Below are positions 1 to 64,000 of a stretch of 64,000 nt of DNA, piece after piece; the stretch's first letter is position 1, and the number at the start of each line of letters is the position of its first letter. Both the position numbers and the translations under genes were made by a program. A model generated the notes under the pieces. The model searched no databases and was not told where the DNA came from. It saw only the letters and a program-made list of their open reading frames with translations. The stretch comes from Alphaproteobacteria bacterium. GTDB taxonomy: Bacteria; Pseudomonadota; Alphaproteobacteria; Rhizobiales; GCA-2746425. The DNA is taken from the NCBI GenBank assembly GCA_024743215.1, contig JANSWZ010000003.1, forward strand, positions 310,001-374,000, in the 5' to 3' direction.

Positions 1-416
1 ATCTCGATTTTGCGTGGCTTCATGGCTTCAGGAAGCTCGCGGACAAGATCGATGTGCAACAGACCATTTTCCATCTTCGCGCCGACAACGTTCACGTAGT
101 CAGCCAGCTGGAAACGGCGTTCAAAACTTCTGCCGGCAATGCCGCGATACAGAACGTCTGACTTATCATCATCACTTTCGGATTTATCGCCCTTTACCGT
201 GAGCGCGTTTTCACGGCTCTCGATGCTGAGTTCTTCATCGCTGAAGCCAGCAACGGCCATGCTGATCCGATAGGCGTTCTCGCCCGTGCGTTCAATATTA
301 TAGGGGGGATAGGAAGACCCGGGCGTGTCAGCGGTGGCCATGCCGTCCAGCAATTTGAACAGGCGGTCGAAACCAACAGTGGATCGGTAAAGGGGGCTTA
401 CGTCGAATGTACGCAT
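1..416 (-). CDS. Hsp20-family small heat-shock protein (partial, C-terminus off the window)
   Basis: The reading frame runs from an ATG at 416 to the window edge, giving 138 residues starting MRTFDVSPLYRSTVGFDRLF. This is the N-terminal signature of the IbpA/HspA class of small heat-shock chaperones. The alpha-crystallin domain follows, with YNIERTGENAYRISMAVAGF and the strand pair around GRSFERRFQL. Such proteins are ATP-independent holdases that bind unfolding proteins in the cytoplasm and pass them to DnaK and ClpB. The last residues seen (MKPRKIEI) lie close to the usual C-terminus, so only a short tail is missing. Translation starts next to GGAG inside a ROSE-like leader, and a heat-shock promoter lies upstream, so control is probably both transcriptional and thermosensory. 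The family is certain; which paralogue it is, is not. Confidence 0.9.
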   Translation of the reverse strand, partial: MRTFDVSPLYRSTVGFDRLFKLLDGMATADTPGSSYPPYNIERTGENAYRISMAVAGFSDEELSIESRENALTVKGDKSESDDDKSDVLYRGIAGRSFERRFQLADYVNVVGAKMENGLLHIDLVRELPEAMKPRKIE

Positions 417-540
417 ATCTATTCTCCATTGAGCAACAGTTACGATTTGTGTTTCAGCAAATTGAACCCTGATGCAGACATTTATGTCGTTTGTCTTGTG
501 GCGTTCGTTTCGCTGTGCAGACCCTGTATTGGCGCCTGCT
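417..540 (-). promoter_or_regulatory. ROSE-like RNA thermometer in the hsp20 leader (candidate)
   Basis: The transcript from the predicted start near 540 has a leader of about 120 nt. Just before the ATG it reads GTTGCTCAATGGAGAATAG. In ROSE elements (repression of heat-shock gene expression) of rhizobial and enteric small heat-shock genes, a conserved U(U/C)GCU pairs with the adjacent GGAG ribosome site in the last hairpin and melts on warming. Both parts are present here with a 3-nt spacing and in the expected order. The upstream leader can form further hairpins, which I did not fold. The call rests on the motif, the leader length and the gene type. Confidence 0.5.
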
Positions 541-546
541 TATAAG

Positions 547-574
547 AGGTAGGTGTGCTTTTTTGCGTTTCAAG
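547..574 (-). promoter_or_regulatory. RpoH (sigma-32) type promoter of the hsp20 gene
   Basis: On the minus strand CTTG (571-574) is followed 17 nt later by CCTACCT (547-553). The alphaproteobacterial heat-shock promoter is CTTG-N17/18-CYTATNT, so the -35 is exact and the -10 matches at C, C, T, A and the final T. The start would fall near 540. Confidence 0.5.
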
Positions 575-765
575 AAAATTTTTTTCGACCTGAAACGGCA
601 GAAAACCGGCGTTTAAGCTGCCATTCTCCAAGATGAACTGAATCTGAACGAAACTTTCCGGTTTCGTTCAGCATGATTTTGGCATCTTCGCTTCATCAAA
701 GTCCGGTCCACCAGATTGAAACCTGAAATGACATTCACTCCGGGCACCAGTTAAGGAGAAACAAG

Positions 766-1116
766 ATGTTGAAAAAAACACTGATCGCAGCTTCAGCCCT
801 GACAATGGCTACTTTTGCAGCTGCCCCGGCTAAGGCTGACGGCTTCTATTTCGGATTTTACGGCAATGGTGGCGGTTTTGGCATCCATAGTGATCGCCAC
901 AAACCACGCTATGTTCAGCCACGCAAGGTACACCGCGCCCTGTCCCACAAACAGATACGCAAACATTTGCGCCATCGTGGCTTTCGCGATTTTCGCAAGA
1001 TCAAACGTCGCGGTGGTGATTACGTTGTGGTTGCCAAGGCACGCAGAGGCCAATTGGTCCGCCTTCGGGTGAATGCCTATTCCGGCCACATTGAGCGCCG
1101 CAAGCGCCTTCGCTGA
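766..1116 (+). CDS. Small exported basic protein of unknown function
   Basis: This 116-residue protein has a clear Sec signal peptide (basic MLKKT, hydrophobic core, cleavage near AKA-DG at about residue 24). A short Gly/Phe/Tyr-rich stretch (GFYFGFYGNGGGFG) follows. The rest is very rich in Arg, Lys and His. The last 55 residues (from RKHLRHRGFRDF to the end) have the look of the short PepSY-like fold seen in many small rhizobial periplasmic proteins: a helix, then strands around DYVVVAKARRGQLVRLRVNA and GHIERRK. A good ribosome site (AAGGAG) precedes the ATG, and a strong terminator follows. It stands alone, facing away from hsp20. I do not recognise a named family and assign no function. 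Confidence 0.8.
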   Translation: MLKKTLIAASALTMATFAAAPAKADGFYFGFYGNGGGFGIHSDRHKPRYVQPRKVHRALSHKQIRKHLRHRGFRDFRKIKRRGGDYVVVAKARRGQLVRLRVNAYSGHIERRKRLR

Positions 1117-1202
1117 AGCCTATAAAGTTTGCAGGGTCGTTCAACGGCACCCCCCGATGGCTGTGGTACCTGTACATAGTTTCCACACCTAGCCCTGCAA
1201 AG

Positions 1203-1233
1203 CCGGCGACGCATTCGCGTCGCCGGTTTTTTT
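1203..1233 (+). terminator. Rho-independent terminator of the small basic exported protein gene
   Basis: A perfect 10-bp stem CCGGCGACGC / GCGTCGCCGG (1203-1212 and 1217-1226) with loop ATTC is followed by seven T residues. It ends the transcript of the gene at 766-1116. The remaining spacer up to the next start (about 1234-1463) shows no further gene or motif that I can support. Confidence 0.9.
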
Positions 1234-1463
1234 GTGGTTCACGATGGGTGAGCAGATGCGCTTTCCCTTTTATCCCCTGAGATTGCGTAGTGAGTTTGCC
1301 CAGTGAGTTTGAAAGTGGAAATCAACCATAATGTCATGCCTGTTGTCTTCAAGAAGGTTGATTTCTTCCATGCGAAGGTTTTTATGGAAACTTGGAGAGC
1401 GCTTTAATACAGGGCCTGGGCTCAGGACAGCGCATCTTCTGCCAACTTGATGAGGATATTCAT

Positions 1464-2474
1464 GTGAGCCAGGCACTCGTTTTGGACGAAACAGAAACCA
1501 ATACTGCAGCTGAGGCGGAAGATTTGCGTCCCGGGCTTGTTTCTGTTGCGGACAATCCGACGCCGCAAGGTGGCATCCTGCAATGGCTGGATAGTGGAGG
1601 CGTCAAATTGCGCTGTGTGCGCTGGCCTGCCTCGGTTCGGGATGTTCGCGGGACGGTCTGTCTTATTCAGGGGCGCAGCGAGTATATTGAAAAATACTAT
1701 GAGGTGATCTCGGACCTTCGCGGTCGGGGATTTGCTGTGCTGACGTTCGATTTTCGCGGGCAGGGTGGTTCAGACCGCCTGTTGCAGCAGCAGGAACGCG
1801 GTCATGTGGACCATTTTTCAGACTATGTGGCTGATCTTGAAACGGTGATGTCAGAGGTTTTACTGCCTGAGTGTCCGGCCCCATTTTATGCTCTTGCCCA
1901 TTCCATGGGCGGGGCCGTTATGCTGCACAGTCTGGAAAACGGACGGCTGGTTTTCGACCGAATTGTATTGTCAGCGCCCATGATAGGGCTGGCGCGCAAG
2001 CGGCCACGGCAAAAGACGCTGGCAAAAATTGTCAGGATCCTGAACGGCTTTGGGCTGGGTGAGAGGCGGATGCCGTTCTCCCGACAAACGGCCTTTGAAA
2101 CCATGAATATGGACAAGAATATTCTGACAAGTGATCCGGACCGGCTTCAAAATGCAACCCGGACACTGCGCAAAGCGCCATACCTCAAAATCAGCGAGCC
2201 GACCATCGGATGGGTCCATTCCGCGTGTCAGGCCATGGACGGTTTTCAAGACCCCGAATTCAGGTTTAACAATCGCACACCGGTGCTGATGGTTGCATCG
2301 GGAAATGACGACGTTGTGTCATTGGCAGCGATCGAAAAACTGGCGCATTCCATGCGTTCGATCTGGCATATTGTTGTTCCCGGCGCACGTCATGAAATCA
2401 TGCAGGAACGAGATTCGCTTCGGGATCAGTTCTGGGCAGCGTTCGATGCTTTTATTCCAGGAACTGAGATCTAG
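1464..2474 (+). CDS. Alpha/beta hydrolase, lysophospholipase (PldB-like)
   Basis: This serine hydrolase of the monoglyceride lipase / lysophospholipase L2 group has 336 residues from the GTG at 1464. The nucleophile elbow AHSMGG sits near residue 147, the acid is probably the Asp pair in SGNDDVV, and the His is in GARHEIM. The FDFRGQGGSDR loop is typical of the PldB family. It probably hydrolyses lysophospholipids or acylglycerols in the cytoplasm or at the membrane; no signal peptide is visible. The open frame extends to a TTG at 1392, but the GTG at 1464 has GAGGAT 8 nt upstream and is preferred. The gene converges with the hisN-like gene, with only 16 nt between the stops. Confidence 0.8.
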   Translation: MSQALVLDETETNTAAEAEDLRPGLVSVADNPTPQGGILQWLDSGGVKLRCVRWPASVRDVRGTVCLIQGRSEYIEKYYEVISDLRGRGFAVLTFDFRGQGGSDRLLQQQERGHVDHFSDYVADLETVMSEVLLPECPAPFYALAHSMGGAVMLHSLENGRLVFDRIVLSAPMIGLARKRPRQKTLAKIVRILNGFGLGERRMPFSRQTAFETMNMDKNILTSDPDRLQNATRTLRKAPYLKISEPTIGWVHSACQAMDGFQDPEFRFNNRTPVLMVASGNDDVVSLAAIEKLAHSMRSIWHIVVPGARHEIMQERDSLRDQFWAAFDAFIPGTEI

Positions 2475-2490
2475 ACGCTACGTCATTTCT

Positions 2491-3330
2491 TTATTTGTCG
2501 AGGATCGCAAGTGCTTGGGCGTGCAGCGTTTCATTGGCCGCGGCCAGGACTTGCAAACGCTCATGTTTTTCCAGTCCCCGCACAGGATTACCCTGCCATG
2601 TGGTGACTTTGCCGCCGGCAGCTTCGATGATCGGAATGAGAGCTGCAATGTCGTAGATTTGAAGCCCGGCCTCTACATCAAGGTCTGCAAACCCAGATGC
2701 GACCATCGCATAACCATAACAGTCGGCACCGTAGCGATACAATTGGCAGCTTTGTTCCAACTGGTCATAGCGAGCGCGCTCCCCATTGGCCAGAATAGCT
2801 GGGTCTGTGGTGAACAAGGTCGCTTGGCCCAGCGTTTCATGTTGCCTTGTGGCCAAACGTGTCAGCGGAGCTTTTGATTTCGTGTTTTCAAGCCAGGCAT
2901 GACTGCCAGCGCCGACGAAAATTTCACCCAGAACGGGTTGTATCATGGCCCCAAGGATTGGCGTGCCTTTGTGGCACAATGCTATGAGCGTGCCCCAAAG
3001 GGGCAGGCCTGAAACGAATAGTCTGGTGCCGTCAATCGGGTCTAAAACCCAGACAAATTCTGCCTGAAGGTTTTCTGCGCCATATTCCTCTCCCAAAATT
3101 CCATGATCTGGAAATCGCTGATTGATCAGTTTTCTGAGCGCCGCTTCGGTATTTTTGTCTGCAATGGTTACCGGATCAAAGTCATTTGATGCACCTTCAG
3201 ACCCATTCTCCAACTTGTTTTCGATATGTAGCGGCTGACGAAAATGGGGCAGTGTTTCCGCTGCGGCTACGTCGGCCATTTCCCGGATAATTTCCGGAAC
3301 GCCATTCTGCGTGGAAAACTCATTGTGCAT
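2491..3330 (-). CDS. hisN: Inositol-monophosphatase family protein, HisN-type histidinol-phosphatase
   Basis: The product has 279 residues from the ATG at 3330, which has AAGGAG 12 nt upstream; an in-frame TTG at 3372 lacks such a site. The family's metal and phosphate motifs are present in order: GEEYG (first metal Glu), WVLDPIDGT (metal Asp pair and phosphate loop) and, at the C-terminal side, LDVEAGLQIYDIAALIPIIEAAGG. The usual WD before the last helix is replaced by YD, as in HisN-type members. Known members dephosphorylate L-histidinol phosphate in histidine synthesis, using Mg2+. Inositol-1-phosphate or related sugar phosphates are alternative substrates that sequence cannot exclude. 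No other his gene lies nearby. Confidence 0.75.
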   Translation of the reverse strand: MHNEFSTQNGVPEIIREMADVAAAETLPHFRQPLHIENKLENGSEGASNDFDPVTIADKNTEAALRKLINQRFPDHGILGEEYGAENLQAEFVWVLDPIDGTRLFVSGLPLWGTLIALCHKGTPILGAMIQPVLGEIFVGAGSHAWLENTKSKAPLTRLATRQHETLGQATLFTTDPAILANGERARYDQLEQSCQLYRYGADCYGYAMVASGFADLDVEAGLQIYDIAALIPIIEAAGGKVTTWQGNPVRGLEKHERLQVLAAANETLHAQALAILDK

Positions 3331-3517
3331 GGCTGGTATGCGCTCCTTGCATATCTGGGGTGAGGCTATCAATGTGATTTCTGCTCGTTACATTTAAACT
3401 ACTGATAAAAAACATTAATTTTTACGGATTGGAATTTCGATTCTTCACATGGATGTCCTTGATTATGACTTTTGCTGACAAAATGCGAGTTCGTTTTGCA
3501 AAAACCTGCGGTCCAAC

Positions 3518-3546
3518 CTTGACTCTTGTGCGTTGCAACCACATCT
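3518..3546 (+). promoter_or_regulatory. Promoter of the first AbcR-like small RNA
   Basis: CTTGAC (3518-3523) is followed by 17 nt and ACATCT (3541-3546). The CTTGAC hexamer is the usual -35 of alphaproteobacterial housekeeping sigma promoters. The second copy, 374 bp downstream, keeps the same hexamer and spacing, so the element has been conserved since the duplication. Confidence 0.6.
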
Positions 3547-3552
3547 TCATTG

Positions 3553-3649
3553 CATAGCAACATTCACTCCTCCCGAGTGTTGCTTCCGCCCCTCGTGGGC
3601 GTTTCCTCCCTAGACTCAAGGCCGCAGCTTCTTGCTGCGGCTTTTTTTT
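3553..3649 (+). ncRNA. AbcR-like (alpha-r15) trans-acting small RNA, copy 1
   Basis: This is a stand-alone RNA of about 97 nt with three hairpins in order. Hairpin 1 is CACTC/GAGTG (3565-3579) with loop CTCCC, flanked by GCAA/TTGC. Hairpin 2 is CGCCC/GGGCG (3587-3601). A single-stranded stretch with CCTCCC (3605-3610) follows, then the terminator hairpin. Two C/U-rich anti-Shine-Dalgarno modules, one in the loop of hairpin 1 and one between hairpin 2 and the terminator, are the hallmark of the Hfq-dependent AbcR RNAs of rhizobia and Brucella. These silence ABC transporter and other uptake mRNAs. A second, diverged copy lies 374 bp downstream, as AbcR1/AbcR2 commonly occur. The 5' end is inferred from the promoter. 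Target range here is unknown. Confidence 0.78.
3621..3649 (+). terminator. Terminator of small RNA copy 1
   Basis: An 8-bp stem GCCGCAGC/GCTGCGGC with loop TTCTT is followed by eight T residues. It is identical in copy 2. Confidence 0.92.
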
Positions 3650-3680
3650 GTGTTTTGAGCCGGTAAAAGATTGACATTTT

Positions 3681-3806
3681 TTCTGCCGCTGATGGTCGGT
3701 AAAACGAGCAAGACTGTAGGTAAAGCATGGATTTCCGCCAACCCTGCGCAAGCAGGCCAGAGGCTTGTTGCATGTCTCCAAATCCTGCGTGGCGCCGCGT
3801 TGTCGT
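3681..3806 (-). pseudogene. Fossil 3' fragment of the amidohydrolase gene, left between the two small RNAs
   Basis: Read on the minus strand, this stretch translates to HAGFGDMQQASGLLAQ, then diverges and ends PSAAE. The intact neighbour at 4051-5040 ends HTGFNDLQQALGLFAQ ... KPLAAE and stop. The two align in one frame and at a spacing of 374-376 bp, the same spacing as the small RNAs. The copy has no start, an in-frame TGA near 3812, and no stop where the intact gene ends, so it is not coding. It is best read as the trace of a tandem duplication that carried promoter, small RNA and the last ~40 codons of the neighbour. Confidence 0.8.
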
Positions 3807-3891
3807 TCCTCACACATTCTGCATGAAGCTTTGGGCCGATGGCTTTGGGGGGCAAAATGCGAACTCTTTGCGCAAAAATTTCTATTTCAGG

Positions 3892-3920
3892 CTTGACTTT
3901 TGTGCGCTGCAACCGCATCT
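3892..3920 (+). promoter_or_regulatory. Promoter of the second AbcR-like small RNA
   Basis: CTTGAC (3892-3897), a 17-nt spacer and GCATCT (3915-3920). It matches the promoter of copy 1 except for a few bases, including the first base of the -10. Confidence 0.6.
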
Positions 3921-3926
3921 TTGCTG

Positions 3927-4023
3927 CATAGCAACATTCACTCCTCCCGAGTGTTGCTTCCGCCCCTCGTGGGCGTTTCCTCCCTAGACTTAAGGCCGCA
4001 GCTTCTTGCTGCGGCTTTTTTTT
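3927..4023 (+). ncRNA. AbcR-like (alpha-r15) trans-acting small RNA, copy 2
   Basis: This RNA has the same three-hairpin plan as copy 1: CACTC/GAGTG with loop CTCCC (3939-3953), CGCCC/GGGCG (3961-3975), the free CCTCCC module (3979-3984), and the terminator. From the first hairpin to the terminator the two copies differ at only one position (ACTCAAGG against ACTTAAGG), while the 5' end and promoter differ more. In known AbcR pairs the two RNAs overlap in targets but differ in expression. Here the identical target-binding modules and diverged 5' regions suggest the same arrangement. The RNA is convergent with the amidohydrolase gene, whose stop lies 27 nt downstream. Confidence 0.78.
3995..4023 (+). 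terminator. Terminator of small RNA copy 2
   Basis: The same GCCGCAGC/GCTGCGGC hairpin as in copy 1, followed by nine T residues. Confidence 0.92.
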
Positions 4024-4050
4024 GTGTTTTTGGGAAGTTAAAGCTGGCGA

Positions 4051-5040
4051 CTACTCTGCCGCCAGTGGTTTGGCAAGCCCAGCATCGCTGGACGTAAAGC
4101 AGGGATGCGCCATCAAGGCCTGTGCGAACAGGCCAAGGGCTTGTTGCAGGTCATTAAATCCTGTGTGACGCTGCAATGTCACTTCGTCCATATATAGTTG
4201 GCGATTGATTTCTATCTGGAACGCATTCAGACCGCGCTGAGGTCGGCCATAATGCTCGGTGATAAATCCGCCTGCATAAGGGCGGTTCTTGGCAACCGTG
4301 AAACCAGCTTGCCTGAGCAGTGCCACGGCAAAGTCAATCAAGTCCCCTCGACAGCTTGTCCCATATCGGTCCCCTATAATCATGTCAGGGCGCTTTTCTG
4401 CCTCCCCGTCGGCAGCTTTGCTGGTTTGTTGCGATGGCATGGAGTGGCAGTCGATCAGAAGGGCATGGCCAAACCTGCTATGCGCGCGTGCCAATAGGTG
4501 CCGCAAACTGTCATGATAGGGGCGGTATATCAGTTCGATGCGGGCTAGAGCATCGTTTGGATCCAGTTTGCTGATATAGATGTCGCGGTTCTCAGCAACG
4601 ATCCGTGCAATGGTTCCAAGGCCGCCGCTGACGCGTATGGACCCCGTATTTGCATAAGGGGGCAGAGGCGCAAAGAACATGCGTGCATCAAGCTCATATG
4701 GTTCACGATTGACATCCAGATAGGCACGGGGAAAGTTTGCTTTTTGCAAGACAGCACCCAGCTCAGGCGCCGCCTTAAAAAGCTCGTGGACGTCCATGTC
4801 CTCGGAGGCACGGATCGTCAGGGGATCGAGCCTCGACTGGTTGAGGAAGCGCTCTGGATATACCGCGCCACTGTGGGGCGAGTTAAAGATTATTGGTTTG
4901 GTCTGGTTGTGTTCGCCCAGAACTTCGAACGAGGGCACGGTCGTAAAATCATTGAACGAATCATGCGCCGACACAACAGTCACATTTTCTGTTTCGCCTC
5001 GTTCTGCTTGTGGGTCTGCTTGATCTGTCATTGCCACCAT
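4051..5040 (-). CDS. N-formylglutamate amidohydrolase family protein (first of two)
   Basis: This 329-residue protein belongs to the HutG-like N-formylglutamate amidohydrolase family (PF05013). Family motifs are FNSPHSGAVYP (metal His), RAYLDVNREPYELD, LLIDCHSMPS, DRYGTSC and ITEHYGRPQRGLNAFQIEIN. The classical reaction is hydrolysis of N-formyl-L-glutamate to formate and glutamate, the last step of one histidine degradation route. No hut genes are nearby. The gene instead sits next to cpdR, an order common in this lineage, so the cellular substrate is open. The first ATG (5040) lacks a strong ribosome site; the ATG at 5031 is possible. Its 3' end was copied into the spacer between the small RNAs. 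Confidence 0.82.
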   Translation of the reverse strand: MVAMTDQADPQAERGETENVTVVSAHDSFNDFTTVPSFEVLGEHNQTKPIIFNSPHSGAVYPERFLNQSRLDPLTIRASEDMDVHELFKAAPELGAVLQKANFPRAYLDVNREPYELDARMFFAPLPPYANTGSIRVSGGLGTIARIVAENRDIYISKLDPNDALARIELIYRPYHDSLRHLLARAHSRFGHALLIDCHSMPSQQTSKAADGEAEKRPDMIIGDRYGTSCRGDLIDFAVALLRQAGFTVAKNRPYAGGFITEHYGRPQRGLNAFQIEINRQLYMDEVTLQRHTGFNDLQQALGLFAQALMAHPCFTSSDAGLAKPLAAE

Positions 5041-5366
5041 CGTGTCAGGAATTTTTCATTTCGTCCATTCATGACGTCCCGAGTTCTGCCAGTCCTTGAT
5101 CCCTGAAGTCGTTCCCTGCAAATAAAGGCCGCCTATGCAATCCAGAAAACTTAAATTATGCGACTTTTCTGTTCATGCAATGGACAAGTTTTGATTCAAA
5201 CATTTACCATATCATAGGTTTTTTCGCCCAGTAAGCTTGTGCTACATCTGAGATATGGCATCAGAGCGCTGTCTGGTGATCGGATCGCTTGCAAAGGCGG
5301 AGCACTGGTCACGATATTGGTGATGAGCAAAGACCGGTGCAGTCCGGCAAGAAGGAAGACAAGTAT
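5041..5366. other. Spacer between the amidohydrolase gene and cpdR
   Basis: This 326-nt region separates two divergent genes and must hold both promoters. I find an AGGA-type ribosome site before cpdR (near 5352-5356) but no convincing CtrA box (TTAA-N7-TTAA), CTTGAC promoter or hairpin. Confidence 0.4.
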
Positions 5367-5726
5367 ATGGCCCATATTTTGTTGGCTGAAGATGATGATG
5401 ATATGCGCCGCTTCTTGACGAAGGCACTGCAGACGGCCGGGCATACCGTTGTCGATTTCGACAATGGAAGAAGCGCATACGAGCGCATGCGCGAGGAGCC
5501 GTTTACGGTGCTTCTGACCGATATTGTCATGCCTGAAATGGATGGTATTGAACTGGCCAGAAAGGCGACTGAACTCGACCCGGACCTGAAAGTCATGTTT
5601 ATCACCGGATTTGCAGCTGTCGCGCTCAATCCTGATTCCAATGCGCCTAAAAATGCCAAGGTCTTGTCCAAACCGTTTCATCTGCGAGACCTGGTAGGGG
5701 AAGTGGACCGCCTTTTGGCGGCATAA
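5367..5726 (+). CDS. cpdR: Single-domain response regulator CpdR
   Basis: This 119-residue stand-alone receiver has near-canonical CpdR sequence: acidic cluster EDDDD at 8-12, phosphoacceptor Asp52 (LLTDIVMPEMDG), Thr80 and Lys102 (SKPF). In Caulobacter and Sinorhizobium, unphosphorylated CpdR acts as an adaptor that primes the ClpXP protease for substrates such as PdeA and promotes removal of the cell-cycle regulator CtrA; the CckA-ChpT phosphorelay switches it off. FITGFAAVALNPDS and the LLAA tail are characteristic; the alanine tail resembles ClpX-recognised ends (inference). The ATG at 5367 has AAGGA upstream; the open frame extends further upstream without a good site. tRNA-Val follows. 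Confidence 0.93.
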   Translation: MAHILLAEDDDDMRRFLTKALQTAGHTVVDFDNGRSAYERMREEPFTVLLTDIVMPEMDGIELARKATELDPDLKVMFITGFAAVALNPDSNAPKNAKVLSKPFHLRDLVGEVDRLLAA

Positions 5727-5833
5727 GCTGCCTATGGTGCGTTTTTCCTGCGATCAGGCCTTGCGCACGGGGGCTGCCTTTTGTATATCGCTTCATCTTC
5801 TCACGTCAGATCTGTGACGATTGTGAAACAGCG

Positions 5834-5908
5834 GGGCGCGTAGCTCAGCGGTAGAGCACTACATTGACATTGTAGGGGTCACTGGTTCAATCCCAGTCGT
5901 GCCCACCA
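5834..5908 (+). tRNA. tRNA-Val (anticodon GAC)
   Basis: A full cloverleaf is visible. The acceptor arm GGGCGCG pairs with CGTGCCC (one G-T pair), the D arm is GCTCAGCGGTAGAGC, and the anticodon stem CTACA/TGTAG carries loop TTGACAT with anticodon GAC. The T arm is CTGGTTCAATCCCAG, and CCA is encoded. It reads GUC (and GUU) valine codons. It lies between cpdR and rpmJ. Confidence 0.97.
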
Positions 5909-5973
5909 TTGTTTCACGGTAGACCGGACTTTGACGCGAACAGAACTTAATTTCGAACTCTTAGAGTAAACAG

Positions 5974-6099
5974 ATGAAAATCAAGAATTCACTGCGTTCC
6001 CTTAAATCCCGCGACCGCGACAACGTGCTCGTGCGCCGTAAGGGCCGGGTTTATGTGATCAACAAGGTTAAACGCCGCTTTAAGGCTCGTCAGGGCTGA
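5974..6099 (+). CDS. rpmJ: 50S ribosomal protein L36
   Basis: This 41-residue gene encodes [16 protein letters not shown] and ends [13 protein letters not shown]. It is the zinc-free form of L36, lacking the CxxC...CxxxxH ligands, and has the alphaproteobacterial length of 41 rather than 37-38. L36 binds 23S rRNA in the large subunit. The gene is monocistronic here, after tRNA-Val and before a terminator, not in the spc operon. Confidence 0.96.
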
Positions 6100-6147
6100 T
6101 TCTACGTGCCTGGCGGTTGCTTGGCACCATGAATGCGGATTGAGGCA

Positions 6148-6174
6148 CGTGAAGACATTCACGGGCCCTTTTTG
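6148..6174 (+). terminator. Terminator downstream of rpmJ
   Basis: A stem CGTGAA/TTCACG (6148-6163, loop GACA) is followed by GGCCC and five T residues. The short spacer before the T-run makes it less ideal than the other terminators in the window. Confidence 0.6.
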
Positions 6175-6233
6175 TGTTGATATATTATTCTTTTGTCATT
6201 TGCTTTTTCGATTTACAGCGCTAGACTTTCCTC

Positions 6234-6830
6234 ATGTTGTATTTTGGAAATATTCTAAGTAGCGCTCGGCTTGCCACTATGGCGGCTGTGATTTCAGCCT
6301 CAATGATATCGGGATTCAGTGCTGCTTCATTTGCAGAAGGAATTCCGCTTTCGGACCGACTGGATCGGTTGTTCACAGAATTGCAGTCTTCCGAAAGTGA
6401 AATGGAAGCAAAACGTATTGCAGCTCAGATAGACAATTTGTGGCGCGGAGCGCGTGGCGAGACCGCTCGGTTGCTCTTGACCCGTGCCGATGATGCAATT
6501 GCCGATGAAGATTTCCCTCTGGCGCTGGATGTCCTGGATCAACTTATTGCGCTGGAACCGGATTTTGCGGAAGCCTGGAACCGTCGTGCAACCGTGTATT
6601 TTCTAAAGAATGAATATGGGCCGTCTTTGGCTGATATTGCTGTTACCCTGACGTTGGAACCCAGGCATTTTGGTGCTTTGACCGGCCTTGGTCTGATGCT
6701 CGAGGATTTGGGTGATGACGAGCGGGCCTATGCGGCTTTGAAGCGCGCCCTGGAATTGAACCCTTTTCAGGAAGAGGTCCGGTTGGAGCTTGAATCACTG
6801 GAACGCAGTGCGCTGGGCCAGCCAATTTAA
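6234..6830 (+). CDS. Exported tetratricopeptide-repeat protein
   Basis: The 198-residue product has an N-terminal hydrophobic export signal (about residues 12-34, AASFAEG as likely cleavage region). Three TPR-like helical pairs follow, at about 80-113 (LLTRADDAIADEDFPLALDVL), 114-147 (AEAWNRRATVYFLKNEY) and 148-181 (GALTGLGLMLEDLGDDERAY). TPR domains mediate protein contacts; the partner is unknown. A TPR gene next to rpmJ recurs in rhizobia. It converges with the NTF2-like gene. No more specific role can be given. Confidence 0.8.
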   Translation: MLYFGNILSSARLATMAAVISASMISGFSAASFAEGIPLSDRLDRLFTELQSSESEMEAKRIAAQIDNLWRGARGETARLLLTRADDAIADEDFPLALDVLDQLIALEPDFAEAWNRRATVYFLKNEYGPSLADIAVTLTLEPRHFGALTGLGLMLEDLGDDERAYAALKRALELNPFQEEVRLELESLERSALGQPI

Positions 6831-6891
6831 ACGCGCCTCGACGACGATTTGATATATGGTCGCCGAAGCACTGCTTCTTTTCTGTCGTTGC

Positions 6892-7266
6892 CTAGTAATA
6901 AAATTCCTCTCGGATAATTTTGCCGTCGGAAACGGTGTAAATCGCGACTTCTTTCATAGCTGTGCGTTCTGACGTTTCCCGATTCGTAGCTTCGAAGCTG
7001 AATATGACCGCAAACCGATCATCACCATGAAGAAAGGGACCTTCGGCATTGCTGGAATGGACCTCAAACGTATTGGCCCACCACTCATGCTTGCCTTGAA
7101 TGGCTTCCACGCCGACGGTTTCGCGACTTGAAGCACCTGGGCCGACCATAGCCTCGACAGATATTGCACCTGGGTCGTAGAGGTCTGACAAGCCCTGTTT
7201 TTCATTTCCGGTGCGGCAGTTTTCAATCAACTGGTCCGCAATTTCTTTCAGTTTTTCCCGAGACAT
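6892..7266 (-). CDS. SnoaL/NTF2-like fold protein
   Basis: This 124-residue protein starts at the ATG 7266, which has GGAG 8 nt upstream; an earlier ATG at 7290 lacks a site. It has the pattern of the NTF2-like superfamily: an N-terminal helix (EKLKEIADQLIENCRTG), LYDPGAISVEA, a middle helix with GKHEWWANTFEVHS, and C-terminal strands FAVIFSFEATNR, KEVAIYTVSDGKIIREEFYY. The closing IYTVSDGKI-REEF motif is typical of the SnoaL branch. Members are small enzymes or binding proteins with varied substrates. None is implied by the neighbours here. Confidence 0.7.
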   Translation of the reverse strand: MSREKLKEIADQLIENCRTGNEKQGLSDLYDPGAISVEAMVGPGASSRETVGVEAIQGKHEWWANTFEVHSSNAEGPFLHGDDRFAVIFSFEATNRETSERTAMKEVAIYTVSDGKIIREEFYY

Positions 7267-7400
7267 AGGTTTTCTCCAGTGTGTGTCCATGTGGCCTCAT
7301 TGAGGATGGTAAAATCGGAAGCAGCGTCCTAAGCTTCTGATCAGGTGGCCTTCAGCCAGGATCCAACAATGCCTGTTCCTAATGACAGCATACTGTCAGC

Positions 7401-8363
7401 ATGATTTTCTGGCTGACGATTTCTTGTGTGCTCACGCTTGTCCTAAGCTTTGGAGTTGCGCGCTATAGATCGCACATCTACAGCCAGAGACATCCGCCCA
7501 TTGGCAATCTCATGCCTGTCGACGGTGTCACGCTGCACTATCATGACACTGACGGTGCGCACCGTGCCGCTCTGACAGACAGCTCACCATTGGTGTTCAT
7601 TCATGGAGCCAGCAGCAATCTGCGAGATGCGGTTCTGGCGTTTGAGAAACCGCTTGGTGGCAAGCGGCGATTGATTTTCGTGGACCGTCCCGGACATGGA
7701 CACAGTACTCGTCATTCGGCTTTGCAGTCTGACCCGCGTCGACAGGCGGATCTCATAGCCAAACTGTTGGCGAGGCTGGAGGTCGACAATGCCATTATCG
7801 TTGGCCACTCATGGGGTGGTGCTGTGGCAGCGGCGATGGGGTTGCAGCATGGGGAAATGCTGAAAGGGTTGGTGTTTTTGGCACCGGCGACCCATCCATG
7901 GCCCGGCGGAGTGCTTTGGTATTACAAAGCAGCGCATTTGCCGATTGTTGGCCGCGTGTTTGCGTGGTGTGTCGCGACCTTTGTGGGGGCGCCTCGGGTC
8001 AATTGTGCTGCTGCAGCCGTTTTTGCACCAGACAGGATGCCGGCAGATTATCCCGAAATTGTGGGCGCAGAACTGGCTCTACGTCCTGCTCAGTTTCTGG
8101 CGAATGCTGCCGATATTGTCGGGCTGCATCAACACGTGGATGCAATGTCCAAGGACTATTCGACCATTACCACATCAGCACTTGTTATCACTGGCACACA
8201 GGACGATGTCGTGTGGCCGCATTTGCATGCGCATGGCCTGATGCGAGATTTGCCCGATGCGAGACTCATTGAATTTCAGAATTGCGGACACATGCCGCAC
8301 CACAGTCGCAATAAAGAGACCGTGGTGGCCATAGAGGCTTTTGCGGACGGCCTTACCGGGTGA
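7401..8363 (+). CDS. Membrane-anchored alpha/beta hydrolase
   Basis: The 320-residue protein begins with a hydrophobic segment (residues 2-20) that is probably a membrane anchor or uncleaved signal. The hydrolase fold follows: oxyanion region VFIHGASSN (about 65-73), RPGHGHS, nucleophile elbow GHSWGG with Ser137, acid Asp in TGTQDDVVW and catalytic His in NCGHMPHHS. The overall form matches haloalkane-dehalogenase-like or esterase members of the family, but the substrate cannot be read from sequence. It converges with pyk, the stops being 20 nt apart. Confidence 0.75.
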   Translation: MIFWLTISCVLTLVLSFGVARYRSHIYSQRHPPIGNLMPVDGVTLHYHDTDGAHRAALTDSSPLVFIHGASSNLRDAVLAFEKPLGGKRRLIFVDRPGHGHSTRHSALQSDPRRQADLIAKLLARLEVDNAIIVGHSWGGAVAAAMGLQHGEMLKGLVFLAPATHPWPGGVLWYYKAAHLPIVGRVFAWCVATFVGAPRVNCAAAAVFAPDRMPADYPEIVGAELALRPAQFLANAADIVGLHQHVDAMSKDYSTITTSALVITGTQDDVVWPHLHAHGLMRDLPDARLIEFQNCGHMPHHSRNKETVVAIEAFADGLTG

Positions 8364-8382
8364 GTGAAAGATCGCAGGCGGC

Positions 8383-9819
8383 TTAGATGCCGCTTATGCC
8401 ATCGCTTCCAACAAAGGCAATGCGCAACAAATTGGTGGCGCCGGGTGTTCCAAAAGGAACGCCTGCGGAAATAATGAGCCGTTCACCCGGCTTTGCGAAG
8501 CCTTCTTCATGTGCAATCTGGCAGGCCCTGTCCACCATGTTGTCTTCATCTTTCACATCATCGCTGACGACGCAGTGAAGGCCCCAGACCATCGCCAGCC
8601 TGCGTGCAGTCTCCTTGATCGGTGACAAGGCTATGATGGGCGTCTCGGGCCGTTCTCTTGATGCTCGGATGCCCGTGGCACCTGACGATGTGAAACAGAC
8701 GATGACCGCAAGGTCCAGCGTTTCTGCAATCTGGCGAGATGCTGCGGAAATGGCATCAGAGCCTGTTGGCTGTGGCTCGGTACGCTGGGCGTACAAAATC
8801 TTGGCGTAGTTGGGATCCCGCTCGACCTCTTCGGCAATGCTATCCATGGTGGAAACTGCTTCGACCGGATAGTCACCCGCAGCTGATTCTGCGGACAGCA
8901 TGACGGCGTCTGCACCTTCAAAAACGGCTGTTGCCACGTCAGAGACTTCGGCGCGTGTGGGAACTGGCGCTGTGATCATGGATTCCAGCATCTGCGTTGC
9001 AACAACAACGGGTTTGCCAGCACGGCGACCGGCGCGGATGAGCTGCTTTTGAATGCCTGGCACTTTTTGAACAGGCAGTTCAACACCCAAATCTCCGCGT
9101 GCCACCATGATGGCATCAGACAACTCGATGATTTCAGTGATTTGTTCCAGTGCCTGCGGCTTTTCAATCTTGGCCATAATGCCAACTTTGCCACGTGCAA
9201 TTTTGCGCACTTCAGCAATATCTTCCGGGCGCTGAACAAAAGACAGGGCAATCCAGTCAATATCTTCTTTGAGAGCGGCATCCAGATCTAATCTGTCTTT
9301 CGGTGTCAAAGCACTGGAGGCAATCAGCGTATCAGGCAGGCTGACACCCTTTTTGTTCGACAGTTTCGTTCCGGAGATGACCTTGGTCACAGCGCTTTTG
9401 CCATCGACCGAAATGGTTTCCAGCCGCAAGCGACCGTCATCCAGCAAAATTGCATGGCCCGGCTTCAGGGCTTCCAGAATTTCCGGGTGCGGAAGCTGAA
9501 CGCGCTTTTCGTTGCCGGGTGTGGGATCACTGTCCAGAGTAAAGCTCTGGCCTTCAGTCAATGTAACAGCATCATTTTCAAAGATGCCGACGCGTAATTT
9601 GGGGCCCTGTAGGTCAACCAGAATAGCAATTGGTCGCCCGACCTCCGCTTCCACTCCGCGTATCGCCTTGACCAAATCACGCATGTGATCATGCGGTGCA
9701 TGGCTCATGTTGATGCGAAAACTATCAGCTCCGGCCGTATGGAGCTTTTTGATCATTTCGGAGTTGGAGGAGGCTGGACCTAGGGTGGCAAGAATTTTTA
9801 CTTTGCGATTACGCCTCAT
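8383..9819 (-). CDS. pyk: Pyruvate kinase
   Basis: This 478-residue enzyme converts phosphoenolpyruvate and ADP to pyruvate and ATP, the last step of glycolysis. Motifs seen are KILATLGPASS at the N-terminus, FRINMSHA, the catalytic region IMAKIEKPQAL with the essential Lys, ARGDLGVELP, and ATQMLESM. The C-terminal domain ends with GVPFGTPGATNLLRI. Length is normal. Its ATG overlaps the stop of the DUF1036 gene by 4 nt (ATGA), so the two are translationally coupled, an order conserved in rhizobia. Confidence 0.96.
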   Translation of the reverse strand: MRRNRKVKILATLGPASSNSEMIKKLHTAGADSFRINMSHAPHDHMRDLVKAIRGVEAEVGRPIAILVDLQGPKLRVGIFENDAVTLTEGQSFTLDSDPTPGNEKRVQLPHPEILEALKPGHAILLDDGRLRLETISVDGKSAVTKVISGTKLSNKKGVSLPDTLIASSALTPKDRLDLDAALKEDIDWIALSFVQRPEDIAEVRKIARGKVGIMAKIEKPQALEQITEIIELSDAIMVARGDLGVELPVQKVPGIQKQLIRAGRRAGKPVVVATQMLESMITAPVPTRAEVSDVATAVFEGADAVMLSAESAAGDYPVEAVSTMDSIAEEVERDPNYAKILYAQRTEPQPTGSDAISAASRQIAETLDLAVIVCFTSSGATGIRASRERPETPIIALSPIKETARRLAMVWGLHCVVSDDVKDEDNMVDRACQIAHEEGFAKPGERLIISAGVPFGTPGATNLLRIAFVGSDGISGI

Positions 9820-10436
9820 TTACCACCGGTTCCTCGTTGTGTTGGCTCAGTCAATTGGACAGTCCAACTGGTCTGTGTGCCTGTATCGATTTCAAAAAAG
9901 CCCGTACGTTGAAAACCACGGGCCAGGCAATCTTTGATGCCATGAATAGTGTAGATCTTATCAGCGGTGCACATATAGGCGCTTCCTGCCCATTCACCGC
10001 CTTCGTCATAGTCCACTGCGAACATATAATAGTATTGTGACTTCAGATCACCAGGCAAAATAACTTCGCAGGAGGTCGGTTCCAGATTCCACCAGCCTTC
10101 TGTCGTCCAACCGCGGTCACTGCGATAGCCAATGGAAATACCAACACGGCTTTCGCTTTTGTTACAAATGCGCAGATCAGCATGCGCCTGATCTCCACTG
10201 ACCATGCTCAGACCGCCATATAGCGAGACGGTCGTTGCAACAAGGGCTGCAGCTTTCAAGGCAATTGCCGAGGCCGCGCTCAATGCACAAAGTGGTGTGC
10301 TGATTGTGGAAAGTGATTTTGTTAAGAATGACAAACCCAAGATGCGCCTTGCGTTAGAACACGATCTGCCAATGGAAGCGACAGAAGGTCGAATTGCCTG
10401 TATTTTGCTTTTTCTGCCCATGGTGAACGAACGCAT
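9816..10436 (-). CDS. DUF1036 exported protein
   Basis: The C-terminal ~120 residues are a DUF1036 domain (PF06282): DLRICNKSESRVGISIGYR, GWTTEGWWNLEPTSC, YYYMFAVDYDEGGEW and a C-terminal CLARGFQRTGFFEIDTG. Conserved aromatic residues and three or four Cys suggest a disulphide-bonded periplasmic domain. Before it lies a long N-terminal region with a hydrophobic export segment ending near DQAHA. An ATG at 10436 is used here; ATG 10418 is also possible, and neither has a strong ribosome site. The stop overlaps pyk. Function is unknown. Confidence 0.8.
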   Translation of the reverse strand: MRSFTMGRKSKIQAIRPSVASIGRSCSNARRILGLSFLTKSLSTISTPLCALSAASAIALKAAALVATTVSLYGGLSMVSGDQAHADLRICNKSESRVGISIGYRSDRGWTTEGWWNLEPTSCEVILPGDLKSQYYYMFAVDYDEGGEWAGSAYMCTADKIYTIHGIKDCLARGFQRTGFFEIDTGTQTSWTVQLTEPTQRGTGGK

Positions 10437-10845
10437 CAAACCTGAGTGTACGCGAGTTTATCGGCGAACCGAAAAAAAATCGTTAATAAATGTTTTGCGC
10501 AATCGTGGGCGTTTTGTCAATCAAACGCTTCTGAAAGAACACTGTTTTTGCGCAACTACAGTGGCTTATAAACGTGTTTCTAGAGAAATCAACAGGGCGT
10601 TTTTGTAGTGCGACCAAGCGTCTCAAATTCGAATCAGTTAATTTCCAGTACAGTTCTACAATTCCTGATTGGAAGAGTTGAAATAACACTTGTAAGATAT
10701 TGGCCCGTAATCGCCCTGCTGTGCGTCTCCTTACTGAGTGTGGGAAAGTCGAATTGCGTTTATATGGCTATGGTATCGTGGGCACTGGCGCACTATGTTT
10801 CATTTCGTTCGCTGAAATCCTCAGACAGAGACATCCTGGATACTC
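10437..10845. other. Divergent spacer between DUF1036-pyk and the second amidohydrolase gene
   Basis: This 409-nt spacer separates divergent operons. It contains an AT-rich core around 10470-10500 (AAAAAAAATCG, TTAATAAATG). No promoter of a known class, RNA gene or terminator is convincing. A plus-strand open frame at 10608-10889 has no ribosome site or family resemblance and overlaps the start of the next gene. Confidence 0.4.
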
Positions 10846-11670
10846 ATGACTCCCTCAGAAGCTGCGCCAGACTTCCAAAGATTTCCTGACTTGCCGGATG
10901 GGGAGCAGGTGGCGTTTGACATTGTCGAGGGCAACTGGACGGGGGGACTGCTTCTGCTTTGCGATCACGCAAGAAACTTCGTGCCCCCCCATTATGACAA
11001 TCTTGGACTATCTGATGCGCAATTATCGCGCCATATCGCCTATGATATCGGCATGGAGGCGTTGACGCGTCGTCTGGCTGGCAGCCTTGGCGTGCCTGCA
11101 ATTCTGTCGACTTATTCGCGGCTTCTGATTGATCCTAATCGGGGGGAGGATGACCCAACCGTTTTGATGCGGCTGTCTGATGGCGCTGTTGTTCCGGGTA
11201 ACCGTCATGCTGATCATGCGGAAAAGGAACGCCGTCTAAGTCGTTACCACCGACCTTACCACAAGGCCATTTCAGCCTCGATCGAGCACATGATGGCGAG
11301 CGGACAGTCCCCTATTGTCATCTCACTGCACAGTTTTACACCGATCTGGCGAGGCTTTGTGAGGCCGTGGCATGCCGGTGTTCTCTGGGACCGGGACAGC
11401 CGTGTAGCCAAGCCACTGATTGCAGCGCTTAAAGAGGGCGGTGATCTGATTGTTGGGGATAATGAACCCTATACCGGAGAATTGACCGGAGACACAATGA
11501 ATCGTCATGGCACTTGCCGTGGCATCAGCCATGCGCTTCTGGAGGTGCGGCAGGATCTGGTAAGCGATTCCGCTGGCGTTGAACATTGGGCTGCTCGACT
11601 GGCCCCGATTTTTGAACATCTTTTAACTGAAGAGGGCATTTGCGATGTGCTCCCACCCCACAAACGCTAA
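10846..11670 (+). CDS. N-formylglutamate amidohydrolase family protein (second of two)
   Basis: This 274-residue member of the PF05013 family has LLLLCDHARNFVPPHYDNLG in place of the SPHSG motif of the first copy. Also present are AYDIGMEALTRRLA, STYSRLLIDPNRGEDD, the HSFTPIW metal/catalytic region, DNEPYTG and THG-like NRHGTCRGISHALLEVRQD. The divergence from the first copy shows an old subfamily split. The substrate is not known; N-formylglutamate is only the family prototype. It begins an operon-like run with DUF1244 (18 nt downstream) and gapR. Confidence 0.82.
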   Translation: MTPSEAAPDFQRFPDLPDGEQVAFDIVEGNWTGGLLLLCDHARNFVPPHYDNLGLSDAQLSRHIAYDIGMEALTRRLAGSLGVPAILSTYSRLLIDPNRGEDDPTVLMRLSDGAVVPGNRHADHAEKERRLSRYHRPYHKAISASIEHMMASGQSPIVISLHSFTPIWRGFVRPWHAGVLWDRDSRVAKPLIAALKEGGDLIVGDNEPYTGELTGDTMNRHGTCRGISHALLEVRQDLVSDSAGVEHWAARLAPIFEHLLTEEGICDVLPPHKR

Positions 11671-11688
11671 ACAGCCATGGAGGATAGA

Positions 11689-12015
11689 ATGAATTCCAAA
11701 CCGAATGCGGATGAACTGGTGCCGGCAGACACGCGAGAAGCCCTTGAGGCTGCAGCCTTTCGTCGGCTGGTTTCCCATCTTCGCAACAGGACCGATGTTC
11801 AAAACATAGATATGATGAATTTATCCGGCTTTTGCCGCAATTGCCTGTCCAACTGGTATCGTGATGCGGCTGAGGAGCAGGAAATTGCTCTTTCAAAGGA
11901 ACAAAGCCGTGAAATAATTTATGGAATGCCTTATGAGGAGTGGCGTTCCCGCTACCAGACCGAGGCAACCCCTGAACAGAAAGCCAGCTTTGATGCTTCC
12001 AAACCGGATCATTGA
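11689..12015 (+). CDS. DUF1244 family protein
   Basis: This 108-residue protein is recognisable as DUF1244 (PF06844) by AFRRLVSHLRNRTDVQNIDM, NLSGFCRNCLSNWY and EIIYGMPYEEWRSRYQ. The CxxC pair (FCRNCL) could bind metal. The ATG at 11689 has GGAGG 5 nt upstream and is preferred over the ATG at 11677. It is cotranscribed with the amidohydrolase gene before it and probably gapR after it. Homologues are widespread in proteobacteria, without a known function. Confidence 0.85.
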   Translation: MNSKPNADELVPADTREALEAAAFRRLVSHLRNRTDVQNIDMMNLSGFCRNCLSNWYRDAAEEQEIALSKEQSREIIYGMPYEEWRSRYQTEATPEQKASFDASKPDH

Positions 12016-12085
12016 TCACCGGACGACATCTGGCAGCAAATAGTACGCAAACTCCGACAATCAACATTCTTTAGGAAGACACTTC

Positions 12086-12364
12086 ATGAGCGACGACGTT
12101 TCCAGCGCGACCACAAGCATTGCCAGAGATCAGTTGCGTTCGATTATTGAACGCATTGAGCGGCTGGAGGAAGAAAAGAAGACAATTGCCGACGATATCA
12201 AGGAAGTCTATGGCGAAGCCAAGGGCAACGGATTTGATGTCAAAACACTTCGGCAGGTTGTGCGTTTGCGCAAACAGGACCGCGAAGAACGTGCCGAACA
12301 GGAAGCGATGCTTGACTTGTATCTGCATGCGTTGGGCATGGCGATTGAGCCTACAGCGGACTGA
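12086..12364 (+). CDS. gapR: Nucleoid-associated protein GapR (DUF2312)
   Basis: The 92-residue protein is nearly all helical and charged: [40 protein letters not shown] and [20 protein letters not shown]. This is the GapR/DUF2312 family. In Caulobacter, GapR forms a tetrameric clamp around overtwisted DNA ahead of polymerases and helps topoisomerases; it is needed for normal growth and division. The basic residues R-K along the last helices are the DNA contacts in the structure. It lies 70 nt after DUF1244. Confidence 0.93.
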
Positions 12365-12431
12365 CCTCAGACTTTGACTTCAATGGATTTGAACTTTGCA
12401 ACCATCTGATGGTTCTCAGCCCTGGCAATTC

Positions 12432-14561
12432 TCAGCGTTGTGCCAGTTGCGCTACTTTTGTGGCGACAATGGCGCGGCCTGAGAATTTGTCTGTTCTCAG
12501 CGACGTGCTACTGGATGAGAACTCGTTATCCACGACGCTGAACGGCATCACAAAAACACCATTCATCGCATAAGGATTCGGCATTGCCAGGCGAACAAAC
12601 GTTTCTGAGCGTGTTGTGTCCGGCGTGGTCATGCTGGCGAGAACCGCTGGATCTCCGCCATGAAACTCAAGTCCTGAGTTTGACGGTTGGGTTGCATGGG
12701 CTGGAACGCGACCACTGAGCGTCGCCCGTCTGGATGGTCTGGCCGGATTTGTGTCCGCAGGTGTCACGCGCTCCGACAGGGCGGCTAATTGCTCATTCTC
12801 CGGCCGAATGCGCGGCGGTATGCCCGGTATGCTGAGCGTTTCTGCTATTCTGTCTTCAATTGGGGCTTGTTCCGGTCGTGGTTCCATTAAGGAAGCCTGA
12901 GCGGTCTGAGTCGTCTCAAGGCTTTGCAAATCCTGTGCGGGAGGAAGCTCTTGTGCCGCCGTGACTGATGGCCTTTGTGGTCCGCGCTGGCCTATCTCAT
13001 CAGTGCCAAACCCAAGCGCGGCATTGAAGACAGGCCTTGAATTTGGGGTCGGTGCAGATGGCGCATAGGCTGTCACCACGCCACCATTAAAGCCTTCGTT
13101 CTGATTTCGTCCAGGAATACCGCCTTCCGGCGCAAGGATCGCGGCGGCTATGCTGGCAGCGGCTGACGTGCCTTCCGGCACATCCAATGCACTGGTATCG
13201 CTTGGCGCAGGGCCGGTCTGCGTTCTTGTTGTGCTAAGCGCAGCCATGACCGCGCTTGCAACTTCCGGCGCACCAGCGGGCCGGGAATTGTCTTCGGTAG
13301 TTCGGGCGGCCACGAATTCGGATACGTCTGTTGATTGACTGTCTCCAACCTGTGCCCATGCGTTCTCTACAGAGCGTTGGGACTCAGCCGGTGAACTGGT
13401 GTTGTTGCGCAATTCTGCAACAGTAAACTCGGCCTGCTGCTGTGCAAGCTCACGCTGTGCCACCAATTCTGCTGGCATCGGGCGTGGCGCTGGCGCTGCG
13501 GCAAGAGCGAGTTGAACAGCGCTTGCCGTTGCTGGCAACAGTTCAGTAGGAACACCACCTGGTTTTGCGCGTGGAACAACATTGAGGGCAGGGGCGCTTG
13601 CAACTTTGGTTGAGCTGCCGCTGCTGGAAAGAGACTGACCTGTCGTTGGAATGGTCGCCGGTTGTTGATTGCGGTTAAATACCCTGGCAAAGATGCCGCC
13701 ACGCCGACTGTTGGGTGGAGAGATTTCAGCGGCAGCGATACGTTTTTGACGTGCCAAAGCTTCCGAATACCGTTTCTGCTTTTTGCCGCTGCTAGGAATT
13801 TGCGTTGTATCACCGCGTGGGAAAATCTTTGCCAATTGTGAATCCGTCATGCGCGGCCAATGGCGCACACTACCTGTATCCATGTGCACAAAAGGTGAGC
13901 CTGACCTTGGGTAATACCCCACGCCCCCGACTTCCATCTTCAGGCCTGCTGCACGCAACTCAGCCAATTTCACACCAGGTATAAAGAAATCCATGGCTTT
14001 GCCGCGGGTGTGCTGACTGTTCTTGGCAACACCGCGACTGCGGCTGCGCAGCATCGTGTTTGTTTTCGGATGCCGGTAGGCAGACACCACGTGGATCGCT
14101 TCTCTGGTGTCCATCTGTACGTAGACAGACCACAGCAGATCCAGAAGACGCGGGTCCATTTTGGTTGATTTGTTCTGACGCCAGTCCCGCAAGAAGTGAT
14201 TGATCTTTTTGAGTGCTGAGGGAATGTAACGGCCATTGCGCTTGTAGACGATGTCTATGCGCTCTTTGGTGTGCGTAAAGTAAAATTTCAGGCGGCGCTC
14301 GTCAGCTGCCTGTGCGGGTAAAGCCATGGATAGCAGCATCATGAACGCAGTCAGAATTGCTGTAACCTTACGTGGCAGAGTGCGCGGATTTATGTTCAAC
14401 TTCAATTTTGAAAAAAAACGCGCACTTATCCAGATAGCTGGCCGCGTTGGGCCATCCCCCGATTTGAATACAAAAGGTTTACCGTGTGGCGTCAGCGCAC
14501 TGTACCCGTCACTTTGCCCGTTACCCCAACTTCTTTTAGAGAAGTCAGGCCGGACGATCAA
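12432..14561 (-). CDS. DUF882 peptidase M15-like protein with long low-complexity tail
   Basis: After a signal-like segment (about residues 64-85, ending LPAQAADE) comes a DUF882/YcbK (peptidase M15, MepK-like) domain at about 86-245. The zinc-binding pattern is SQHTRGKAMDF and HMDTG. MepK cleaves meso-DAP/meso-DAP crosslinks made by L,D-transpeptidases, and such a transpeptidase is encoded next to it. The remaining ~450 residues are rich in Ala, Pro, Ser, Thr and Gln, without a recognisable domain until the end (PNPYAMNGVFVMPFS). The start is uncertain: TTG at 14561 or a TTG near the signal segment; no ATG precedes the signal. At 709 residues it is long for the family. Confidence 0.75.
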   Translation of the reverse strand: MIVRPDFSKRSWGNGQSDGYSALTPHGKPFVFKSGDGPTRPAIWISARFFSKLKLNINPRTLPRKVTAILTAFMMLLSMALPAQAADERRLKFYFTHTKERIDIVYKRNGRYIPSALKKINHFLRDWRQNKSTKMDPRLLDLLWSVYVQMDTREAIHVVSAYRHPKTNTMLRSRSRGVAKNSQHTRGKAMDFFIPGVKLAELRAAGLKMEVGGVGYYPRSGSPFVHMDTGSVRHWPRMTDSQLAKIFPRGDTTQIPSSGKKQKRYSEALARQKRIAAAEISPPNSRRGGIFARVFNRNQQPATIPTTGQSLSSSGSSTKVASAPALNVVPRAKPGGVPTELLPATASAVQLALAAAPAPRPMPAELVAQRELAQQQAEFTVAELRNNTSSPAESQRSVENAWAQVGDSQSTDVSEFVAARTTEDNSRPAGAPEVASAVMAALSTTRTQTGPAPSDTSALDVPEGTSAAASIAAAILAPEGGIPGRNQNEGFNGGVVTAYAPSAPTPNSRPVFNAALGFGTDEIGQRGPQRPSVTAAQELPPAQDLQSLETTQTAQASLMEPRPEQAPIEDRIAETLSIPGIPPRIRPENEQLAALSERVTPADTNPARPSRRATLSGRVPAHATQPSNSGLEFHGGDPAVLASMTTPDTTRSETFVRLAMPNPYAMNGVFVMPFSVVDNEFSSSSTSLRTDKFSGRAIVATKVAQLAQR

Positions 14562-14579
14562 GCAGTCACGATTAAAAGT

Positions 14580-14597
14580 TTAACTAGTCTAGGTTAA
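14580..14597. promoter_or_regulatory. Inverted repeat upstream of the DUF882 gene (possible operator)
   Basis: TTAAC and GTTAA arms enclose 8 nt, about 20-36 nt upstream of the most upstream start of the DUF882 gene. The arms resemble CtrA half-sites, but the spacing between TTAA elements is 10, not 7, so CtrA is not claimed. Confidence 0.25.
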
Positions 14598-14690
14598 GAT
14601 GATCTTGCGAAAGTTGGTTAATTTTTTGGAACCTCATCTGAACCCCTCTGCGAATTTGGTGTGGAGATAGATGTCGCCAAATTGTGTCGC

Positions 14691-14724
14691 AAAAAAGCCG
14701 CCCGACTGCATGCAGCGGGGCGGC
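14691..14724 (-). terminator. Terminator of the L,D-transpeptidase gene
   Basis: On the minus strand GCCGCCC/GGGCGGC arms enclose a second palindrome (CTGCATGCAG) and are followed by six T residues. It separates the transpeptidase from the DUF882 gene, so the two are not a simple operon. Confidence 0.85.
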
Positions 14725-14751
14725 TTCAAAAAAACTTCAGAAATGACCGGA

Positions 14752-16548
14752 TCAGAGCTTCAGAATTTTAGCCATTTTGCTGTCATGGCCGTAAACGTCT
14801 GATACATAACCGATTGTGCCGTCTTCCTTCAAAATAGAAGTGAAGTAAACCAGGTGAACCGGGATATGCTTATCCAGCTTCACTGTTGCTTCACGGCCAC
14901 CAATCATTTTTTTGATGCGGGTGGAATTCCAGTCTTTCTGCTGCTCCAGTATGGCGTCGGCAAATTCCATTGGATTGTGAATTCGGACACATCCATGGCT
15001 GAACGCACGTGCATCACGCTGGAAAAGACTTTTGGACGGCGTATCGTGCATGTAAATTGCGTGCTTGTTCGGGAACAGAAACTTGATCTGACCCAGTGCA
15101 TTTTTTGCCCCCGGTGGCTGGCGAACGGAAATCTGTGAAGCACTGACACGTCTCCAGTTTACCCGATTCGGGTCAACTTGACGGGTACGTCCACGGATTT
15201 TTGCAAAGACCTGATAGCCTTTGCGCGAAAAATACCCCGGATTGGAGCGTGCAGATGGCAACATTTCATTCTTGATGATGGATTGTGGAACGCCCCAGGA
15301 CGGGTTCACCACAAAAGTCTCCATCTCATCTGAGAATGCCACCGTTTTGTGTTTGGACTTGCCGACCACAACGCGTGTGGTGTGCGTGACGGCGCCATCC
15401 TTTTTCACATAGACCCGATATTCCGGGATATTAGCGATGATATGGAAGTCACCAAGATCTTTCGGTGCCCAGCGCCAGCGCTCCAGATTTACGATCAACT
15501 GGGACTTGCGATCAATATTGCTGTCCCCATTCAGCGTCCTCAAGGTTGATGGTCCGACAATACCGTCCTGCGTCAGCCGGTTGCTTTTCTGGAACTCTTT
15601 AACGGCTGCAACCAGAATTTCGTCGTAAAGCGTCTCATCAATTTCCGCAGGCGTATCAACTGATGCGGTGTCCGTATCGACAGTGTCAGCTTTCGGCAGA
15701 TCAACTTTCAGGCGCGCACGCAACTGCGGTATGCGCGGGTCCTGCATTCCGGGGCGGAGCATTTTGCCAGCGTCAATCAAAATTGGTTTTTCAATTTTTT
15801 TGCTGTCTAAAGCTGTTAGTTCTTTCAACAATGCGCGATAGGCCGGGTGCCTTGGATGATAGTCATTCGCTTTTGCGAGCGGATCATCGGCAATGCTCAA
15901 ATCGGCAAGAATTGCTTTTGGGTCCGGGCGGTCAGGCTTGATATCCAGCGAAGCGCTGACGGAGAGTGGTTCCAGACGCCCTGACGCTAAATGACGCACA
16001 TAGCGCACTGCGGCCAGACTCATCAGCAACTCGGCGTCAAAGATATCCGCATCAGGCAGTACCAGGCCCGCGCCGATGCCAGCGTCTGGCAGTGTGTAAT
16101 CGGCAGGTGCAAGGCCGATCTTGTCAGCCTGACTGATTTCGAAGATGAGTGCCTTTGCTGACGGTTTGAAAGCACCGTCATCCATCCAGATTGATTTGTA
16201 GCCTCTATCTTCATAGAGCGCAGCGATGCCCGCTCGGTCTGCTGCATCGAGCTTATCCTTGGAGCCTTTCGCAAATGACGCAACAGCTTCTGCACGCGCT
16301 TTTGTCACTTCATCCATGACTGGTGGTGCCACATCGAGAGTGGGTGCCGAGGTCTCTCTTGCGAGCGCAGCTTCGTCCGTCTGAGGTACAACGGAAGCAT
16401 CGACGGATGCCACTTCGACTTTCTCGTCTTCAGACGAGGTTTGCGCGACGGCAAAAGACGATACCAACAGCGCAGGCAACACCACCGCCGACAGGAGGCA
16501 CCGTTTACGGATGATGTCGGACCAGTCTGACTTTTCAGTATTTTTCAC
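14752..16548 (-). CDS. YcbB-type L,D-transpeptidase
   Basis: The product has 598 residues from the GTG at 16548, which has GGAG 9 nt upstream; the frame is open to a TTG at 16608. A signal peptide (CLLSAVVLPALLVSSFAVAQ) is followed by a DUF-type scaffold region, a peptidoglycan-binding domain (AVKEFQKSNRLTQDGIVGPS) and a C-terminal YkuD catalytic domain. That domain has MHDTPSKSLFQ and SHGCVRIHNP, with catalytic Cys near residue 520. YcbB/LdtD enzymes form 3-3 crosslinks between DAP residues and resist most penicillins. Rhizobiales rely heavily on such crosslinks for polar growth. The DUF882 endopeptidase encoded next door may be its hydrolytic counterpart. Confidence 0.88.
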   Translation of the reverse strand: MKNTEKSDWSDIIRKRCLLSAVVLPALLVSSFAVAQTSSEDEKVEVASVDASVVPQTDEAALARETSAPTLDVAPPVMDEVTKARAEAVASFAKGSKDKLDAADRAGIAALYEDRGYKSIWMDDGAFKPSAKALIFEISQADKIGLAPADYTLPDAGIGAGLVLPDADIFDAELLMSLAAVRYVRHLASGRLEPLSVSASLDIKPDRPDPKAILADLSIADDPLAKANDYHPRHPAYRALLKELTALDSKKIEKPILIDAGKMLRPGMQDPRIPQLRARLKVDLPKADTVDTDTASVDTPAEIDETLYDEILVAAVKEFQKSNRLTQDGIVGPSTLRTLNGDSNIDRKSQLIVNLERWRWAPKDLGDFHIIANIPEYRVYVKKDGAVTHTTRVVVGKSKHKTVAFSDEMETFVVNPSWGVPQSIIKNEMLPSARSNPGYFSRKGYQVFAKIRGRTRQVDPNRVNWRRVSASQISVRQPPGAKNALGQIKFLFPNKHAIYMHDTPSKSLFQRDARAFSHGCVRIHNPMEFADAILEQQKDWNSTRIKKMIGGREATVKLDKHIPVHLVYFTSILKEDGTIGYVSDVYGHDSKMAKILKL

Positions 16549-16703
16549 GGGGATCGATCTCCGATTTAGCAACGTTACGCATAATTTAACTCTGTTTTTT
16601 ATACGCAAGACGTAGCAGAGGAACGGTTAATATCCAACGAATGCTTGCCAGAAACGGTTCCATTTTTGAACGATGTGACATTTTCATCCCGCAAAGCGCG
16701 ATA

Positions 16704-18110
16704 TTATGCCGCATATTTCTTGGCATCCTCAACTTCAAGATGTCGATTCGTTTGAAGAATGTCTATATTTTCTTCCACGCCGTTTGCACCGGTCCCATTG
16801 ACAAGACCCATTTCAAGTAACTTTCGATATAGTGTCGTTCGGCCCAGTTTCAAAGCTTTCGCAATTTTTCCCACGCGTGCGTTCTGATGTTTGTAAGCAA
16901 ACAACAGAGCGTCCCGTTCCAATGCTTTCAATGTGCGCAATTTCCCCTTGTCGTCCAGCAGCGGAACCATGGCAAAACTCTGCTGCTCATCAGCTTTCTG
17001 ATCCGCTGTCTCAGCTTTGCTCAAATTGATTGAAATGCCGTAATTGACGGTATTGGGAGCCTGTATGATGGCGGGAGATATTGGTGATGAATGATTTGCG
17101 ACTGCTTTGAACACTGCGCGCTTCAGGCCGGAAAGATTGTCTGCAAATCCGGCCGTGTGATCATGGAGTGCTGTGTGTTGAAGCCTTTGAATACTGGAGC
17201 CGAAACACACATTTGCCTGGGTCAAAAACTGACGACACAGAACATCGTAAGCACCGGAGCGTTCCTGCAAGGGCGCAAGCCAAATGGGAAGAGGGCTCAG
17301 GACGTTGTATAATATTGCATCTATGGATCCGTTCTTTGCATGATCCAAAAGCCGACCGCGGGTGGTCGCGATGATGGTGTGGGTGGCGGATCTGATGTAG
17401 TCTGCAACTGTTCTTTGAGTGGCCAGGCTGGCTGCTTCCATGTGCTTAAGCAAAAGAATTTGTGGCCTGCCAAGGCCAACATCATGTTGCAGGATCAGGC
17501 TTTTCCGGAACGTTTCGAAATCGTCTGTTGCCGCGTCCCATTGGTGCACTGTCCGGGCAGGCGCGGTGATGTTTGAAAAATGGCGGGCAAGCGTGGTTTT
17601 TCCAGTGCCGGGATTGCCTTCAATCAAGAGTGGTATGTGCATGTCCATTGCTTTTTGAAAACGGCTTTTGGCGATCTGATACGCGGCGTTGTCGTCGTTA
17701 AAAAACACATTTGGCAGGCAGCTTGCGTTCTGCGTATTCGTTGCCTTTTGGATCATGCCTGATTGCAGATGACCGATAAGGCAGGCGAGGCGCAGTTCAT
17801 GGACCGGCTTTTCAAGAAAATCATTGGCACCCCAGGAAAGGACCTCACGAATTGAAGCGTCAGATCCGGGACGAACCATGACAACAATCCGCGCTTGCGG
17901 TGCGCGCTCTTTGATCAATTGGATCAGTTGCCGCGCATCGCTGTCGGGCAACAGCAGATCCATCAGCACGAGGTCTGGAAAACCACTTTGCAGATGAGAT
18001 CGAACAGACGTAGCTGAACCAACGGCGTGACAATTGTGTCCCAGATTGCGGATGGTTTCAGATAATCCGGTCCGCGTTTCCGGATCACTATCGACAATTA
18101 GAACAAGCAC
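16704..18110 (-). CDS. Degenerate NtrC-like response regulator (receiver, inactive AAA+, Fis-type HTH)
   Basis: The product has 468 residues from GTG 18110 (AAGG 12 nt upstream); the frame is open to TTG 18146. An N-terminal receiver keeps the phosphoacceptor Asp (LVLMDLLLPDSD) and Lys (DFLEKPV), but the Thr/Ser switch position is Val in VVMVRPGSD. The central AAA+ region keeps a Walker A (GNPGTGKTTLARHF). The Walker B is altered (ILLLKHMEAAS, Lys-His instead of Asp-Glu), and no GAFTGA loop is present. A Fis-type helix-turn-helix closes the protein (KIAKALKLGRTTLYRKLLEMG). Without Walker B acids and the sigma-54 contact loop it is unlikely to open sigma-54 promoters. It may bind DNA as a repressor or phosphorylation-gated regulator. 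No kinase gene is adjacent. Confidence 0.8.
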   Translation of the reverse strand: MLVLIVDSDPETRTGLSETIRNLGHNCHAVGSATSVRSHLQSGFPDLVLMDLLLPDSDARQLIQLIKERAPQARIVVMVRPGSDASIREVLSWGANDFLEKPVHELRLACLIGHLQSGMIQKATNTQNASCLPNVFFNDDNAAYQIAKSRFQKAMDMHIPLLIEGNPGTGKTTLARHFSNITAPARTVHQWDAATDDFETFRKSLILQHDVGLGRPQILLLKHMEAASLATQRTVADYIRSATHTIIATTRGRLLDHAKNGSIDAILYNVLSPLPIWLAPLQERSGAYDVLCRQFLTQANVCFGSSIQRLQHTALHDHTAGFADNLSGLKRAVFKAVANHSSPISPAIIQAPNTVNYGISINLSKAETADQKADEQQSFAMVPLLDDKGKLRTLKALERDALLFAYKHQNARVGKIAKALKLGRTTLYRKLLEMGLVNGTGANGVEENIDILQTNRHLEVEDAKKYAA

Positions 18111-18294
18111 GCTGGTCTGAAACCTTCTGATTTGTGCGCGAATCAAGCGCTGATTCCCATGTTTTGCAACTGTGTGTTGGCAGGCGTTAACAAGGTGTTA
18201 GCTATAAAAATGAGCGGTGGTTTTGAAACAGACCTTGATCGGCAATGGGAAAGCCTTCTATCAGTAGTTTTTCAGCTCTTAGACAGGACTTCCA

Positions 18295-20154
18295 ATGATC
18301 AGGATTTGCGCATCTATGGCCCCAGCCCATCAAGTTTTATTCGATGCAAAAAACGATCAGGGTTCCGGCGAGGCACTCGGTGATCTGCCGGAATGGAACC
18401 TTCATGATCTTTACAGTGGTATGGACGGCGATGACCTTGCCGCCGATCTTGAAAAAGCAGACTCAAAATGCAGGGCCTTTTCAGAAACCTACAAAACCAG
18501 ATTGGCGGAGTTTGCAAAATCAAACCCGGAAGCACTGGCTTCCTGTCTTGTTGAGTATGAAAAGATTGAAGACTTGCTGGGTCGGATTATCTCTTTCGCC
18601 GGACTGATATATGCCGGGGATACGACAGATCCAAAGCGCGCCAAATTTTACGGTGACATCCAGGAAAAAATCACCAATGCCAGCACTCAGTTGCTGTTTT
18701 TCGGGCTTGAACTGAACCAAATTGACGAAACAGACTTTGCAACCTTGTTGGCCTCACCTGCGGTGGCGCATTATCTGCCATGGCTGGAGGATTTGAGTAA
18801 AGACAAGCCATATCAGCTTGAAGACCGGGTGGAAGAGCTGTTCCACGAAAAATCCATCACGGGACGCGGCGCCTGGAACCGGCTTTTTGATGAGACAATG
18901 GCAGGGCTGCGTTTTGATGTGGCGGGCGATTCCCTGCCACTGGAGCCGACCCTCAACAAGCTTGTTGATCGTGATGGCGCGGTGCGAAAAGCGGCCTCGG
19001 AGGCTTTGGCTGCAACGTTCAAGGAAAACATCCGAACTTTTACGCTGATTACGAACACGCTGGCCAAAGACAAGGAAATCTCTGATCGGTGGCGCGGGTT
19101 TGAAGATGTGGCTGACAGTCGGCATCTGGCGAACAGGGTTGAACGCGAAGTTGTTGATGCGCTGGTCGATACTGTTCAAGCAGCATATCCACGCCTGTCG
19201 CACCGCTATTATGCATTGAAAGCCAAATGGTTTGGTACTGATGTGTTGGATCATTGGGACCGCAACGCGCCTTTGCCGGACAGTGCAGCTGACCCGATCA
19301 TTTGGGCGGATGCACGCAAGATTGTGCTGGATGCCTATTCGGGCTTCTCACCGAAAATGTCTGATATTGCTCAAGACTTTTTTGATAAAAACTGGATTGA
19401 CGCGCCCACCCGTCCGGGAAAGGCTCCCGGAGCGTTTGCGCATCCCACCGTGCCAAGCGCACATCCTTATGTCTTGTTGAATTATCAGGGCAAAACCCGC
19501 GATGTAATGACATTGGCACATGAACTTGGTCACGGCGTGCATCAGGTGCTTGCCGCTGAGCAGGGCGCACTGATGGCACCGACGCCTTTGACATTGGCGG
19601 AAACAGCCAGCGTGTTTGGTGAAATGCTGACTTTCCGATCTTTGCTGGAGCGGACCAAAACAAAATCGGAACGCAAAATCCTGCTGGCCGGCAAAGTCGA
19701 GGACATGCTCAACACTGTGGTGCGTCAGATCGCCTTTTACTCTTTCGAGCGCAAAGTGCATTTGGCGCGCAAGGAAGGCGAACTGACATCTGAGCAATTA
19801 TGCGATATCTGGATGAGTGTTCAAGCTGACAGTCTGGGCCCCGCCATTCGGATGGGCGAAGGGTATGAAACTTATTGGACTTATATTCCGCATTTCATCC
19901 ACTCACCATTTTATGTCTATGCCTATGCCTTCGGCGATTGTCTGGTGAATTCGCTTTACGCCGTTTACCAGGATGAGGCTGACGGGTTTCAGGAAACCTA
20001 TTTTGATATGCTGCGTGCCGGTGGCACCAAGCATCACAGCGAATTGTTGAAACCATTTGGTTTGGATGCCAGCGATCCTGCCTTCTGGCAGAAAGGTGTT
20101 TCCGTGATCGAAGGGTTGATAATAGAACTGGAAGAGCTTGAAGCTGATGATTGA
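18295..20154 (+). CDS. pepF: Oligoendopeptidase F (M3 family)
   Basis: This 619-residue cytoplasmic zinc peptidase carries the M3 motif HELGHGVHQ at 409-413 and the third zinc ligand Glu436 (LAETASVFGE). The long helical channel domain of the family is also present. PepF cleaves oligopeptides of roughly 7-17 residues. It is M3B in type (PHFIHSPFYVYAYAFGD near the C-terminus). AGGA 6 nt before the ATG at 18295 supports this start. It diverges from the NtrC-like gene. Confidence 0.93.
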   Translation: MIRICASMAPAHQVLFDAKNDQGSGEALGDLPEWNLHDLYSGMDGDDLAADLEKADSKCRAFSETYKTRLAEFAKSNPEALASCLVEYEKIEDLLGRIISFAGLIYAGDTTDPKRAKFYGDIQEKITNASTQLLFFGLELNQIDETDFATLLASPAVAHYLPWLEDLSKDKPYQLEDRVEELFHEKSITGRGAWNRLFDETMAGLRFDVAGDSLPLEPTLNKLVDRDGAVRKAASEALAATFKENIRTFTLITNTLAKDKEISDRWRGFEDVADSRHLANRVEREVVDALVDTVQAAYPRLSHRYYALKAKWFGTDVLDHWDRNAPLPDSAADPIIWADARKIVLDAYSGFSPKMSDIAQDFFDKNWIDAPTRPGKAPGAFAHPTVPSAHPYVLLNYQGKTRDVMTLAHELGHGVHQVLAAEQGALMAPTPLTLAETASVFGEMLTFRSLLERTKTKSERKILLAGKVEDMLNTVVRQIAFYSFERKVHLARKEGELTSEQLCDIWMSVQADSLGPAIRMGEGYETYWTYIPHFIHSPFYVYAYAFGDCLVNSLYAVYQDEADGFQETYFDMLRAGGTKHHSELLKPFGLDASDPAFWQKGVSVIEGLIIELEELEADD

Positions 20155-20306
20155 ACGGGCGCATAAAACGTCGTTGCAGAATGAATCAGGTAGCAGACGC
20201 CATTGCGGTCGCGAAAGCCGTGTTGTAACACTTGTCACAAATTGCCTGTATTGCTGAAGCGTCAGGCGTCTTTCAGACGAACACAGATAAAAACAGGGGG
20301 CTTTGA

Positions 20307-20441
20307 ATGTCCGACGAAACAGAAAACGCGATGGATTATCCAGAGCATGAAAGCACGTATGAGCTGTTTATTGCGATGAGCAAATACGGCACGATTGCGG
20401 TAAGCGTGATCCTGATCCTGATGGCTATTTTCCTGCTGTAA
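20307..20441 (+). CDS. aa3-type cytochrome c oxidase subunit IV-like peptide
   Basis: This 44-residue membrane peptide has an N-terminal cytoplasmic part with DYPEHESTYELF and one transmembrane helix (GTIAVSVILILMAIFLL). It matches the bacterial aa3-type oxidase subunit IV family (PF07835), first seen in the Paracoccus and Rhodobacter enzymes, where it is the fourth, non-catalytic subunit. Its gene is not with the cox operon but 87 nt upstream of the transhydrogenase genes, a placement common in rhizobia. It has a modest ribosome site (AGGGGG). Confidence 0.85.
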   Translation: MSDETENAMDYPEHESTYELFIAMSKYGTIAVSVILILMAIFLL

Positions 20442-20527
20442 TTTAGGTGTGGCAACAGCCGGACCGGAAGCCAGCGCGCTTCGAATGATACGAGAAGTGG
20501 TAACGCTTCGATGAGGGGGTACAATCC

Positions 20528-21664
20528 ATGAAAATTGCCGTGTTGAGCGAAGCCAGCGCTGATGAAGCCCGTGTTGCCGTCTCTCCTGCCATGATCAAAC
20601 GCTTTGTTGATCGCGGAGCCAGTGTGGTCGTGCAAGCAGGAGCGGGTGAAGGTTCACGTGTTCCCGATGCTTTATTCGTGGAAGCTGGTGCCACCATCGG
20701 CAAGACTGCGCCAGCGACGCTGAAAGGCAGCGATGTGGTGTTGTGTGTGCGTCGGCCCAATGCTGCACAGTTGAAGAGCGTTCCCAAGGGTGCACTTCTG
20801 CTCGGCATGCTTGAGCCTTATGGCGACAAGTCGGACCTGGATGCGATGGCAAAAGCAGGCATTTCAGCATTCTCCATGGAACTGATGCCCCGTATCACAC
20901 GGGCGCAGGTTATGGATGTTCTGTCATCTCAGGCAAATCTGGCCGGCTATCAGGCTGTCATTGATGCGGCCGCAGAATTTGATCGTGCGCTGCCGATGAT
21001 GATGACGGCGGCGGGAACAATTCCTGCGGCGCGTGTGTTTGTCATGGGTGCCGGTGTCGCAGGTCTTCAAGCCATTGCGACAGCGCGGCGGCTTGGGGCC
21101 GTTGTGTCGGCAACGGATGTGCGCCCGGCTGCCAAGGAACAGGTTGAATCGCTCGGCGGCAAATTCATTGCGGTCGAGAATGACGAGTTCAAGCAGGCTG
21201 AAACTGCTGGCGGCTATGCCAAGGAAATGTCTGACGATTACAAGAAGCAGCAGGCCGACCTTGTGACCGCGCATATGGCCAAACAGGATATCGTGATTAC
21301 CACGGCCCTTATTCCAGGGCGTCCTGCGCCCCGCCTCATTTCCAAAGCGATGATTTCGGCCATGCGGCCTGGCTCGGTTCTGGTTGATTTGGCGGTTGAG
21401 CGTGGCGGAAATGTTGAAGGTTCCAAAGCTGGTGCAACGGTAGATGCAGGCGGCAAGAAAATTGTCGGCCACAAGAATGTGCCCGGCCGCATCGCTGCAA
21501 CGGCCTCCGAGCTTTATGCAAAAAATCTGGCGTCGTTTCTGGAAACCATGATGGACAAGGAAAGCGGTGAGCTTGCTGTCGATTGGGAAGACGAACTGGT
21601 GACAGCCACACTACTGACACGCGATGGCGCTGTCGTTCATCCGAATTTCTCCGAAAAAGCCTGA
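20528..21664 (+). CDS. pntAA: NAD(P) transhydrogenase subunit alpha, part 1 (NAD-binding)
   Basis: This 378-residue soluble domain I of the proton-translocating transhydrogenase binds NAD(H). It starts MKIAVLSEASADEARVAVSP and contains the NAD fold VFVMGAGVAGLQAIATARRL, the DVRPAAKEQVESLGG loop and the mobile loop region around IITTALIPGRPAP. The enzyme couples hydride transfer from NADH to NADP+ to inward proton flow and supplies NADPH. The subunit is split from its membrane part, as in Rhodospirillum. Three closely spaced genes form the operon. Confidence 0.95.
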   Translation: MKIAVLSEASADEARVAVSPAMIKRFVDRGASVVVQAGAGEGSRVPDALFVEAGATIGKTAPATLKGSDVVLCVRRPNAAQLKSVPKGALLLGMLEPYGDKSDLDAMAKAGISAFSMELMPRITRAQVMDVLSSQANLAGYQAVIDAAAEFDRALPMMMTAAGTIPAARVFVMGAGVAGLQAIATARRLGAVVSATDVRPAAKEQVESLGGKFIAVENDEFKQAETAGGYAKEMSDDYKKQQADLVTAHMAKQDIVITTALIPGRPAPRLISKAMISAMRPGSVLVDLAVERGGNVEGSKAGATVDAGGKKIVGHKNVPGRIAATASELYAKNLASFLETMMDKESGELAVDWEDELVTATLLTRDGAVVHPNFSEKA

Positions 21665-21682
21665 GCTTGAGCGAGGTCTGAT

Positions 21683-22147
21683 ATGGCAACGAATGTTGAA
21701 CAACTGGCAGAACAGGCTAAGGCAGCGGCAGAAGCTGCACGGTCTGCTGCAAATGAAGCTGACAGGGCAGCGCAGGCAGCCCTTTCAGCGCTGGAACAGG
21801 CTGGTGACGCAGTCGGTGCCGCCGTGCATGGCGCAACGGGTGGGGCGGTTGATCCCTTCGTATTTCGTCTGGCGGTTTTCGTGCTTGCGATCTTCGTAGG
21901 TTATTATGTCGTCTGGTCGGTAACACCGGCTTTGCACACGCCGCTGATGTCGGTCACAAATGCAATTTCATCTGTGATTGTTGTTGGTGCGCTGTTGGCC
22001 GTTGGGGTGGATCTCACCTCTGGTGATAGTGGCGGTGTCGCGCGGACATTCGGTTTCATCGGGCTGATTTTGGCCAGCGTAAACATATTTGGCGGCTTTC
22101 TTGTGACCCAGCGTATGCTGGCGATGTACAAAAAGAAGCAGCGGTAG
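21683..22147 (+). CDS. pntAB: NAD(P) transhydrogenase subunit alpha, part 2 (membrane)
   Basis: The 154-residue membrane subunit has about four helices ([58 protein letters not shown] and the shorter segment between). The family's [15 protein letters not shown] and [10 protein letters not shown] motifs are present. The first 50 residues are an Ala-rich, charged helix ([20 protein letters not shown]) of low complexity, longer than in the Rhodospirillum protein. It sits 18 nt after pntAA. Confidence 0.93.
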
Positions 22148-22159
22148 GGGCCCGAACAC

Positions 22160-23557
22160 ATGTCAGCAAGTTTTTCCGCACTTCTTTATCTCGTTGCAGC
22201 CGTTCTGTTTATTCTGGCGCTGCGTGGTCTTTCCAATCCTGAAACTGCCCGACAGGGTAACCGTTTCGGCATGATTGGTATGGCAATTGCCGTTATCACC
22301 ACGCTGTTTCTGTCAGGTACGTCAGTTGGCAGTATTGTTCTGACCGTGCTTGGTATTGGTATCGGTGGTGGCGTTGGTGCCATAATTGCAAAACGCATAC
22401 CGATGACGGCGATGCCGCAGCTTGTGGCAGCGTTCCACTCGCTGGTTGGTCTTGCCGCTGTATTCGTAGCTGCTGCTGCACTCTATGCGCCAACAGCGTT
22501 TGGCATTGGTGCCGTTGGTGAAATTCCAGCCGCTGCGCTGATTGAGATGAGCATCGGTGTTGCCATTGGCGCGATCACGTTTACAGGCTCGGTCATCGCG
22601 TTTTTGAAACTGGATGGCCGTATGAGCGGCACGCCGATCATTTTGCCTGCGCGTCATGCGATCAACATTGCGCTTGCTGCTGGCATTGTCATCCTTTTGA
22701 TGATCCTGATTGGCACTGAAAGCCATTTCGTCTTCTGGATGATTGTTTTGCTGTCCCTTATTCTGGGTGGCCTGATTATCGTACCTATCGGCGGCGCGGA
22801 TATGCCCGTCGTGGTGTCCATGCTGAACTCCTACTCTGGTTGGGCTGCTGCCGGTATCGGCTTTACTCTTGGCAATCTGGCTTTGATTATTGTTGGTGCT
22901 TTGGTTGGCTCTTCGGGCGCAATCCTGTCCTACATCATGTGTAAGGGCATGAACCGCTCCTTTATCTCCGTGATCCTTGGTGGCTTTGGTGGCGATGCGG
23001 CTGTTCCCACCGGTGACGATGGGATTGAGCGAACTGTAAAGCAGGGATCTGCCGAGGATGCCGCCTTCATTATGAAAAACGCCTCCAAGGTCATTATCGT
23101 GCCCGGCTATGGCATGGCTGTTGCTCAGGCCCAGCATGCTTTGCGGGAAATGGGTGACAAGCTGAAGGCAGAAGGTGTGGAAGTGAAATACGCCATTCAT
23201 CCGGTCGCTGGCCGCATGCCGGGGCATATGAATGTGCTGCTGGCCGAAGCCAATGTGCCCTATGATGATGTGTTTGAACTGGATGACATCAATTCCGAAT
23301 TTGCTCAGGCCGATGTGGCGTTTGTGATTGGTGCGAATGATGTGACCAATCCGGCGGCTCGCGATGATACGGCTTCGCCGATTTATGGAATGCCAATTTT
23401 GGACGTAGACAAGGCTGGCACGTGCCTCTTCATCAAGCGTTCGCTTGGGTCCGGCTATGCTGGCATCGACAATACGTTGTTCTACAAGGACAACACGATG
23501 ATGCTGTTGTCTGACGCCAAGAAGATGGTTGAGAATATCGTCAAAACGCTCGATTGA
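22160..23557 (+). CDS. pntB: NAD(P) transhydrogenase subunit beta
   Basis: This 465-residue subunit has an N-terminal membrane domain II of about nine helices and a C-terminal soluble NADP(H)-binding domain III. Domain III begins near VIIVPGYGMAVAQAQHALRE and includes YAIHPVAGRMPGHMNVLLAE, VIGANDVTNPAARDD and the KRSLGSGYAGIDN NADP loop. With PntAA and PntAB it forms the complete proton-coupled enzyme. The start lies 12 nt after pntAB. The gene ends the operon; no terminator hairpin is evident before the convergent YcaQ-like gene. Confidence 0.95.
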   Translation: MSASFSALLYLVAAVLFILALRGLSNPETARQGNRFGMIGMAIAVITTLFLSGTSVGSIVLTVLGIGIGGGVGAIIAKRIPMTAMPQLVAAFHSLVGLAAVFVAAAALYAPTAFGIGAVGEIPAAALIEMSIGVAIGAITFTGSVIAFLKLDGRMSGTPIILPARHAINIALAAGIVILLMILIGTESHFVFWMIVLLSLILGGLIIVPIGGADMPVVVSMLNSYSGWAAAGIGFTLGNLALIIVGALVGSSGAILSYIMCKGMNRSFISVILGGFGGDAAVPTGDDGIERTVKQGSAEDAAFIMKNASKVIIVPGYGMAVAQAQHALREMGDKLKAEGVEVKYAIHPVAGRMPGHMNVLLAEANVPYDDVFELDDINSEFAQADVAFVIGANDVTNPAARDDTASPIYGMPILDVDKAGTCLFIKRSLGSGYAGIDNTLFYKDNTMMLLSDAKKMVENIVKTLD

Positions 23558-23611
23558 TTTTATGGGGGCGGGGTGGTGTTTCTGTCACTCCGGCTCCAAA
23601 ATCGAATGCGG

Positions 23612-24802
23612 CTAATCTGGTTGAGTGTTGCAGTGCCAGTTGATTTCCTGCAAAGATACAAACCTTGCAAAGCGGTCCAGTTCGGCGGCTAGTTTTTCTG
23701 CACGCGCTTTGGTCCATTTGACTTTGGGTTCTGACCATAGATTCAGGATGTTCAAATGCCCCTTTGCCCGGTCGGCTTTGGCTTCAATGCGCCCGACCAG
23801 ACGGTCACCTTCCAAAATCGGAAACACGTAATAGCCCCACTGTCGCTTGGCAGCCGGGACAAAAATCTCAATGCGGTAGTCAAACCCAAACAGACGTTTG
23901 AGGCGGTTTCGATCTCGAATAACCGGGTCAAACGGGTTGAGAACGCGCAAGCGTGAGGTTGGGGGCGGTGTATTGGCAAGACGCGCTTCGATATCTGGTG
24001 GCGCAACTGCTGTGCTCCAACTGCCATCAGCTGCCTGTAATTCGACCTCGATCAGGTTTGCACTGTTTCTGGCAGCCCAGTCTTTGACCTCGCTGGCATC
24101 GGTTGCCCCCCAGAACCTTTGAATTTCGCCCAGCGTACCAAAGCCGATGCGCTGAAGGGCAGCGTCGCAGAGCCAGTCGATCTGTGCTTCGTCACCATGG
24201 TCCTGACTGTGTAAATCCGCTGGGATGACATTGTGGGTCAGATCGTAGAATTTCTTGAAATTTTCCCGGTGGGAGGTCGCCAATTCGCCGCAGAACCACA
24301 TGTAGTCGAGTGCCAATTTGTGCGGCGGCCGGGTCCACATTTCTTTTGGACCTTTGATTTTCGTGTCGAATGCGTGGGTGGACAGCGGGCCTTCCTGGGC
24401 AATGCGTTGTTTGATGGCCTCGCGACCCTCTTCATTCGGCATGGAGCTGAAGTATCCGGCGCGGTCATAGCGTTGTTTCATACGGCGGAACTGGCGCTGC
24501 CACATGGGATAAAACTCAATGGGTATAACGGAGGCGTCGTGGGTGAAATGCTCGAACAACTGACGATGCTGCGCCATCAGTTTGTTGAGCATAGGTTCGC
24601 GGTAATGCTGGTTGCGATTCCAGATAATATGATGATGTGCGCGTGAGACAACGCGGATTGTATCCAGTTGGACAAAACCAAGCTTGCGAATGATGTCCAT
24701 CGTGTCCAATGGCCCCGTTGGCGGTGTCGCCAAGCCTTGCGCTGCCAGCCAGAGACGGCGGGCGTCGCGGTTTTGGATTCGAAGTGTTGGTTTTGATGCC
24801 AT
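23612..24802 (-). CDS. YcaQ-like winged-helix DNA glycosylase
   Basis: This 396-residue protein belongs to the HTH_42 superfamily of winged-helix DNA glycosylases (AlkZ/YcaQ). The catalytic motif reads GFVQLDTI, that is Q-x-D as in E. coli YcaQ rather than Q-x-Q as in AlkZ. This suggests the interstrand-crosslink unhooking subtype that also removes alkylated bases. Other family features are RAHHHIIWNR, LFEHFTHDASVIP, RPPHKLALDYMWF and RLRVLNPFDPVIRDR. It probably acts in base-excision repair of alkylation damage. The stop lies close to pntB on the opposite strand. Confidence 0.85.
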   Translation of the reverse strand: MASKPTLRIQNRDARRLWLAAQGLATPPTGPLDTMDIIRKLGFVQLDTIRVVSRAHHHIIWNRNQHYREPMLNKLMAQHRQLFEHFTHDASVIPIEFYPMWQRQFRRMKQRYDRAGYFSSMPNEEGREAIKQRIAQEGPLSTHAFDTKIKGPKEMWTRPPHKLALDYMWFCGELATSHRENFKKFYDLTHNVIPADLHSQDHGDEAQIDWLCDAALQRIGFGTLGEIQRFWGATDASEVKDWAARNSANLIEVELQAADGSWSTAVAPPDIEARLANTPPPTSRLRVLNPFDPVIRDRNRLKRLFGFDYRIEIFVPAAKRQWGYYVFPILEGDRLVGRIEAKADRAKGHLNILNLWSEPKVKWTKARAEKLAAELDRFARFVSLQEINWHCNTQPD

Positions 24803-24816
24803 GTGACTTTCCAGAA

Positions 24817-25356
24817 TCAGGTCCTTAGCCTTTTGAACATATAGGTTGTGGCATCAAATTTCCGGGAAAATGGGTCTAACGCAAATCCGGGTACTGTTCC
24901 GGCCTCTTCAAACCCCATTGAGGCGTAAAGAGGTTGGGCGTTATCGCCTGTCTTTGTGTCGAGCACCAGAAGGGTGAGTTGGCGTTGCAGAGCTTGCTGC
25001 TCCAATTCCTGCATCAGATTTCGCGCAAGTCCCTGGCGCCTGTATGTTGGGTGGACCAACAGTTTGGACACGTCAGCTCTGTGCTTCTGGTTGGGCATCA
25101 GGTCGCAATCCAGCTGGACGGATCCCGCAATTTTTCCCTCTATTTCCGCAACCATAACAACACGGCGGTTTGTCACAAGGGATGGCCGCACTCGCCTTTG
25201 CCAGAACTCTTCACTGTCCTGAATGCTGAAGGGTAACACAAACCCGACGCTGGCTCCCTCATGGACACAGCTATGCAGAAGCTCTGCCAGTATCGGCACG
25301 GCTTGATCGAAATGTTGCAGATCGAGGCAACGAATGATGGGGTCTTTGTTGTGCAT
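24817..25356 (-). CDS. GNAT-family N-acetyltransferase
   Basis: The 179-residue GCN5-related acetyltransferase carries the acetyl-CoA motif VHPTYRRQGLARNLMQELE (R-x-x-G-x-A) and the later YASMGFEEAG segment. The substrate is unknown. It lies 6 nt downstream of the XRE-cupin regulator gene on the same strand, so the two are almost certainly one operon. The combination suggests a small regulated detoxification or amine-acetylation unit (inference). Confidence 0.85.
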   Translation of the reverse strand: MHNKDPIIRCLDLQHFDQAVPILAELLHSCVHEGASVGFVLPFSIQDSEEFWQRRVRPSLVTNRRVVMVAEIEGKIAGSVQLDCDLMPNQKHRADVSKLLVHPTYRRQGLARNLMQELEQQALQRQLTLLVLDTKTGDNAQPLYASMGFEEAGTVPGFALDPFSRKFDATTYMFKRLRT

Positions 25357-25362
25357 AGCTCT

Positions 25363-25929
25363 TTACAGAATGATCAGGTGGTATTTGGCGCCTCTGGATT
25401 TATGGGCTTTGAAAGTGCTGGAGCCGAACAACCGGTAACGGAGGCAATCCCCCGGTGTCAGATCGTAGGTGGTTCCCTCCACTTCAAGCGAGAGATCACC
25501 ACTCAGCAGCACAAGGTGGTGCTCCAATCCCGGTTTTGGTGGTTGCGGGTAGGTAATTTTTGCACCGGGGGCGAGAGTGCATTCCAGCACTTCGCCCATC
25601 AAAGTGTCAGAAGGAGGTGATAGTGAACGGCGGACAAAGCCGGTTTTCTTATCCTCCCAAACGGGCTGGTCATTCCGGCGCAACAAGGGCGTGTCATCGG
25701 TCTCCACCATCAGCATCAAACGAGAGAGTGTAAGGCTGTAGGTTGCGCATAATCTGCCAAGCGCATGAGCGGTTGGACTGACTTCACCGTTTTCGATGCG
25801 AGACAGAGTAGCTCGACTCAGCTTGCACTGCTCAGAGAGTTGATCCAGTGACCAGGCTTGTTTGAGACGCAATTCCTTCAGCCGTGCGGCAAGGCTTTCA
25901 TCGGTATTCATGACGATTCTCTGTTTCAT
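25363..25929 (-). CDS. XRE-family regulator with C-terminal cupin domain
   Basis: The product has 188 residues. The N-terminal helix-turn-helix spans about residues 12-70 (SLDQLSEQCKLSRATLSRIENGEVSP), and a cupin_2 effector domain lies at about 105-180 (YPQPPKPGLEHHLVLLSGDLSLEVEGTTYDL...). Regulators of this build respond to small ligands bound in the cupin; the well-known PuuR senses putrescine. The cupin keeps the His pair in LEHHLV. It is followed by the GNAT gene and probably controls it and itself. The ATG at 25929 or at 25911 could be the start. Confidence 0.85.
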   Translation of the reverse strand: MKQRIVMNTDESLAARLKELRLKQAWSLDQLSEQCKLSRATLSRIENGEVSPTAHALGRLCATYSLTLSRLMLMVETDDTPLLRRNDQPVWEDKKTGFVRRSLSPPSDTLMGEVLECTLAPGAKITYPQPPKPGLEHHLVLLSGDLSLEVEGTTYDLTPGDCLRYRLFGSSTFKAHKSRGAKYHLIIL

Positions 25930-26065
25930 TTATGGAAATTTATCCCAAATATGAAATACTGCAAGTATTGCGGTTCATGTTCAGCTTCATCTTTTGCTTG
26001 ATTGTTTGCGCGCCAGACGCGACAAGAACGTTTGATGCAACATGATGAGTTAAAGAGCGTATCAA

Positions 26066-26608
26066 ATGGACACAGAAGGGCCGAAAGCTGACAGTGTTGA
26101 GGCGGGCTCGGCATCTGCTGGAGAATATAGTGTTCATTTGAACCGTAAGGTCATGGGCATCTGGCTGGCTGCAACCTGCCTGGTCATACTTCTGGAAGCC
26201 TTCGCGCTGATATCAGGTGTTGGCAGCGGGATTGACTGGTTTTTGCTGATTGCTTTTGTCGGTGTTGGCGCCGTCCTTGCCTTACATGTTTTCGATACAC
26301 GTCCCGTTTTGATTGTGAACCAGCACGGTGTTCATGACCGACGCATCTCGCGTCAGATCATACCCTGGGATGCTATGCTTTGGTACAAGATCGAGGCCCA
26401 GCCGGCGATGCCGTTTCTGGGCGTTGGGCTGGTCGATGAAGTTGCAAAACAGGTTGGCGTGCACCCCTGGGCCTTGTTGTTCAAGAATCAGCCAGCCCCT
26501 TTCGGCAAGTTGAAAGGGTATCGTATCTGGCCGCATCGCACCCTTGGTGAAAGACATGAGTTTGTCCGTGCTGTGCAGCGCTTTGCACCGCCCATGCATG
26601 ACAGATAG
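26066..26608 (+). CDS. Membrane protein with two N-terminal helices, STM3941-like
   Basis: The 180-residue protein has two transmembrane helices (about 29-52, VMGIWLAATCLVILLEAFAL, and 58-78, WFLLIAFVGVGAVLALHVF). A soluble domain follows, resembling the PH-like module of STM3941-type proteins: DTRPVLIVNQHGVHDRRI, IIPWDAMLWYKIEAQ. The function is unknown. It lies 9 nt before the MFS exporter gene and is probably cotranscribed with it. It diverges from the XRE-cupin gene. Confidence 0.65.
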   Translation: MDTEGPKADSVEAGSASAGEYSVHLNRKVMGIWLAATCLVILLEAFALISGVGSGIDWFLLIAFVGVGAVLALHVFDTRPVLIVNQHGVHDRRISRQIIPWDAMLWYKIEAQPAMPFLGVGLVDEVAKQVGVHPWALLFKNQPAPFGKLKGYRIWPHRTLGERHEFVRAVQRFAPPMHDR

Positions 26609-26617
26609 GCGCTTTTG

Positions 26618-27847
26618 ATGACAGCCAGTATTGGTCAGGCCGGCTCGCGAAAACCACTTAGCACCGTTGAATTCGTTGCCCTGTTCTCATTCATAACGTC
26701 GCTTACGGCTGCGTCGATCGATGGCATGTTGCCCGCATTGGGCATCATTGGTGTTGAGTTGAATGTTGCTGATCCAAGGAACACGCAACTGGTCATAACA
26801 CTGTTTGTTCTTGGCATGGTGTTTGGCGAATTTCTGTTTGGTCCATTGTCCGATGCGATAGGCCGCCGGAAAGCCATCCTGTTGGGTTTGGCCATTTTCT
26901 GTGTCGGGTCAATTCTGGCCATGACCGCACAGTCTATTGAAATGATGTTGCTGGGACGTGTCATTCAGGGCTTTGGGGTTTCGGGCCCCAAAATCGGATC
27001 AAGAGCGCTGATCCGCGACAAGTTTTCAGGCGACGCGATGGCGCGCATGATCTCCTATATCTACATGACGTTCATTCTGGTGCCGATGTTGGCACCTGCT
27101 GCCGGCCAACTCATTGTTTCGGTTGCCAGTTGGCGGGCAATCTTCTTTGCCTATCTGCTTATGGGTCTGATTGTTTCTATCTGGCTCATGGTGCGCCAGG
27201 AAGAAACGCTGGTTGTGGAACACCGAGTTCCATTGTCCTTTGGCACATTGGCGCGCAACACATGGCTCGTGGTCAACAGTCGCAAGGTCATGGCGTATAT
27301 CCTCGCCCTTGGTTTGGCGTTTGGTGGATTGCTACTTTATCTAAGTATCGCGCAGTCTGTATTTCAGGACATTTATGGGGTCGGTACGGAATTTCCCCTC
27401 TATTTCGCGACGCTGGCACTTGGCGTTGGCATTGCTTCGTTTTCCAACAGCCAATTGGTGATGCGTTTTGGCATGGAGCGCTTATCACTTATCGCGCTGA
27501 GTGGCATGAGTGTTGTCGGTGCCGCGTTGCTGGCTATGTGCCTCTTGCATGACGGACAACCGCCCTTCGTGTGGTTTATGATATTCGTGGGAGCGCTGTT
27601 GTTCTGCTTTTCAGCGCTTTTCAACAACCTCAACTCGATGGCTATGCAGTCTCTTGGCCGCGTTGCCGGCCTGGGCACTTCGCTAGTGTCATCGATATCC
27701 AGCCTTGTTGCCGTAGTGATTGCTGTCAGCTTGGGCCGGTTTTACGATCTGACATTGTATCCTTTGGCGGGCGCTTTTCTGCTTGCAGGAGCAGGTGGGA
27801 TCATTCTCGTCATTCTTGCCAGAAGCGGCCACTCAGAGCCTGTGTGA
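26618..27847 (+). CDS. MFS drug-resistance transporter, Bcr/CflA family
   Basis: The product has 409 residues with twelve predicted helices. Helix 1 with the SIDGMLPALG sequence and the loop FGPLSDAIGRRKAILLGLAI (motif A, G-x-L-S-D-x-x-G-R-R) are typical of Bcr/CflA exporters. The RVIQGFGVSGPKIGSRALIRD region (motif B area, Arg in helix 4) agrees. Such proteins expel bicyclomycin, chloramphenicol or other compounds by proton antiport; the natural substrate is not predictable. The ATG at 26618 directly follows a TTG in frame. Confidence 0.88.
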   Translation: MTASIGQAGSRKPLSTVEFVALFSFITSLTAASIDGMLPALGIIGVELNVADPRNTQLVITLFVLGMVFGEFLFGPLSDAIGRRKAILLGLAIFCVGSILAMTAQSIEMMLLGRVIQGFGVSGPKIGSRALIRDKFSGDAMARMISYIYMTFILVPMLAPAAGQLIVSVASWRAIFFAYLLMGLIVSIWLMVRQEETLVVEHRVPLSFGTLARNTWLVVNSRKVMAYILALGLAFGGLLLYLSIAQSVFQDIYGVGTEFPLYFATLALGVGIASFSNSQLVMRFGMERLSLIALSGMSVVGAALLAMCLLHDGQPPFVWFMIFVGALLFCFSALFNNLNSMAMQSLGRVAGLGTSLVSSISSLVAVVIAVSLGRFYDLTLYPLAGAFLLAGAGGIILVILARSGHSEPV

Positions 27848-27855
27848 CACGCGTG

Positions 27856-28707
27856 TCAGGTTTGATAAGAGGCTGCCAATTGTCTCATCCGATCTGCTTC
27901 CATTGGAAGTGCAACCGCTTTGCGCAGTTCAAGATCCATCATCAGACTGACCAAGTCACCATAAGCAATAATTTCGCCAGCGCTGGTTAGCGTATGGCGA
28001 ACCGTGAAAGTGGTTTTGCCGACATTTTGAAAGGCGGTCATCATGTTTACGACAGCGCCGGGCTCGGGTGTTGCGCCATAGGTCAGCTTAAGTTCCACAG
28101 CAACCCGGCCAAAATTGTTGCTGTTGAGAAACGCAGGAGTGATGCCACCAGCTGACCAGCTATGAGGTGCACCATCGGTGAAACAGGACACATAAGCCCG
28201 GTCCAGCAGAGCACCATCAGCAGCAAAGTCTCGTGGATGCAGTATGCCGTTATAAGTGGGTGTCTGGTGTCCGCTGGTCGCAGATGGGGTGGCCGGTGAA
28301 ACAACTAACCCACGTGGATGAACTTCGGTGACTTCGGACCAGTCAATGGCCGGTAAGTCCGGACCTGCTGAAATTTGCGCCAAGGCGTCCAGTCGATAGG
28401 TATCCAGTGCGGTTGCCATGAGCGTCTTGTCTGCAGCATTGCTCATCAAGTGACATATGCCTGCGGGACGCCCCTCTTGGACGACAAGGGCAGAGCGGAT
28501 TTCTATCATGGCTGCCGCATGCGCTTCGCGATGATAGCGTACATGTCGCGTCAACCGATTGTCTCTGGTCAGAGATGACAGTGGAAACTGCGAACAGAAG
28601 ATGCGGTTGGCATCATCGAATTTCGCGAAATAGAACTGCACATTCATATGCGCATTCTCGTCGCACTCCCATGTATTGACCGAAGTGAGCAGCGTGACAT
28701 GGTGCAT
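27856..28707 (-). CDS. Acyl-CoA thioesterase-like protein, double hotdog
   Basis: The 283-residue protein shows two hotdog-fold halves. The first begins VNTWECDENAHMNVQFYFAKFDDAN, the 4HBT-type active region with Asp/Asn and His. The second, from about residue 155, includes DRAYVSCFTDGAPHSW and VAVELKLTYGATPEPGAVV. Proteins of this type hydrolyse acyl-CoA or acyl-ACP thioesters. The chain preference is unknown. It is convergent with the MFS gene and upstream of ycjF on the same strand, but separated by a promoter-sized gap only on the other side. Confidence 0.7.
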   Translation of the reverse strand: MHHVTLLTSVNTWECDENAHMNVQFYFAKFDDANRIFCSQFPLSSLTRDNRLTRHVRYHREAHAAAMIEIRSALVVQEGRPAGICHLMSNAADKTLMATALDTYRLDALAQISAGPDLPAIDWSEVTEVHPRGLVVSPATPSATSGHQTPTYNGILHPRDFAADGALLDRAYVSCFTDGAPHSWSAGGITPAFLNSNNFGRVAVELKLTYGATPEPGAVVNMMTAFQNVGKTTFTVRHTLTSAGEIIAYGDLVSLMMDLELRKAVALPMEADRMRQLAASYQT

Positions 28708-28727
28708 AAGTCGATTCCCGAAGTAAT

Positions 28728-29729
28728 TTATTCGGGGTTACCTTGTTTGTCGGTCGCGCCTTTTGTCAATTCGCCAACAATGCTTTTCAGGCTGGGTGGT
28801 TTGCTGGTCAGAAAGGGCAGAGGACGGCAGACTGCCATAGCTGCACGGCCAACGCGTGCTGTCAGCATGCCATTGATCACGCCCTCGCCAAGACGGGCGG
28901 ATACCTTGGCCGCTAGTCCATGGCCCAATGCATCCTGGATCATGCTGTCGCCAGCTGATATCCCTCCGGTGAGTGCCAGATGTCCGATGACCTCACGGGT
29001 CAAACGCCAGGAACTGAAAAACCCCGGACGTCCGCCGTAAAGCTGAGACAAGCGGCGGATCAGGCGCATATTCTCAACCACCACAAACAGAACATCGATC
29101 AGTGCACGCGGGCTGATGGCAGTGACAATGCTGGTGCGCTTGGCTGAGCTGAGAATGATCGCATTGGCCTTTGCATCCATGCCGCTCAGTAGGTCACGTT
29201 CTGCAAGACCCAGCAGGTCTCGCCCGTCCATTACATTGCCAAGCTGGGCGTTGAGCTGGGTTCGGGCCTGAGCGGTTTCCGGACGGCCCTCATACAGGGT
29301 CAGGACGTCTTTGACCAAAGATCGCGCGGATTGCAGATCATTGCCTGCAAAAACTCTGGAAGCGCGGGCCTGCAAGCGATGAACCGATTTCAGGCGTGCC
29401 AAAGCACTGAACTCGCGAATAGCCATGGCCAACAATGCAAGGCATAGCAAAAGCGTCAGGGCCAGAGCGCTGTAACCAAGCCAATTGGACCGGGCAAACA
29501 GATCGGCAATCAGGCTATCCAGCCAGAGGCCGAAGGCCAGACCAGCAAGGCCGGTGAAGCTGGCCCAAAAAAGCCGCGCAAAAGAGAACCTGCGCCGCGG
29601 TGGTTTTGCAGTTGGCTGCGGGATTTCAGGTTCCAGGATTGCCGGCACCTGTTCGGGAGCTTCCACAAGGCGGGCATCGCTGAGCAATTGGGCACTTGGC
29701 CGGCGTGGTTTTGTTGGTTTTTGGGTCAT
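28728..29729 (-). CDS. ycjF: YcjF-family membrane protein (TIGR01620)
   Basis: This 333-residue membrane protein has a Pro/Arg-rich N-terminus and two transmembrane helices (about 52-75 and 85-105). The C-terminal DUF697-type domain carries ISPRALIDVLFVVVENMRLI, RLSQLYGGRPGFFSSWRLTR and GEGVINGMLTARVGRAAMA. It forms a conserved pair with the YcjX GTPase; ycjX's stop overlaps its ATG by 4 nt. In enterobacteria the pair is in stress regulons (heat shock, phage shock neighbourhood). The biochemical role is not established. Confidence 0.85.
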   Translation of the reverse strand: MTQKPTKPRRPSAQLLSDARLVEAPEQVPAILEPEIPQPTAKPPRRRFSFARLFWASFTGLAGLAFGLWLDSLIADLFARSNWLGYSALALTLLLCLALLAMAIREFSALARLKSVHRLQARASRVFAGNDLQSARSLVKDVLTLYEGRPETAQARTQLNAQLGNVMDGRDLLGLAERDLLSGMDAKANAIILSSAKRTSIVTAISPRALIDVLFVVVENMRLIRRLSQLYGGRPGFFSSWRLTREVIGHLALTGGISAGDSMIQDALGHGLAAKVSARLGEGVINGMLTARVGRAAMAVCRPLPFLTSKPPSLKSIVGELTKGATDKQGNPE

Positions 29730-31180
29730 GCCAGCTTGTCTCCCAGCAGAAACTCCAACGCCCGGTCGAGGCGGATATGGGGCAAGGAGAGACTTATGCC
29801 CTCAGCGGTTTCTTCCAGCTTTGGTGGTTTAAAACGTAGGTATCGCAACGGATCTTCATCCTTGCTGGTGCGCTCCTTATAAATCGTATTCGGGTCGTTT
29901 GGCAGATCACCGGGGAAAAGAGCGATTTCCTGAGTCCCGTCATAGGTTTCGCCGTGGGCAGTCTCTCCATCAAGCGGGGTTCCCAGTATGGCTGGTACAC
30001 GGTCGCCATCGACCTCCAGATGTGCCTCACGTGTGGCCCGAACGGCGGAGATGGCAATGGTTTCCGTATCCGCACCGGAGAATTTTACCCGCTTGGCGGC
30101 GTCCTCCAGCAAATGGTCCAGGATGGCTTCCAACCGATCATGATCGCTGTGATGCAGATGGTCGGCCTTGGTGGCCGCGAAGAGAACGCGGTCGATTTTA
30201 TTGCCAAGAATGCCTGCCAGCCATGAGTTGCGTCCCGGCCGGAAAGCACTGAGGACATCTGCCAGTGTTTCCTCCAGATCGTGAATGGAATCCGGTCCGG
30301 CATTGAGCGCATTCAGAACATCCACCAGCACAATCTGCCGGTCCAGTTTTGCAAAATGCTCTTTGAAGAATGGTTTGACGACAAGACTTTTGTAAGCCTC
30401 ATAGCGACGTTCCAAAAGCGCATAGAGCTGCGGTGCATTGACCTTTGTATCGAGCGGTAACGGACAGAATGTCAGAGCAGGGGAGCCCGCCATATCGCCA
30501 GGCATCAGAAAGCGACCGGGTGGCAGCATGGACAAGGCACGGTCTTCTGACCGGCAGTCTGCCAGATATTCGGTGAAACGCTCTGCGCCGGCCTGAGCGC
30601 TGACTTCTGCGTCTTCCGGCTCATCTGTGAGTGTCTTTAGAAAGCCTAACCAATCTTGCGCTAAATCCTGCCTGTCCGGTTTTTGCGCAAGGCGCAGCGC
30701 GGATTCAGACCAAGTGGCAAAATCCTTGTCGATCAAAGTCAGATCAAGCAACCATTCGCCGGGATAATCTACAATATCAAGATGGATCTGGCTTGCCTTG
30801 AAGATGCGTGTCCATACGCTTTCGGATTCAAAGCTCAGAGTGAGCCGTATTTCGCTGATCTGCCGGGTGGAATTTGGCCATTGGCGTTTGCTGACCAGAT
30901 CGCGCACATGGGCCCGATAGTCAAAGGTTGGAACGCCATCATCGGGTTGCGGGCGTAATGAGGCGCTGGCAATTCGCCCTCGGGCCTGCGCATCAAACAA
31001 GGCCAGCCGTCCGCCTTCCAGCAAATTATGCAGCAATGCGGTGATAAAAACGGTCTTCCCGGCACGGGACAGGCCGGTGACACCCAGACGTATTGTGGGT
31101 GTTGTGTAGTCATTCTTCAGCGTCTCAGCCTGATCGCGCGTTGCGCGGGCAGCTTCATCCAGAATATCCAAAAGGCTCAA
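29726..31180 (-). CDS. ycjX: YcjX-family GTPase-like protein
   Basis: The 484-residue P-loop protein has Walker A GLSRAGKT at 36-43, DIVDYPGEWLLDL as the switch/Walker B area and FAATKADHLHHSDHDRL in place of the NKxD motif. YcjX proteins bind and hydrolyse GTP and are encoded with YcjF. The start is TTG at 31180 with AGGAG 8 nt upstream; the ATG that overlaps this site leads to an early stop in another frame. Confidence 0.87.
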   Translation of the reverse strand: MSLLDILDEAARATRDQAETLKNDYTTPTIRLGVTGLSRAGKTVFITALLHNLLEGGRLALFDAQARGRIASASLRPQPDDGVPTFDYRAHVRDLVSKRQWPNSTRQISEIRLTLSFESESVWTRIFKASQIHLDIVDYPGEWLLDLTLIDKDFATWSESALRLAQKPDRQDLAQDWLGFLKTLTDEPEDAEVSAQAGAERFTEYLADCRSEDRALSMLPPGRFLMPGDMAGSPALTFCPLPLDTKVNAPQLYALLERRYEAYKSLVVKPFFKEHFAKLDRQIVLVDVLNALNAGPDSIHDLEETLADVLSAFRPGRNSWLAGILGNKIDRVLFAATKADHLHHSDHDRLEAILDHLLEDAAKRVKFSGADTETIAISAVRATREAHLEVDGDRVPAILGTPLDGETAHGETYDGTQEIALFPGDLPNDPNTIYKERTSKDEDPLRYLRFKPPKLEETAEGISLSLPHIRLDRALEFLLGDKLA

Positions 31181-31261
31181 GCGTCATTCTCCTGTATGGG
31201 CATCAGCCCTCGGCCTACCGCATGTAGGCACAGAAAGGAGCACTTGCAAAAAAGTTGTTTT

Positions 31262-31783
31262 CTAAAGATCGCGTGGGCGCAGGTAATCCACCAGACGAGC
31301 GCTGTTGGCACTCACTTCGGTCAGATTTGTTTCAAAACCCAGAACGGCTGCAGCACCAGAAGGAAACTTGTTTTTCAGAGCCTTGAAATTATTTGTTTCG
31401 TCGTTTTCGGTAAAAAACAATGCCGCATCCTGAATTGCAAAATTATGCCCAATCAGCAGCATGGTTTTGGGTGTGCCTGCTTTGTGTGCCGCTGCCGCAA
31501 TAATTTTGGGGAAATGCTCTGCCTGAGCGTCATACAAAGCTCGGGTAATGGTCAGATGCACTGTGCCATCCAGCAACTGAAGGAGGGGCGCAAGTGTCTT
31601 GCGGGCCCGCAAAGCCGTTGAACAAACAATGGCATCGGGAAGATAGTTTCGTTTGATCAGCGCGTCTGCCATTTGCTTCGCTGCATGCCGTCCACGTGCA
31701 TTCAATGGTCGGTCATGATCTGGCAATGCCGGATCACTCCAGGACGACTTTGCATGGCGCAAGAGAATCAAACGGGTCATCAT
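31262..31783 (-). CDS. sixA: SixA-like histidine phosphatase
   Basis: This 173-residue phosphatase of the histidine-phosphatase superfamily has LLRHAKSSWSDPALPDHDRP at the N-terminus (RHA catalytic motif). It also has ARKTLAPLL and the second catalytic His in LLIGHNFAIQD. In E. coli, SixA removes phosphate from His in phosphotransfer proteins, notably the nitrogen-related PTS. Members in this lineage may act on that system too (inference). It follows ycjX-ycjF's strand but lies upstream of ycjX with an 81-nt gap. Confidence 0.85.
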   Translation of the reverse strand: MMTRLILLRHAKSSWSDPALPDHDRPLNARGRHAAKQMADALIKRNYLPDAIVCSTALRARKTLAPLLQLLDGTVHLTITRALYDAQAEHFPKIIAAAAHKAGTPKTMLLIGHNFAIQDAALFFTENDETNNFKALKNKFPSGAAAVLGFETNLTEVSANSARLVDYLRPRDL

Positions 31784-31850
31784 GGAGCCTTATAGCGCGG
31801 TAAAAGCGACAGTTCCATGAAGTGGCGTATGAGCATGACCGGCCTGCCTA

Positions 31851-32690
31851 TTATGCCTCGGCTTCTTCGACCTTGGTTGCCAGTTTTAACTCTTCAAGTT
31901 CTTCCACTGTCAGGACGTAAAGCTGGTCCTTGGGGGTTTCCATCGCTTTGATCCAAAGCGCGGGGTCGACGCCGTAATCCACCAGTGCCTGCTGGCATTG
32001 GGCGCTGATCCGTTGGGCCTGATCCATGCCTTGTTGTATGCTGCCAAAGGTGCTGGGCGGCGTGTACACCTGGTGGACGCCAACCCAAGCCGTTTCGTGA
32101 ACTTCGCGCTCGACACCACCTGCAAACACAAGGGGGCAGGAACTGGCGCAATAGCCATTGGCAACAATCCGCGTGTTCATATCGCTATCGCGGATCAGTT
32201 GAGCCATTGTCAGAGCGTCTTGCACGGATCCGCCAGGGGAATGCAGGACGATTTCCGTGATGTCTTCTTCGCGTCCCAACAGGGCGCGTTCAAACACTTC
32301 GGCGGTGCCTTGCGTGATGGTGCCGAAGCCCAACAGCGCGCCCTTGCCATCGGGCTTGAAGATCATGGCGCTTTTTTCCTGCAAGTCCGTTTCAACATCG
32401 AACGGGGTCAGATCAGGGGCACCACGACCCGGACCGACAGGCCGTGAACTTGGCACATAGGGCCGGATCTGATCGCTCGGGCTGACCGGTCTCATGAACA
32501 CCGGTTCGCCCGTGTCTTCGATGCCGGCCAGTCGATCTTCATACTGCAGATGTCGGTAATCCAGCATCAGCACGTAGCCAGCGATGGACATCATGGCCAG
32601 AAAGACAAGCCAGAGCATCGCGTCCTGAAAGTGGTCGGACAGTGTTTTGACATGCCCTTCTTGGAGCGGATCAGTCTCTACGGAACTCAT
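31851..32690 (-). CDS. Membrane-anchored ClpP/crotonase-fold serine protease-like protein
   Basis: The 279-residue protein has one N-terminal transmembrane helix (about 25-44, AMLWLVFLAMMSIAGYVLML), a Pro-rich linker, and a ClpP-like domain at about 120-260. This includes TEIVLHSPGGSVQDALTMAQ (oxyanion Gly pair), VANGYCASSCPLVFAGG (nucleophile Ser region) and AWVGVHQVY (candidate catalytic His). The domain would face the periplasm if the N-terminus is cytoplasmic. Similar proteins are common and unstudied in alphaproteobacteria. It begins 3 nt after the 440-residue membrane protein gene, so the two probably work together. Confidence 0.75.
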   Translation of the reverse strand: MSSVETDPLQEGHVKTLSDHFQDAMLWLVFLAMMSIAGYVLMLDYRHLQYEDRLAGIEDTGEPVFMRPVSPSDQIRPYVPSSRPVGPGRGAPDLTPFDVETDLQEKSAMIFKPDGKGALLGFGTITQGTAEVFERALLGREEDITEIVLHSPGGSVQDALTMAQLIRDSDMNTRIVANGYCASSCPLVFAGGVEREVHETAWVGVHQVYTPPSTFGSIQQGMDQAQRISAQCQQALVDYGVDPALWIKAMETPKDQLYVLTVEELEELKLATKVEEAEA

Positions 32691-32693
32691 GTA

Positions 32694-34016
32694 TCAACGC
32701 CGCCTCGGTTCACGCTCATCGACGGGTTTTATCTGTGCAATCTTCGGGTCGTCTGGATGCATCTCATCGGGCATTTGTTCTGGCTGGTCTGGTTCGTCGT
32801 TGCTGCGACCACGGTCAAACTCGGTGCGGTAGCGGTCTCGGCGGTGGTCCTGCAATCGGTCAAAGAGCGAGAGCGCCTGTACCATATCTGCGGCTGTCAT
32901 CGTATTTTCAAATGCGTCCGGATCTTCTTCGCGGCGGATGGCGGCATGGACAATGCAGAGGATGAAAATCAGCACAGCTGGCATAAGATCGATGGAAATC
33001 GCACCGGCCCAGCTGGGTAAAAAATCATTGGCGTAGCGCAGCACGGCTTCAGGCGCAGATATGGGCACAAAGCGTTTCGGCTTAACCTCTTCGCGGCTGA
33101 GGATTTCATTCGCTGCTTCCGACAATGCCTCGCCCTGTCCACCGACGGCATCACGGACGCGTTCAACCATGGCGTTCTGGCGAGACGCCAAATCCTGGGT
33201 GCTGCCGTCAGCAACCGGGGCGATGAAGGTGCGCGTCAGATCATCGGCGGCCCGTTTTACGGAAGGCGCGATGGATGTTTCCTGCAGAGCTGAAATAACG
33301 CCTGTCAGCGTCACAGCTTCTTCGGAAAAGGCATCGCTGCGCGGCGCGATTGGACCGGAGGCTGATACCAGTCGCCGCATGCGATTAAGCTGTTCGCCGC
33401 CCTCTTCAAACAATTGTTTAACCGGCGTGCGGGAGGCTTCCACTTCTCGCGCCAGCCCATCCAGCTGGGTGGACATTTGCCGCAGTAATTGGACCACCGT
33501 GCCTGAACCAGATGTGCCTGTCAGCGCACCTGATGCTTCCTCTTCGCGGGACAGTCGCTGGAAACGGTCAGCGGCCAATTGAATGTCTGGCAGCAGGCTT
33601 TGGGCCGCCAATGCGTTGTTGTGGGCTTCGCTGAGGTCCTGTTGGTAATCTTCAATGGTAACGGCAAGATGCTGCTCCAATGCAGCGCTTCCAGCCAATG
33701 CTGCTGCGTTCAACCAGGATGACATGGCAATAATCATGACACTGCCAAGGCCGATGGCCATGAACAGAAGACCGCGCCCCGATGCTGAGCGCAAATGGGG
33801 CGCAAACCGGATCAGGTAGGACCAGAAGGCGTAAATCCCGACCGAGACGGCGACGGAATAGATAACCGCGCCGAAAAATACCAGATTTGCGGTGCCGTCC
33901 AACAAGCCACGAACACCCAGATAGGTGTAGATGCCGCTGGCGAGCGCCAGAATGGCCAAGGTTACCTTGGTCGTGGCTTCCAGTGCGGACACGCCATTGC
34001 GCAGAGCTTTCGCCAT
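32694..34016 (-). CDS. Large membrane protein of unknown function, partner of the ClpP-like protein
   Basis: The product has 440 residues. Three transmembrane helices lie near the N-terminus (about 14-36, 42-68, 83-110). A region of about 240 residues follows that is charged and helical (EDYQQDLSEAHNNALAAQ to ANEILSREE), probably a coiled coil outside the membrane. A fourth helix follows (about 350-372, GAISIDLMPAVLIFILCIVH), then a charged cytoplasmic tail rich in Asp, Arg and Pro. I do not recognise a named domain. The plan suggests a membrane scaffold or sensor. A ribosome site AGAGG precedes the ATG. It diverges from the FAD oxidoreductase gene. Confidence 0.7.
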   Translation of the reverse strand: MAKALRNGVSALEATTKVTLAILALASGIYTYLGVRGLLDGTANLVFFGAVIYSVAVSVGIYAFWSYLIRFAPHLRSASGRGLLFMAIGLGSVMIIAMSSWLNAAALAGSAALEQHLAVTIEDYQQDLSEAHNNALAAQSLLPDIQLAADRFQRLSREEEASGALTGTSGSGTVVQLLRQMSTQLDGLAREVEASRTPVKQLFEEGGEQLNRMRRLVSASGPIAPRSDAFSEEAVTLTGVISALQETSIAPSVKRAADDLTRTFIAPVADGSTQDLASRQNAMVERVRDAVGGQGEALSEAANEILSREEVKPKRFVPISAPEAVLRYANDFLPSWAGAISIDLMPAVLIFILCIVHAAIRREEDPDAFENTMTAADMVQALSLFDRLQDHRRDRYRTEFDRGRSNDEPDQPEQMPDEMHPDDPKIAQIKPVDEREPRRR

Positions 34017-34113
34017 TTTTGCCTCTTAAATCCCGTTCAAAAACATTCGCTCTTGAGCTTAAGCCTAAATCGTGGCGAGTTGTCCTTAAATTTTGTGCAT
34101 CTTGGCAAATTTC

Positions 34114-35391
34114 ATGTCTTATCCGCAAACTTACTATTCTGAACGGCTGCAACCAAAACCGGAATCCGAGCCGTCTTTGACAGGTGCGGTAGATGCAGAC
34201 ATCTGCATTGTCGGTGGTGGTCTGGCTGGACTGACACTGGCCTTGAGGCTGGCAGAGCAAGGGCAGAACTGCTTGCTTCTGGAGGCCGAGCAGGTTGGGT
34301 TTGGTGCGTCCGGTCGCAATGGCGGCTTTGTTACACCTGGATTTGCGCAATCGGTGGATGTGCTTGAAAAGAAGCTTGGCATCGACACGGCCAAAACCCT
34401 GTTTGCAGAAACGGTCAGGGGCGTTGAATTTGTCCGAAAGCGCGCAAAGGCCATCGGCGGGGTTATTCAGGGCGATGGGCAACTTAAACTTCTGCGCTAC
34501 AACGCTCCTGACACGGTTGAGCGTATTGTGCATCATATGAATGCGGTTCACGATCAGCGCTTGACCATATTGTCGCCGGACGCTTTGGCTGCACAGTTGA
34601 GCAGCAAGACCTACCGTCATGCTATCCATGATCCGCACACGTTCACGATTGACCCGCTGGCCTATGTGCAGGGATTGAAACAGCATGCTTTGGCAACAGG
34701 AATGGTGAATTTGTGTGAAAAGACACCTGCGGTCAGTTTGCAAAAGCAGGGGGCCAGTTGGCAGATAGCAACGGCGCAGGGCAGTGTGAATGCCCGTAAT
34801 GTTGTCCTGACGGGGTCTGCTTATCTTGGTCAACTCTATCGCCCGCTTGCAGGCGCGATTTTGCCGATTGCGACTTATGTCGTCAGTACGGATGGTCTGG
34901 GGTCTTCGCTTGACGATGCAATCCGGTTTCGTGGTGCGATTGCGGATACGCGGCTTGCCGGTGATTATTACCGCAGAATTGAGAGGGATCAACTTTTGTG
35001 GGGCGGCCGCATTACCACCCAGCGATCTGAGCCGCGCTATCTGGCAAACTTGCTCAAACGGCAGATTGAGGAGATTTATCCGCAATTATCTGATCTTCGC
35101 ATCCGTCATGCCTGGTCCGGCCTGATGGGGTACGCGGTTCACAAGATGCCAATTATTGGTGAGTTGGAGCCCGGTCTTTGGTCCTGTACCGCGTTTGGCG
35201 GGTATGGGTTGAGCACAACTGCAATGGGTGCCGAGATTGTCGCTGACGCGCTTTTGCAAGGTGATGATCGCTGGCGGATGTCTCAGGCCTTTGGCGCGCG
35301 ATGGAGTGGCGGTGCTGTTGGGCGTGCTGGCACGCAACTGGTGTATTGGGGCATGCAGTTGAAAGATCGCTGGCAGGAAAAAAGTGGCTGA
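34114..35391 (+). CDS. FAD-dependent amine oxidoreductase (DAO fold, PuuB-like)
   Basis: The product has 425 residues from ATG 34114; the frame is open 7 codons further without a site. An N-terminal FAD fold (ICIVGGGLAGLTLALRLAEQ) is followed by GFGASGRNGGFVTPGF. A C-terminal substrate/FAD segment is HAWSGLMGYAVHKMP...FGGYGLSTTAMG. The pattern (DADICIVGGGLAGL...ASGRNGGF) matches the gamma-glutamylputrescine oxidase / glycine oxidase group of the DAO family. It likely oxidises an amine or amino acid with hydrogen peroxide release. No polyamine genes are adjacent. Confidence 0.85.
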   Translation: MSYPQTYYSERLQPKPESEPSLTGAVDADICIVGGGLAGLTLALRLAEQGQNCLLLEAEQVGFGASGRNGGFVTPGFAQSVDVLEKKLGIDTAKTLFAETVRGVEFVRKRAKAIGGVIQGDGQLKLLRYNAPDTVERIVHHMNAVHDQRLTILSPDALAAQLSSKTYRHAIHDPHTFTIDPLAYVQGLKQHALATGMVNLCEKTPAVSLQKQGASWQIATAQGSVNARNVVLTGSAYLGQLYRPLAGAILPIATYVVSTDGLGSSLDDAIRFRGAIADTRLAGDYYRRIERDQLLWGGRITTQRSEPRYLANLLKRQIEEIYPQLSDLRIRHAWSGLMGYAVHKMPIIGELEPGLWSCTAFGGYGLSTTAMGAEIVADALLQGDDRWRMSQAFGARWSGGAVGRAGTQLVYWGMQLKDRWQEKSG

Positions 35392-35516
35392 TAACTGTTT
35401 TTTGGCAACCTCAAATGCGGCAAAAATTGCAGGGCTGCGTGCAAAATCTGCAGGGTGATTTTTTCCGATCTTTGTTAAAATCTATCTAAGCTTTTGAAAT
35501 TAAACAGTTAAAAATC

Positions 35517-35531
35517 TGGCACGACACTTGA
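35517..35531 (+). promoter_or_regulatory. Sigma-54-like promoter upstream of flgE
   Basis: TGGCACG, 4 nt, TTGA. The -24 element and the spacing are exact for RpoN promoters. The -12 element has TTGA where TTGC is the consensus. It ends 66 nt before the flgE ATG. In Caulobacter the hook genes are sigma-54 dependent, so the position makes biological sense, but the missing -12 C lowers certainty. Confidence 0.5.
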
Positions 35532-35597
35532 AATACAGAATTGAGCATCGGCTGCCTCCTTGGCTGTCGTCGATTGGTGTAAAGTAGAGGAACTGTC

Positions 35598-37598
35598 ATG
35601 GGTATTTTTGGGGCTTTGAATACTGCAGTAAGCGGATTGCGGGCGCAGTCATTCGCACTGGAAAATATTTCAGGGAATATCGCGAATTCGCAGACAACTG
35701 CGTTTAAACGCCAGGACACCACATTTTCCGATCTGGTGACGGGCGGCTCAAACAGCGCCCAGTATCAAACCGCAGGTTCGGTCTCCATGTTCTCGCGCTC
35801 CACGGCAACGGTGCAGGGCGATATCTCATCCTCTTCCATCAACACCCATATGGCAGTTTCCGGGGATGGCTATTTTATCGTCCAGGAAAAAGTCAGTACC
35901 AGTGACAATCGTGCGATCTTCTCCGGCACTGATGTCTACACCCGACGTGGCGACTTTACGATTGATGCCGAGGGCTATCTGGTGAACGGTTCGGGATACT
36001 ACCTCAAAGGGCTGGAACTGGATCCGACAACGGGTAACCCGGTTGGCAGCGTTCCGGAACTCATCCAGCTATCGAATGATTTCCTGCCAGCGCAGGCAAC
36101 CCAGGAAATCGATTATCGGGCCAACCTTGCAAGCTACCCGTTGACAGCCAATGCTGATCCGGATGAAGCAAACAGCGAATTGCTGAATCCTATCAACTTT
36201 TCTGCAAATCCCATTGCCTCATCTACGGCTTCAGCAAGCATTACGGGCAGTGGCGCGACTCTGGCTGTGGATGCAATTGCAACTGATTCAGGGACAACGG
36301 ATCTCTCCGGGCTATCTTCGGCAGGCGGCACGTTGATACTCAATGGGACCAGCATAACCATCAACGCGGCGGATGATGCGACAGCTACTCTTGCCGCAAT
36401 CAATCTGGAATCCGGCACGACTGGTATAAGTGCCAGCCTTGGCACTTCCAATGAGTTGATATTGGAATCCGCTGATGCAGATACGGATATTGAGATCGAC
36501 TCCGGATCTACGGCATCTCTTTTGACGGAACTCGGTCTTGTCGATGGAACAACCGGAGCCACAAACCTGATCTCACAGGGTGCGGTTGCACAGGGGGAGA
36601 CCCTAACTGTTGATGTTGCCTCTGGCGGTGCTCAGACCATCACATTTGGCACCGGGGTCGGTGAAGTCTCCACGCTGGCGGAGTTGAATACTGCTCTTGC
36701 TGGCCTTGCGGGTGTGACTGCGAGTGTGAATACAAGCACTGGTGACATCTCGATCGAAGCCACCTCTTCAACGGCCAGCCTGGCACTTGGCGGAACAGTT
36801 GATGAGGATGTCTTTGGCATCACGGCAGGTGATTATCTGCCCGCAGCAGGCGTGGTTGTTGCCAATGATAATACAGCTTTCATCAGCAGTTCGGTCAGCG
36901 GCGGCGCGATCACAGTATATGATGAAAACGGATCCCCGGTGAATATCCAGTTTCGCTGGGCCAAGGTTGACAGTGATGACAATGGCGGGACCGACACATG
37001 GAACATGTTCTATCTGGAAGAACCTGACGCAACCGGGACCGACACGATGTGGCGTAACATTGGACAGACCTACACATTCGGCAGCGATGGCACGCTTGAT
37101 CCGGTAATCAGCCAGATTACGCTCAGCGGCATTGTGGTGGATGGTGCAAATCTGGGTGACATCAATCTCATTCACGGGACGGGCGGCCTGACCCAATATG
37201 ATGATCCGAACGGCAATGTTCAGGTCAATGACTTTTCTCAGGATGGCTTGGCATCCGGTGAGCTTGTCGGGGTTCAGGTGGCCGATGGTGGAACCATTGT
37301 TGCCAATTATTCCAATGGCCTGAGCCTGAATATTGTTGATATTCCACTGGTGTCATTCAATGCTGACAATGGTCTGTTGCGCCTTGATGGTGGTGCCTTT
37401 GAGGCAACCTCGGAATCCGGTCAGGCCATACTGGATTCCACCGGTGCAATTGTCGGGCAATCAATAGAGAACTCCAACACCGACATTGCGGACGAGTTTT
37501 CAAAACTCATTGTCACGCAACAAGCCTATTCCGCCAATTCCAGGATCGTTTCGACTGCAGATGAAATGCTGCAAGAAGCATTGAATATGGTTCGATAA
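35598..37598 (+). CDS. flgE: Flagellar hook protein FlgE (enlarged)
   Basis: The 666-residue protein has the conserved rod/hook N-terminus (MGIFGALNTAVSGLRAQSFA, ISGNIANSQTTAFKRQDTTF) and C-terminus (NTDIADEFSKLIVTQQAYSA). FlgE polymerises into the universal joint between rod and filament. Rhizobial hooks are usually around 400 residues. The excess lies at about residues 205-410, where two modules resemble the flagellin IN motif: one around LILNGTSITINAADDATATL and one around ITFGTGVGEVSTLAELNTAL, each ending in a Leu-Gly or Phe-Gly segment. These probably decorate the hook surface. It is the first of three genes. Confidence 0.92.
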   Translation: MGIFGALNTAVSGLRAQSFALENISGNIANSQTTAFKRQDTTFSDLVTGGSNSAQYQTAGSVSMFSRSTATVQGDISSSSINTHMAVSGDGYFIVQEKVSTSDNRAIFSGTDVYTRRGDFTIDAEGYLVNGSGYYLKGLELDPTTGNPVGSVPELIQLSNDFLPAQATQEIDYRANLASYPLTANADPDEANSELLNPINFSANPIASSTASASITGSGATLAVDAIATDSGTTDLSGLSSAGGTLILNGTSITINAADDATATLAAINLESGTTGISASLGTSNELILESADADTDIEIDSGSTASLLTELGLVDGTTGATNLISQGAVAQGETLTVDVASGGAQTITFGTGVGEVSTLAELNTALAGLAGVTASVNTSTGDISIEATSSTASLALGGTVDEDVFGITAGDYLPAAGVVVANDNTAFISSSVSGGAITVYDENGSPVNIQFRWAKVDSDDNGGTDTWNMFYLEEPDATGTDTMWRNIGQTYTFGSDGTLDPVISQITLSGIVVDGANLGDINLIHGTGGLTQYDDPNGNVQVNDFSQDGLASGELVGVQVADGGTIVANYSNGLSLNIVDIPLVSFNADNGLLRLDGGAFEATSESGQAILDSTGAIVGQSIENSNTDIADEFSKLIVTQQAYSANSRIVSTADEMLQEALNMVR

Positions 37599-37652
37599 AT
37601 GTGGGGCAGGGTTCTGATCCCTTGTCTGTGATCTGCTTCAGGAGGCACTGAA

Positions 37653-39521
37653 ATGGGCCTGACATCCGCGCTATCCATGGCACTGTCCGGGCTGAACGCA
37701 AATCAGCGCGGGCTTCAGTTGACCGCGACGAATATCGCGAATGCGGATACGCCCGGATACACAGCGAAAACGATTGACCAGACTTCGCTGGTGGAAGACG
37801 GCCGGGTCATTGGTCTTGATTCGACCCGCATTCAGCGCTCGCTTGACGAATCTATTCAAACGCAACTGCGGACTGAAAGTGCCAGCGGCCGGTATGCGGA
37901 GCGGATTGATTCCTATCAGTCACGCCTTGACGAGTTGTTCGGCACGCCCGGTGGCGCTAACGGGCTGGATGTCCTTTTCAGCAGTTTTACAAGTGCGCTG
38001 GAAGGCCTGGCGACCACGCCGGAAAGCTACGTCACCCGTGCGGAGGTGATTACCACCGGTCAGGTGCTGGCAGGGCAGCTGAATTCCCTCAGCGACGACG
38101 TTCAGACCATGCGGCAGGAAAATGAAACATTCCTGCGTGACAGCGTGGGCGAAATGAACGCGGCGCTTCAGAACATACAACGCCTCAATGACCGGATCCT
38201 GGCCAATTCCAGCAGTTCCAGCGGTACCGCTGATCTCGAGGATCAACGTGATATCTATGTTGATCAATTGGCCCAGTATCTGGACGTGCAGGTTTCCAAA
38301 GACAGCCAGGGGGGCGTCCGTATCAGCACTGCCGGTGGCGCCTCATTGTTTGATGGAACGGCAGCTGTTCTTGAATTTGACAGCCGTGGTCAGGTAAATT
38401 CTGAGACGGAATACGCTTTCAACTCTGATGACCGAAGTGTTGGCACCATCAATCTGGTGACCACCAGCGGTTCAAAGGTGGACCTGCTGCAGCCGGGCTT
38501 GCTGCGCAATGGGTCCGTTGCGGCAGCACGCGATCTCAGAGATGACATTCTGGTGGAAGCGCAAGCACAGCTGGATCAATTCGCTGCGGCCATGGCGTCA
38601 GCGCTTGGCAACAGAACTGAAGAAGGTACTGCCGTTACGTCGGGCTCGCAGGATGGGTTTGATCTGGATTTGACCGGTCTGCAAGCCGGCAATCCCATCA
38701 GCTTTACGGTTTCAAATGTATCCAGTGGCCAGGAGAGCACGATCAGTTTTGTGCGTGTTGATGATCCGGATTCTCTGCCGCTCTCGGACAGTGTGACCGG
38801 GCGAGCAGATGACACCGTCATTGGTATCGATTTTTCCGGTGGCACGAGCTCGGTGATTTCCCAGATTCAATCAGCGCTTGGTGGCAGCTTTCAAGTGTCT
38901 GATGAAGGTGGCAACACCATAAGGATTCTGGATGATGGTGTCGTCAATGCGGTTGAGATTGTCAGCCTTGATGCGCAGATCACCTCAACGTCATTGACTG
39001 GCGAAGGCGTGGCACTACCGTTTTTTGTTGATGTCGGGGGCGCTGCCTTTTCCAACTCTCAAGATGGCACCCCGCAGCTTCAGGGCTTTTCAAGCCGGAT
39101 TGCGGTCAACAGCAATCTGATTGAAGATAATTCCCGTCTTGTTGTCTATGAGACCGGCCCGGACACGCTAGATGGGGATTCCACCCGACCGCTGTTTCTT
39201 TTCGATGCCCTGACCGGAACAGTTAACTCTTACGCGTCGCAAAGCGGTATTGGCACCGTATCAGCACCATTCACCGGCACGGTTGATGATCTTGTATCGC
39301 AGATCATTTCAGTGCGTGGCGCTGAGGCGGAGCAGGCGGCAAACAGTGCGAACAGCCAAAGCAATGTCATCGATATTCTGCAGAACCGCTTTTCAGAGAG
39401 CACTGAGGTTTCGATTGATCAAGAGATGGCCCGTCTGGTTGAGCTACAGACAGCCTATGCCGCCAATGCACGGGTTATGCAGGTGGTCCAGGAACTGCTC
39501 GATACCATCATAAGGATATAG
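37653..39521 (+). CDS. flgK: Flagellar hook-associated protein 1, FlgK
   Basis: The 622-residue HAP1 protein joins hook and filament. The N-terminus MGLTSALSMALSGLNANQRG with TATNIANADTPGYTAKTI, and the C-terminus SIDQEMARLVELQTAYAANA are family signatures. The middle (about 330-470) is Ser/Thr/Gly/Asp-rich with beta-type sequence (LTGLQAGNPISFTVSNVSSG, IRILDDGVVNAVEIV). It has AGGAGG before the ATG and lies 54 nt after flgE, with 1 nt to flgL. Confidence 0.95.
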   Translation: MGLTSALSMALSGLNANQRGLQLTATNIANADTPGYTAKTIDQTSLVEDGRVIGLDSTRIQRSLDESIQTQLRTESASGRYAERIDSYQSRLDELFGTPGGANGLDVLFSSFTSALEGLATTPESYVTRAEVITTGQVLAGQLNSLSDDVQTMRQENETFLRDSVGEMNAALQNIQRLNDRILANSSSSSGTADLEDQRDIYVDQLAQYLDVQVSKDSQGGVRISTAGGASLFDGTAAVLEFDSRGQVNSETEYAFNSDDRSVGTINLVTTSGSKVDLLQPGLLRNGSVAAARDLRDDILVEAQAQLDQFAAAMASALGNRTEEGTAVTSGSQDGFDLDLTGLQAGNPISFTVSNVSSGQESTISFVRVDDPDSLPLSDSVTGRADDTVIGIDFSGGTSSVISQIQSALGGSFQVSDEGGNTIRILDDGVVNAVEIVSLDAQITSTSLTGEGVALPFFVDVGGAAFSNSQDGTPQLQGFSSRIAVNSNLIEDNSRLVVYETGPDTLDGDSTRPLFLFDALTGTVNSYASQSGIGTVSAPFTGTVDDLVSQIISVRGAEAEQAANSANSQSNVIDILQNRFSESTEVSIDQEMARLVELQTAYAANARVMQVVQELLDTIIRI

Positions 39522-39522
39522 A

Positions 39523-41022
39523 ATGGTTGATCCTCTTGTCGGTTCCCGCTCCACTTCAATCGTCCGCGATCTTGTGCAATTGCGCCAGACTATGTCGGGT
39601 CTTGAACAACAGCTTGCGACCGGGCGAAAATCAGAGACTTATGCGGGCATCGGCAGTGAACGCAGCCTTTCAATTGCCTTTCGCAGTGATGTATCCAGGC
39701 TGGAATCCTATCAGTCCAGCATCACACTGGTTGAACTGCGGTTAAGTATTTCCGATCAGGTGCTGACGCGCATGGATGGCGTGGCGACTGAAGCACGTGG
39801 CAGCATGGATCCCAATATTTATGAATTGCTTGGTGACGGCAGGTCACAGGGCCAGGTCACATCCTATAATCTTTTGGGTGAAACGCTCTCTATGCTCAAT
39901 TCTGAGGCAGGGGGGCGTTATTTGTTCGGCGGCCAGGATGTTTCCAACAAGCCCGTTGAGACAGTCAATGCCATAATGGATGGTGAAGGCAATCGTGCCG
40001 GCTTTGTGCAGCATCGCAATGAACGGCTGTTGGCGGACACAGGTGCCGCCGGAACAGGTCGACTTGATGTCACCCAGCCATCAACGACGCAAGTTCAATT
40101 GGCCGAAGACGGTGTGCATCCCTTTGGTGTAAAGATCGAGGGCGTTACAAACGGGTTGACGAATGCCGTTCTGACTGGTCCTTCAGCTGCGCCTGCGACG
40201 TTTGATGTGGACTTTACCGGTCAACCAACAGCAGGTGAAACGCTGACAATAAGTGTCACATTGCCAGATGGTACGGCACAGAATATCGAACTGGTTGCCG
40301 CCGCAGCCGGAGAGGGCGGAGACAATGGCTTTGAAATTGGCGCAACTCCGGATGATACGGCGGCGAACCTTGCGGCGGCTCTGACTGATACGCTTGAGCA
40401 ACTTACCGCTGTTGATGTGCGCGCAGCATCTGCCATGGCCGCAGGCACTGATTTTTTTGACTATGAAGGTGGTGGCGTGCCACAGCGGATCGATGGCCCA
40501 CCTTTTGATAGCGCAACCGCGCTGCGAGATGGCACCGAGAGCGATACGGTGTTCTGGTATACGGGCGATAACAGCACGGATTCAGCGCGCAGTACGGCCA
40601 CGACCCGAATTGATGACAATCTGACCGTTTCCTATGGCGCGCGTGCGAATGAGGAAGCGTTCCGGGTTCTGGTACAAAACCTTGCTGTCTTCTCCAGTAG
40701 TACTTTTACTGAAGACAACCAGAATGATGAAACGCGTTACGGTCTTCTTGCCGATAAAACCCTGCAGAATATCTCCTATCCTGCGGGCGTTCAGAAACTG
40801 GAGCAAATTGCCGGTGAGTTGAGCGCAGCACGCAGTGCTGCCGACAATGCAAATACGCGCCACAATGTGAAAACCGGTACCTTACAGAGCCTGATTGACG
40901 GGATTGAAGGGGCAGACGAAAACGAAGTTGCCGTCAACCTTCTGACTTTGCAGACCCGGCTGGAAGCAAGTTACCAAGCCACGTCGATTCTGTTCGACAT
41001 GTCACTGGTGAACTACATCTAA
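39523..41022 (+). CDS. flgL: Flagellar hook-associated protein 3, FlgL
   Basis: This 499-residue HAP3 protein is flagellin-related. The N-terminus includes RDLVQLRQTMSGLEQQLATG, and the C-terminus AVNLLTLQTRLEASYQATSI. It starts one base after the flgK stop, so translation is coupled. Common rhizobial FlgL proteins are about 350 residues. An insert at about 225-310 (FDVDFTGQPTAGETLTISVT, DDTAANLAAALTDTLEQLTA) has the same beta/helix style as the extra modules of FlgE. Confidence 0.92.
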   Translation: MVDPLVGSRSTSIVRDLVQLRQTMSGLEQQLATGRKSETYAGIGSERSLSIAFRSDVSRLESYQSSITLVELRLSISDQVLTRMDGVATEARGSMDPNIYELLGDGRSQGQVTSYNLLGETLSMLNSEAGGRYLFGGQDVSNKPVETVNAIMDGEGNRAGFVQHRNERLLADTGAAGTGRLDVTQPSTTQVQLAEDGVHPFGVKIEGVTNGLTNAVLTGPSAAPATFDVDFTGQPTAGETLTISVTLPDGTAQNIELVAAAAGEGGDNGFEIGATPDDTAANLAAALTDTLEQLTAVDVRAASAMAAGTDFFDYEGGGVPQRIDGPPFDSATALRDGTESDTVFWYTGDNSTDSARSTATTRIDDNLTVSYGARANEEAFRVLVQNLAVFSSSTFTEDNQNDETRYGLLADKTLQNISYPAGVQKLEQIAGELSAARSAADNANTRHNVKTGTLQSLIDGIEGADENEVAVNLLTLQTRLEASYQATSILFDMSLVNYI

Positions 41023-41047
41023 AACTTGTCTTGTTGGGGGTTTTGGG

Positions 41048-41142
41048 TGGTTCAGACATTCTGTTTGTCTGAACCAACTTTGCTGAAATATTCATCATTT
41101 CAGATTGTCTCCGTCAGCAGAAAAATCTGCTGACGCATTTTT
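41048..41142 (+). terminator. Two hairpins between flgL and flaF (terminator region)
   Basis: Two perfect stems follow flgL. The first has arms TGGTTCAGACA/TGTCTGAACCA (41048-41076, 7-nt loop) and no T-run. The second has arms CGTCAGCAGA/TCTGCTGACG (41112-41135, loop AAAA), followed by CATTTTT. The second is the likely terminator of flgEKL; the first may stabilise the 3' end. The convergent flaF gene ends at 41146. Confidence 0.75.
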
Positions 41143-41145
41143 GGC

Positions 41146-41505
41146 TTAGCCCCGAAGGCCGCCGGCAATTTCGCGATTGATCGAAATCAGGGAGCCCAGC
41201 ACGCTCTTGTCCATGCGGCCCTCTGCCGCGCGGGTCTGTTTGAAAACAAAGATGCCGAGATTGGCAATGTTTTCGCGAATATTTTTTGGCAGAGGACTGT
41301 CTTCTTCTGTGACGGCTGTTACAAACAACGTCCAGATTTTCTTGTTGTAAGCAAGAGCGTCGCGCATTGCATTGCGGTCCAGCGCTTCGTCATTATTGAC
41401 GTCTTCCAGCCGATGAGCGGCCTTTAGCAAAAGTCGAGCTTCCAACTGCCGTGGGCTAGTTGTTGCCTGTTGTGTCTTCTGATAAATTTGCGCTGCCTGT
41501 TGCAT
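41146..41505 (-). CDS. flaF: Flagellin regulator FlaF
   Basis: The 119-residue protein is of the FlaF family: YQKTQQATTSPRQLEARLLL, ALDRNAMRDALAYNKKIWTL, LPKNIRENIANLGIFVFKQT. In Caulobacter, FlaF is required for flagellin secretion and acts with FlbT on flagellin expression. The start at 41505 lies 50 nt inside flbT in another frame. The aligned N-terminus (RQLEARLL near residue 20) supports this start, so the overlap appears real. Confidence 0.9.
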   Translation of the reverse strand: MQQAAQIYQKTQQATTSPRQLEARLLLKAAHRLEDVNNDEALDRNAMRDALAYNKKIWTLFVTAVTEEDSPLPKNIRENIANLGIFVFKQTRAAEGRMDKSVLGSLISINREIAGGLRG

Positions 41506-41881
41506 GTGCTAGCAACTCCCCTTCATATGCTATCAGAGCCTTTGTTGCCCTCAATGCTTTATACAAATCATTGGTTAATATCAGGTTATTTATTACCTCA
41601 ATATGCACGATGGTGCTGGGGGCTGCTGCAACTATCTCATTGATTAATTTGAAATAATCAGAATGGTGCTCTTCCGGGGTATCTGACAGGTACATGGTTT
41701 GAACAACCAGTGCGACGCATTTGGCGGGCGTGTCGGCCTGCTCGGGCAACAATATGTCCTTGGCGCGCAGTATGGGCGTGTTTCCGTCTATTGTCAGCTT
41801 CGTTCGTTGATCGCCATTTGTAATGACGGTTTTGCCGACGATCATTTTTTCATTCGGCTTCAGTTCAACGCGCAGTGACAT
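41456..41881 (-). CDS. flbT: Flagellin translation repressor FlbT
   Basis: The 141-residue protein begins MSLRVELKPNEKMIVGKTVI, a near-canonical FlbT start, and continues with ILRAKDILLPEQADTPAKCV and VQTMYLSDTPEEHHSDYF. FlbT binds the 5' leader of flagellin mRNA and limits its translation or stability until the hook is built. The last ~17 codons (after about residue 125, ATGSANLSEDTTGNN) overlap flaF and look unconstrained. The flagellin gene lies directly upstream on the same strand. Confidence 0.92.
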   Translation of the reverse strand: MSLRVELKPNEKMIVGKTVITNGDQRTKLTIDGNTPILRAKDILLPEQADTPAKCVALVVQTMYLSDTPEEHHSDYFKLINEIVAAAPSTIVHIEVINNLILTNDLYKALRATKALIAYEGELLAHATGSANLSEDTTGNN

Positions 41882-41926
41882 GGATTGATCCTTTCACATT
41901 CGGTTATAGCAGAACGGTCAGCAAAT

Positions 41927-41954
41927 AAAAAAGGCAGGTGCCGAAGCACCTGCC
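41927..41954 (-). terminator. Terminator of the flagellin gene
   Basis: On the minus strand a 9-bp stem GGCAGGTGC/GCACCTGCC with the tetraloop TTCG is followed by six T residues. It sits between the flagellin stop and flbT, separating abundant flagellin mRNA from flbT-flaF. Confidence 0.93.
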
Positions 41955-41980
41955 TTCCTAATTTATATTTCTTGCGGAGC

Positions 41981-43924
41981 TTAGAGCAACCGCAGAACGT
42001 TCTGGTCGGCCTGAGAAGCCAGGGAAAGCGCTGTCGAAGACAGGGACTGACGTGTCTGGAGCGACAACAGGTTCGCGCCTTCTTCGTTGAGATCAGCCAG
42101 TGTCAGGTTGGCAGCACCTGTTTCCAGAGTGTTGATTGTTTCTTTGGTGAAGCTCTCACGAGTTTCCACAACGGACAGGTTGGAACCGAATTTTGATGCC
42201 TGTGACCGCAAAGTAGAAGTTGCAGTGTCCAGTGAAGCAAGAGTTGCTTCAATGTTTGCATCTGTATCAAAGTCGCCGGCTGCCACTGAGCTCAACCCAA
42301 GGCCCGAGCTGTCAAAGTCTACGCCACCGATGGTCAGGGAACTTGTACCATCTTCGTTGAAGGTAACTTTCAGGTCATCACCATCAAGCAGGTTCTTACC
42401 GTTGAAACCGGCATCGTTTTTCAATTCGTCAATCTGAACCAGAAGCTCATTGAAATCGGTTTCCAGGTCTTCACGACGGTTCGTACCGCCAGTTGTGACC
42501 GGGTCAATGGCTGTTGTTGTCAGGTCTGTACCGAAGCTGGTCAGAGCTGTACCGCCAAGAGTAACACTGTCTGTTTCCTCTGCAGCAGTGACGGTCAGAT
42601 TGCCATCTGTATCTGTTGATGCGGCGGCTACTTCATCGTTATCCGTGACGAAGGTTGCCAATTGTGCATCCAGGTCAGCTTTTGTGCTGTTGGCTGTGAT
42701 GCTGTAGGAGAAGCTTGCACCACCTACATCAATCGTCAGATCGCTACCAGCCAGAGCGGCAAGATCAGCATTTTCGCTGGAAGCAGTAGAGCCGGATGTC
42801 GCACCAAGCGCTGTCAGAACCCCTGCTGTTGAGGAGGTGTTTGGATCGATTGTGATCGTATCGGCAACGTCGCCAGCAGTAACTTCAAAGTTTCCGGAGC
42901 CATTGATGGACGCGCCGTTGCCGTCAGCACTCAATGCGCTGTCGATGGCGGCGATTACATCAGAGATTTCCTCACCGGCTGCAATGTCAATGCCGACGTT
43001 AGAGCCAGCATAGGCAGCTGTGCCACTGTCAAAGAAATCGAATGTGTAGGTATCGGACCCAACAGAGAGTTCAAATGAATCACCATCAGATGCGATCTGC
43101 GAAGCCGACACATCAGTTGTTGAGTCAGCCGTGCCACCTGATGTAACACCCAGCGCAGTCAGGAAGCCTGCTGTTGAATTGGTGTTCGGATCAATTGTGA
43201 TGGTGTCAGCGGTATCGCCAGCAGTGATTTCAAAATTTCCGGAACCATTGATCGAAGCACCATTGCCGTCAGCTGTCAGGGCACCATTAATAGTGCTAAC
43301 CGCATCAGCGAGTGTCTCACCTGAAGCAATGTCGATGCCGACATTGGATCCTGCATAAGCAGCAGAGCCACTGTCAAACAGATCGAATGTGTATGTGTCT
43401 CCACCAATAGAAAGCTCAAAGCTGTCAGCTACCGAGCCAAGGCCGGAAGCTGCATCGCCTGCAGTTAGTGCGCCACCTTCCAACACTGCCGCGACATCAG
43501 TGCCCGCAAGGTCGTTTGTACCAGAGCCTTCAAGCGTTGCGGCTGTATCAGCGCCGATTGCTGCGCCTGTACCAGTGACAGTAGCGATGGTTGTTGTACC
43601 GCCTGTAATGCCGGAAGAGGTCTGCAGGGCCTGACGCGCTGTCGCCTGTGCGGCTTCAACAAGGTCGGTGATGGCGGAGATGCCATTGTCGGCAGCTTCC
43701 AGTGTCTGTGTGGCATTGCCAACAGAGTCCAGCAGGCGGCTCAAATCGCTCGCGCGGCTGTTCAACGAAGAAGCTGTGAAAAAGTTGGTTGGATTATCCA
43801 AGGCTGAATTCACTTTGAGGCCAGTAGAGAGGCGCTCTTGTGTCTTCGTAAGCAAATCAGAAGTGCTCTGCAGGGAAAGCAGATTGCCACGGACGGCTTT
43901 GGAAAGTGTAATATCGGAACCCAT
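41981..43924 (-). CDS. Flagellin with internally duplicated central domain
   Basis: The 647-residue filament subunit has the N-terminal D0/D1 helices (LSLQSTSDLLTKTQERLSTG, LDNPTNFFTASSLNSRASDL). The C-terminal helices are NLTLADLNEEGANLLSLQTR and SLASQADQNVLRLL. The central region carries a tandem repeat: residues 167-265 and 282-380 share DSFELS-GDTYTF, AYAGSNVGIDIA, DGNGASINGSGNFE and DTITIDPNT, at a spacing of 115 residues. The repeats probably form extra surface domains. AAGGA precedes the ATG. Only one flagellin gene is in the window; rhizobia often have several. Confidence 0.93.
   Translation of the reverse strand: MGSDITLSKAVRGNLLSLQSTSDLLTKTQERLSTGLKVNSALDNPTNFFTASSLNSRASDLSRLLDSVGNATQTLEAADNGISAITDLVEAAQATARQALQTSSGITGGTTTIATVTGTGAAIGADTAATLEGSGTNDLAGTDVAAVLEGGALTAGDAASGLGSVADSFELSIGGDTYTFDLFDSGSAAYAGSNVGIDIASGETLADAVSTINGALTADGNGASINGSGNFEITAGDTADTITIDPNTNSTAGFLTALGVTSGGTADSTTDVSASQIASDGDSFELSVGSDTYTFDFFDSGTAAYAGSNVGIDIAAGEEISDVIAAIDSALSADGNGASINGSGNFEVTAGDVADTITIDPNTSSTAGVLTALGATSGSTASSENADLAALAGSDLTIDVGGASFSYSITANSTKADLDAQLATFVTDNDEVAAASTDTDGNLTVTAAEETDSVTLGGTALTSFGTDLTTTAIDPVTTGGTNRREDLETDFNELLVQIDELKNDAGFNGKNLLDGDDLKVTFNEDGTSSLTIGGVDFDSSGLGLSSVAAGDFDTDANIEATLASLDTATSTLRSQASKFGSNLSVVETRESFTKETINTLETGAANLTLADLNEEGANLLSLQTRQSLSSTALSLASQADQNVLRLL
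42785..43081 (-). repeat. Flagellin domain repeat, copy 2
   Basis: Codes for flagellin residues 282-380. It aligns with copy 1 over about 99 residues without large gaps, including the shared DGNGASINGSGNFE block. Codon differences show the copies have diverged and are not an assembly duplicate. Confidence 0.85.
43130..43426 (-). repeat. Flagellin domain repeat, copy 1
   Basis: Codes for flagellin residues 167-265. The repeat period to copy 2 is 345 bp (115 codons). Confidence 0.85.
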
Positions 43925-44141
43925 GGTAGTTGTCCTTTCTTGGAACTAAAATTCGCTGCCCGCTTCTGGGGCGCTGATGCAAATTGCCAAGAAAGGTTCT
44001 AACGACTGGTTAACGCGCCACAATTAAGTCACAGTGTTCGCTGGATGTTTAACGCATTACTACCATAACGTTTAAAAGGCGTGAAAGTTACAATAGGTGG
44101 TGCTTTTCACGAAGGTCTGAATTCAATCTCCCAATTGAATC

Positions 44142-44173
44142 CAGACCCTGGTGAGTTCAGACTCTGGTGAGTT
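44142..44173. repeat. Two tandem copies of a 16-bp unit next to the TSUP stop
   Basis: CAGACCCTGGTGAGTT is followed directly by CAGACTCTGGTGAGTT, and CAGG begins a third, incomplete unit. It lies 7 nt beyond the stop of the TSUP gene. Probably a slippage duplication; no function is implied. Confidence 0.6.
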
Positions 44174-44179
44174 CAGGCC

Positions 44180-44935
44180 CTAAACCAGGTGATATCCGAC
44201 CAGACCATCCCAGATGAGTTTCAGCGAAACCAGGAAGAGCGCGCTGTACATAATGCGATAGAAGGCGGTCTGGCTGACAATTTTGACCAGCCATATGCCA
44301 ATAAGGGTTGAGACAAAGGCGAGGGGCATCAGAACGGCTGAGGTTGTCAGATTTGTCGTGTCAAACTGTCCGAGTGCAAAATAGGGGATCATTTTGATGA
44401 CATTCATGGCAGCAAAGAAAATCACCGAAGTGCCTGCGAATATCCGCCGGTCCATTTTCAGCGGTAGAGAATAGAGTTGATAGGGTGGTGCGCCCGCATG
44501 GCTGACGAAGCTCGTATATCCCGCCCCAAACCCGGCTGCTGCTGCTTTGACCGCATTCCTGGTCTTGGCTGGCCCGGTATCTCTCCAGAAAAAGTGCTTC
44601 AGCGTAAACAGCAATGTCATGACGCCCAGCAGAAGCCTGAGCATGACATCATCCACATAGACTGCGGTGGCCCATCCAAATGCGATTCCTGCGGTTCCGG
44701 CCGGCAGCATATCTTTCAACATCTGCCGGTCGAATATCCCCCAATAGGATTTGATTGCCACAACATCCATTATAAGAAGTATAGGAAGCATGATGGCGGC
44801 TGCCTGAACCGGCGAGATAACCAAGGCCATAATTGGCACGCCAAACAGGGCGATCGCCCCAAGACCGCCTTTTGAGATTCCAACAAACAAAACTGCAGGG
44901 ATTGCGGCCAGATAGAAATATGGGTCTGTAATCAT
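44180..44935 (-). CDS. TSUP-family permease (TauE/SafE)
   Basis: This 251-residue inner-membrane protein has about eight helices in two related halves: VGISKGGLGAIALFGVPIMA in the first and GFGAGYTSFVSHAGAPPYQL in the second. These are the TSUP/TauE-SafE repeats. Family members move organosulphonates, sulphite, sulpholactate or similar anions. The substrate is unknown, and no sulphur genes are nearby. It diverges from prpE across a long spacer. Confidence 0.87.
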   Translation of the reverse strand: MITDPYFYLAAIPAVLFVGISKGGLGAIALFGVPIMALVISPVQAAAIMLPILLIMDVVAIKSYWGIFDRQMLKDMLPAGTAGIAFGWATAVYVDDVMLRLLLGVMTLLFTLKHFFWRDTGPAKTRNAVKAAAAGFGAGYTSFVSHAGAPPYQLYSLPLKMDRRIFAGTSVIFFAAMNVIKMIPYFALGQFDTTNLTTSAVLMPLAFVSTLIGIWLVKIVSQTAFYRIMYSALFLVSLKLIWDGLVGYHLV

Positions 44936-45487
44936 GCGCCCTAAATGCCTTTACACTGGACGCTGTGCAAGCCCTTTTGTCGCCAAAACAGCCAAAATAT
45001 CGATTTTTTCTCCCGCCATGGTAGTAAAAGTGTCTGCATGCCCTCAATCCTGTTGTGGGTCTATGTTGATGGTTTTAAGGTCCAGAATTTTGGAGCCGAG
45101 ACGTTCGTGGTCGTGGCACATATCCGGGCGGTCAGCTCGTGCCAGACTGCTCAACGCAAGCGATAGAAAAAATAACTCTAAATAAGTTAATCATACTAAT
45201 CAGGTTCATATGCGTATAATTAATTCGAATCCAGTTAATTTCATTTTGTTGCTGATATATATAGAAATTCTACCTTTTTATCCTAAATTTGATTTTTCCA
45301 GATCACTGTCAAATTGCTGCGTTGTTGAAATGTGTTCATTAAATCTGCGCTGATCAACGCATAATTTGTTTCCAGCAGGCGTCCCATAGCCAGGGGTTTT
45401 ACCACCAAGGTTCAGTAGACAGATGTCATAGGCTCTCTTAGTGTTCGATAACATAATCACGTGCGGATACCTGGGAGGATTTTGCCT
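44936..45487. other. Long spacer between the TSUP gene and prpE
   Basis: This 552-nt spacer lies between divergent genes. Roughly 45175-45300 is strikingly AT-rich (for example TAATTAATTCG and GATATATATAG) compared with its surroundings. I find no terminator, known RNA, clear promoter or ORF with a family. Short open frames on both strands look random. A decayed gene or foreign remnant is possible but unproven. Confidence 0.4.
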
Positions 45488-47383
45488 GTGACGAGCCGTT
45501 ATTTTGATATCTATGACAGCTGGAAAGCTGATCCTGAATCATTCTGGATGAAAGCCGCCAAAGGGATCGACTGGTCGACGCCGCCAACCAGGGCATTCGA
45601 TGCAGATCTGGGGGTCTATGGGCGCTGGTTTCCCGATGCCGTTGGAAACACATGTTACAATTGTGTCGACAGGCATGCTGATCGAGATCGACCCGGGCAG
45701 GCAGCCATCATCTATGACAGCCCCATCACGGGGACAAAACGCAGCATTTCCTTTACTGAACTGCAGCAGGATGTCTCGGCACTTGGTGCAATTCTGCTCA
45801 ACCACGGTGTTGCCGTTGGCGACCGTGTGGTCATCTACATGCCAATGGTTCCCGAAGCCGTGGTTGCAATGCTGGCTTGCGCCCGCATTGGTGCTATCCA
45901 TTCCGTTGTGTTTGGCGGATTTGCCGCAAATGAATTGGCAAAGCGTATTGATGCCTGCCAGCCCAAGATCGTCATAAGCGCTTCCTGCGGCATCGAACCC
46001 AATCGGATTGTCGAATACAAGCCGTTGCTGGATGAAGCGATCGAGATTGCTGATCACAAGCCAAGTGCCTGTCTCATCGTTCAACGAGAACAGGCAACTG
46101 CCACGATGATTGACGGGCGGGATTTTGACTATGGAAAAGAACTCGGAGAGGCAAAAGCGCTGGGTCGGACGAGTGACTGTGTTCCTCTGAAGGCAACAGA
46201 CCCGCTTTACATCCTCTACACATCAGGCACAACCGGTCAGCCCAAAGGTGTGGTGCGTGATGTTGGCGGCCATATGGTTGCGGTGAACTGGTCGATGTCT
46301 GCCATTTATGACATGGCTCCGGGAGATGTTTTCTGGGCAGCATCTGATGTGGGCTGGGTGGTCGGACACTCCTATATTGTATATGCGCCATTGCTGCGCG
46401 GCTGCACCACACTCTTGTTTGAAGGCAAGCCGGTCGGAACGCCGGACCCGGGTACTTTCTGGCGGATCATTGAAGAGCACAAGGTCGCGGCGCTGTTCAC
46501 CGCGCCCACAGCCTTTCGAGCTATCAAGAAAGAAGATCCAAAAGGTAAGTATCTGGAAGATTATGATATTTCCAGTCTTCGAACGCTGTTTCTGGCCGGA
46601 GAACGTGCTGATCCCGATACAATTTCATGGGCCGAAGACCGACTTGGCGTGCCAGTGATTGACCATTGGTGGCAGACTGAAACCGGGTGGGCCATTGCAG
46701 GCAATCCTGTTGGATTGGGCCGATTGCCTGTCAAGAAGGGCTCACCCTCCGTCCCGATGCCCGGTTATGATGTTCAAGTTCTTGATGATGAGGGGCATGC
46801 AGTGGGGGCGGGTACGTTGGGCAATATTGTTGTGAAATTGCCATTGCCGCCGTCTTGTCTGCCCACTTTGTGGAGAGCTGATGAGCGGTTTCAAGAAGCC
46901 TATCTTGCTGAGTTTCCGGGTTTCTACAAAACCGGCGATGCCGGATATGTCGATGATGACGGCTATCTGTTCATCATGTCACGTACCGATGACATCATTA
47001 ATGTCGCCGGTCACCGCCTGTCGACCGGCGCCATGGAGGAGGCAATCGCCAATCATCCAGATGTTGCCGAGTGCGCTGTTGTGGGCGTGAATGACACGGT
47101 GAAAGGTCAGCTGCCGATGGGATTTCTCATCCTCAATTCGGGCGTTGATCGCGCCAACGCAACAATCGAGATGGAAGTTATCAAACTGGTGCGTGAAACC
47201 ATTGGACCTGTGGCCGCATTCAAGAGTGTTGCAACTGTCTCGCGCCTGCCAAAGACACGATCCGGCAAGATTTTGCGGGCGACCATGCAAAAAATTGCTA
47301 ATGAGGAAACCTTTCCCGTACCAGCAACAATTGATGACCCCGCCATTCTGGATGAGATTGCGGCCGTACTGAAGGCCAACTGA
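45488..47383 (+). CDS. prpE: Propionyl-CoA synthetase (acyl-adenylate-forming)
   Basis: The product has 631 residues from GTG 45488, which has GGAGG 9 nt upstream; the frame extends to GTG 45461 without a site. It is of the acetyl/propionyl-CoA synthetase family: N-terminal YDSWKADPESFWMKAAKGID, P-loop YTSGTTGQPKGV, the AMP motif WWQTETGW and the A10 Lys in SRLPKTRSGKILRATMQ. PrpE activates propionate to propionyl-CoA for the methylcitrate or methylmalonyl route. The N-terminal pattern FWMKAAKGIDW favours PrpE over acetyl-CoA synthetase. No prpBCD genes are in the window; an SDR gene follows. Confidence 0.85.
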   Translation: MTSRYFDIYDSWKADPESFWMKAAKGIDWSTPPTRAFDADLGVYGRWFPDAVGNTCYNCVDRHADRDRPGQAAIIYDSPITGTKRSISFTELQQDVSALGAILLNHGVAVGDRVVIYMPMVPEAVVAMLACARIGAIHSVVFGGFAANELAKRIDACQPKIVISASCGIEPNRIVEYKPLLDEAIEIADHKPSACLIVQREQATATMIDGRDFDYGKELGEAKALGRTSDCVPLKATDPLYILYTSGTTGQPKGVVRDVGGHMVAVNWSMSAIYDMAPGDVFWAASDVGWVVGHSYIVYAPLLRGCTTLLFEGKPVGTPDPGTFWRIIEEHKVAALFTAPTAFRAIKKEDPKGKYLEDYDISSLRTLFLAGERADPDTISWAEDRLGVPVIDHWWQTETGWAIAGNPVGLGRLPVKKGSPSVPMPGYDVQVLDDEGHAVGAGTLGNIVVKLPLPPSCLPTLWRADERFQEAYLAEFPGFYKTGDAGYVDDDGYLFIMSRTDDIINVAGHRLSTGAMEEAIANHPDVAECAVVGVNDTVKGQLPMGFLILNSGVDRANATIEMEVIKLVRETIGPVAAFKSVATVSRLPKTRSGKILRATMQKIANEETFPVPATIDDPAILDEIAAVLKAN

Positions 47384-47474
47384 AGTTAAACACCGTCAGT
47401 TGGCTTTCCTTGTGCTTGAACTTGATGGCTGAAAACGGCATGGTCGGATCAGAGAGAAAAACAATGGATTTTTC

Positions 47475-48263
47475 ATGACATTGGATGACAAGACCGCCAT
47501 CGTGACCGGTGGCGCTAAAGGTATTGGCTTTGCATGCGCACGCCGCTTTCTGGAACAGGGAGCGCAAGTCATTATTGCTGATGTGGATGAAAAAACCGGC
47601 AATAAAGCTGAAAAGTCGCTGGCCGAGTTGGGTGATGTGCGGTTTGTTCACTGCGATGTGGGTGACCGGCTTTCAGTTCGCAATTTGATGGCCGCCACAC
47701 TCGACAGCTTCAATTCGCTGGATGTTCTGGTCAACAATGCCGGCATTATTCACAGCGATGATTTTCTGGATATCTCCGAAGAGGATTTTGACCGGGTCAT
47801 GCAGGTCAATCTGAAGGGCGCATTTTTGTGTGGTCAGGCAGCTGCACGGCAAATGGTGGATCAGATTGAGGAGGGGCGTGCGCCCGGATCAATCATCAAC
47901 ATGTCCAGCATCAATGCGCAGGTCGCAATTCCAAGCCAGGTGCCATACTCAATCTCAAAAGGCGGTGTTCAGCAATTGACGAAGGTGATGGCACTTTCGT
48001 TGGCAAGCCGAGGCATTCGTGTCAATGCGATTGGGCCCGGTTCCATCAATACAGATATTCTGGCTGCGGTGAATAATGACCCGGAAGCCAAGAATCGGAT
48101 TCTGTCACGTACGCCGATGGGACGCATTGGCGAAGCCTCTGAGATTGCTTCAATTGCCGCATTTTTGGCATCAGACGATGCCAGCTACATCACGGGACAG
48201 ACTCTTTATGCTGATGGTGGCCGCCTTGCATTGAATTATACGGTACCTGTCGGCGAGACTTGA
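47475..48263 (+). CDS. SDR-family oxidoreductase
   Basis: This 262-residue classical short-chain dehydrogenase has the cofactor motif TGGAKGIGFA, NNAGI, catalytic Ser in NMSSINAQ and YSISKGG (Tyr-x-x-x-Lys). The C-terminal ASYITGQTLYADGGRL is typical. Asp at the end of the second strand (IIADVDEKT) favours NAD(H). The substrate is unknown; hydroxy-acid or sugar dehydrogenases are the nearest types. It begins 91 nt after prpE. Confidence 0.87.
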   Translation: MTLDDKTAIVTGGAKGIGFACARRFLEQGAQVIIADVDEKTGNKAEKSLAELGDVRFVHCDVGDRLSVRNLMAATLDSFNSLDVLVNNAGIIHSDDFLDISEEDFDRVMQVNLKGAFLCGQAAARQMVDQIEEGRAPGSIINMSSINAQVAIPSQVPYSISKGGVQQLTKVMALSLASRGIRVNAIGPGSINTDILAAVNNDPEAKNRILSRTPMGRIGEASEIASIAAFLASDDASYITGQTLYADGGRLALNYTVPVGET

Positions 48264-48362
48264 GGATTTTTGCAGCGCGCTCAGCGCCGGTGTTTTAGAA
48301 TACTTGCGATTGTGCAGTGCAATATGTCATGATGCCGGATCACTTTTGAAAAGGCTGCCGCC

Positions 48363-49010
48363 ATGACCGGAACCATTTTAACCATAGCTCAGCAAAAAGG
48401 TGGTTCAGGAAAAACCACATTGACCGCTCATATGGCCGCAGCGGCTTTGCTATCTAAAAAAGGCGCTTCCGTTGCGTTGCTGGATGTGGATCCACAAGGC
48501 AGTTTGGGGGAATGGTTTGAAGCCCGTGAAGAATTACTGGGGGAAGATGCGGCCGGGTTCAGTTTTCGGACCGCAAGTGGTTGGGGCGCGCGTCGCGAGG
48601 CCCGTGCCATGGCCCGTGATCATGATTTTGTGTTTGCAGATACACCGCCGAAATCTGACCGGGAGGCGCAACCGGCCATCGAAGCGGCCAATCTTGTGCT
48701 GATACCCATGCAACCCTCACCGGTTGACTTGTGGGCAACGCAGTTGACGCTGGATCTGGCGGCAAAAGAGAACGTGCCTGCGCTTGTGGTTCTGAACCGC
48801 GTTCCGCCCCGGGCAAAATTGACAGGCGAAGTTCTGGAAGCTCTGCAGAAATACGGCCCTACAGTTGCTAAAGCCATGTTGGGAAATCGCACGGCCTATG
48901 CCTCGGCCATGGGGCAGGGCAGTTCTGTGCTTGAGCAAGGCGGAAACAAGCTTGCCATTGAGGAAGTGCAAGCTCTTTTCAAGGAAGTCCAAAAGGCTTT
49001 GAAAGCGTAG
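48363..49010 (+). CDS. Orphan ParA-family ATPase
   Basis: The 215-residue ParA/MinD-type ATPase has deviant Walker A QQKGGSGKTTLTAHMA (signature Lys present), VALLDVDPQGSLGEW and FVFADTPPKSD. It lacks the N-terminal helix-turn-helix of plasmid ParA proteins, and no ParB gene or parS-like site is near. Orphan ParA proteins position other cargo such as chemoreceptors, carboxysomes or cell-pole proteins. The cargo here is not indicated. It converges with trcR. Confidence 0.87.
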   Translation: MTGTILTIAQQKGGSGKTTLTAHMAAAALLSKKGASVALLDVDPQGSLGEWFEAREELLGEDAAGFSFRTASGWGARREARAMARDHDFVFADTPPKSDREAQPAIEAANLVLIPMQPSPVDLWATQLTLDLAAKENVPALVVLNRVPPRAKLTGEVLEALQKYGPTVAKAMLGNRTAYASAMGQGSSVLEQGGNKLAIEEVQALFKEVQKALKA

Positions 49011-49073
49011 CGTATTTTGTCTGGTCGCTTGCCTTATGACAAAGGAAAGCGACCAGGTAATCAGGCGACGTGA

Positions 49074-49826
49074 TTATTCCTGAACTTCTGTATCGTCGTT
49101 GGTGTCGTCGCTCTTCAAGTTTTTCAATTTTGCAAAGACAGCATCCGCGTCAAGTTCTTCTTCTTCATTTTCCATATCGGATTTGCTTGGCATATCAGCG
49201 CCGCCAAACAGGGCCGCACTTGCACGCTCCAATGCATCCAAGGATGTGGTTTCTTCCGGCGACAGCAAGGTCATGCCTTCGTCTTCAACCGGCTTGGCAG
49301 GTGCATCCTTGGCAGATTTGGTAACTTCCATATCCAGATTAATCTGGCTGGCCAGTCCAAGTGTGACCGGATCCATTGGTGTCAGGTTGGCGGAGTTCCA
49401 ATGGGTGCGCTCGCGAATGGCTGCGATGGTTGGTTTGGTTGTGCCGACAAGGCGAATGATCTGGGAATCCTTCAACTCCGGATGATTGCGTACCAGCCAC
49501 AAAATGGCATTTGGCCGATCCTGGCGACGTGAGACAGGCGTGTAGCGCGGCGCGCGGCGCTTGGTTTCCGGAACCCGCACTTTTGGTGGGGACAGGGTCA
49601 GGCGATAGGCAGGATCATTCTGTGCCTTTTCAATTTCTTCGCGGGTCAACTGACCGGTCTGAATTGGGTCGAGACCCTTGATGCCTTGCGCGAATTCGCC
49701 ATCAGCGATGGATTTGACTTCCAGCGGATGCAATTTGCAGAAAGCGGAAATCTGGTCAAATGACAGTCCTGTATTGTCAACAAGCCAGACGGCAGTTGCC
49801 TTGGGCATCAAAAGAGTATCGGCCAT
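49074..49826 (-). CDS. trcR: Cell-cycle transcriptional regulator TrcR (DUF1013)
   Basis: The 250-residue alphaproteobacterial protein of the DUF1013/TrcR family (PF06242) begins MADTLLMPKATAVWLVDNTG. It has a helix-turn-helix-like N-terminus (SFDQISAFCKLHPLEVKSIA) and a second one at about 105-150 (IIRLVGTTKPTIAAIRERTH). An acidic tail ends in EEELDADAVFAKLKNLKSDD. TrcR is linked to cell-cycle gene control and RNA polymerase in this class. GAGGA precedes the ATG. Confidence 0.88.
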   Translation of the reverse strand: MADTLLMPKATAVWLVDNTGLSFDQISAFCKLHPLEVKSIADGEFAQGIKGLDPIQTGQLTREEIEKAQNDPAYRLTLSPPKVRVPETKRRAPRYTPVSRRQDRPNAILWLVRNHPELKDSQIIRLVGTTKPTIAAIRERTHWNSANLTPMDPVTLGLASQINLDMEVTKSAKDAPAKPVEDEGMTLLSPEETTSLDALERASAALFGGADMPSKSDMENEEEELDADAVFAKLKNLKSDDTNDDTEVQE

Positions 49827-50337
49827 GTCTTATCCTCGCATTCCTGTACGGTACAGCAGACAAAATTCTCCGCCTGCCGCCAGCCATTTTTCTTAAGCTG
49901 GAGCGCCGCACCGAACAAATGTGTTGATGGGAATTCAGCTCTATATAAGGCGCTTTCGCCGTTGGCGCAATGTGTGACTGACAATCGATCAGATTTTATC
50001 TATTCGGGTCCGGCTCGGGGGCAGGGTCATTGAATTTAACCTTTGGAATGACGGCTTTTAGCACAGACTTCTGAAGTTCTAAATTGCAGCCAATGTCAGA
50101 TTGAATGGAAACAGGTTTTCGCCATGGTGCGTTTGAATTGGGCAACAATTTAAAATTGTTCTTTGAGAACTAAAGAGACTTCTCTAACTTACTATCAAGG
50201 CCTTCCGAAACGAGTGAATTTCTCCCCTCCCAGAGAGTGTATCTGAGACTTCATATTCAGATGAACGTCTGCTGGTAATTGTGACGATTTCGGCATTTGG
50301 ATCAGTACACTTATCGATTGAAAAGGAACACTAGAGC
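49827..50337. other. Spacer between trcR and the HSL-type hydrolase
   Basis: This 511-nt spacer separates divergent genes. It holds a short hairpin GTTCTTTGAGAAC near 50158-50170 and an AAGGAACAC ribosome site just before 50338. I find no terminator, RNA gene or recognisable operator. The composition is lighter in GC than the coding regions around it. Confidence 0.4.
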
Positions 50338-51423
50338 ATGTTGGTAACACTGATCGTGGTGGCGCTGTTCATGGGACTGTTGTGGCTTGGCGTACTGCTT
50401 GTTTTCCAGGGGGATGATCATCGTCGCTATGACCTTCCACGACCGGTTGCAAAAGGCAAACGCGATTGCGAGAGTACAGAACTAAAGGCCGTGATCCAGC
50501 GCATGTTGGATGACAGAGCGGCTACACCCAAATTGAGCCGCAATAGGCTCCTGGAACTGCTGCGCACGCAAATGGATGATTCTGGCGCTGCATTTGAGGT
50601 CAGCTCGAAAATCAGAGCTATTGTTGTGGATGGCATGAAGGCCGAGTGGGTTATGGCAGCCAATGCAGATCCAAATCGGCGCATTCTATACATACATGGT
50701 GGCGCCTACATGATGGGGAGCCCGAAAAGCCACCGACTGATTACAAGCCGACTTTCTGAAATTGCGAACGCTGTCGTTCTTGCAATCGACTATCGATTGA
50801 TGCCGGAAAATCGACGTATGGCAGGCATCAATGACTGCCGAGATGCCTATCGTTGGGTGCTGGAAAACGGCCCCGATGGCAGATCGGATGCGGATGTGTT
50901 GATTGTGGCTGGTGACTCTGCAGGTGGAAATCTGGCTCTTTCGACAATTGCCTGGGCGCGGGATACTCAGTTGCGGTCGGCTGATGCCGTGGTTGCATTT
51001 TCCCCGCAAACAGACCAGACCCTTGCAAGTCCCAGTCTGCACTCGAATATCGACACGGATATCATGTTGGGCATCAGCTTCGGACCGATGGTAAATACTC
51101 GGAAAGTTATCGCTCTCAGTTCCAGCTTCTTGATGAACAGGATCAACCCTAGCAATGCCTTGGTCTCTCCCCTGTTCGGTGACCTGTCTGGATTGCCACC
51201 AATACTTGTACAGGCGTCCGAAGCGGAAATGTTGCTCGACGATGCGGTGCGTTATGTCAACAAAGCAAACGCTCAGGGCTCAACCGCCATAATACAGACT
51301 TGGCCGTTCACACCACACGTCTGGCAGGCATTTCAAACTCCTGAAGCAGATGAAGCATTTGCTGCGGTCGAAGAATTCCTGTCTGCTCGCACCATGAATC
51401 TTCCATCAAAAACTTACGACTAG
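50338..51423 (+). CDS. Alpha/beta hydrolase of the hormone-sensitive lipase family
   Basis: The 361-residue protein begins with a membrane helix (about 2-24, TLIVVALFMGLLWLGVLLVF) and then an HSL-type hydrolase. The oxyanion motif is HGGAY at 120-124, the nucleophile is Ser194 in GDSAGG, and SPLFGDLSGLPPILVQASEA is followed by the acidic Asp and a C-terminal His (PFTPHVWQ). Members hydrolyse short-chain esters. The anchor would place the domain at the cytoplasmic or periplasmic face. It is monocistronic, with no related gene adjacent. Confidence 0.85.
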   Translation: MLVTLIVVALFMGLLWLGVLLVFQGDDHRRYDLPRPVAKGKRDCESTELKAVIQRMLDDRAATPKLSRNRLLELLRTQMDDSGAAFEVSSKIRAIVVDGMKAEWVMAANADPNRRILYIHGGAYMMGSPKSHRLITSRLSEIANAVVLAIDYRLMPENRRMAGINDCRDAYRWVLENGPDGRSDADVLIVAGDSAGGNLALSTIAWARDTQLRSADAVVAFSPQTDQTLASPSLHSNIDTDIMLGISFGPMVNTRKVIALSSSFLMNRINPSNALVSPLFGDLSGLPPILVQASEAEMLLDDAVRYVNKANAQGSTAIIQTWPFTPHVWQAFQTPEADEAFAAVEEFLSARTMNLPSKTYD

Positions 51424-51616
51424 GCAGCTTCGGTGATGCGGCTCATTCTTCATCACCTGACAGTAAAGAATGAGAACTGCAACTGAACGCAACATTCATG
51501 ACAATAGCGAGTTCTGGTATTCCGAAAGTGGACGTGTTGTTTGAACCAGGAGAGATCGGCCGTCCGGCAAACTGGCACCCTCATATTTGGGCCCTAAGCG
51601 GAGCGTTGAAGCGCGC

Positions 51617-52024
51617 CTATCTGATCACATGCACTGCGCAGTGGGCGTGACGGACGACCCGTGCAGCTGTCGATCCGAGAAAATAGTCCTGCAAGCCTGG
51701 CCGATGCGACGCGATGATGATGCAATCCACTTCATTGCCTTTAGCATATTCAACAATTGAACGGCCGGAATGCCCGGTGATCAAGACCGGCTCAACTTGC
51801 TCCTGATCGGCAATCTCATTGGCCAAATTGGCTTCAGCTTCGGCGCGCCGTTTTGCCAGTTGATCTGGGGGCAGATATTGTTGGGTATATCCGGCGACAT
51901 GTTCCAATACATGCAAGGCCGTGATTTTGCCGCCTTCATCCAGAAGCTTGTGGGCAAGATCAAGTGCAGATTTGGTGTCGCGTTCATGATCCAGGGCGAT
52001 GGGAACAAGAATATTTTTATACAT
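51617..52024 (-). CDS. Universal stress protein (UspA family)
   Basis: This 135-residue single-domain USP starts at ATG 52024 with GGAGG 7 nt upstream; the open frame continues upstream but is not needed. It begins MYKNILVPIALDHE. The nucleotide-binding end is IIIASHRPGLQDYFLGSTAA, close to the ATP-binding G-x2-G-x9-G-S/T pattern though the first Gly is Ala/Ser. The C-terminal CAVHVIR is standard. It may act in stress or anaerobic survival. The neighbours give no further clue. Confidence 0.85.
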   Translation of the reverse strand: MYKNILVPIALDHERDTKSALDLAHKLLDEGGKITALHVLEHVAGYTQQYLPPDQLAKRRAEAEANLANEIADQEQVEPVLITGHSGRSIVEYAKGNEVDCIIIASHRPGLQDYFLGSTAARVVRHAHCAVHVIR

Positions 52025-52586
52025 TTTCAACCTCCATTTTAGGTCACGATAGTCTCCCGGTTGTAACGTGCGTTGACCTGCATCAAACCGCCAACACACA
52101 GTTAGAATGGCAACCTTGTAGACCCTGTTCACAGAATGGGTCCGTCTCTACTGAGCAATAAGTGGCATTCGTCCAATTGCCGAACTGCAAGTGTGGATAA
52201 TTTCCCTTTACCCAAATCAGGGCCGACTGTGCCGGATTCAAGAGCAGACATTGCATCGGTCTCTGGCAACGGTCTGCGTTGAGACGAAGCAGATTTGCGA
52301 AGGTATTTTGCGCCAAAATTGATGCTTATCAACGCCTCCAAACACCAAGCTGCCAAGATAGACAGATAGACAGATAGACAGATGGACGTATCTGAACGGA
52401 ACTGTGATCAGACAAACGTTTGCATGTGGCTGTCGCCCAATCTCAATCGAGCTCTTGCAGCGCAGCAAGAGAAAACGGCGTTTCGGTGTTGCCAGAATCT
52501 CAGACCTGAACTTTTGGCGGTGTCAGTGGCCTTCCTCAATTCCAGGCGTTAGCGGCTGCAATTCAATGACAACCAGGGAGAAAACC
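52025..52586. other. Spacer between the universal stress protein and aldehyde dehydrogenase genes
   Basis: This 562-nt spacer lies between divergent genes. It contains a short tandem repeat at 52357-52385. I searched for a sigma-54 promoter, as ethanol-related aldehyde dehydrogenases often have one, and found no match with correct spacing. The open frame reaching up to 52404 in the dehydrogenase frame has no ribosome site and is treated as leader. Confidence 0.45.
52357..52385 (+). repeat. 8-bp tandem repeat (GATAGACA)
   Basis: Three copies of GATAGACA in a row followed by a variant GATGGACG. The perfect short unit is the kind that expands and contracts by slippage. It lies about 200 nt upstream of the dehydrogenase start, so it could change promoter spacing if variable. 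Confidence 0.8.
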
Positions 52587-54077
52587 ATGGCTTTCGAATT
52601 CAAGAAGAAATACGGAAATTTCATCAACGGCAACTTCGTTGACCCTATTGACGGCAAATATTTCGACAATACGAGTCCGGTAAACGGCAAGTTGCTGTGC
52701 CAAATAGCCCGCTCCAACGCAAAAGACATTGAAGCTGCACTTGATGCCGCGCATGCGGCTAAAGACGCCTGGGGTTCAACCAGCGTGACCGAACGCAGCA
52801 TCATACTGAACAAAATCGCGCAAGTGATGGAAGACAATCTGGCCATTCTGGCTGAGGCTGACACTTGGGATAACGGCAAACCCATTCGAGAAACAACCGG
52901 GGCCGACATCCCGCTCGCTATTGATCACTTCCGCTATTTCGCAGGCGCGATCAGAGCACAGGAAGGTTCGCTCGGCGAACTTGATAACGACACGGTTGCG
53001 TATCATTTCCATGAGCCGCTCGGTGTTGTCGGTCAGATCATTCCCTGGAATTTTCCGATCCTGATGGCCGTTTGGAAACTGGCTCCGGCTCTGGCCGCCG
53101 GGAATTGCATTGTTTTGAAACCAGCAGAACAGACGCCAGCATCGATTTTGGTCATGATGGAATTGGTCGGGCATTTGTTGCCACCGGGCGTGCTGAACAT
53201 TGTAAACGGTTTTGGCCTTGAAGCGGGCAAGCCTCTGGCATCCAGCAGTCGTATCGCAAAAATTGCGTTCACTGGCGAAACGACGACAGGCCGCTTGATC
53301 ATGCAATATGCCAGCGCCAACATCATTCCATGCACATTGGAGCTGGGCGGCAAGTCGCCGAATGTTTTCTTCAAGGATATCATGGACGAAGATGATGCAT
53401 TCCTGGACAAAGCCATTGAGGGCCTGGTTCTGTTTGCCTTCAATCAGGGCGAGGTTTGCACATGTCCAAGCCGCGCGCTTATTCATGAAGACATCTATGA
53501 TGAGTTCATGGCCCGTTGTCTGAAACGGATCGAGGCCATCGTGCAGGGCGATCCGTTGGATCCCAATACAATGGTGGGCGCGCAGGCATCGAGCGAACAG
53601 TTTGAAAAGATCCTGTCCTATATGGATATCGGACTGAAAGAAGGTGCAGAGCTTTTGATTGGCGGCGCTGAAGCCAAACAAACCGGCGATTTGAGTGGCG
53701 GATATTATATTGAGCCGACCGTCTTCAATGGCACCAACGATATGAGGATTTTCCAAGAGGAAATCTTTGGCCCGGTCCTCTCGGTCTGTACATTCAAGAG
53801 CGATGAGGAGGCTATGGAAATTGCCAATGACACGCTCTACGGTCTGGGCGCCGGTGTCTGGAGCCGCAATATCAACAAATGCTATCGCTTCGGACGCGGC
53901 ATTAAGGCTGGACGAGTCTGGACCAATTGTTATCACACCTATCCGGCACATGCGGCCTTCGGTGGATACAAACAATCGGGCATCGGGCGCGAAAATCATT
54001 TGATGATGCTTGGGCATTATCAAAAGACCAAAAACATGCTGGTCAGCTACAGCCCTCACAAGCAGGGGTTTTTCTGA
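52587..54077 (+). CDS. Aldehyde dehydrogenase (ExaC/AldA-like)
   Basis: The product has 496 residues from ATG 52587 (GGGAG 7 nt upstream). It is an NAD-dependent aldehyde dehydrogenase: [34 protein letters not shown] (cofactor), catalytic Glu in [12 protein letters not shown] and catalytic Cys in [11 protein letters not shown]. The GEVCTCPSR version is typical of acetaldehyde dehydrogenases such as ExaC, AcoD and AldA, which oxidise acetaldehyde from ethanol or acetoin. The DUF779 gene that follows is a standard partner. A stable hairpin lies between the two genes. Confidence 0.9.
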
Positions 54078-54086
54078 GAAGACAAA

Positions 54087-54107
54087 GGGGCGTGTTTGGC
54101 ACGCCCC
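54087..54107 (+). other. Intercistronic hairpin between the aldehyde dehydrogenase and DUF779 genes
   Basis: Stem GGGGCGTG/CACGCCCC with loop TTTGG and no T-run. It probably stabilises the upstream mRNA or sets lower expression of the DUF779 gene; a weak terminator is possible. Confidence 0.6.
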
Positions 54108-54139
54108 CTTACCGGCAGGAACGAAGGGATGGTGCAATC

Positions 54140-54475
54140 ATGAAAGACCAGGTGGAAGCAACGGAAGCCGGGCTGCAACTCATCGCAGAAATCGTCGCAG
54201 ACCATGGGCCGGTCATGTTTCACCAATCGGGCGGCTGTTGCGACGGCTCGTCACCCATGTGTTATCCGTTGGGCGATCTGATCCTTGCAGATCATGATGT
54301 AAAACTGGGTGAAATAGGTGGTGCACCATTTTACATCGCTGGTGACCAATACAAGGCATGGAAACACACGCGATTGATCATTGATGTTGTTGAGGGGAAG
54401 GGTGGGATGTTTTCGCTCGATAATGGCCGGGGGAAACGTTTTTTGACCCGCTCCGAAATTTGTGCGGTTCCTTAA
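54140..54475 (+). CDS. DUF779 family protein
   Basis: The 111-residue protein matches DUF779 (PF05610): FHQSGGCCDGSSPMCYP, LGEIGGAPFYIAGDQYKAWK, FSLDNGRGKRFLTRSEIC. Three clustered Cys (CCDGSSPMC) may bind a metal. In many bacteria a DUF779 gene directly follows an acetaldehyde-type dehydrogenase gene, as here, which suggests a role in aldehyde oxidation or enzyme maturation. No activity is established. The frame extends upstream inside the dehydrogenase gene; the ATG at 54140 is the natural start. Confidence 0.85.
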   Translation: MKDQVEATEAGLQLIAEIVADHGPVMFHQSGGCCDGSSPMCYPLGDLILADHDVKLGEIGGAPFYIAGDQYKAWKHTRLIIDVVEGKGGMFSLDNGRGKRFLTRSEICAVP

Positions 54476-54957
54476 AAACAGTCGGCTCTGTTCGATTGAA
54501 TTGATGATCATCTCGTGCACGAACTACCGCTCCCGCCCAGGCCGTATTCATCGAAAACCTGACGACGGACCGACTGACTTTTGCACTTGGTAGCTTTGTC
54601 AGGAGGGTGTGTGAAAACGCGCTCGATCAAGGTGACCGAGATGATTTTGACTGTTTTGTTCATTTTGGCAATAGCGTAAACAGCGGCTTCGAGCCCATTG
54701 TGAATGACGCTGCATGGTGCACCAATGGCTGATATCCTCAGCTTTCGGTTGTTCCAACAATTTCCAGGCTTTTGGAACTGAGTTTCTGCATCAGCAAGTG
54801 AGTTTCCCAAGAGGGATCATCTGCGGCAAGCAGCGCGAATCTTTCTTCCGGACCTGTAGTTTGGACACACCGGCAGATCTAACCTTAAATTCAACGTTTA
54901 TGGTTGGTTTAAAAACGAGCGCTGTGATTGAGTTACGCTTCATACAAATTCGTCAGT
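54476..54957. other. Spacer downstream of DUF779, before the GntR gene
   Basis: This 482-nt spacer is flanked by converging genes. No ORF on either strand has a ribosome site together with family resemblance; the longest, on the minus strand at 54508-54810, ends in an odd Gly/Ser/Cys-rich tail. It may hold a decayed gene, but I cannot name one. No terminator is clear. Confidence 0.4.
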
Positions 54958-55599
54958 TCATGCAAGCGCCTTCAGCAGGCTTGGGAGGCGCGAGCCTTGG
55001 AGCATCATGTGGTCTCGCATAAGGTTGTTTGCGTGCAGGCCATTTTTGTCAAAAATTGCTTCGCTTATTTCGCGGTGCTCTTCAAACGACTTCTCCAGCC
55101 TTCCGAGAACTTCGTAAGGCATGAGGCGGTAAACGTTAATTCGTGATTGAATTTGCACCAGTTGGTCGACCAGCCAGGCGTTACCGCTGGCCTTATGTAT
55201 CGCGCTGTGGAATTCCAGATTAGCAGCCGCATAGGCTGGAATGTCGGCTGCCTTTGCAGCGACCCGGCACTGTTCCAGGCCAGCCTGGATCGCCTTTTTG
55301 TCTGACTGGGTCAACATGTCACTCGCTAACCTGCAGGCCATGCCTTCTAGTTCTGCGGCCACTTCAAACAGATCATTCAGCTCTTTCGCGGTCAAAATGC
55401 GCACCATCGCGCCCTTGCGCGGACGGGTTTCGAGCAATCCACAGTCCACCATGGAGCGGATCGCCTCACGTATCGGGGTCCGACTTACACCAAAGCGTCT
55501 GGCAAGATCAGCCTCTTCAAGCTGATCGCCGGGTTTCAGTAAACCGCTGAAAATTTCATGCTTTAGCTGCTCAATGAGCTTGTCTGATGCGCGTACCAT
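54958..55599 (-). CDS. GntR-family regulator with FCD effector domain
   Basis: The 213-residue FadR-type GntR regulator has an N-terminal winged helix (PGDQLEEADLARRFGVSRTP, REAIRSMVDCGLLETRPRKG) and a C-terminal FCD domain. The metal/ligand residues are in the helices around NLEFHSAIHKASGN, RINVYRLMPYEV and EHREISEAI. FCD regulators bind organic acids. It diverges from the TRAP transporter operon across 131 nt, which holds a palindrome, so it probably represses or activates that operon and itself in response to the transported acid. Confidence 0.88.
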   Translation of the reverse strand: MVRASDKLIEQLKHEIFSGLLKPGDQLEEADLARRFGVSRTPIREAIRSMVDCGLLETRPRKGAMVRILTAKELNDLFEVAAELEGMACRLASDMLTQSDKKAIQAGLEQCRVAAKAADIPAYAAANLEFHSAIHKASGNAWLVDQLVQIQSRINVYRLMPYEVLGRLEKSFEEHREISEAIFDKNGLHANNLMRDHMMLQGSRLPSLLKALA

Positions 55600-55683
55600 T
55601 TTCGCTCCTTTAGCACCTTTCCTTAGGCGTTTCTAAATGATTGCGCCAGCCCAAAGAAATTCATAAAGATTTTTTTAGTTGAT

Positions 55684-55704
55684 ATATGTATCCATATAAT
55701 GCAT
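55684..55704. promoter_or_regulatory. Palindromic operator candidate between gntR and the TRAP operon
   Basis: ATATG-TATC-CATAT (55684-55697) is a 14-bp inverted repeat, followed at once by ATGCAT (55699-55704). It lies 27 nt before the dctP start, right where a FadR-type GntR repressor would block transcription or the ribosome site. The exact recognition sequence of this regulator is unknown. Confidence 0.4.
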
Positions 55705-55730
55705 ATAATAATCCACAAGGAGGAATCACA

Positions 55731-56711
55731 ATGACGAGTTTTGTAAAAACCACAACACTTTCGTTTCTATTGGCCGGGGGATCTGCGCAAGCTGAAGAGC
55801 TTCGTCTATCGCATCAATGGTCGACCAGTGATGTACGGCATGAGGTAGCACAGATTGTTGCCGATGAAGTTGCCGCTGCCGGTGTCGATCTGAAGATCAC
55901 TATCTTTCCATCGAAATCGCTTTTCAAACCACGCGAACAGTATCGTCCGTTGTCACGGGGCCAGTTGGACATGACAGTCTTTCCCTTGTCATATGCTGGC
56001 GGCCAGCAGCCTGCGTTCAATCTGACGCTGATGCCAGGCCTTGTGAAAAACCACGATCATGCCGCGCGTCTGAGCCATTCACCATTCATGCAAGTCCTTG
56101 AGGAAAAGATGGCAGAAGATGATGTTATGGTGCTGGTGCACGGCTATCTCGCCGGAGGATTTGTGGGCAAAGACAGCTGTATCACGCATCCGGACGATGT
56201 CGCTGGTTTGCAAACACGGGCGGCGGGAAAATCCTTTGAACAGATGCTGGTTGGTGCGGATGCATCGATAACGTCGATGGCCTCGTCCGAAATCTATTCT
56301 GCGATGCAGACTGGGGTTTTGGATGCGGCGAACACGTCGTCCTCGTCTTTCGTTTCTTATCGGATCTTTGAGCAGGTGGCGTGTTATACCCCGGCATCAG
56401 ACATCGCATTGTGGTTCCTGTATCAGCCGTTGCTGATGAACAAATCTACGTTTGATGGTCTCTCAGAAAGTCAGCAATCCGCGCTTTTGGCCGCAGCAGA
56501 GGTGGCAGAGACCCATTATCTGATGCAGGCCAAACTACAGGACGCAGCCTCTGTTGAGGTGTTTCAGGCAGCCGGCGTGGAAATCGCGAAAATGACGGCC
56601 GAAGACTTCGCCGCCTGGAAGGCTCTCGCTCAGAAAACGTCCTATGCGGCTTTCGTTGCGGATGTTCCAGGTGGTCAGGAATTGCTTGATTTGGCACTCG
56701 CCGTAGAATGA
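55731..56711 (+). CDS. dctP: TRAP transporter substrate-binding protein (DctP)
   Basis: The product has 326 residues from ATG 55731 with AGGAGG upstream. A short signal peptide (TLSFLLAGGSAQAEE) is followed by a DctP domain. The family Arg and ligand region is in DVAGLQTRAAGKSFEQMLVG, with SSEIYSAMQTGVLDAANTSS after it. Periplasmic DctP proteins bind a carboxylate through an Arg-carboxylate bridge and deliver it to the membrane subunits. The genes that follow suggest a small mono- or dicarboxylic acid. It is first in the operon. Confidence 0.88.
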   Translation: MTSFVKTTTLSFLLAGGSAQAEELRLSHQWSTSDVRHEVAQIVADEVAAAGVDLKITIFPSKSLFKPREQYRPLSRGQLDMTVFPLSYAGGQQPAFNLTLMPGLVKNHDHAARLSHSPFMQVLEEKMAEDDVMVLVHGYLAGGFVGKDSCITHPDDVAGLQTRAAGKSFEQMLVGADASITSMASSEIYSAMQTGVLDAANTSSSSFVSYRIFEQVACYTPASDIALWFLYQPLLMNKSTFDGLSESQQSALLAAAEVAETHYLMQAKLQDAASVEVFQAAGVEIAKMTAEDFAAWKALAQKTSYAAFVADVPGGQELLDLALAVE

Positions 56712-56718
56712 CGCGATC

Positions 56719-56743
56719 GATGAGGGGCGCTGTGCCCCTCATC
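56719..56743 (+). other. Intercistronic hairpin between dctP and dctQ
   Basis: A 10-bp stem GATGAGGGGC/GCCCCTCATC with loop GCTGT and no long T-run. Such hairpins after binding-protein genes raise the level of the binding protein over the membrane subunits by stabilising the upstream mRNA or partly stopping transcription. Confidence 0.75.
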
Positions 56744-56775
56744 CTTTCGCTTTCCCAAAATTGAGGAAGTCCGAC

Positions 56776-57327
56776 ATGGCAAGCCATGCCCCTTCTACTG
56801 TCCAACGCACAAAAGACGACAACGCCTTTGTGCGGACAGTGCAAACCGTTTCAGGTGTCGCCGGGTGGTGTTCTGCTCTGATGATCATGGCAGCGGTGTT
56901 TCTGACCTGCCAGATGATTTTCATCCGTTTCGTTTTGAACGGATCAACCGTCTGGCAGACCGAGATCGTCGTGTTCCTGGTCATCGCCGCGACACTTGTA
57001 GGCCTGCCGTTTGTGCAATTTCAGCGCGGCCATGTGAATGTGGACCTGATCCCGCTCGTTCTGAAAGGAAAGGCCCGCTACGGGCTGGCAATTGTCACTC
57101 TTACGCTGTCGATCTTGATCACCTGTGTGATGCTTTTTTACGGCTATGAGCATTGGCATGTTGCCTGGGCGCGTAGCTGGAAATCTGACACGGTCACTGC
57201 GGTTCCTTTGTGGATTCCATACCTGTCGCTGCCCGTAGGTTTTGGATTGCTACTACTGCAACTGATTGCGGATCTTGTGGCCCTTCTTACCAAATCTGAA
57301 ACGCCGTTTGGGCTGGAGGCATCGTAA
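56776..57327 (+). CDS. dctQ: TRAP transporter small permease (DctQ)
   Basis: This 183-residue protein has four transmembrane helices: about 32-54 (WCSALMIMAAVFLTCQMIF), 63-85 (QTEIVVFLVIAATLVGLPFV), 104-126 and 148-168 (LPVGFGLLLLQLIADL). QFQRGHVNVDLIPL between helices 2 and 3 is the family signature. The ATG at 56776 has GAGGA upstream and is preferred over TTG 56761. Its stop overlaps the dctM start by one base (TAATG). Confidence 0.88.
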   Translation: MASHAPSTVQRTKDDNAFVRTVQTVSGVAGWCSALMIMAAVFLTCQMIFIRFVLNGSTVWQTEIVVFLVIAATLVGLPFVQFQRGHVNVDLIPLVLKGKARYGLAIVTLTLSILITCVMLFYGYEHWHVAWARSWKSDTVTAVPLWIPYLSLPVGFGLLLLQLIADLVALLTKSETPFGLEAS

Positions 57328-58643
57328 TGGATCCCCTCATTTTGGGTGCTCTTATTGGCATCTCAACCATCATCGTCCTGTTTTCTGGCGTCTCGGTCGG
57401 TGTAGGATTGCTAGTCGTCTCCGCCGGTTTTTTGATGAGTTTCGATGGGATGCGTTCACTTGAACTGATGCCCGAAATTTTCTTTGGCAAGCTTGATAGC
57501 TTTGCCCTTTTGTCGATCCCGATGTTCATAATAATGGGGGCCTCTATCGCCTCAACCCGCGCAGGCGCTGATCTCTATGAGGCTCTGGAACGTTGGTTGA
57601 CCCGCGTGCCGGGTGGCCTTGTAATCTCCAATCTTGGGGCCTGTGCCTTGTTCTCGGCGATGTCCGGGTCGAGCCCGGCAACCTGTGCCGCGATTGGAAA
57701 AATGGGCATCCCGGAAATGCGCAAACGCGGCTACCCCGAAGGCATCGCGACAGGGTCTATCGCGGCAGGCGGCACGCTTGGCATCCTGATCCCGCCCTCG
57801 ATCACAATGATTGTATATGGCATCGCGACTGAAACCTCGATTGGCCGCCTATTTCTGGCTGGTGTTCTTCCGGGGCTTTTGCTTGTTGGGTTGTTCATGG
57901 CGTGGTCGCTTTACGCAACGTGGAAGTCTGGCGACACAAACCTGTTATCAACCCGCAGTTACTCTTGGAGAGAAAAATTCGAGGTTTTGCCCCGCGTTTT
58001 GCCCTTCGTTGGCATCATCATCGGCGTTCTTTATGCGATGTATGGTGGTGTTGCGACACCCTCGGAAACCGCAGCCGTCGGTGCGCTGATGTGCCTTGCT
58101 GTCGCGATTGTGATTTACAAGCTATACGACATCAGCAAGATCTGGACCATCCTGCAGGACAGCACCAAAGAAAGCGTGATGATACTGTTCATCATTGCGG
58201 CCGCTGGTGTGTTTTCCTACATGCTCTCTAGCCTGTCCATTACACAAAGCATTGCCACATGGATCGGGACGCTGGACGTGAACCCTTGGGTTCTCATGAT
58301 TGCGGTCAATATCTTCCTGATCATTGCAGGGTTCTTTCTGCCTCCCGTGGCGGTGATTTTGATGGCCGCACCGATTCTGTTGCCGATTATCACGACCGCA
58401 GGCTTTGACCCGATCTGGTTCGCTGTCATTCTGACGATCAACATGGAAATCGGACTGATTTCCCCTCCTGTGGGCCTGAACCTTTACGTGATTAACGGCA
58501 TCGCGCCCGATATCTCGTTGCGCACGATTCTGATGGGCTCCCTCCCGTTTGTCGCCTGCATGCTGCTTGCCATAGTTCTGCTTTGCCTGTTCCCCGGAAT
58601 CGCGACCTGGTTGCCCGAAGCTGTCATGGGCCCGGCTCTGTAG
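57327..58643 (+). CDS. dctM: TRAP transporter large permease (DctM)
   Basis: The 438-residue DctM subunit has about twelve helices, with GSSPATCAAIGKMGIPEMRK, GSIAAGGTLGILIPPSITMI (helix-turn binding site) and NMEIGLISPPVGLNLYVING in the second half. It is the sodium-driven channel subunit of the TRAP transporter and is translationally coupled to dctQ. The length is standard. The isomerase gene follows after 24 nt. Confidence 0.92.
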   Translation: MDPLILGALIGISTIIVLFSGVSVGVGLLVVSAGFLMSFDGMRSLELMPEIFFGKLDSFALLSIPMFIIMGASIASTRAGADLYEALERWLTRVPGGLVISNLGACALFSAMSGSSPATCAAIGKMGIPEMRKRGYPEGIATGSIAAGGTLGILIPPSITMIVYGIATETSIGRLFLAGVLPGLLLVGLFMAWSLYATWKSGDTNLLSTRSYSWREKFEVLPRVLPFVGIIIGVLYAMYGGVATPSETAAVGALMCLAVAIVIYKLYDISKIWTILQDSTKESVMILFIIAAAGVFSYMLSSLSITQSIATWIGTLDVNPWVLMIAVNIFLIIAGFFLPPVAVILMAAPILLPIITTAGFDPIWFAVILTINMEIGLISPPVGLNLYVINGIAPDISLRTILMGSLPFVACMLLAIVLLCLFPGIATWLPEAVMGPAL

Positions 58644-58667
58644 TGCCCTATCTCAAGGAAGAAACAA

Positions 58668-59453
58668 ATGTCCCATACATCCAACTACCGCCGCGTTGGA
58701 CTGATCGTTCCCAGCTCGAACGTGACAATGGAAACTGAAATTCCGGCACTCTTGAAAGCCCGCGAAACTGTTCTGCCACATCGCTTTACGTTCCATTCGT
58801 CGCGCATGCGGATGAAAAGCGTCGTCAAGGAAGAGCTGGAGGCGATGGACGCCGATAGTGTGCGGTGCGCGATCGAATTGTCGGACGCCGCCGTCGAGGT
58901 GCAGGCCTATGCCTGCCTTGTCGCGATCATGTCCATGGGGAGAGGTTATCATTGTGCATCGCGTGAAAAACTGGAAAAAGCTGCTGCTGAGAATGGCTGC
59001 CCTACACCGGTTCTGAACTCCGCCGGTGCCTTGATTGACGGAATGAAGGATATGGGTATCAAAAAAGTGTCAATCATCTGCCCTTACATGAAACCGCTTA
59101 CCCAGATGGTGGTGGATTACATCGAAAACGAAGGGATTGAAGTGCAGGACTTCCTTGCACTTGAGATCCCCGACAACCTTCAAGTTGCATCTCAGGACCC
59201 GACGGCCCCGGCCGAGCTTTGGCGCAAACTGGATTTGCGGGGCGTGGATGCTATTGTTGCGTCCGCTTGCGTTCAGATGCCATCGTTGCCAGCAATTGAG
59301 ATGATTGAACGTGCTTCCGGCTTGCCCACCTTGTCTGCGGCGGCAGCAACGACGCGCCAGATCTTGCGCAGTCTTGACCTGACTGAAATTGCGCCGGGCG
59401 GTGGCGCTTTGCTTGCCAACGGTCTGCCAGCGGCTTTGCCGAAAGTGGCCTGA
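58668..59453 (+). CDS. Maleate isomerase / Asp-Glu racemase superfamily enzyme
   Basis: The 261-residue enzyme begins RRVGLIVPSSNVTMETEIPA, the near-exact N-terminal signature of maleate cis-trans isomerases. The two catalytic Cys regions are YACLVAIMSMG (first) and VASACVQMPSLPAI (second), as expected for the fold. Maleate isomerase converts maleate to fumarate by a Cys-adduct mechanism, feeding the TCA cycle. Arylmalonate decarboxylase and hydantoin racemase are relatives and remain possible. Its place right after the TRAP genes suggests that it acts on the imported acid. Confidence 0.82.
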   Translation: MSHTSNYRRVGLIVPSSNVTMETEIPALLKARETVLPHRFTFHSSRMRMKSVVKEELEAMDADSVRCAIELSDAAVEVQAYACLVAIMSMGRGYHCASREKLEKAAAENGCPTPVLNSAGALIDGMKDMGIKKVSIICPYMKPLTQMVVDYIENEGIEVQDFLALEIPDNLQVASQDPTAPAELWRKLDLRGVDAIVASACVQMPSLPAIEMIERASGLPTLSAAAATTRQILRSLDLTEIAPGGGALLANGLPAALPKVA

Positions 59454-59508
59454 CAACAGTAGGCGTAGCGCGTATCGGTGCCGCGCACCAAGAACTGAAG
59501 GACATACA

Positions 59509-60291
59509 GTGGAAAGCAAGGTTTCCATCTTTCCGATCACACAAGCAACAACTGCCACGTTCACAGAGCTCTATTTTCGCCTGACGTTTTTCTTTTTCAT
59601 TCAACGTGGCAGCAAATACGTTTTCAGCCCCAAACAAGGCGAAATGCTTGGCGAAGAAGGAGATCTGATGATCTTTCCGCCCGGCTCGTTGGTGACCATG
59701 GAAAATCGACCGGTGATGGAGGGTGATTACCGTGCTTTGGGTGTCTGTTATACCCACGATCTGATCAACAGCGTATTTTCAGATTTGCCCAAAACTCGTG
59801 CGGCCAAGGGCGTCCAGATCGTACGCGCGGCTGAGCATAGCTCGTCTGAGATTCTAAGGCTGATCCAAGACACTTTGGATAACGACGCGCTGCCCGACAC
59901 AATCCGCGATCACCGATTGTTAGAGCCGCTTTTATGGTTGCGCGAGCAAGGATTTTATCTGCCCACACAGGTGGAAGATGACCCGATCAGTCAAGTTCGC
60001 AGTCTGATTGAAACGGATCTCAGCCACTCCTGGATGGCTGATGAAGTCGCCGGACACTTCGCCATGAGTGGAGCAACGATGCGACGGTGGCTTTCGAAGA
60101 ACGGTCAGGGTTTTGCCAGGATCCTGCTCTATACGCGGTTGGAACACGGGTTGAGTTTGCTGCAAACAACGGACGCCCAAGTGTCCGAAATTGCGCTGAA
60201 ATGCGGCTTCAAAACTCCGTCGCATTTTTCCGATGCTTTCCGCAAAAGGTTTGGAATTAAGCCAAAGGACATCCGCTCAGCGGCAAATTGA
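59509..60291 (+). CDS. AraC-family transcriptional regulator
   Basis: The product has 260 residues from GTG 59509 (AAGGA 7 nt upstream). The N-terminal cupin-like sensing region is FFFIQRGSKYVFSPKQGEML...IFPPGSLVTMENRPV, and the C-terminal double helix-turn-helix (about 160-258) is DEVAGHFAMSGATMRRWLSK and VSEIALKCGFKTPSHFSDAF. It ends FGIKPKDIRSAAN. Similar to activators of ExsA/InvF/GadX layout. As last gene of the TRAP-isomerase unit, it is a second regulator beside GntR and probably acts on the unit or on an unlinked target. Confidence 0.85.
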   Translation: MESKVSIFPITQATTATFTELYFRLTFFFFIQRGSKYVFSPKQGEMLGEEGDLMIFPPGSLVTMENRPVMEGDYRALGVCYTHDLINSVFSDLPKTRAAKGVQIVRAAEHSSSEILRLIQDTLDNDALPDTIRDHRLLEPLLWLREQGFYLPTQVEDDPISQVRSLIETDLSHSWMADEVAGHFAMSGATMRRWLSKNGQGFARILLYTRLEHGLSLLQTTDAQVSEIALKCGFKTPSHFSDAFRKRFGIKPKDIRSAAN

Positions 60292-60390
60292 TCGAATTGC
60301 GACAATTGTTGACTGGGAGCCGGAAGCGGCGGGGCTTCGGACTGGCTAGATTGGCCTCATCAACAACAATGACCCCAGAAGGACTGAACA

Positions 60391-60915
60391 ATGAAACGCA
60401 ATGTTTTCCTCGCCGCCGCCGTGGTGACAACACTGGCCGCCCCTGCACTGGCTGACGGCTTCACCCTGACCAGCCCCGACATCGTGGAAGGTCAGCAACT
60501 CAGCTCAGATTTCGTTTTCCAGGGCTTCGGCTGTGAAGGCGGCAATATGGCGCCAACACTGGAATGGTCCGGCGCGCCTGAGAGCACTGAAAGTTTCGCC
60601 GTCACCGTCTATGACCCCGACGCACCAACAGGCTCTGGCTGGTGGCATTGGTTTGTCTTGAACATTCCCGCCGATGTGACATCGCTTCCAGGGGGCGATC
60701 CTGTCAACGGTGTGCAACTGACCAATGACTATGGCGCGGAAGGTTTCGGCGGGGCATGTCCGCCCCCGGGTCAAGTCCACCGCTACCAGTTCACCGTGCA
60801 TGCCTTGGGCAAAACGCTCGGGATCGACAATTCAGTCAGCAACGCACTGGCAGGCTTTATGGTCAATGCCAACAGTCTGGCATCCTCCACAATCACTGCC
60901 GTCTACAACCGCTGA
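60391..60915 (+). CDS. Exported YbhB/YbcL (PEBP/RKIP-like) protein
   Basis: This 174-residue periplasmic protein has a signal peptide (FLAAAVVTTLAAPALADG). The PEBP fold follows, with ligand site sequence APTLEWSGAPESTESFAVTV, YDPDAPTGSGWWHWFVLNIP and GQVHRYQFTVHAL. The Asp-Pro-Asp-Ala-Pro and Trp-His-Trp residues line the small anion pocket of the family. Bacterial YbhB proteins bind phosphate-like or phospholipid ligands; their physiology is not known. It may be exported and unrelated to the TRAP operon; the gap to it is 99 nt. Confidence 0.88.
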   Translation: MKRNVFLAAAVVTTLAAPALADGFTLTSPDIVEGQQLSSDFVFQGFGCEGGNMAPTLEWSGAPESTESFAVTVYDPDAPTGSGWWHWFVLNIPADVTSLPGGDPVNGVQLTNDYGAEGFGGACPPPGQVHRYQFTVHALGKTLGIDNSVSNALAGFMVNANSLASSTITAVYNR

Positions 60916-61337
60916 ATCCTGCGCCCTGACCTTGTGTCGGGGCCAGCACTCACGACGACGAAAGGCACTTTCGCGCTCGTTGACAGCATCAATCCACATG
61001 TCCCTTTGAGCGACACACCCGAAGGCACCAAAATCTCCGACCGACGCCATGGTGGGGCCCATCAGGCAAGCCAGTTGCAGCCCTATAGAGGCGGCCTTTG
61101 CCAACGTCCAACATGACATTTTCCGTCTTGGTGTGCGAAAGACGGCATCCATTGATGTTTTGTAGTGAATACGATACGCTGATTTGTAACGCTGGACTTT
61201 TTTGCCTGTAGTGGAGCGTAAAACCGGACATTGGCACTGCTCTAGTCAATGTCTCAAAAGTCCGCAGGATCGCCATTGTCAATCTAGTGGGTTCAGACCC
61301 TACTCTCTTGGCCGAGCAAATGTTTTGCTTAAGCGTT
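60916..61337. other. Spacer between the YbhB-like and quinone oxidoreductase genes
   Basis: This 422-nt spacer is flanked by converging genes. It has no supported ORF. Near 61289-61305 a short T-arm-like hairpin (GTGGGTTCAGACCCTAC) occurs but lacks the rest of a tRNA. I see no clear terminator for either gene. Confidence 0.4.
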
Positions 61338-62342
61338 TCAATCAAGTGTCAGGACAAGTTTCCCGATATGTGCGCCCGTTTCCATGTAGGCGTGGGCTGC
61401 GGCGGCATCTTCAAACTTGAAGACCTTGTCGATTCTGGGCGCTATCGTGCCATTGGCAATGAGCGGCCAGATATCGGCCTCCAGTTCCTGTGCAATTTTG
61501 GCCTTTGCTGCCACGGATTGGGGGCGCAGGGTTGAGCCGGTATGGGTCAACCGTTTGATCATCAGCCGCGTGAAATCCACTTCAGCTATGGCTCCGTTGA
61601 GGAATGCGATCTGGATGATGCGGCCCTCAATGGCTGCTGCCTTGTAGTTGCGTTCAATATAGTCGCCGCCAACCATGTCCAAAATGACATTTGCACCTGC
61701 GCCGCTGGTGATGTCTTTGACAGCATCGACATAATCAGTTGTTTGATAATTGATGGTATGATCAGCGCCCAGGGACTTGCAGGCCTGACACTTTTCATCT
61801 GAGCCTGCCGTTGCGATTACAATTGCACCACGTGCTTTTGCGATTTGAATGGCCGTTGTTCCGATCCCGGAACTGCCACCGTGGATGAGCAGCGTCTCAC
61901 CGCTTTGCAGAGCGCCGCGCTGGATGACATTTGTCCACACAGTGAAGAAGGTTTCGGGCAGGGCTGCGGCCTGCGTGAAATCCAGACCATCCGGTATTGG
62001 CAGGGCATGGGCCTCGGGAACTGCAACATATTGCGCATAACCGCCGCCGGGGCAAAGAGCACATACGGTGTCACCAATTTTATAGCGGCTGGTATTGCGG
62101 CCTAATTTTACAATGGTCCCGGCAACTTCCAGTCCTGGCAGGTCGGATGCGCCCTTGGGTGGTGGGTAAGCACCCTGGCGCTGAAGAACATCTGGTCGAT
62201 TTATCCCTGCAGCCGAGACTTTGATCAACACTTCACCTTCGTAGGGGACAGCAATCCGTCGCTCTTCGGGGTTCAAAACGTCGGGGCCACCGGGTTCTTG
62301 AATGGCAATGACTTGCATGGATTCGGGAAGAGAGAGCGGCAT
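61338..62342 (-). CDS. NAD(P)H:quinone oxidoreductase (zinc-free MDR, PIG3-type)
   Basis: The product has 334 residues from ATG 62342 (AAGGA 8 nt upstream); the frame is open further upstream without a site. It belongs to the quinone oxidoreductase/PIG3 branch of medium-chain reductases: NRPDVLQRQGAYPPPKGASD, LPGLEVAGTIVKLG and cofactor loop GGSSGIGTTAIQIAKARGA. No catalytic zinc ligands are evident. The family reduces quinones and other carbonyls with NADPH. The C-terminus ...HIGKLVLTLD is typical. Confidence 0.87.
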   Translation of the reverse strand: MPLSLPESMQVIAIQEPGGPDVLNPEERRIAVPYEGEVLIKVSAAGINRPDVLQRQGAYPPPKGASDLPGLEVAGTIVKLGRNTSRYKIGDTVCALCPGGGYAQYVAVPEAHALPIPDGLDFTQAAALPETFFTVWTNVIQRGALQSGETLLIHGGSSGIGTTAIQIAKARGAIVIATAGSDEKCQACKSLGADHTINYQTTDYVDAVKDITSGAGANVILDMVGGDYIERNYKAAAIEGRIIQIAFLNGAIAEVDFTRLMIKRLTHTGSTLRPQSVAAKAKIAQELEADIWPLIANGTIAPRIDKVFKFEDAAAAHAYMETGAHIGKLVLTLD

Positions 62343-62596
62343 TTGAAAATTCCTTGTTTTCAGATCAGGCCCGTTGTTCCGGCGTTTCCAGCAACGAAGA
62401 TGACTTGTAACCCTGAACGGAGGAAACTGTATCGGATCAATAATCTTCTGTCGCAGTTTTCCGTTTGGCAAAGCGATCTTTCATCGACAATGGATCCTTG
62501 GCAATCCCAAGCAATCCTTCTGTAGCAGGATGAATGGGTAGCTCCTCGCTCCCGGCTCATAGGCCAATTAAAGTCTGCAAACCCGGTAAAAAAAGT

Positions 62597-62625
62597 TTGA
62601 CTCGGTTATGACATCGATGTCATGA
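62597..62625 (+). promoter_or_regulatory. Promoter candidate of the lacI-type gene, overlapping both operators
   Basis: TTGACT (62597-62602), a 17-nt spacer and TCATGA (62620-62625). The -35 is good and the -10 weak. Operator 1 covers the spacer and most of the -10, and operator 2 covers the end of the -10 and the likely start, so binding would block RNA polymerase. The 5' part of the 347-nt spacer (62343-62590) shows nothing more. Confidence 0.4.
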
Positions 62626-62637
62626 CACCGATGTCAT
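62608..62637. promoter_or_regulatory. Two tandem LacI-type operators
   Basis: ATGACATCGATGTCAT (62608-62623) is a perfect 16-bp palindrome. ATGACACCGATGTCAT (62622-62637) is the same with one change and shares two bases with the first. Central CG in a 16-bp palindrome is the hallmark of LacI-family operators. They lie 53-82 nt upstream of the adjacent lacI-type gene, so autoregulation and control of the ABC genes are expected. Confidence 0.8.
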
Positions 62638-62689
62638 TATTTCTGTGCTCCGTTTTGTGGGGCATCTGAAAAGGTTTGGGAGGACTATT

Positions 62690-63781
62690 ATGGCGACGAT
62701 ATATGATGTTGCCAGGATGTCAGGCGTATCCCCGAAGACTGTTAGTCGTGTCATCAATGGAGATGGCGCTGTCAAAAACACCACTAAAGAATCCGTAGAG
62801 CGTGCAATTGCCGAACTTGGTTATGTTCCCTCAACGGCCGCACGTTCCATGCGGTCGAACAAATCGGGGCTCGTAGGGCTGATTACTGGTGCTATTTCGC
62901 TGCCTCCCGGACACACAGATAGTTCAGGCCTGCCGGAATTGTTTATCGTGCAGGGTATCCAGAAAGCGATGGAGGAAAGCAGCAAAACCCTGCTTATCGC
63001 AGATACGGGTGGCCAGATGGAGCGCGTGCCGCAATTGATCCGTACGTTCGAGGAACACCGCGTTGAAGGTATTATTTACGTAGCTGACCATCATCGAAAG
63101 GTTTCTTTGCCGCCCGTTTTGCAAACAACCAAGCTGGTGCTGGCAAATTGCTACGATGATATCGGCACGCCTGCGGTTTTGCCGAATGACTATCAAGGAC
63201 AGTTCAATCTGGTGAAGAATTTGATTTGCAAGGGGCACCGCCGTATTGCTTATCTATCGCTGAGCCAGCGGCTGGACGCCACGAAGCAACGTGTTTCGGG
63301 TTACGCCGATGCTTTGGTATCCGAGGGGATCGACTATGATCCTTCCCTTTTAATCACAGCAGATATCGACTCACCAGATAATGACGCGGAAGTTCAGTTG
63401 CTGTGGGACGCGATTGATCGCGTGCTGGCGCTGCCCGAGCCTCCGACTGTGATTTGTTTTGGCAATGATCGTATGGCCATGCGCGCTTATGATATTTTGC
63501 GCAGCCGAGGCATTTCACTGCCCGAAGATCTGTCGGTTGTCGGTTATGACAATCATAAGCTTATTACCAGAACGCTTCGCCCGACCTTGATGTCCGCGGA
63601 GCTGCCTTACGCTGCCATCGGCATCCGCGCAACAGAACTTTTGCTTGGCATGATCAATGGTCCAGCAGACGCGTCCACCGACCCGATTCTGGTCAGTGGT
63701 CCCGTATCACCGGGCGATTCCGTCAAGGAACTGCCAACTCCAATTACCAAACTTCTGTCAATAGGGAGGACGACCAAATGA
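62690..63781 (+). CDS. LacI-family transcriptional repressor
   Basis: The product has 363 residues from ATG 62690 with GGAGG 8 nt upstream; the frame extends to 62645 without a site. The N-terminal helix-turn-helix and hinge are TIYDVARMSGVSPKTVSRVI and AIAELGYVPSTAARSM. A periplasmic-binding-like sugar domain follows: GLVGLITGAISLPPGHT, EGIIYVADHH, HRRIAYLSL and DLSVVGYDNHKLITRTLRPT. The stop overlaps the next ATG (ATGA), so the repressor is cotranscribed with the importer it probably controls. The inducer is presumably a sugar or a sugar acid. Confidence 0.92.
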   Translation: MATIYDVARMSGVSPKTVSRVINGDGAVKNTTKESVERAIAELGYVPSTAARSMRSNKSGLVGLITGAISLPPGHTDSSGLPELFIVQGIQKAMEESSKTLLIADTGGQMERVPQLIRTFEEHRVEGIIYVADHHRKVSLPPVLQTTKLVLANCYDDIGTPAVLPNDYQGQFNLVKNLICKGHRRIAYLSLSQRLDATKQRVSGYADALVSEGIDYDPSLLITADIDSPDNDAEVQLLWDAIDRVLALPEPPTVICFGNDRMAMRAYDILRSRGISLPEDLSVVGYDNHKLITRTLRPTLMSAELPYAAIGIRATELLLGMINGPADASTDPILVSGPVSPGDSVKELPTPITKLLSIGRTTK

Positions 63782-64000
63782 ATCTGAAAACAACTCTTGC
63801 AGGTGCGCTTGTTGTATCGACAAGCTGGGCCAGCATGGCGGTAGCACAGACTGATCTGACTATGTGGTACCATGGCGGCGGCAACGAAGTGGAAAGTGCC
63901 CTGATCAATCAGATCGTGTCTGATTTCAATGCAACCAATGCAGATTATAACGTGAATTTGGAATCGTTTCCGCAGGGCAGCTATAATGATTCAATTGTTG
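63778..64000 (+). CDS. ABC transporter substrate-binding protein, family 1 (partial, 3' end off the window)
   Basis: The first 74 residues are visible. A signal peptide (MNLKTTLAGALVVSTSWASM, then AVAQTD) is followed by the start of a family 1 sugar-binding protein: LTMWYHGGGNEVESALINQI and FNATNADYNVNLESFPQG. Proteins of the UgpB/MalE/GgtB group begin this way. It overlaps the LacI gene by 4 nt. The substrate cannot be told from this part. Confidence 0.88.
   Translation, partial: MNLKTTLAGALVVSTSWASMAVAQTDLTMWYHGGGNEVESALINQIVSDFNATNADYNVNLESFPQGSYNDSIV

Follow-up and report, generated by a model that had tools for sequence, protein, structure and literature searches.

The window, the whole 64,000-nucleotide stretch of DNA that we analysed, carries two small RNA genes of the αR8/MmgR family, head-to-tail and 374 bp apart, between a hisN-type phosphatase gene and the gene for an N-formylglutamate amidohydrolase (FGase). 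The features of the locus, in window coordinates, are as follows.

2491..3372, minus strand: hisN-type histidinol-phosphatase of the inositol-monophosphatase family (PF00459; TIGR02067, 294 bits over cut-off), the conserved left neighbour, syntenic in relatives.
3465..3838, plus strand: copy 1 of the duplicated unit, comprising promoter, RNA, gene-end relic and worn junction (direct repeats at 374/376 bp; alignment).
3519..3547, plus strand: putative core promoter of RNA 1, with a -35 element TTGACT (3519-3524), a 17-nt spacer and a -10-like CATCTT (3542-3547), a pattern present in both copies and kept in congeners.
3553..3649, plus strand: αR8/MmgR small RNA copy 1, with a predicted 5' end, three hairpins, the 10-mer UUUCCUCCCU at 3602-3611 and a terminator (RF00519; fold).
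3681..3806, minus strand: FGase relic, the last ~42 codons, stop lost, with indels, now non-coding (alignments; codon-position changes).
3807..3838, no strand: worn junction between the units, with no recognisable homology on either side.
3839..4182, plus strand: recognisable part of copy 2 of the unit, with the end of the intact FGase gene on its right (repeats; alignment).
3893..3921, plus strand: putative core promoter of RNA 2, with a -35 element TTGACT (3893-3898) and a -10-like CATCTT (3916-3921), from sequence pattern.
3927..4023, plus strand: αR8/MmgR small RNA copy 2, with the 10-mer at 3976-3985 (RF00519; fold).
4051..5040, minus strand: FGase (PF05013, 4.4e-73), the intact source of the relic.
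5367..5726, plus strand: CpdR cell-cycle response regulator (NF046022, 197.7 bits over cut-off), the conserved right neighbour.

The succession lysophospholipase-like hydrolase, hisN, αR8, FGase and cpdR (1392-5726) is kept in many families of the order, so that the gene of a cell-cycle regulator is one constant neighbour of the αR8 RNA. A preceding sequence-only reading of this DNA had recognised an amidohydrolase neighbour whose gene end was duplicated; both points stand, and the neighbour can now be named more precisely as FGase, the marker of the ancestral αR8 locus (PMC12559287).

A repeat finder returned two direct repeats, one of 205 nt at an offset of 374 bp (3465-3669 versus 3839-4043, 84%), in agreement with the constant 374-bp spacing of the RNA pair reported previously, and one of 62 nt at an offset of 376 bp (3743-3804 versus 4119-4180, 77%). 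The spacer that follows RNA 1 contains a second, decayed version of the final ~42 FGase codons, in which the stop codon is gone and indels are present. Its local alignment to the FGase gene end, first proposed at offsets of 374-376 bp, scores 69, with 1000 dinucleotide shuffles yielding 16.8 ± 2.3 and a maximum of 28; at the protein level, the translated spacer scores 76 versus 25 ± 4 in alignment with the FGase C-terminus, and the pairing of HAGFGDMQQASGLLAQ...SAAE with HTGFNDLQQALGLFAQ...LAAE is seen exactly as it had been quoted. On the gene side, homology is recognisable up to near 3806/4182, and the junction lies within 3807-3838, its exact breakpoint worn beyond reading; the boundaries assigned to the unit from the sequence were correct to within ~30 bp. 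The upstream flank of copy 1 runs on into the corresponding flank of the congeners and the right flank of copy 2 runs on into their FGase gene, as a tandem duplication demands.

An αR8 match is present in 89 of 101 genomes of the order. Comparison of copy state in relatives, suggested in the sequence-only reading as a check, gave the same result in all four congeners examined: each carries one αR8 copy in the syntenic position, where hisN and FGase lie ~320 bp apart. The corresponding gap in the window measures 678 bp, which is 304 + 374. Flanking sequence repeated in register together with single-copy relatives is the pattern of a tandem duplication, and the proposal that promoter, RNA and gene end were copied as one unit of ~374 bp is upheld. 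Neither of the two outcomes named against that proposal, a chance-level alignment of spacer and gene end or unlinked ancestral positions of the two RNAs in relatives, was seen, the alignment lying far beyond the shuffles and the single copies of relatives being syntenic. Other families also have tandem αR8 copies at this locus, and none of the 11 spacings searched there contains an FGase relic (z -1.0 to 1.8). The bodies of those tandem copies are 65-85% identical versus 98% here; they are older pairs, which may be separate events, and the window pair is by far the freshest among those examined. Because the four congeners are single-copy and the 11 other spacings are free of a relic, the pair appears to have arisen by duplication at the level of the lineage, with a fossil that can still be read. 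In genome G048 (loci L042 and L043) αR8 occurs in two tandem arrays with at least five copies in total, three of them at the FGase locus and two elsewhere.

To place the duplication in time, we compared the relic with the gene ends of the window and its congeners. The window's own gene end resembles the relic more closely than that of congener G001 does (26 versus 8 informative sites, p = 0.003), so the duplication is younger than the split from G001. It appears to date to about the split from G002, the nearest congener, with promoters that give conflicting signals on the exact age: the second copy was either gained in the window's lineage, or gained slightly earlier with one copy then lost in G002 through recombination between the bodies. 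We consider it possible, although rather unlikely, that the duplication predates the G002 split and that the single-copy species returned to one copy through a deletion between the near-identical bodies, an event that would restore exactly promoter 1 followed by gene end 2. An older origin of this kind fits the length of the relic branch, which roughly equals the entire neutral distance to G002, and the core promoter of copy 1, which is nearer to that of G002 (44/48) than to that of copy 2 (40/48). It is also consistent with the core promoter of copy 2 (3888-3935), which matches that of the more distant G001 at 44/48 sites and has five nucleotide states in common with G001 that occur in neither copy 1 nor G002; these are not predicted by a simple recent duplication, and may reflect parallel change, a short interspecies tract or an older history. 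The cost of the older date is one or more reversions, and against it also stand the affinity of the relic for its own gene end over that of G001 and the nominal grouping of copies 1 and 2 by the distal promoter, whereas the equivalent comparison with G002 (9 versus 4 informative sites) is not significant. In likelihood tree tests the gene end does not separate a duplication before from one after the G002 split, and the core promoter signals conflict.

The two copies have diverged very unevenly. From the first hairpin to the terminator the RNA bodies are identical at 86 of 87 sites, as the sequence-only reading had it (one difference), the sole exception being a C in copy 1 versus a T in copy 2 just 3' of the 10-mer, a change private to copy 1. 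The promoter and spacer were also correctly described as diverged, with 40/48 identical sites in the core promoter, 30/47 in the distal promoter and 88/126 between the relic and intact gene end. Along the relic branch we counted 32 private changes in 126 sites, distributed 15/10/7 over codon positions 1/2/3, with two further sites in the three-way comparison at which all three sequences differ; the intact gene end differs between the window and G002 at 15 sites, and 10 of these are at position 3. Because the changes in the relic are even over codon positions, its stop is lost and it contains indels, it is decaying neutrally and provides a neutral clock. At the rate of the spacer, a body divergence of 1/87 has a probability of ~1e-12.

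A comparable constancy of the body is found between species. Copy 2 is identical to the RNA of G002 at 87/87 sites, of G001 at 85/87 and of G003 at 84/87. Fourfold sites differ by 0.26-0.38 in G002 and by about 0.6 in the other compared congeners, so that congeners at a near-saturated synonymous distance differ by only 2-3 sites in the body. Since the body is equally frozen between species, purifying selection on both bodies would suffice to account for their near-identity, and the pattern indicates that both copies have probably been under selection since the duplication. Gene conversion between the copies, which had been offered as the alternative to selection on both, is improbable: although the tracts are close, lie in the same orientation and have near-identical bodies next to strongly diverged flanks, the orthologues of G001, G002 and G003 are 95-100% identical to the window copies without any conversion, and copy 1 has retained its private substitution. 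Of the two explanations offered originally, selection is thus the one that stands, and conversion is unneeded given that copy 2 equals G002 over 87 nt.

The RNAs had been described as AbcR-like, and this assignment has to be replaced. Both are members of the αR8/MmgR family (RF00519; αR8/MmgR/SisA), with matches of 65.6 bits for copy 1 (3581-3657) and 68.8 bits for copy 2 (3955-4031) that span model positions 1-77 of 77 and compare with a curated cut-off of 41 bits; the genome has no further αR8 match, and both of these lie at the FGase locus. Each RNA has the exact 10-mer UUUCCUCCCU past a small hairpin, followed by a Rho-independent terminator, and FGase (PF05013) adjoins copy 2 in an order that is the same in relatives. 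The predicted fold (-41 kcal/mol, z -6.4, for RNA 1 and -40.9 kcal/mol for RNA 2) consists of three hairpins and leaves the 10-mer unpaired. In most species a single αR8 copy lies beside FGase and carries the 10-mer 5'-UUUCCUCCCU-3' (PMC12559287). The Rfam check for AbcR that had been suggested gave no match to the ar15 model (RF02345) at E ≤ 0.001 in this genome, and the same model scored 112-127 bits in a positive control, genome G027 of the same order. That the pair could be AbcR1/AbcR2 (αr15), which it resembles in its tandem siblings, three hairpins, two CU-rich anti-Shine-Dalgarno motifs and predicted ABC-transporter targets (PMC7143759), is scarcely credible given a silent ar15 model, an RF00519 score well over cut-off, neighbours that are hisN, FGase and cpdR in place of lsrB, and a locus and 10-mer that belong to αR8 (PMC12559287). 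Sub-threshold Rfam matches such as rli32, JA04 and anti-hemB are far below their cut-offs and were set aside as chance.

The pair agrees with the family as known elsewhere (RF00519 suhB/MmgR; SisA-D of Caulobacter crescentus) in covariance-model score, exact 10-mer, terminator and FGase-side location. Multiple and adjacent αR8 copies are already on record for the family, in the part of the literature represented by PMC12559287 citing Lagares 2016, so tandem αR8 copies as such are known; what differs here is the still-readable duplication fossil, which among the spacings examined is found only in the window. Other tandem sibling sRNAs, such as OmrA/OmrB, are likewise adjacent, nearly identical and able to act on overlapping targets (PMC12559287), but differ in sequence, host and targets.

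We searched the genome for sites that could pair with the 10-mer. The seed complement GGGAGGAAA occurs 26 times at 2-9 nt before an ATG, versus 0 for the reversed pattern. Counting only genes of 100 codons or more, it precedes 22 different ones. Periplasmic solute-binding proteins, belonging to ABC, TRAP and TTT transporters, are the products of 13 of them, with TRAP DctP-type, TctC-type and SBP_bac_1 proteins included, as compared with 3 of the 16 genes that follow two other strong sites (p = 0.014). Genes in which AAGGAGG is followed by AA, with proteins named from their sequences rather than by a Pfam scan, encode solute-binding proteins in 5 of 7 cases versus 2 of 14 otherwise (p = 0.017). 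Both p-values are exploratory because the classes of ribosome-binding site were selected as the analysis proceeded. The additional AA lengthens pairing to the RNA and not to the 16S tail, the sequence of which we assume here. Orthologous complement sites recur in congeners. The exact complement of the 10-mer forms the ribosome-binding site of several solute-binding protein genes, for example at loci L103, L108 and L109, around locus position 1500. Caulobacter SisA represses TonB-dependent receptors and other transporters, acting on many mRNAs by pairing of the 10-mer (PMC12559287). These genes are candidate targets of repression, although solute-binding protein genes may owe such ribosome-binding sites to other reasons.

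A second anti-Shine-Dalgarno motif, CUCCUCCC, lies in the loop of the first hairpin of each RNA (approximately 3567-3574 and 3941-3948). The window and three congeners share CUCCUCCC, and G004 has UUCCUCCC with a compensatory stem pair; outside the genus a first-loop anti-Shine-Dalgarno motif was found at 1 of 28 sampled αR8 loci. The genus thus possesses an αR8 with two seeds, similar to AbcR in its layout, probably through convergence. We suggest only tentatively, as a possibility that we would not favour as it stands, that the αR8 of the genus is a two-seed, AbcR-like regulator, that many solute-binding protein ribosome-binding sites have co-evolved as its exact complements (GGGAGGAAA), and that the tandem copy is an independently promoted extra dose.

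Overall, a head-to-tail duplication of ~374 bp comprising αR8 and the end of FGase, followed by purifying selection on both bodies, with copies that act as repressors, is very probably the correct account of the locus. The ancestral state would have been a single αR8/MmgR gene between hisN and FGase, and the duplicated unit would have begun ~90 bp before the RNA and ended ~130 bp into the FGase gene, counted from its 3' end. The original upstream flank would have stayed with copy 1, which acquired a dead FGase end; copy 2 would have retained the intact FGase and acquired a new junction on its upstream side. Afterwards the dead gene end decayed neutrally and the promoters diverged, with the RNA bodies held by purifying selection. 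Both copies are presumably expressed, and each RNA is most likely a trans-acting repressor, probably Hfq-dependent, whose single-stranded UUUCCUCCCU would pair with transport mRNAs at their ribosome-binding sites, above all with those for periplasmic solute-binding proteins. With two promoters and one RNA product, any difference in regulation between the copies would be expected to shift dosage or timing rather than the choice of targets.

This is a known RNA at a known locus, with a duplication that is real, well preserved and cleanly interpretable. Sibling small RNAs are common, and the origin of each pair is rarely legible in the sequence; here the direct origin that had been claimed for the pair holds, and the dead end of a neighbouring gene within the unit makes the mechanism unusually plain, fixing it together with the boundaries and direction of the event. 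The relic also serves as an internal neutral clock with which the frozen RNA bodies can be compared. Finally, for the αR8 RNAs of Hyphomicrobiales, few of whose direct targets are known, the seed analysis provides a concrete class of candidate targets.

Follow-up and report, generated by a model that had tools for sequence, protein, structure and literature searches.

Classical ClpP is a cytosolic tetradecamer that is fed by an AAA+ ATPase, and the SPFH-NfeD1b protease acts with a Ser-Lys dyad. In SPFH-NfeD1b operons, e.g., PH1510/PH1511 and YqfA/YqeZ, the gene for a membrane scaffold lies beside a gene for a protein with a ClpP-class domain (PMC2636767). In the same order as the pair described here, the envelope protease JspA of Sinorhizobium meliloti depends on a second protein, LppA (PMC10659215). 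JspA belongs to another class than the ClpP-like protein of this study, because it is an M48 metalloprotease, and LppA is a lipoprotein. The pair reported here is real, conserved and, as far as searched, undescribed; the fold of its enzyme is ordinary, and its partner protein is new. No description of the pair was found in the literature that was searched, which mostly excluded subscription literature.

Both genes are located on the minus strand of the window, i.e., the whole stretch of 64,000 nt of alphaproteobacterial DNA that was analyzed, and the parts of the two genes given below lie on the same strand. The first gene of the pair (32694..34016, ATG start, TGA stop) encodes an inner-membrane protein of 440 residues, the partner, and the second gene (31851..32690, ATG start) encodes a membrane-anchored ClpP-fold protein of 279 residues. 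Both open reading frames were found where the initial annotation had placed them, and the stop codon of the partner gene is separated from the start codon of the ClpP-like gene by only 3 nt (32691..32693). A possible start codon of the ClpP-like gene lies in frame at the position of a 4-nt overlap in 24 of the 79 named loci with homologues. Downstream of the pair, on the same strand (28728-31783), genes for a SixA-like histidine phosphatase (our own reading), a YcjX-like protein (DUF463), and a DUF697 protein follow. They begin after 67 nt, but were rejected as operon members of the unit because these sixA/ycjX/ycjF-like genes are not conserved across 85 loci. Upstream and divergent are genes for an FAD-dependent oxidoreductase and a flagellar hook protein. 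A scan of 31100-34200 revealed no sigma-70-like promoter, which says little in this bacterial group. The assignment to a known defence system was rejected, based on the lack of a PADLOC match and of conserved surroundings in the 85 loci.

Evidence for a unit comes from the distribution of the two genes. Of 297 genomes of the order, 57 had strong matches to the ClpP-like protein (58 places), the same 57 had strong matches to the partner, and none had a strong match to only one of the genes. Chance is therefore excluded as an explanation (Fisher p 1e-62 for co-occurrence, on counts that are uncorrected for relatedness). The inconsistent co-occurrence that had been named in advance as an argument against a pair was not observed. 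Matches were regarded as strong at E<1e-30 for the ClpP-like protein and E<1e-90 for the partner, thresholds that were set after a clear gap had been seen in the match lists; the next best matches had values of 6.8e-17 and 8.4e-28, respectively. The pair count does not include another 83 genomes whose ClpP-like matches were weak, nor 7 genomes that had weak partner matches only; two partner fragments at the ends of contigs (G016, G134) were assigned to their genomes in this count. In 56 of the 58 places the genes are adjacent on the same strand, with 7-474 nt between the match ends. The two exceptions are G210, in which the genes are on two contigs, and G203, which has an intervening ORF. The latter (L168 2456-3940) is sodium/solute-symporter-like and lies on the opposite strand, the only such case in the order sample. 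The occurrence is patchy, and the pair behaves as a unit: G004 contains neither gene, while G055 and G092, which belong to the same genus, contain both. Among 385 genomes sampled from the class, five had the strong pair, including the genome of the window, and according to the coordinates the genes are adjacent in all five.

A scan of named genomes with the partner yielded 568 relatives, the best 80 of which were kept. The ClpP-like gene lies directly downstream of the partner gene in 79 of these best 80 of 568 loci, and the exception is a contig edge. Clustering recovered the ClpP-like gene in 83 of 85 loci, and no third gene was common to more than 14 of them, apart from ORFs that were judged from their position to be shadows of the pair. 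The trees of the two proteins are correlated (mirror-tree r 0.855, 99 loci including some repeats of one locus), but this value was not used as evidence for contact because it is uncorrected for the species tree. Partner matches were also obtained on plasmids of Sinorhizobium (pSymB), Ensifer, Phaeobacter, Rhodovulum, Paracoccus, Shinella, and Rhizobium. In the three annotated plasmid regions for which both places were listed, a gene follows the partner gene; its annotation is 'ATP-dependent Clp protease proteolytic subunit' for Phaeobacter and 'hypothetical protein' for the other two, Rhodovulum and S. meliloti. The partner was matched in 58 Phaeobacter plasmid records, with sizes of about 205-290 kb among the matches listed, and on pP92_b of Phaeobacter inhibens (L221) the pair is flanked by an MgtC/SapB gene on one side and a gene for a lytic transglycosylase on the other. 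In S. meliloti 1021 the pair lies on pSymB at about 369.5-371.6 kb, and therewith the genes are tractable in a model symbiont. Eight new Rgs growth proteins are given with SMc numbers in passages of PMC7327166, the main text of which does not contain the string SMb2.

The initial annotation described the product of the second gene as a membrane-anchored protein of the ClpP/crotonase fold with visible oxyanion, Ser, and His regions, and all elements of this description held. A single transmembrane anchor is predicted from hydropathy (residues 25-43, 32562..32618) and coincides with a helix of the model (residues 17-54), with a weak charge bias at its flanks (mean K+R of 2.8 before and 2.2 after). 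The Pfam family CLP_protease was matched above its cutoff (21.4 bits versus 20.2, E 2.5e-4). In the AlphaFold2 model (mean pLDDT 89.3) residues 95-279 have the fold of a ClpP subunit; the best structural match was the ClpP chain 8ycx_I (VIA-align Z 16.2, rmsd 2.7, 164 aligned residues), and all of the 50 Foldseek matches listed are ClpP (E 1.6e-8). NfeD, SppA, and other crotonase-fold chains were not among the 50 matches listed in the structural search that gave 8ycx_I, by which they are not excluded.

The putative active site is highly conserved. The SPGG stretch of the oxyanion region (residues 151-154, 32229..32240), Cys181, Ser183, and Cys185 of the CASSC motif (residues 181-185, 32136..32150), and His206 (32073..32075), which lies within the stretch GVHQ (residues 204-207), are kept in 99 of 99 distinct sequences, despite a mean pairwise identity of only 40%. 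In an alignment of 44 sequences, the other members of which are 28-95% identical to the protein of the window, the invariant residues include S151-P-G-G154, C181, S183, S184, C185, P186, H206, Q226, and T252. Among the 99 distinct sequences, position 184 is occupied by Ser in 81 and by Ala in 18. A profile alignment with ClpP of Coxiella (3q7h) places Ser183, the candidate nucleophile (32142-32144), on the ClpP Ser, the candidate catalytic His206 on the ClpP His, and Pro253 on the position of the catalytic Asp of this ClpP. Ser183 and His206 were placed in register by alignment, and by this alignment the Ser-His pair, whose absence had been named as counter-evidence, is present. Thr252 (31935..31937), which adjoins the Asp position, is invariant in 99 of 99 sequences. 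No conserved acid was found at the Asp position, as acidic residues reach at least 80% only in columns 44, 158, 238, 242, and 264. Therefore, the active site is incomplete in comparison to that of classical ClpP, and the alignments define a Ser-His site with an open third position. The two invariant cysteines that flank the candidate nucleophile would suit an oxidising compartment; they are lacking in the two ordinary ClpPs of the same genome. The protein thus shares with the S14 family (PF00574) the fold, the SPGG stretch, and Ser and His in register, but differs from it by its membrane anchor, the predicted periplasmic location, the CxSxC motif, and the lack of a conserved catalytic Asp; in addition, the locus has no conserved AAA+ neighbour, but a dedicated partner with four transmembrane helices.

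The CxSxC ClpP-like proteins of alphaproteobacteria, which presumably are those named COG3904 'predicted periplasmic protein', form the wider family of the ClpP-like protein. All 26 unpaired relatives from other genomes that were examined contain CxS[AG]C and the His, and CxSxC and the His are also present in the 99 paired sequences. In the unpaired relatives, however, no strong match to a partner gene was found, the motif does not have the form CASSCP, and residue 252 varies. In Jiella sp. LLJ827 a second ClpP-like ORF (L088 11303-13249, profile E 4.9e-21) is present a few kb away from the pair. The best NCBIfam match of the ClpP-like protein was to the ClpP-related head maturation proteases of phages (NF045542, E 7.6e-8), and matches to proteases were also obtained in PHROGs (PHROG 94). 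However, the 32.5 bits are far below the cutoff of 120 for NF045542, no conserved capsid genes are found nearby, and the protein is anchored. One CxSxC ClpP-like ORF (L167 2997-3539) has neighbours that by eye look like those of large phages, i.e., RNA-ligase-like and single-strand-binding-like ORFs.

The partner had been described as a protein without a recognised domain, and the library searches agree with this. It had no match in Pfam at E<0.1, in NCBIfam at E up to 1, or in PHROGs and PADLOC at E 0.1, and the best profile match in the PDB was unconvincing (E 0.33). Scattered and weak hits were obtained with an alignment of 42 partner sequences. The most widespread were DUF4034 in Pfam (6 of 42, best E 0.011) and HpsJ_like_B in NCBIfam (5 of 42, best E 0.0015), and the lowest E value in Pfam was 1.5e-4 for the ALIX V domain (2 of 42). 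Four transmembrane helices are predicted, TM1 (about residues 21-39, 33900..33956), TM2 (about 45-63, 33828..33884), TM3 (about 82-100, 33717..33773), which continues into an invariant SSWLN/ALAG stretch, and TM4 (about 338-356, 32949..33005). They are based on hydropathy, in the case of TM1 together with the charge pattern. The mean number of K+R is 2.9 before TM1, 0 after TM1, 3.2 after TM2, 0.2 after TM3, and 2.1 after TM4, which predicts cytoplasmic N and C termini and a periplasmic location of the helical part. This helical domain (residues 106-335, 33012..33701) is also present in the model of the partner, which is of moderate quality (mean pLDDT 76, pTM 0.60). The predicted helical stretch between TM3 and TM4 has about 230 residues, close to the 240 residues originally estimated for an extramembrane part. 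It matched designed bundles, BAR domains, ClyA, and chemoreceptor domains of the PDB with Z scores of 8.6-13.1, a range that is expected for any helical bundle. The residues invariant in 100 of 100 distinct sequences include W101, N103, H116, a Gly-rich loop (E159..G163.L.G167..G170.G172.V..Q180, 33477..33542), M213-R214, W336-A-G338, the intramembrane Asp343 in TM4, and P346. The mean pairwise identity is 0.60 for the partner and 0.40 for the ClpP-like protein, which indicates that the partner is the more conserved of the two and under the tighter constraint.

The gene pairing, the modelled ClpP fold, the conserved Ser, His, and oxyanion residues, and the predicted topology are the basis for our best explanation, to which we give about an even chance. 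The pair would be a dedicated, ATP-independent protease unit of the inner membrane that faces the periplasm. The ClpP-fold protein would be tethered by its one N-terminal transmembrane helix and would cut with Ser183 and His206, the active-site loop probably being pinned by a Cys181-Cys185 disulfide. The partner, with both termini in the cytoplasm, would put its helical bundle into the periplasm and might serve as a scaffold, a gate, or a presenter of substrates, thereby replacing the AAA+ unfoldase. We infer proteolysis, a periplasmic site, physical contact of the two proteins, and, as the type of substrate, unfolded or membrane-proximal envelope proteins. If this is true, ClpP-type proteolysis would not be restricted to ATP-driven cytosolic cages; a membrane-tethered version would exist in many alphaproteobacteria, including Sinorhizobium, Rhizobium, Bradyrhizobium, and Phaeobacter, and it would have a built-in partner from a protein family that is absent from the searched libraries.

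Several other readings were weighed against this protease unit. The pair resembles the SPFH-NfeD1b operons insofar as a membrane protein gene adjoins a ClpP-class gene, and the ClpP-like protein has a Pfam match to NfeD1b_N below the threshold (E 0.016, 15.2 bits, cutoff 40), so that the pair might be regarded as a member of the SPFH-NfeD (stomatin operon protein) or SppA group whose partner has diverged. However, Band_7 was found by Pfam neither in the partner nor in its 42-row alignment, the ClpP-like protein lacks the NfeD OB domain (no PF01957), and Peptidase_S49 (SppA) gave no match to it up to E 1. A conserved Lys for a Ser-Lys dyad was also not found in the 44 ClpP-like sequences, the best column containing 61% Lys, in contrast to the Ser-His of the ClpP type. 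In addition, the genome has its own SPFH-NfeD locus elsewhere (C3), with a Band_7 gene and an NfeD gene about 0.7 kb apart. Membership in the SPFH-NfeD or SppA group was rejected on the absence of Band_7 and of a conserved Lys and on this separate locus, and we regard it as extremely improbable. From the initial annotation, the two-gene unit, the anchored ClpP fold, the unrecognised partner family, and, within the searched literature, the lack of a published description were supported, the suggested role in membrane quality control is conjectural, and the likeness to stomatin-protease pairs of the NfeD/SppA type holds for the logic only, not for the partner sequence, as had in fact been stated. 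Crotonase-like folds support a varied chemistry, and on the Phaeobacter plasmid the pair is followed by the gene for a lytic transglycosylase, which would fit an enzyme that is not a protease but a hydrolase or transferase with lipids or cell-wall material as its substrates. This is improbable as well, since ClpP is closest in sequence and fold, with Ser and His in register, and the transglycosylase gene does not belong to the gene clusters common to the 85 loci.

Two readings deserve more weight, although each is rather unlikely in our view. The missing conservation of a catalytic acid and the higher identity of the partner would be compatible with a pseudoenzyme or binding module, in which the ClpP fold binds peptides or forms a ring without cutting and the partner is the working part; some loss of Ser183, His206, and the oxyanion glycines would then be expected, in contrast to their presence in 99 of 99 sequences and to the retention of Ser and His in all 26 relatives without a partner. 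With a similarly low probability the unit could be a regulated signalling protease, with the partner sensing the state of the envelope and the ClpP-like protein cleaving one or a few regulatory substrates. Its accessory and patchy occurrence as a unit (G004 versus G055 and G092) is in line with this, as is the C-terminal tail of the partner, which is predicted to be cytoplasmic and has a consensus with a recurring VTPL-type end. A precedent from rhizobia is the action of JspA/LppA on ExoR (PMC10659215). However, no regulator gene is conserved beside the pair in the 85 loci.

The partner also has distant homologues. In an alignment of 11 rows, two of which are near homologues, nine remote homologues are 15-42% identical to that of L161, and the columns that do not vary in any of the 11 rows include a Glu, three Gly, and the Asp within the membrane (D343). 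A profile search yielded no ClpP-like match at the remote loci L161-L165, and the genomes of the loci L189-L192 (G392, G402, G419, G354) had no strong ClpP-like match in the genome-level search of the class sample. At one of these loci (L190 2404-3381) the gene of the partner homologue precedes one for a protein that has a hydrophobic stretch at its N terminus and contains a HEIGH motif. This protein matches Peptidase_M48 of Pfam below the cutoff (E 0.0034), and the two genes may represent a second protease pairing. These few loci suggest that the partner superfamily is a membrane module that is used with different effectors. A more far-reaching version, which we consider quite unlikely, is that an ATP-free periplasmic ClpP-type protease is opened or fed by the partner via the membrane, perhaps by the proton gradient, with participation of Asp343 and the Gly-rich loop, and that the superfamily is a general membrane module coupled to different envelope effectors, i.e., ClpP-like proteins on chromosomes and chromids and, on mobile elements, an M48-like protease or type IV coupling systems. 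When plasmids were searched with three distant homologues, no new element type was seen among the matches listed, which came from the same genera as in the search with the main family (Sinorhizobium, Ensifer, Phaeobacter, Paracoccus, and others). The remote homologues of L161 (3775-5070), L163, L164, and L189-L192 lie in regions that look like mobile elements, several of them next to genes for type IV coupling proteins, integrases, or resolvases. In L161, the gene just upstream of the homologue encodes a type IV coupling protein (Pfam T4SS-DNA_transf, E 4.9e-26), and L164 and L189 contain, by our reading, TraG-like ORFs and integrases. In both L161 and L163, small ORFs that look alike by eye are present downstream of the partner homologue.
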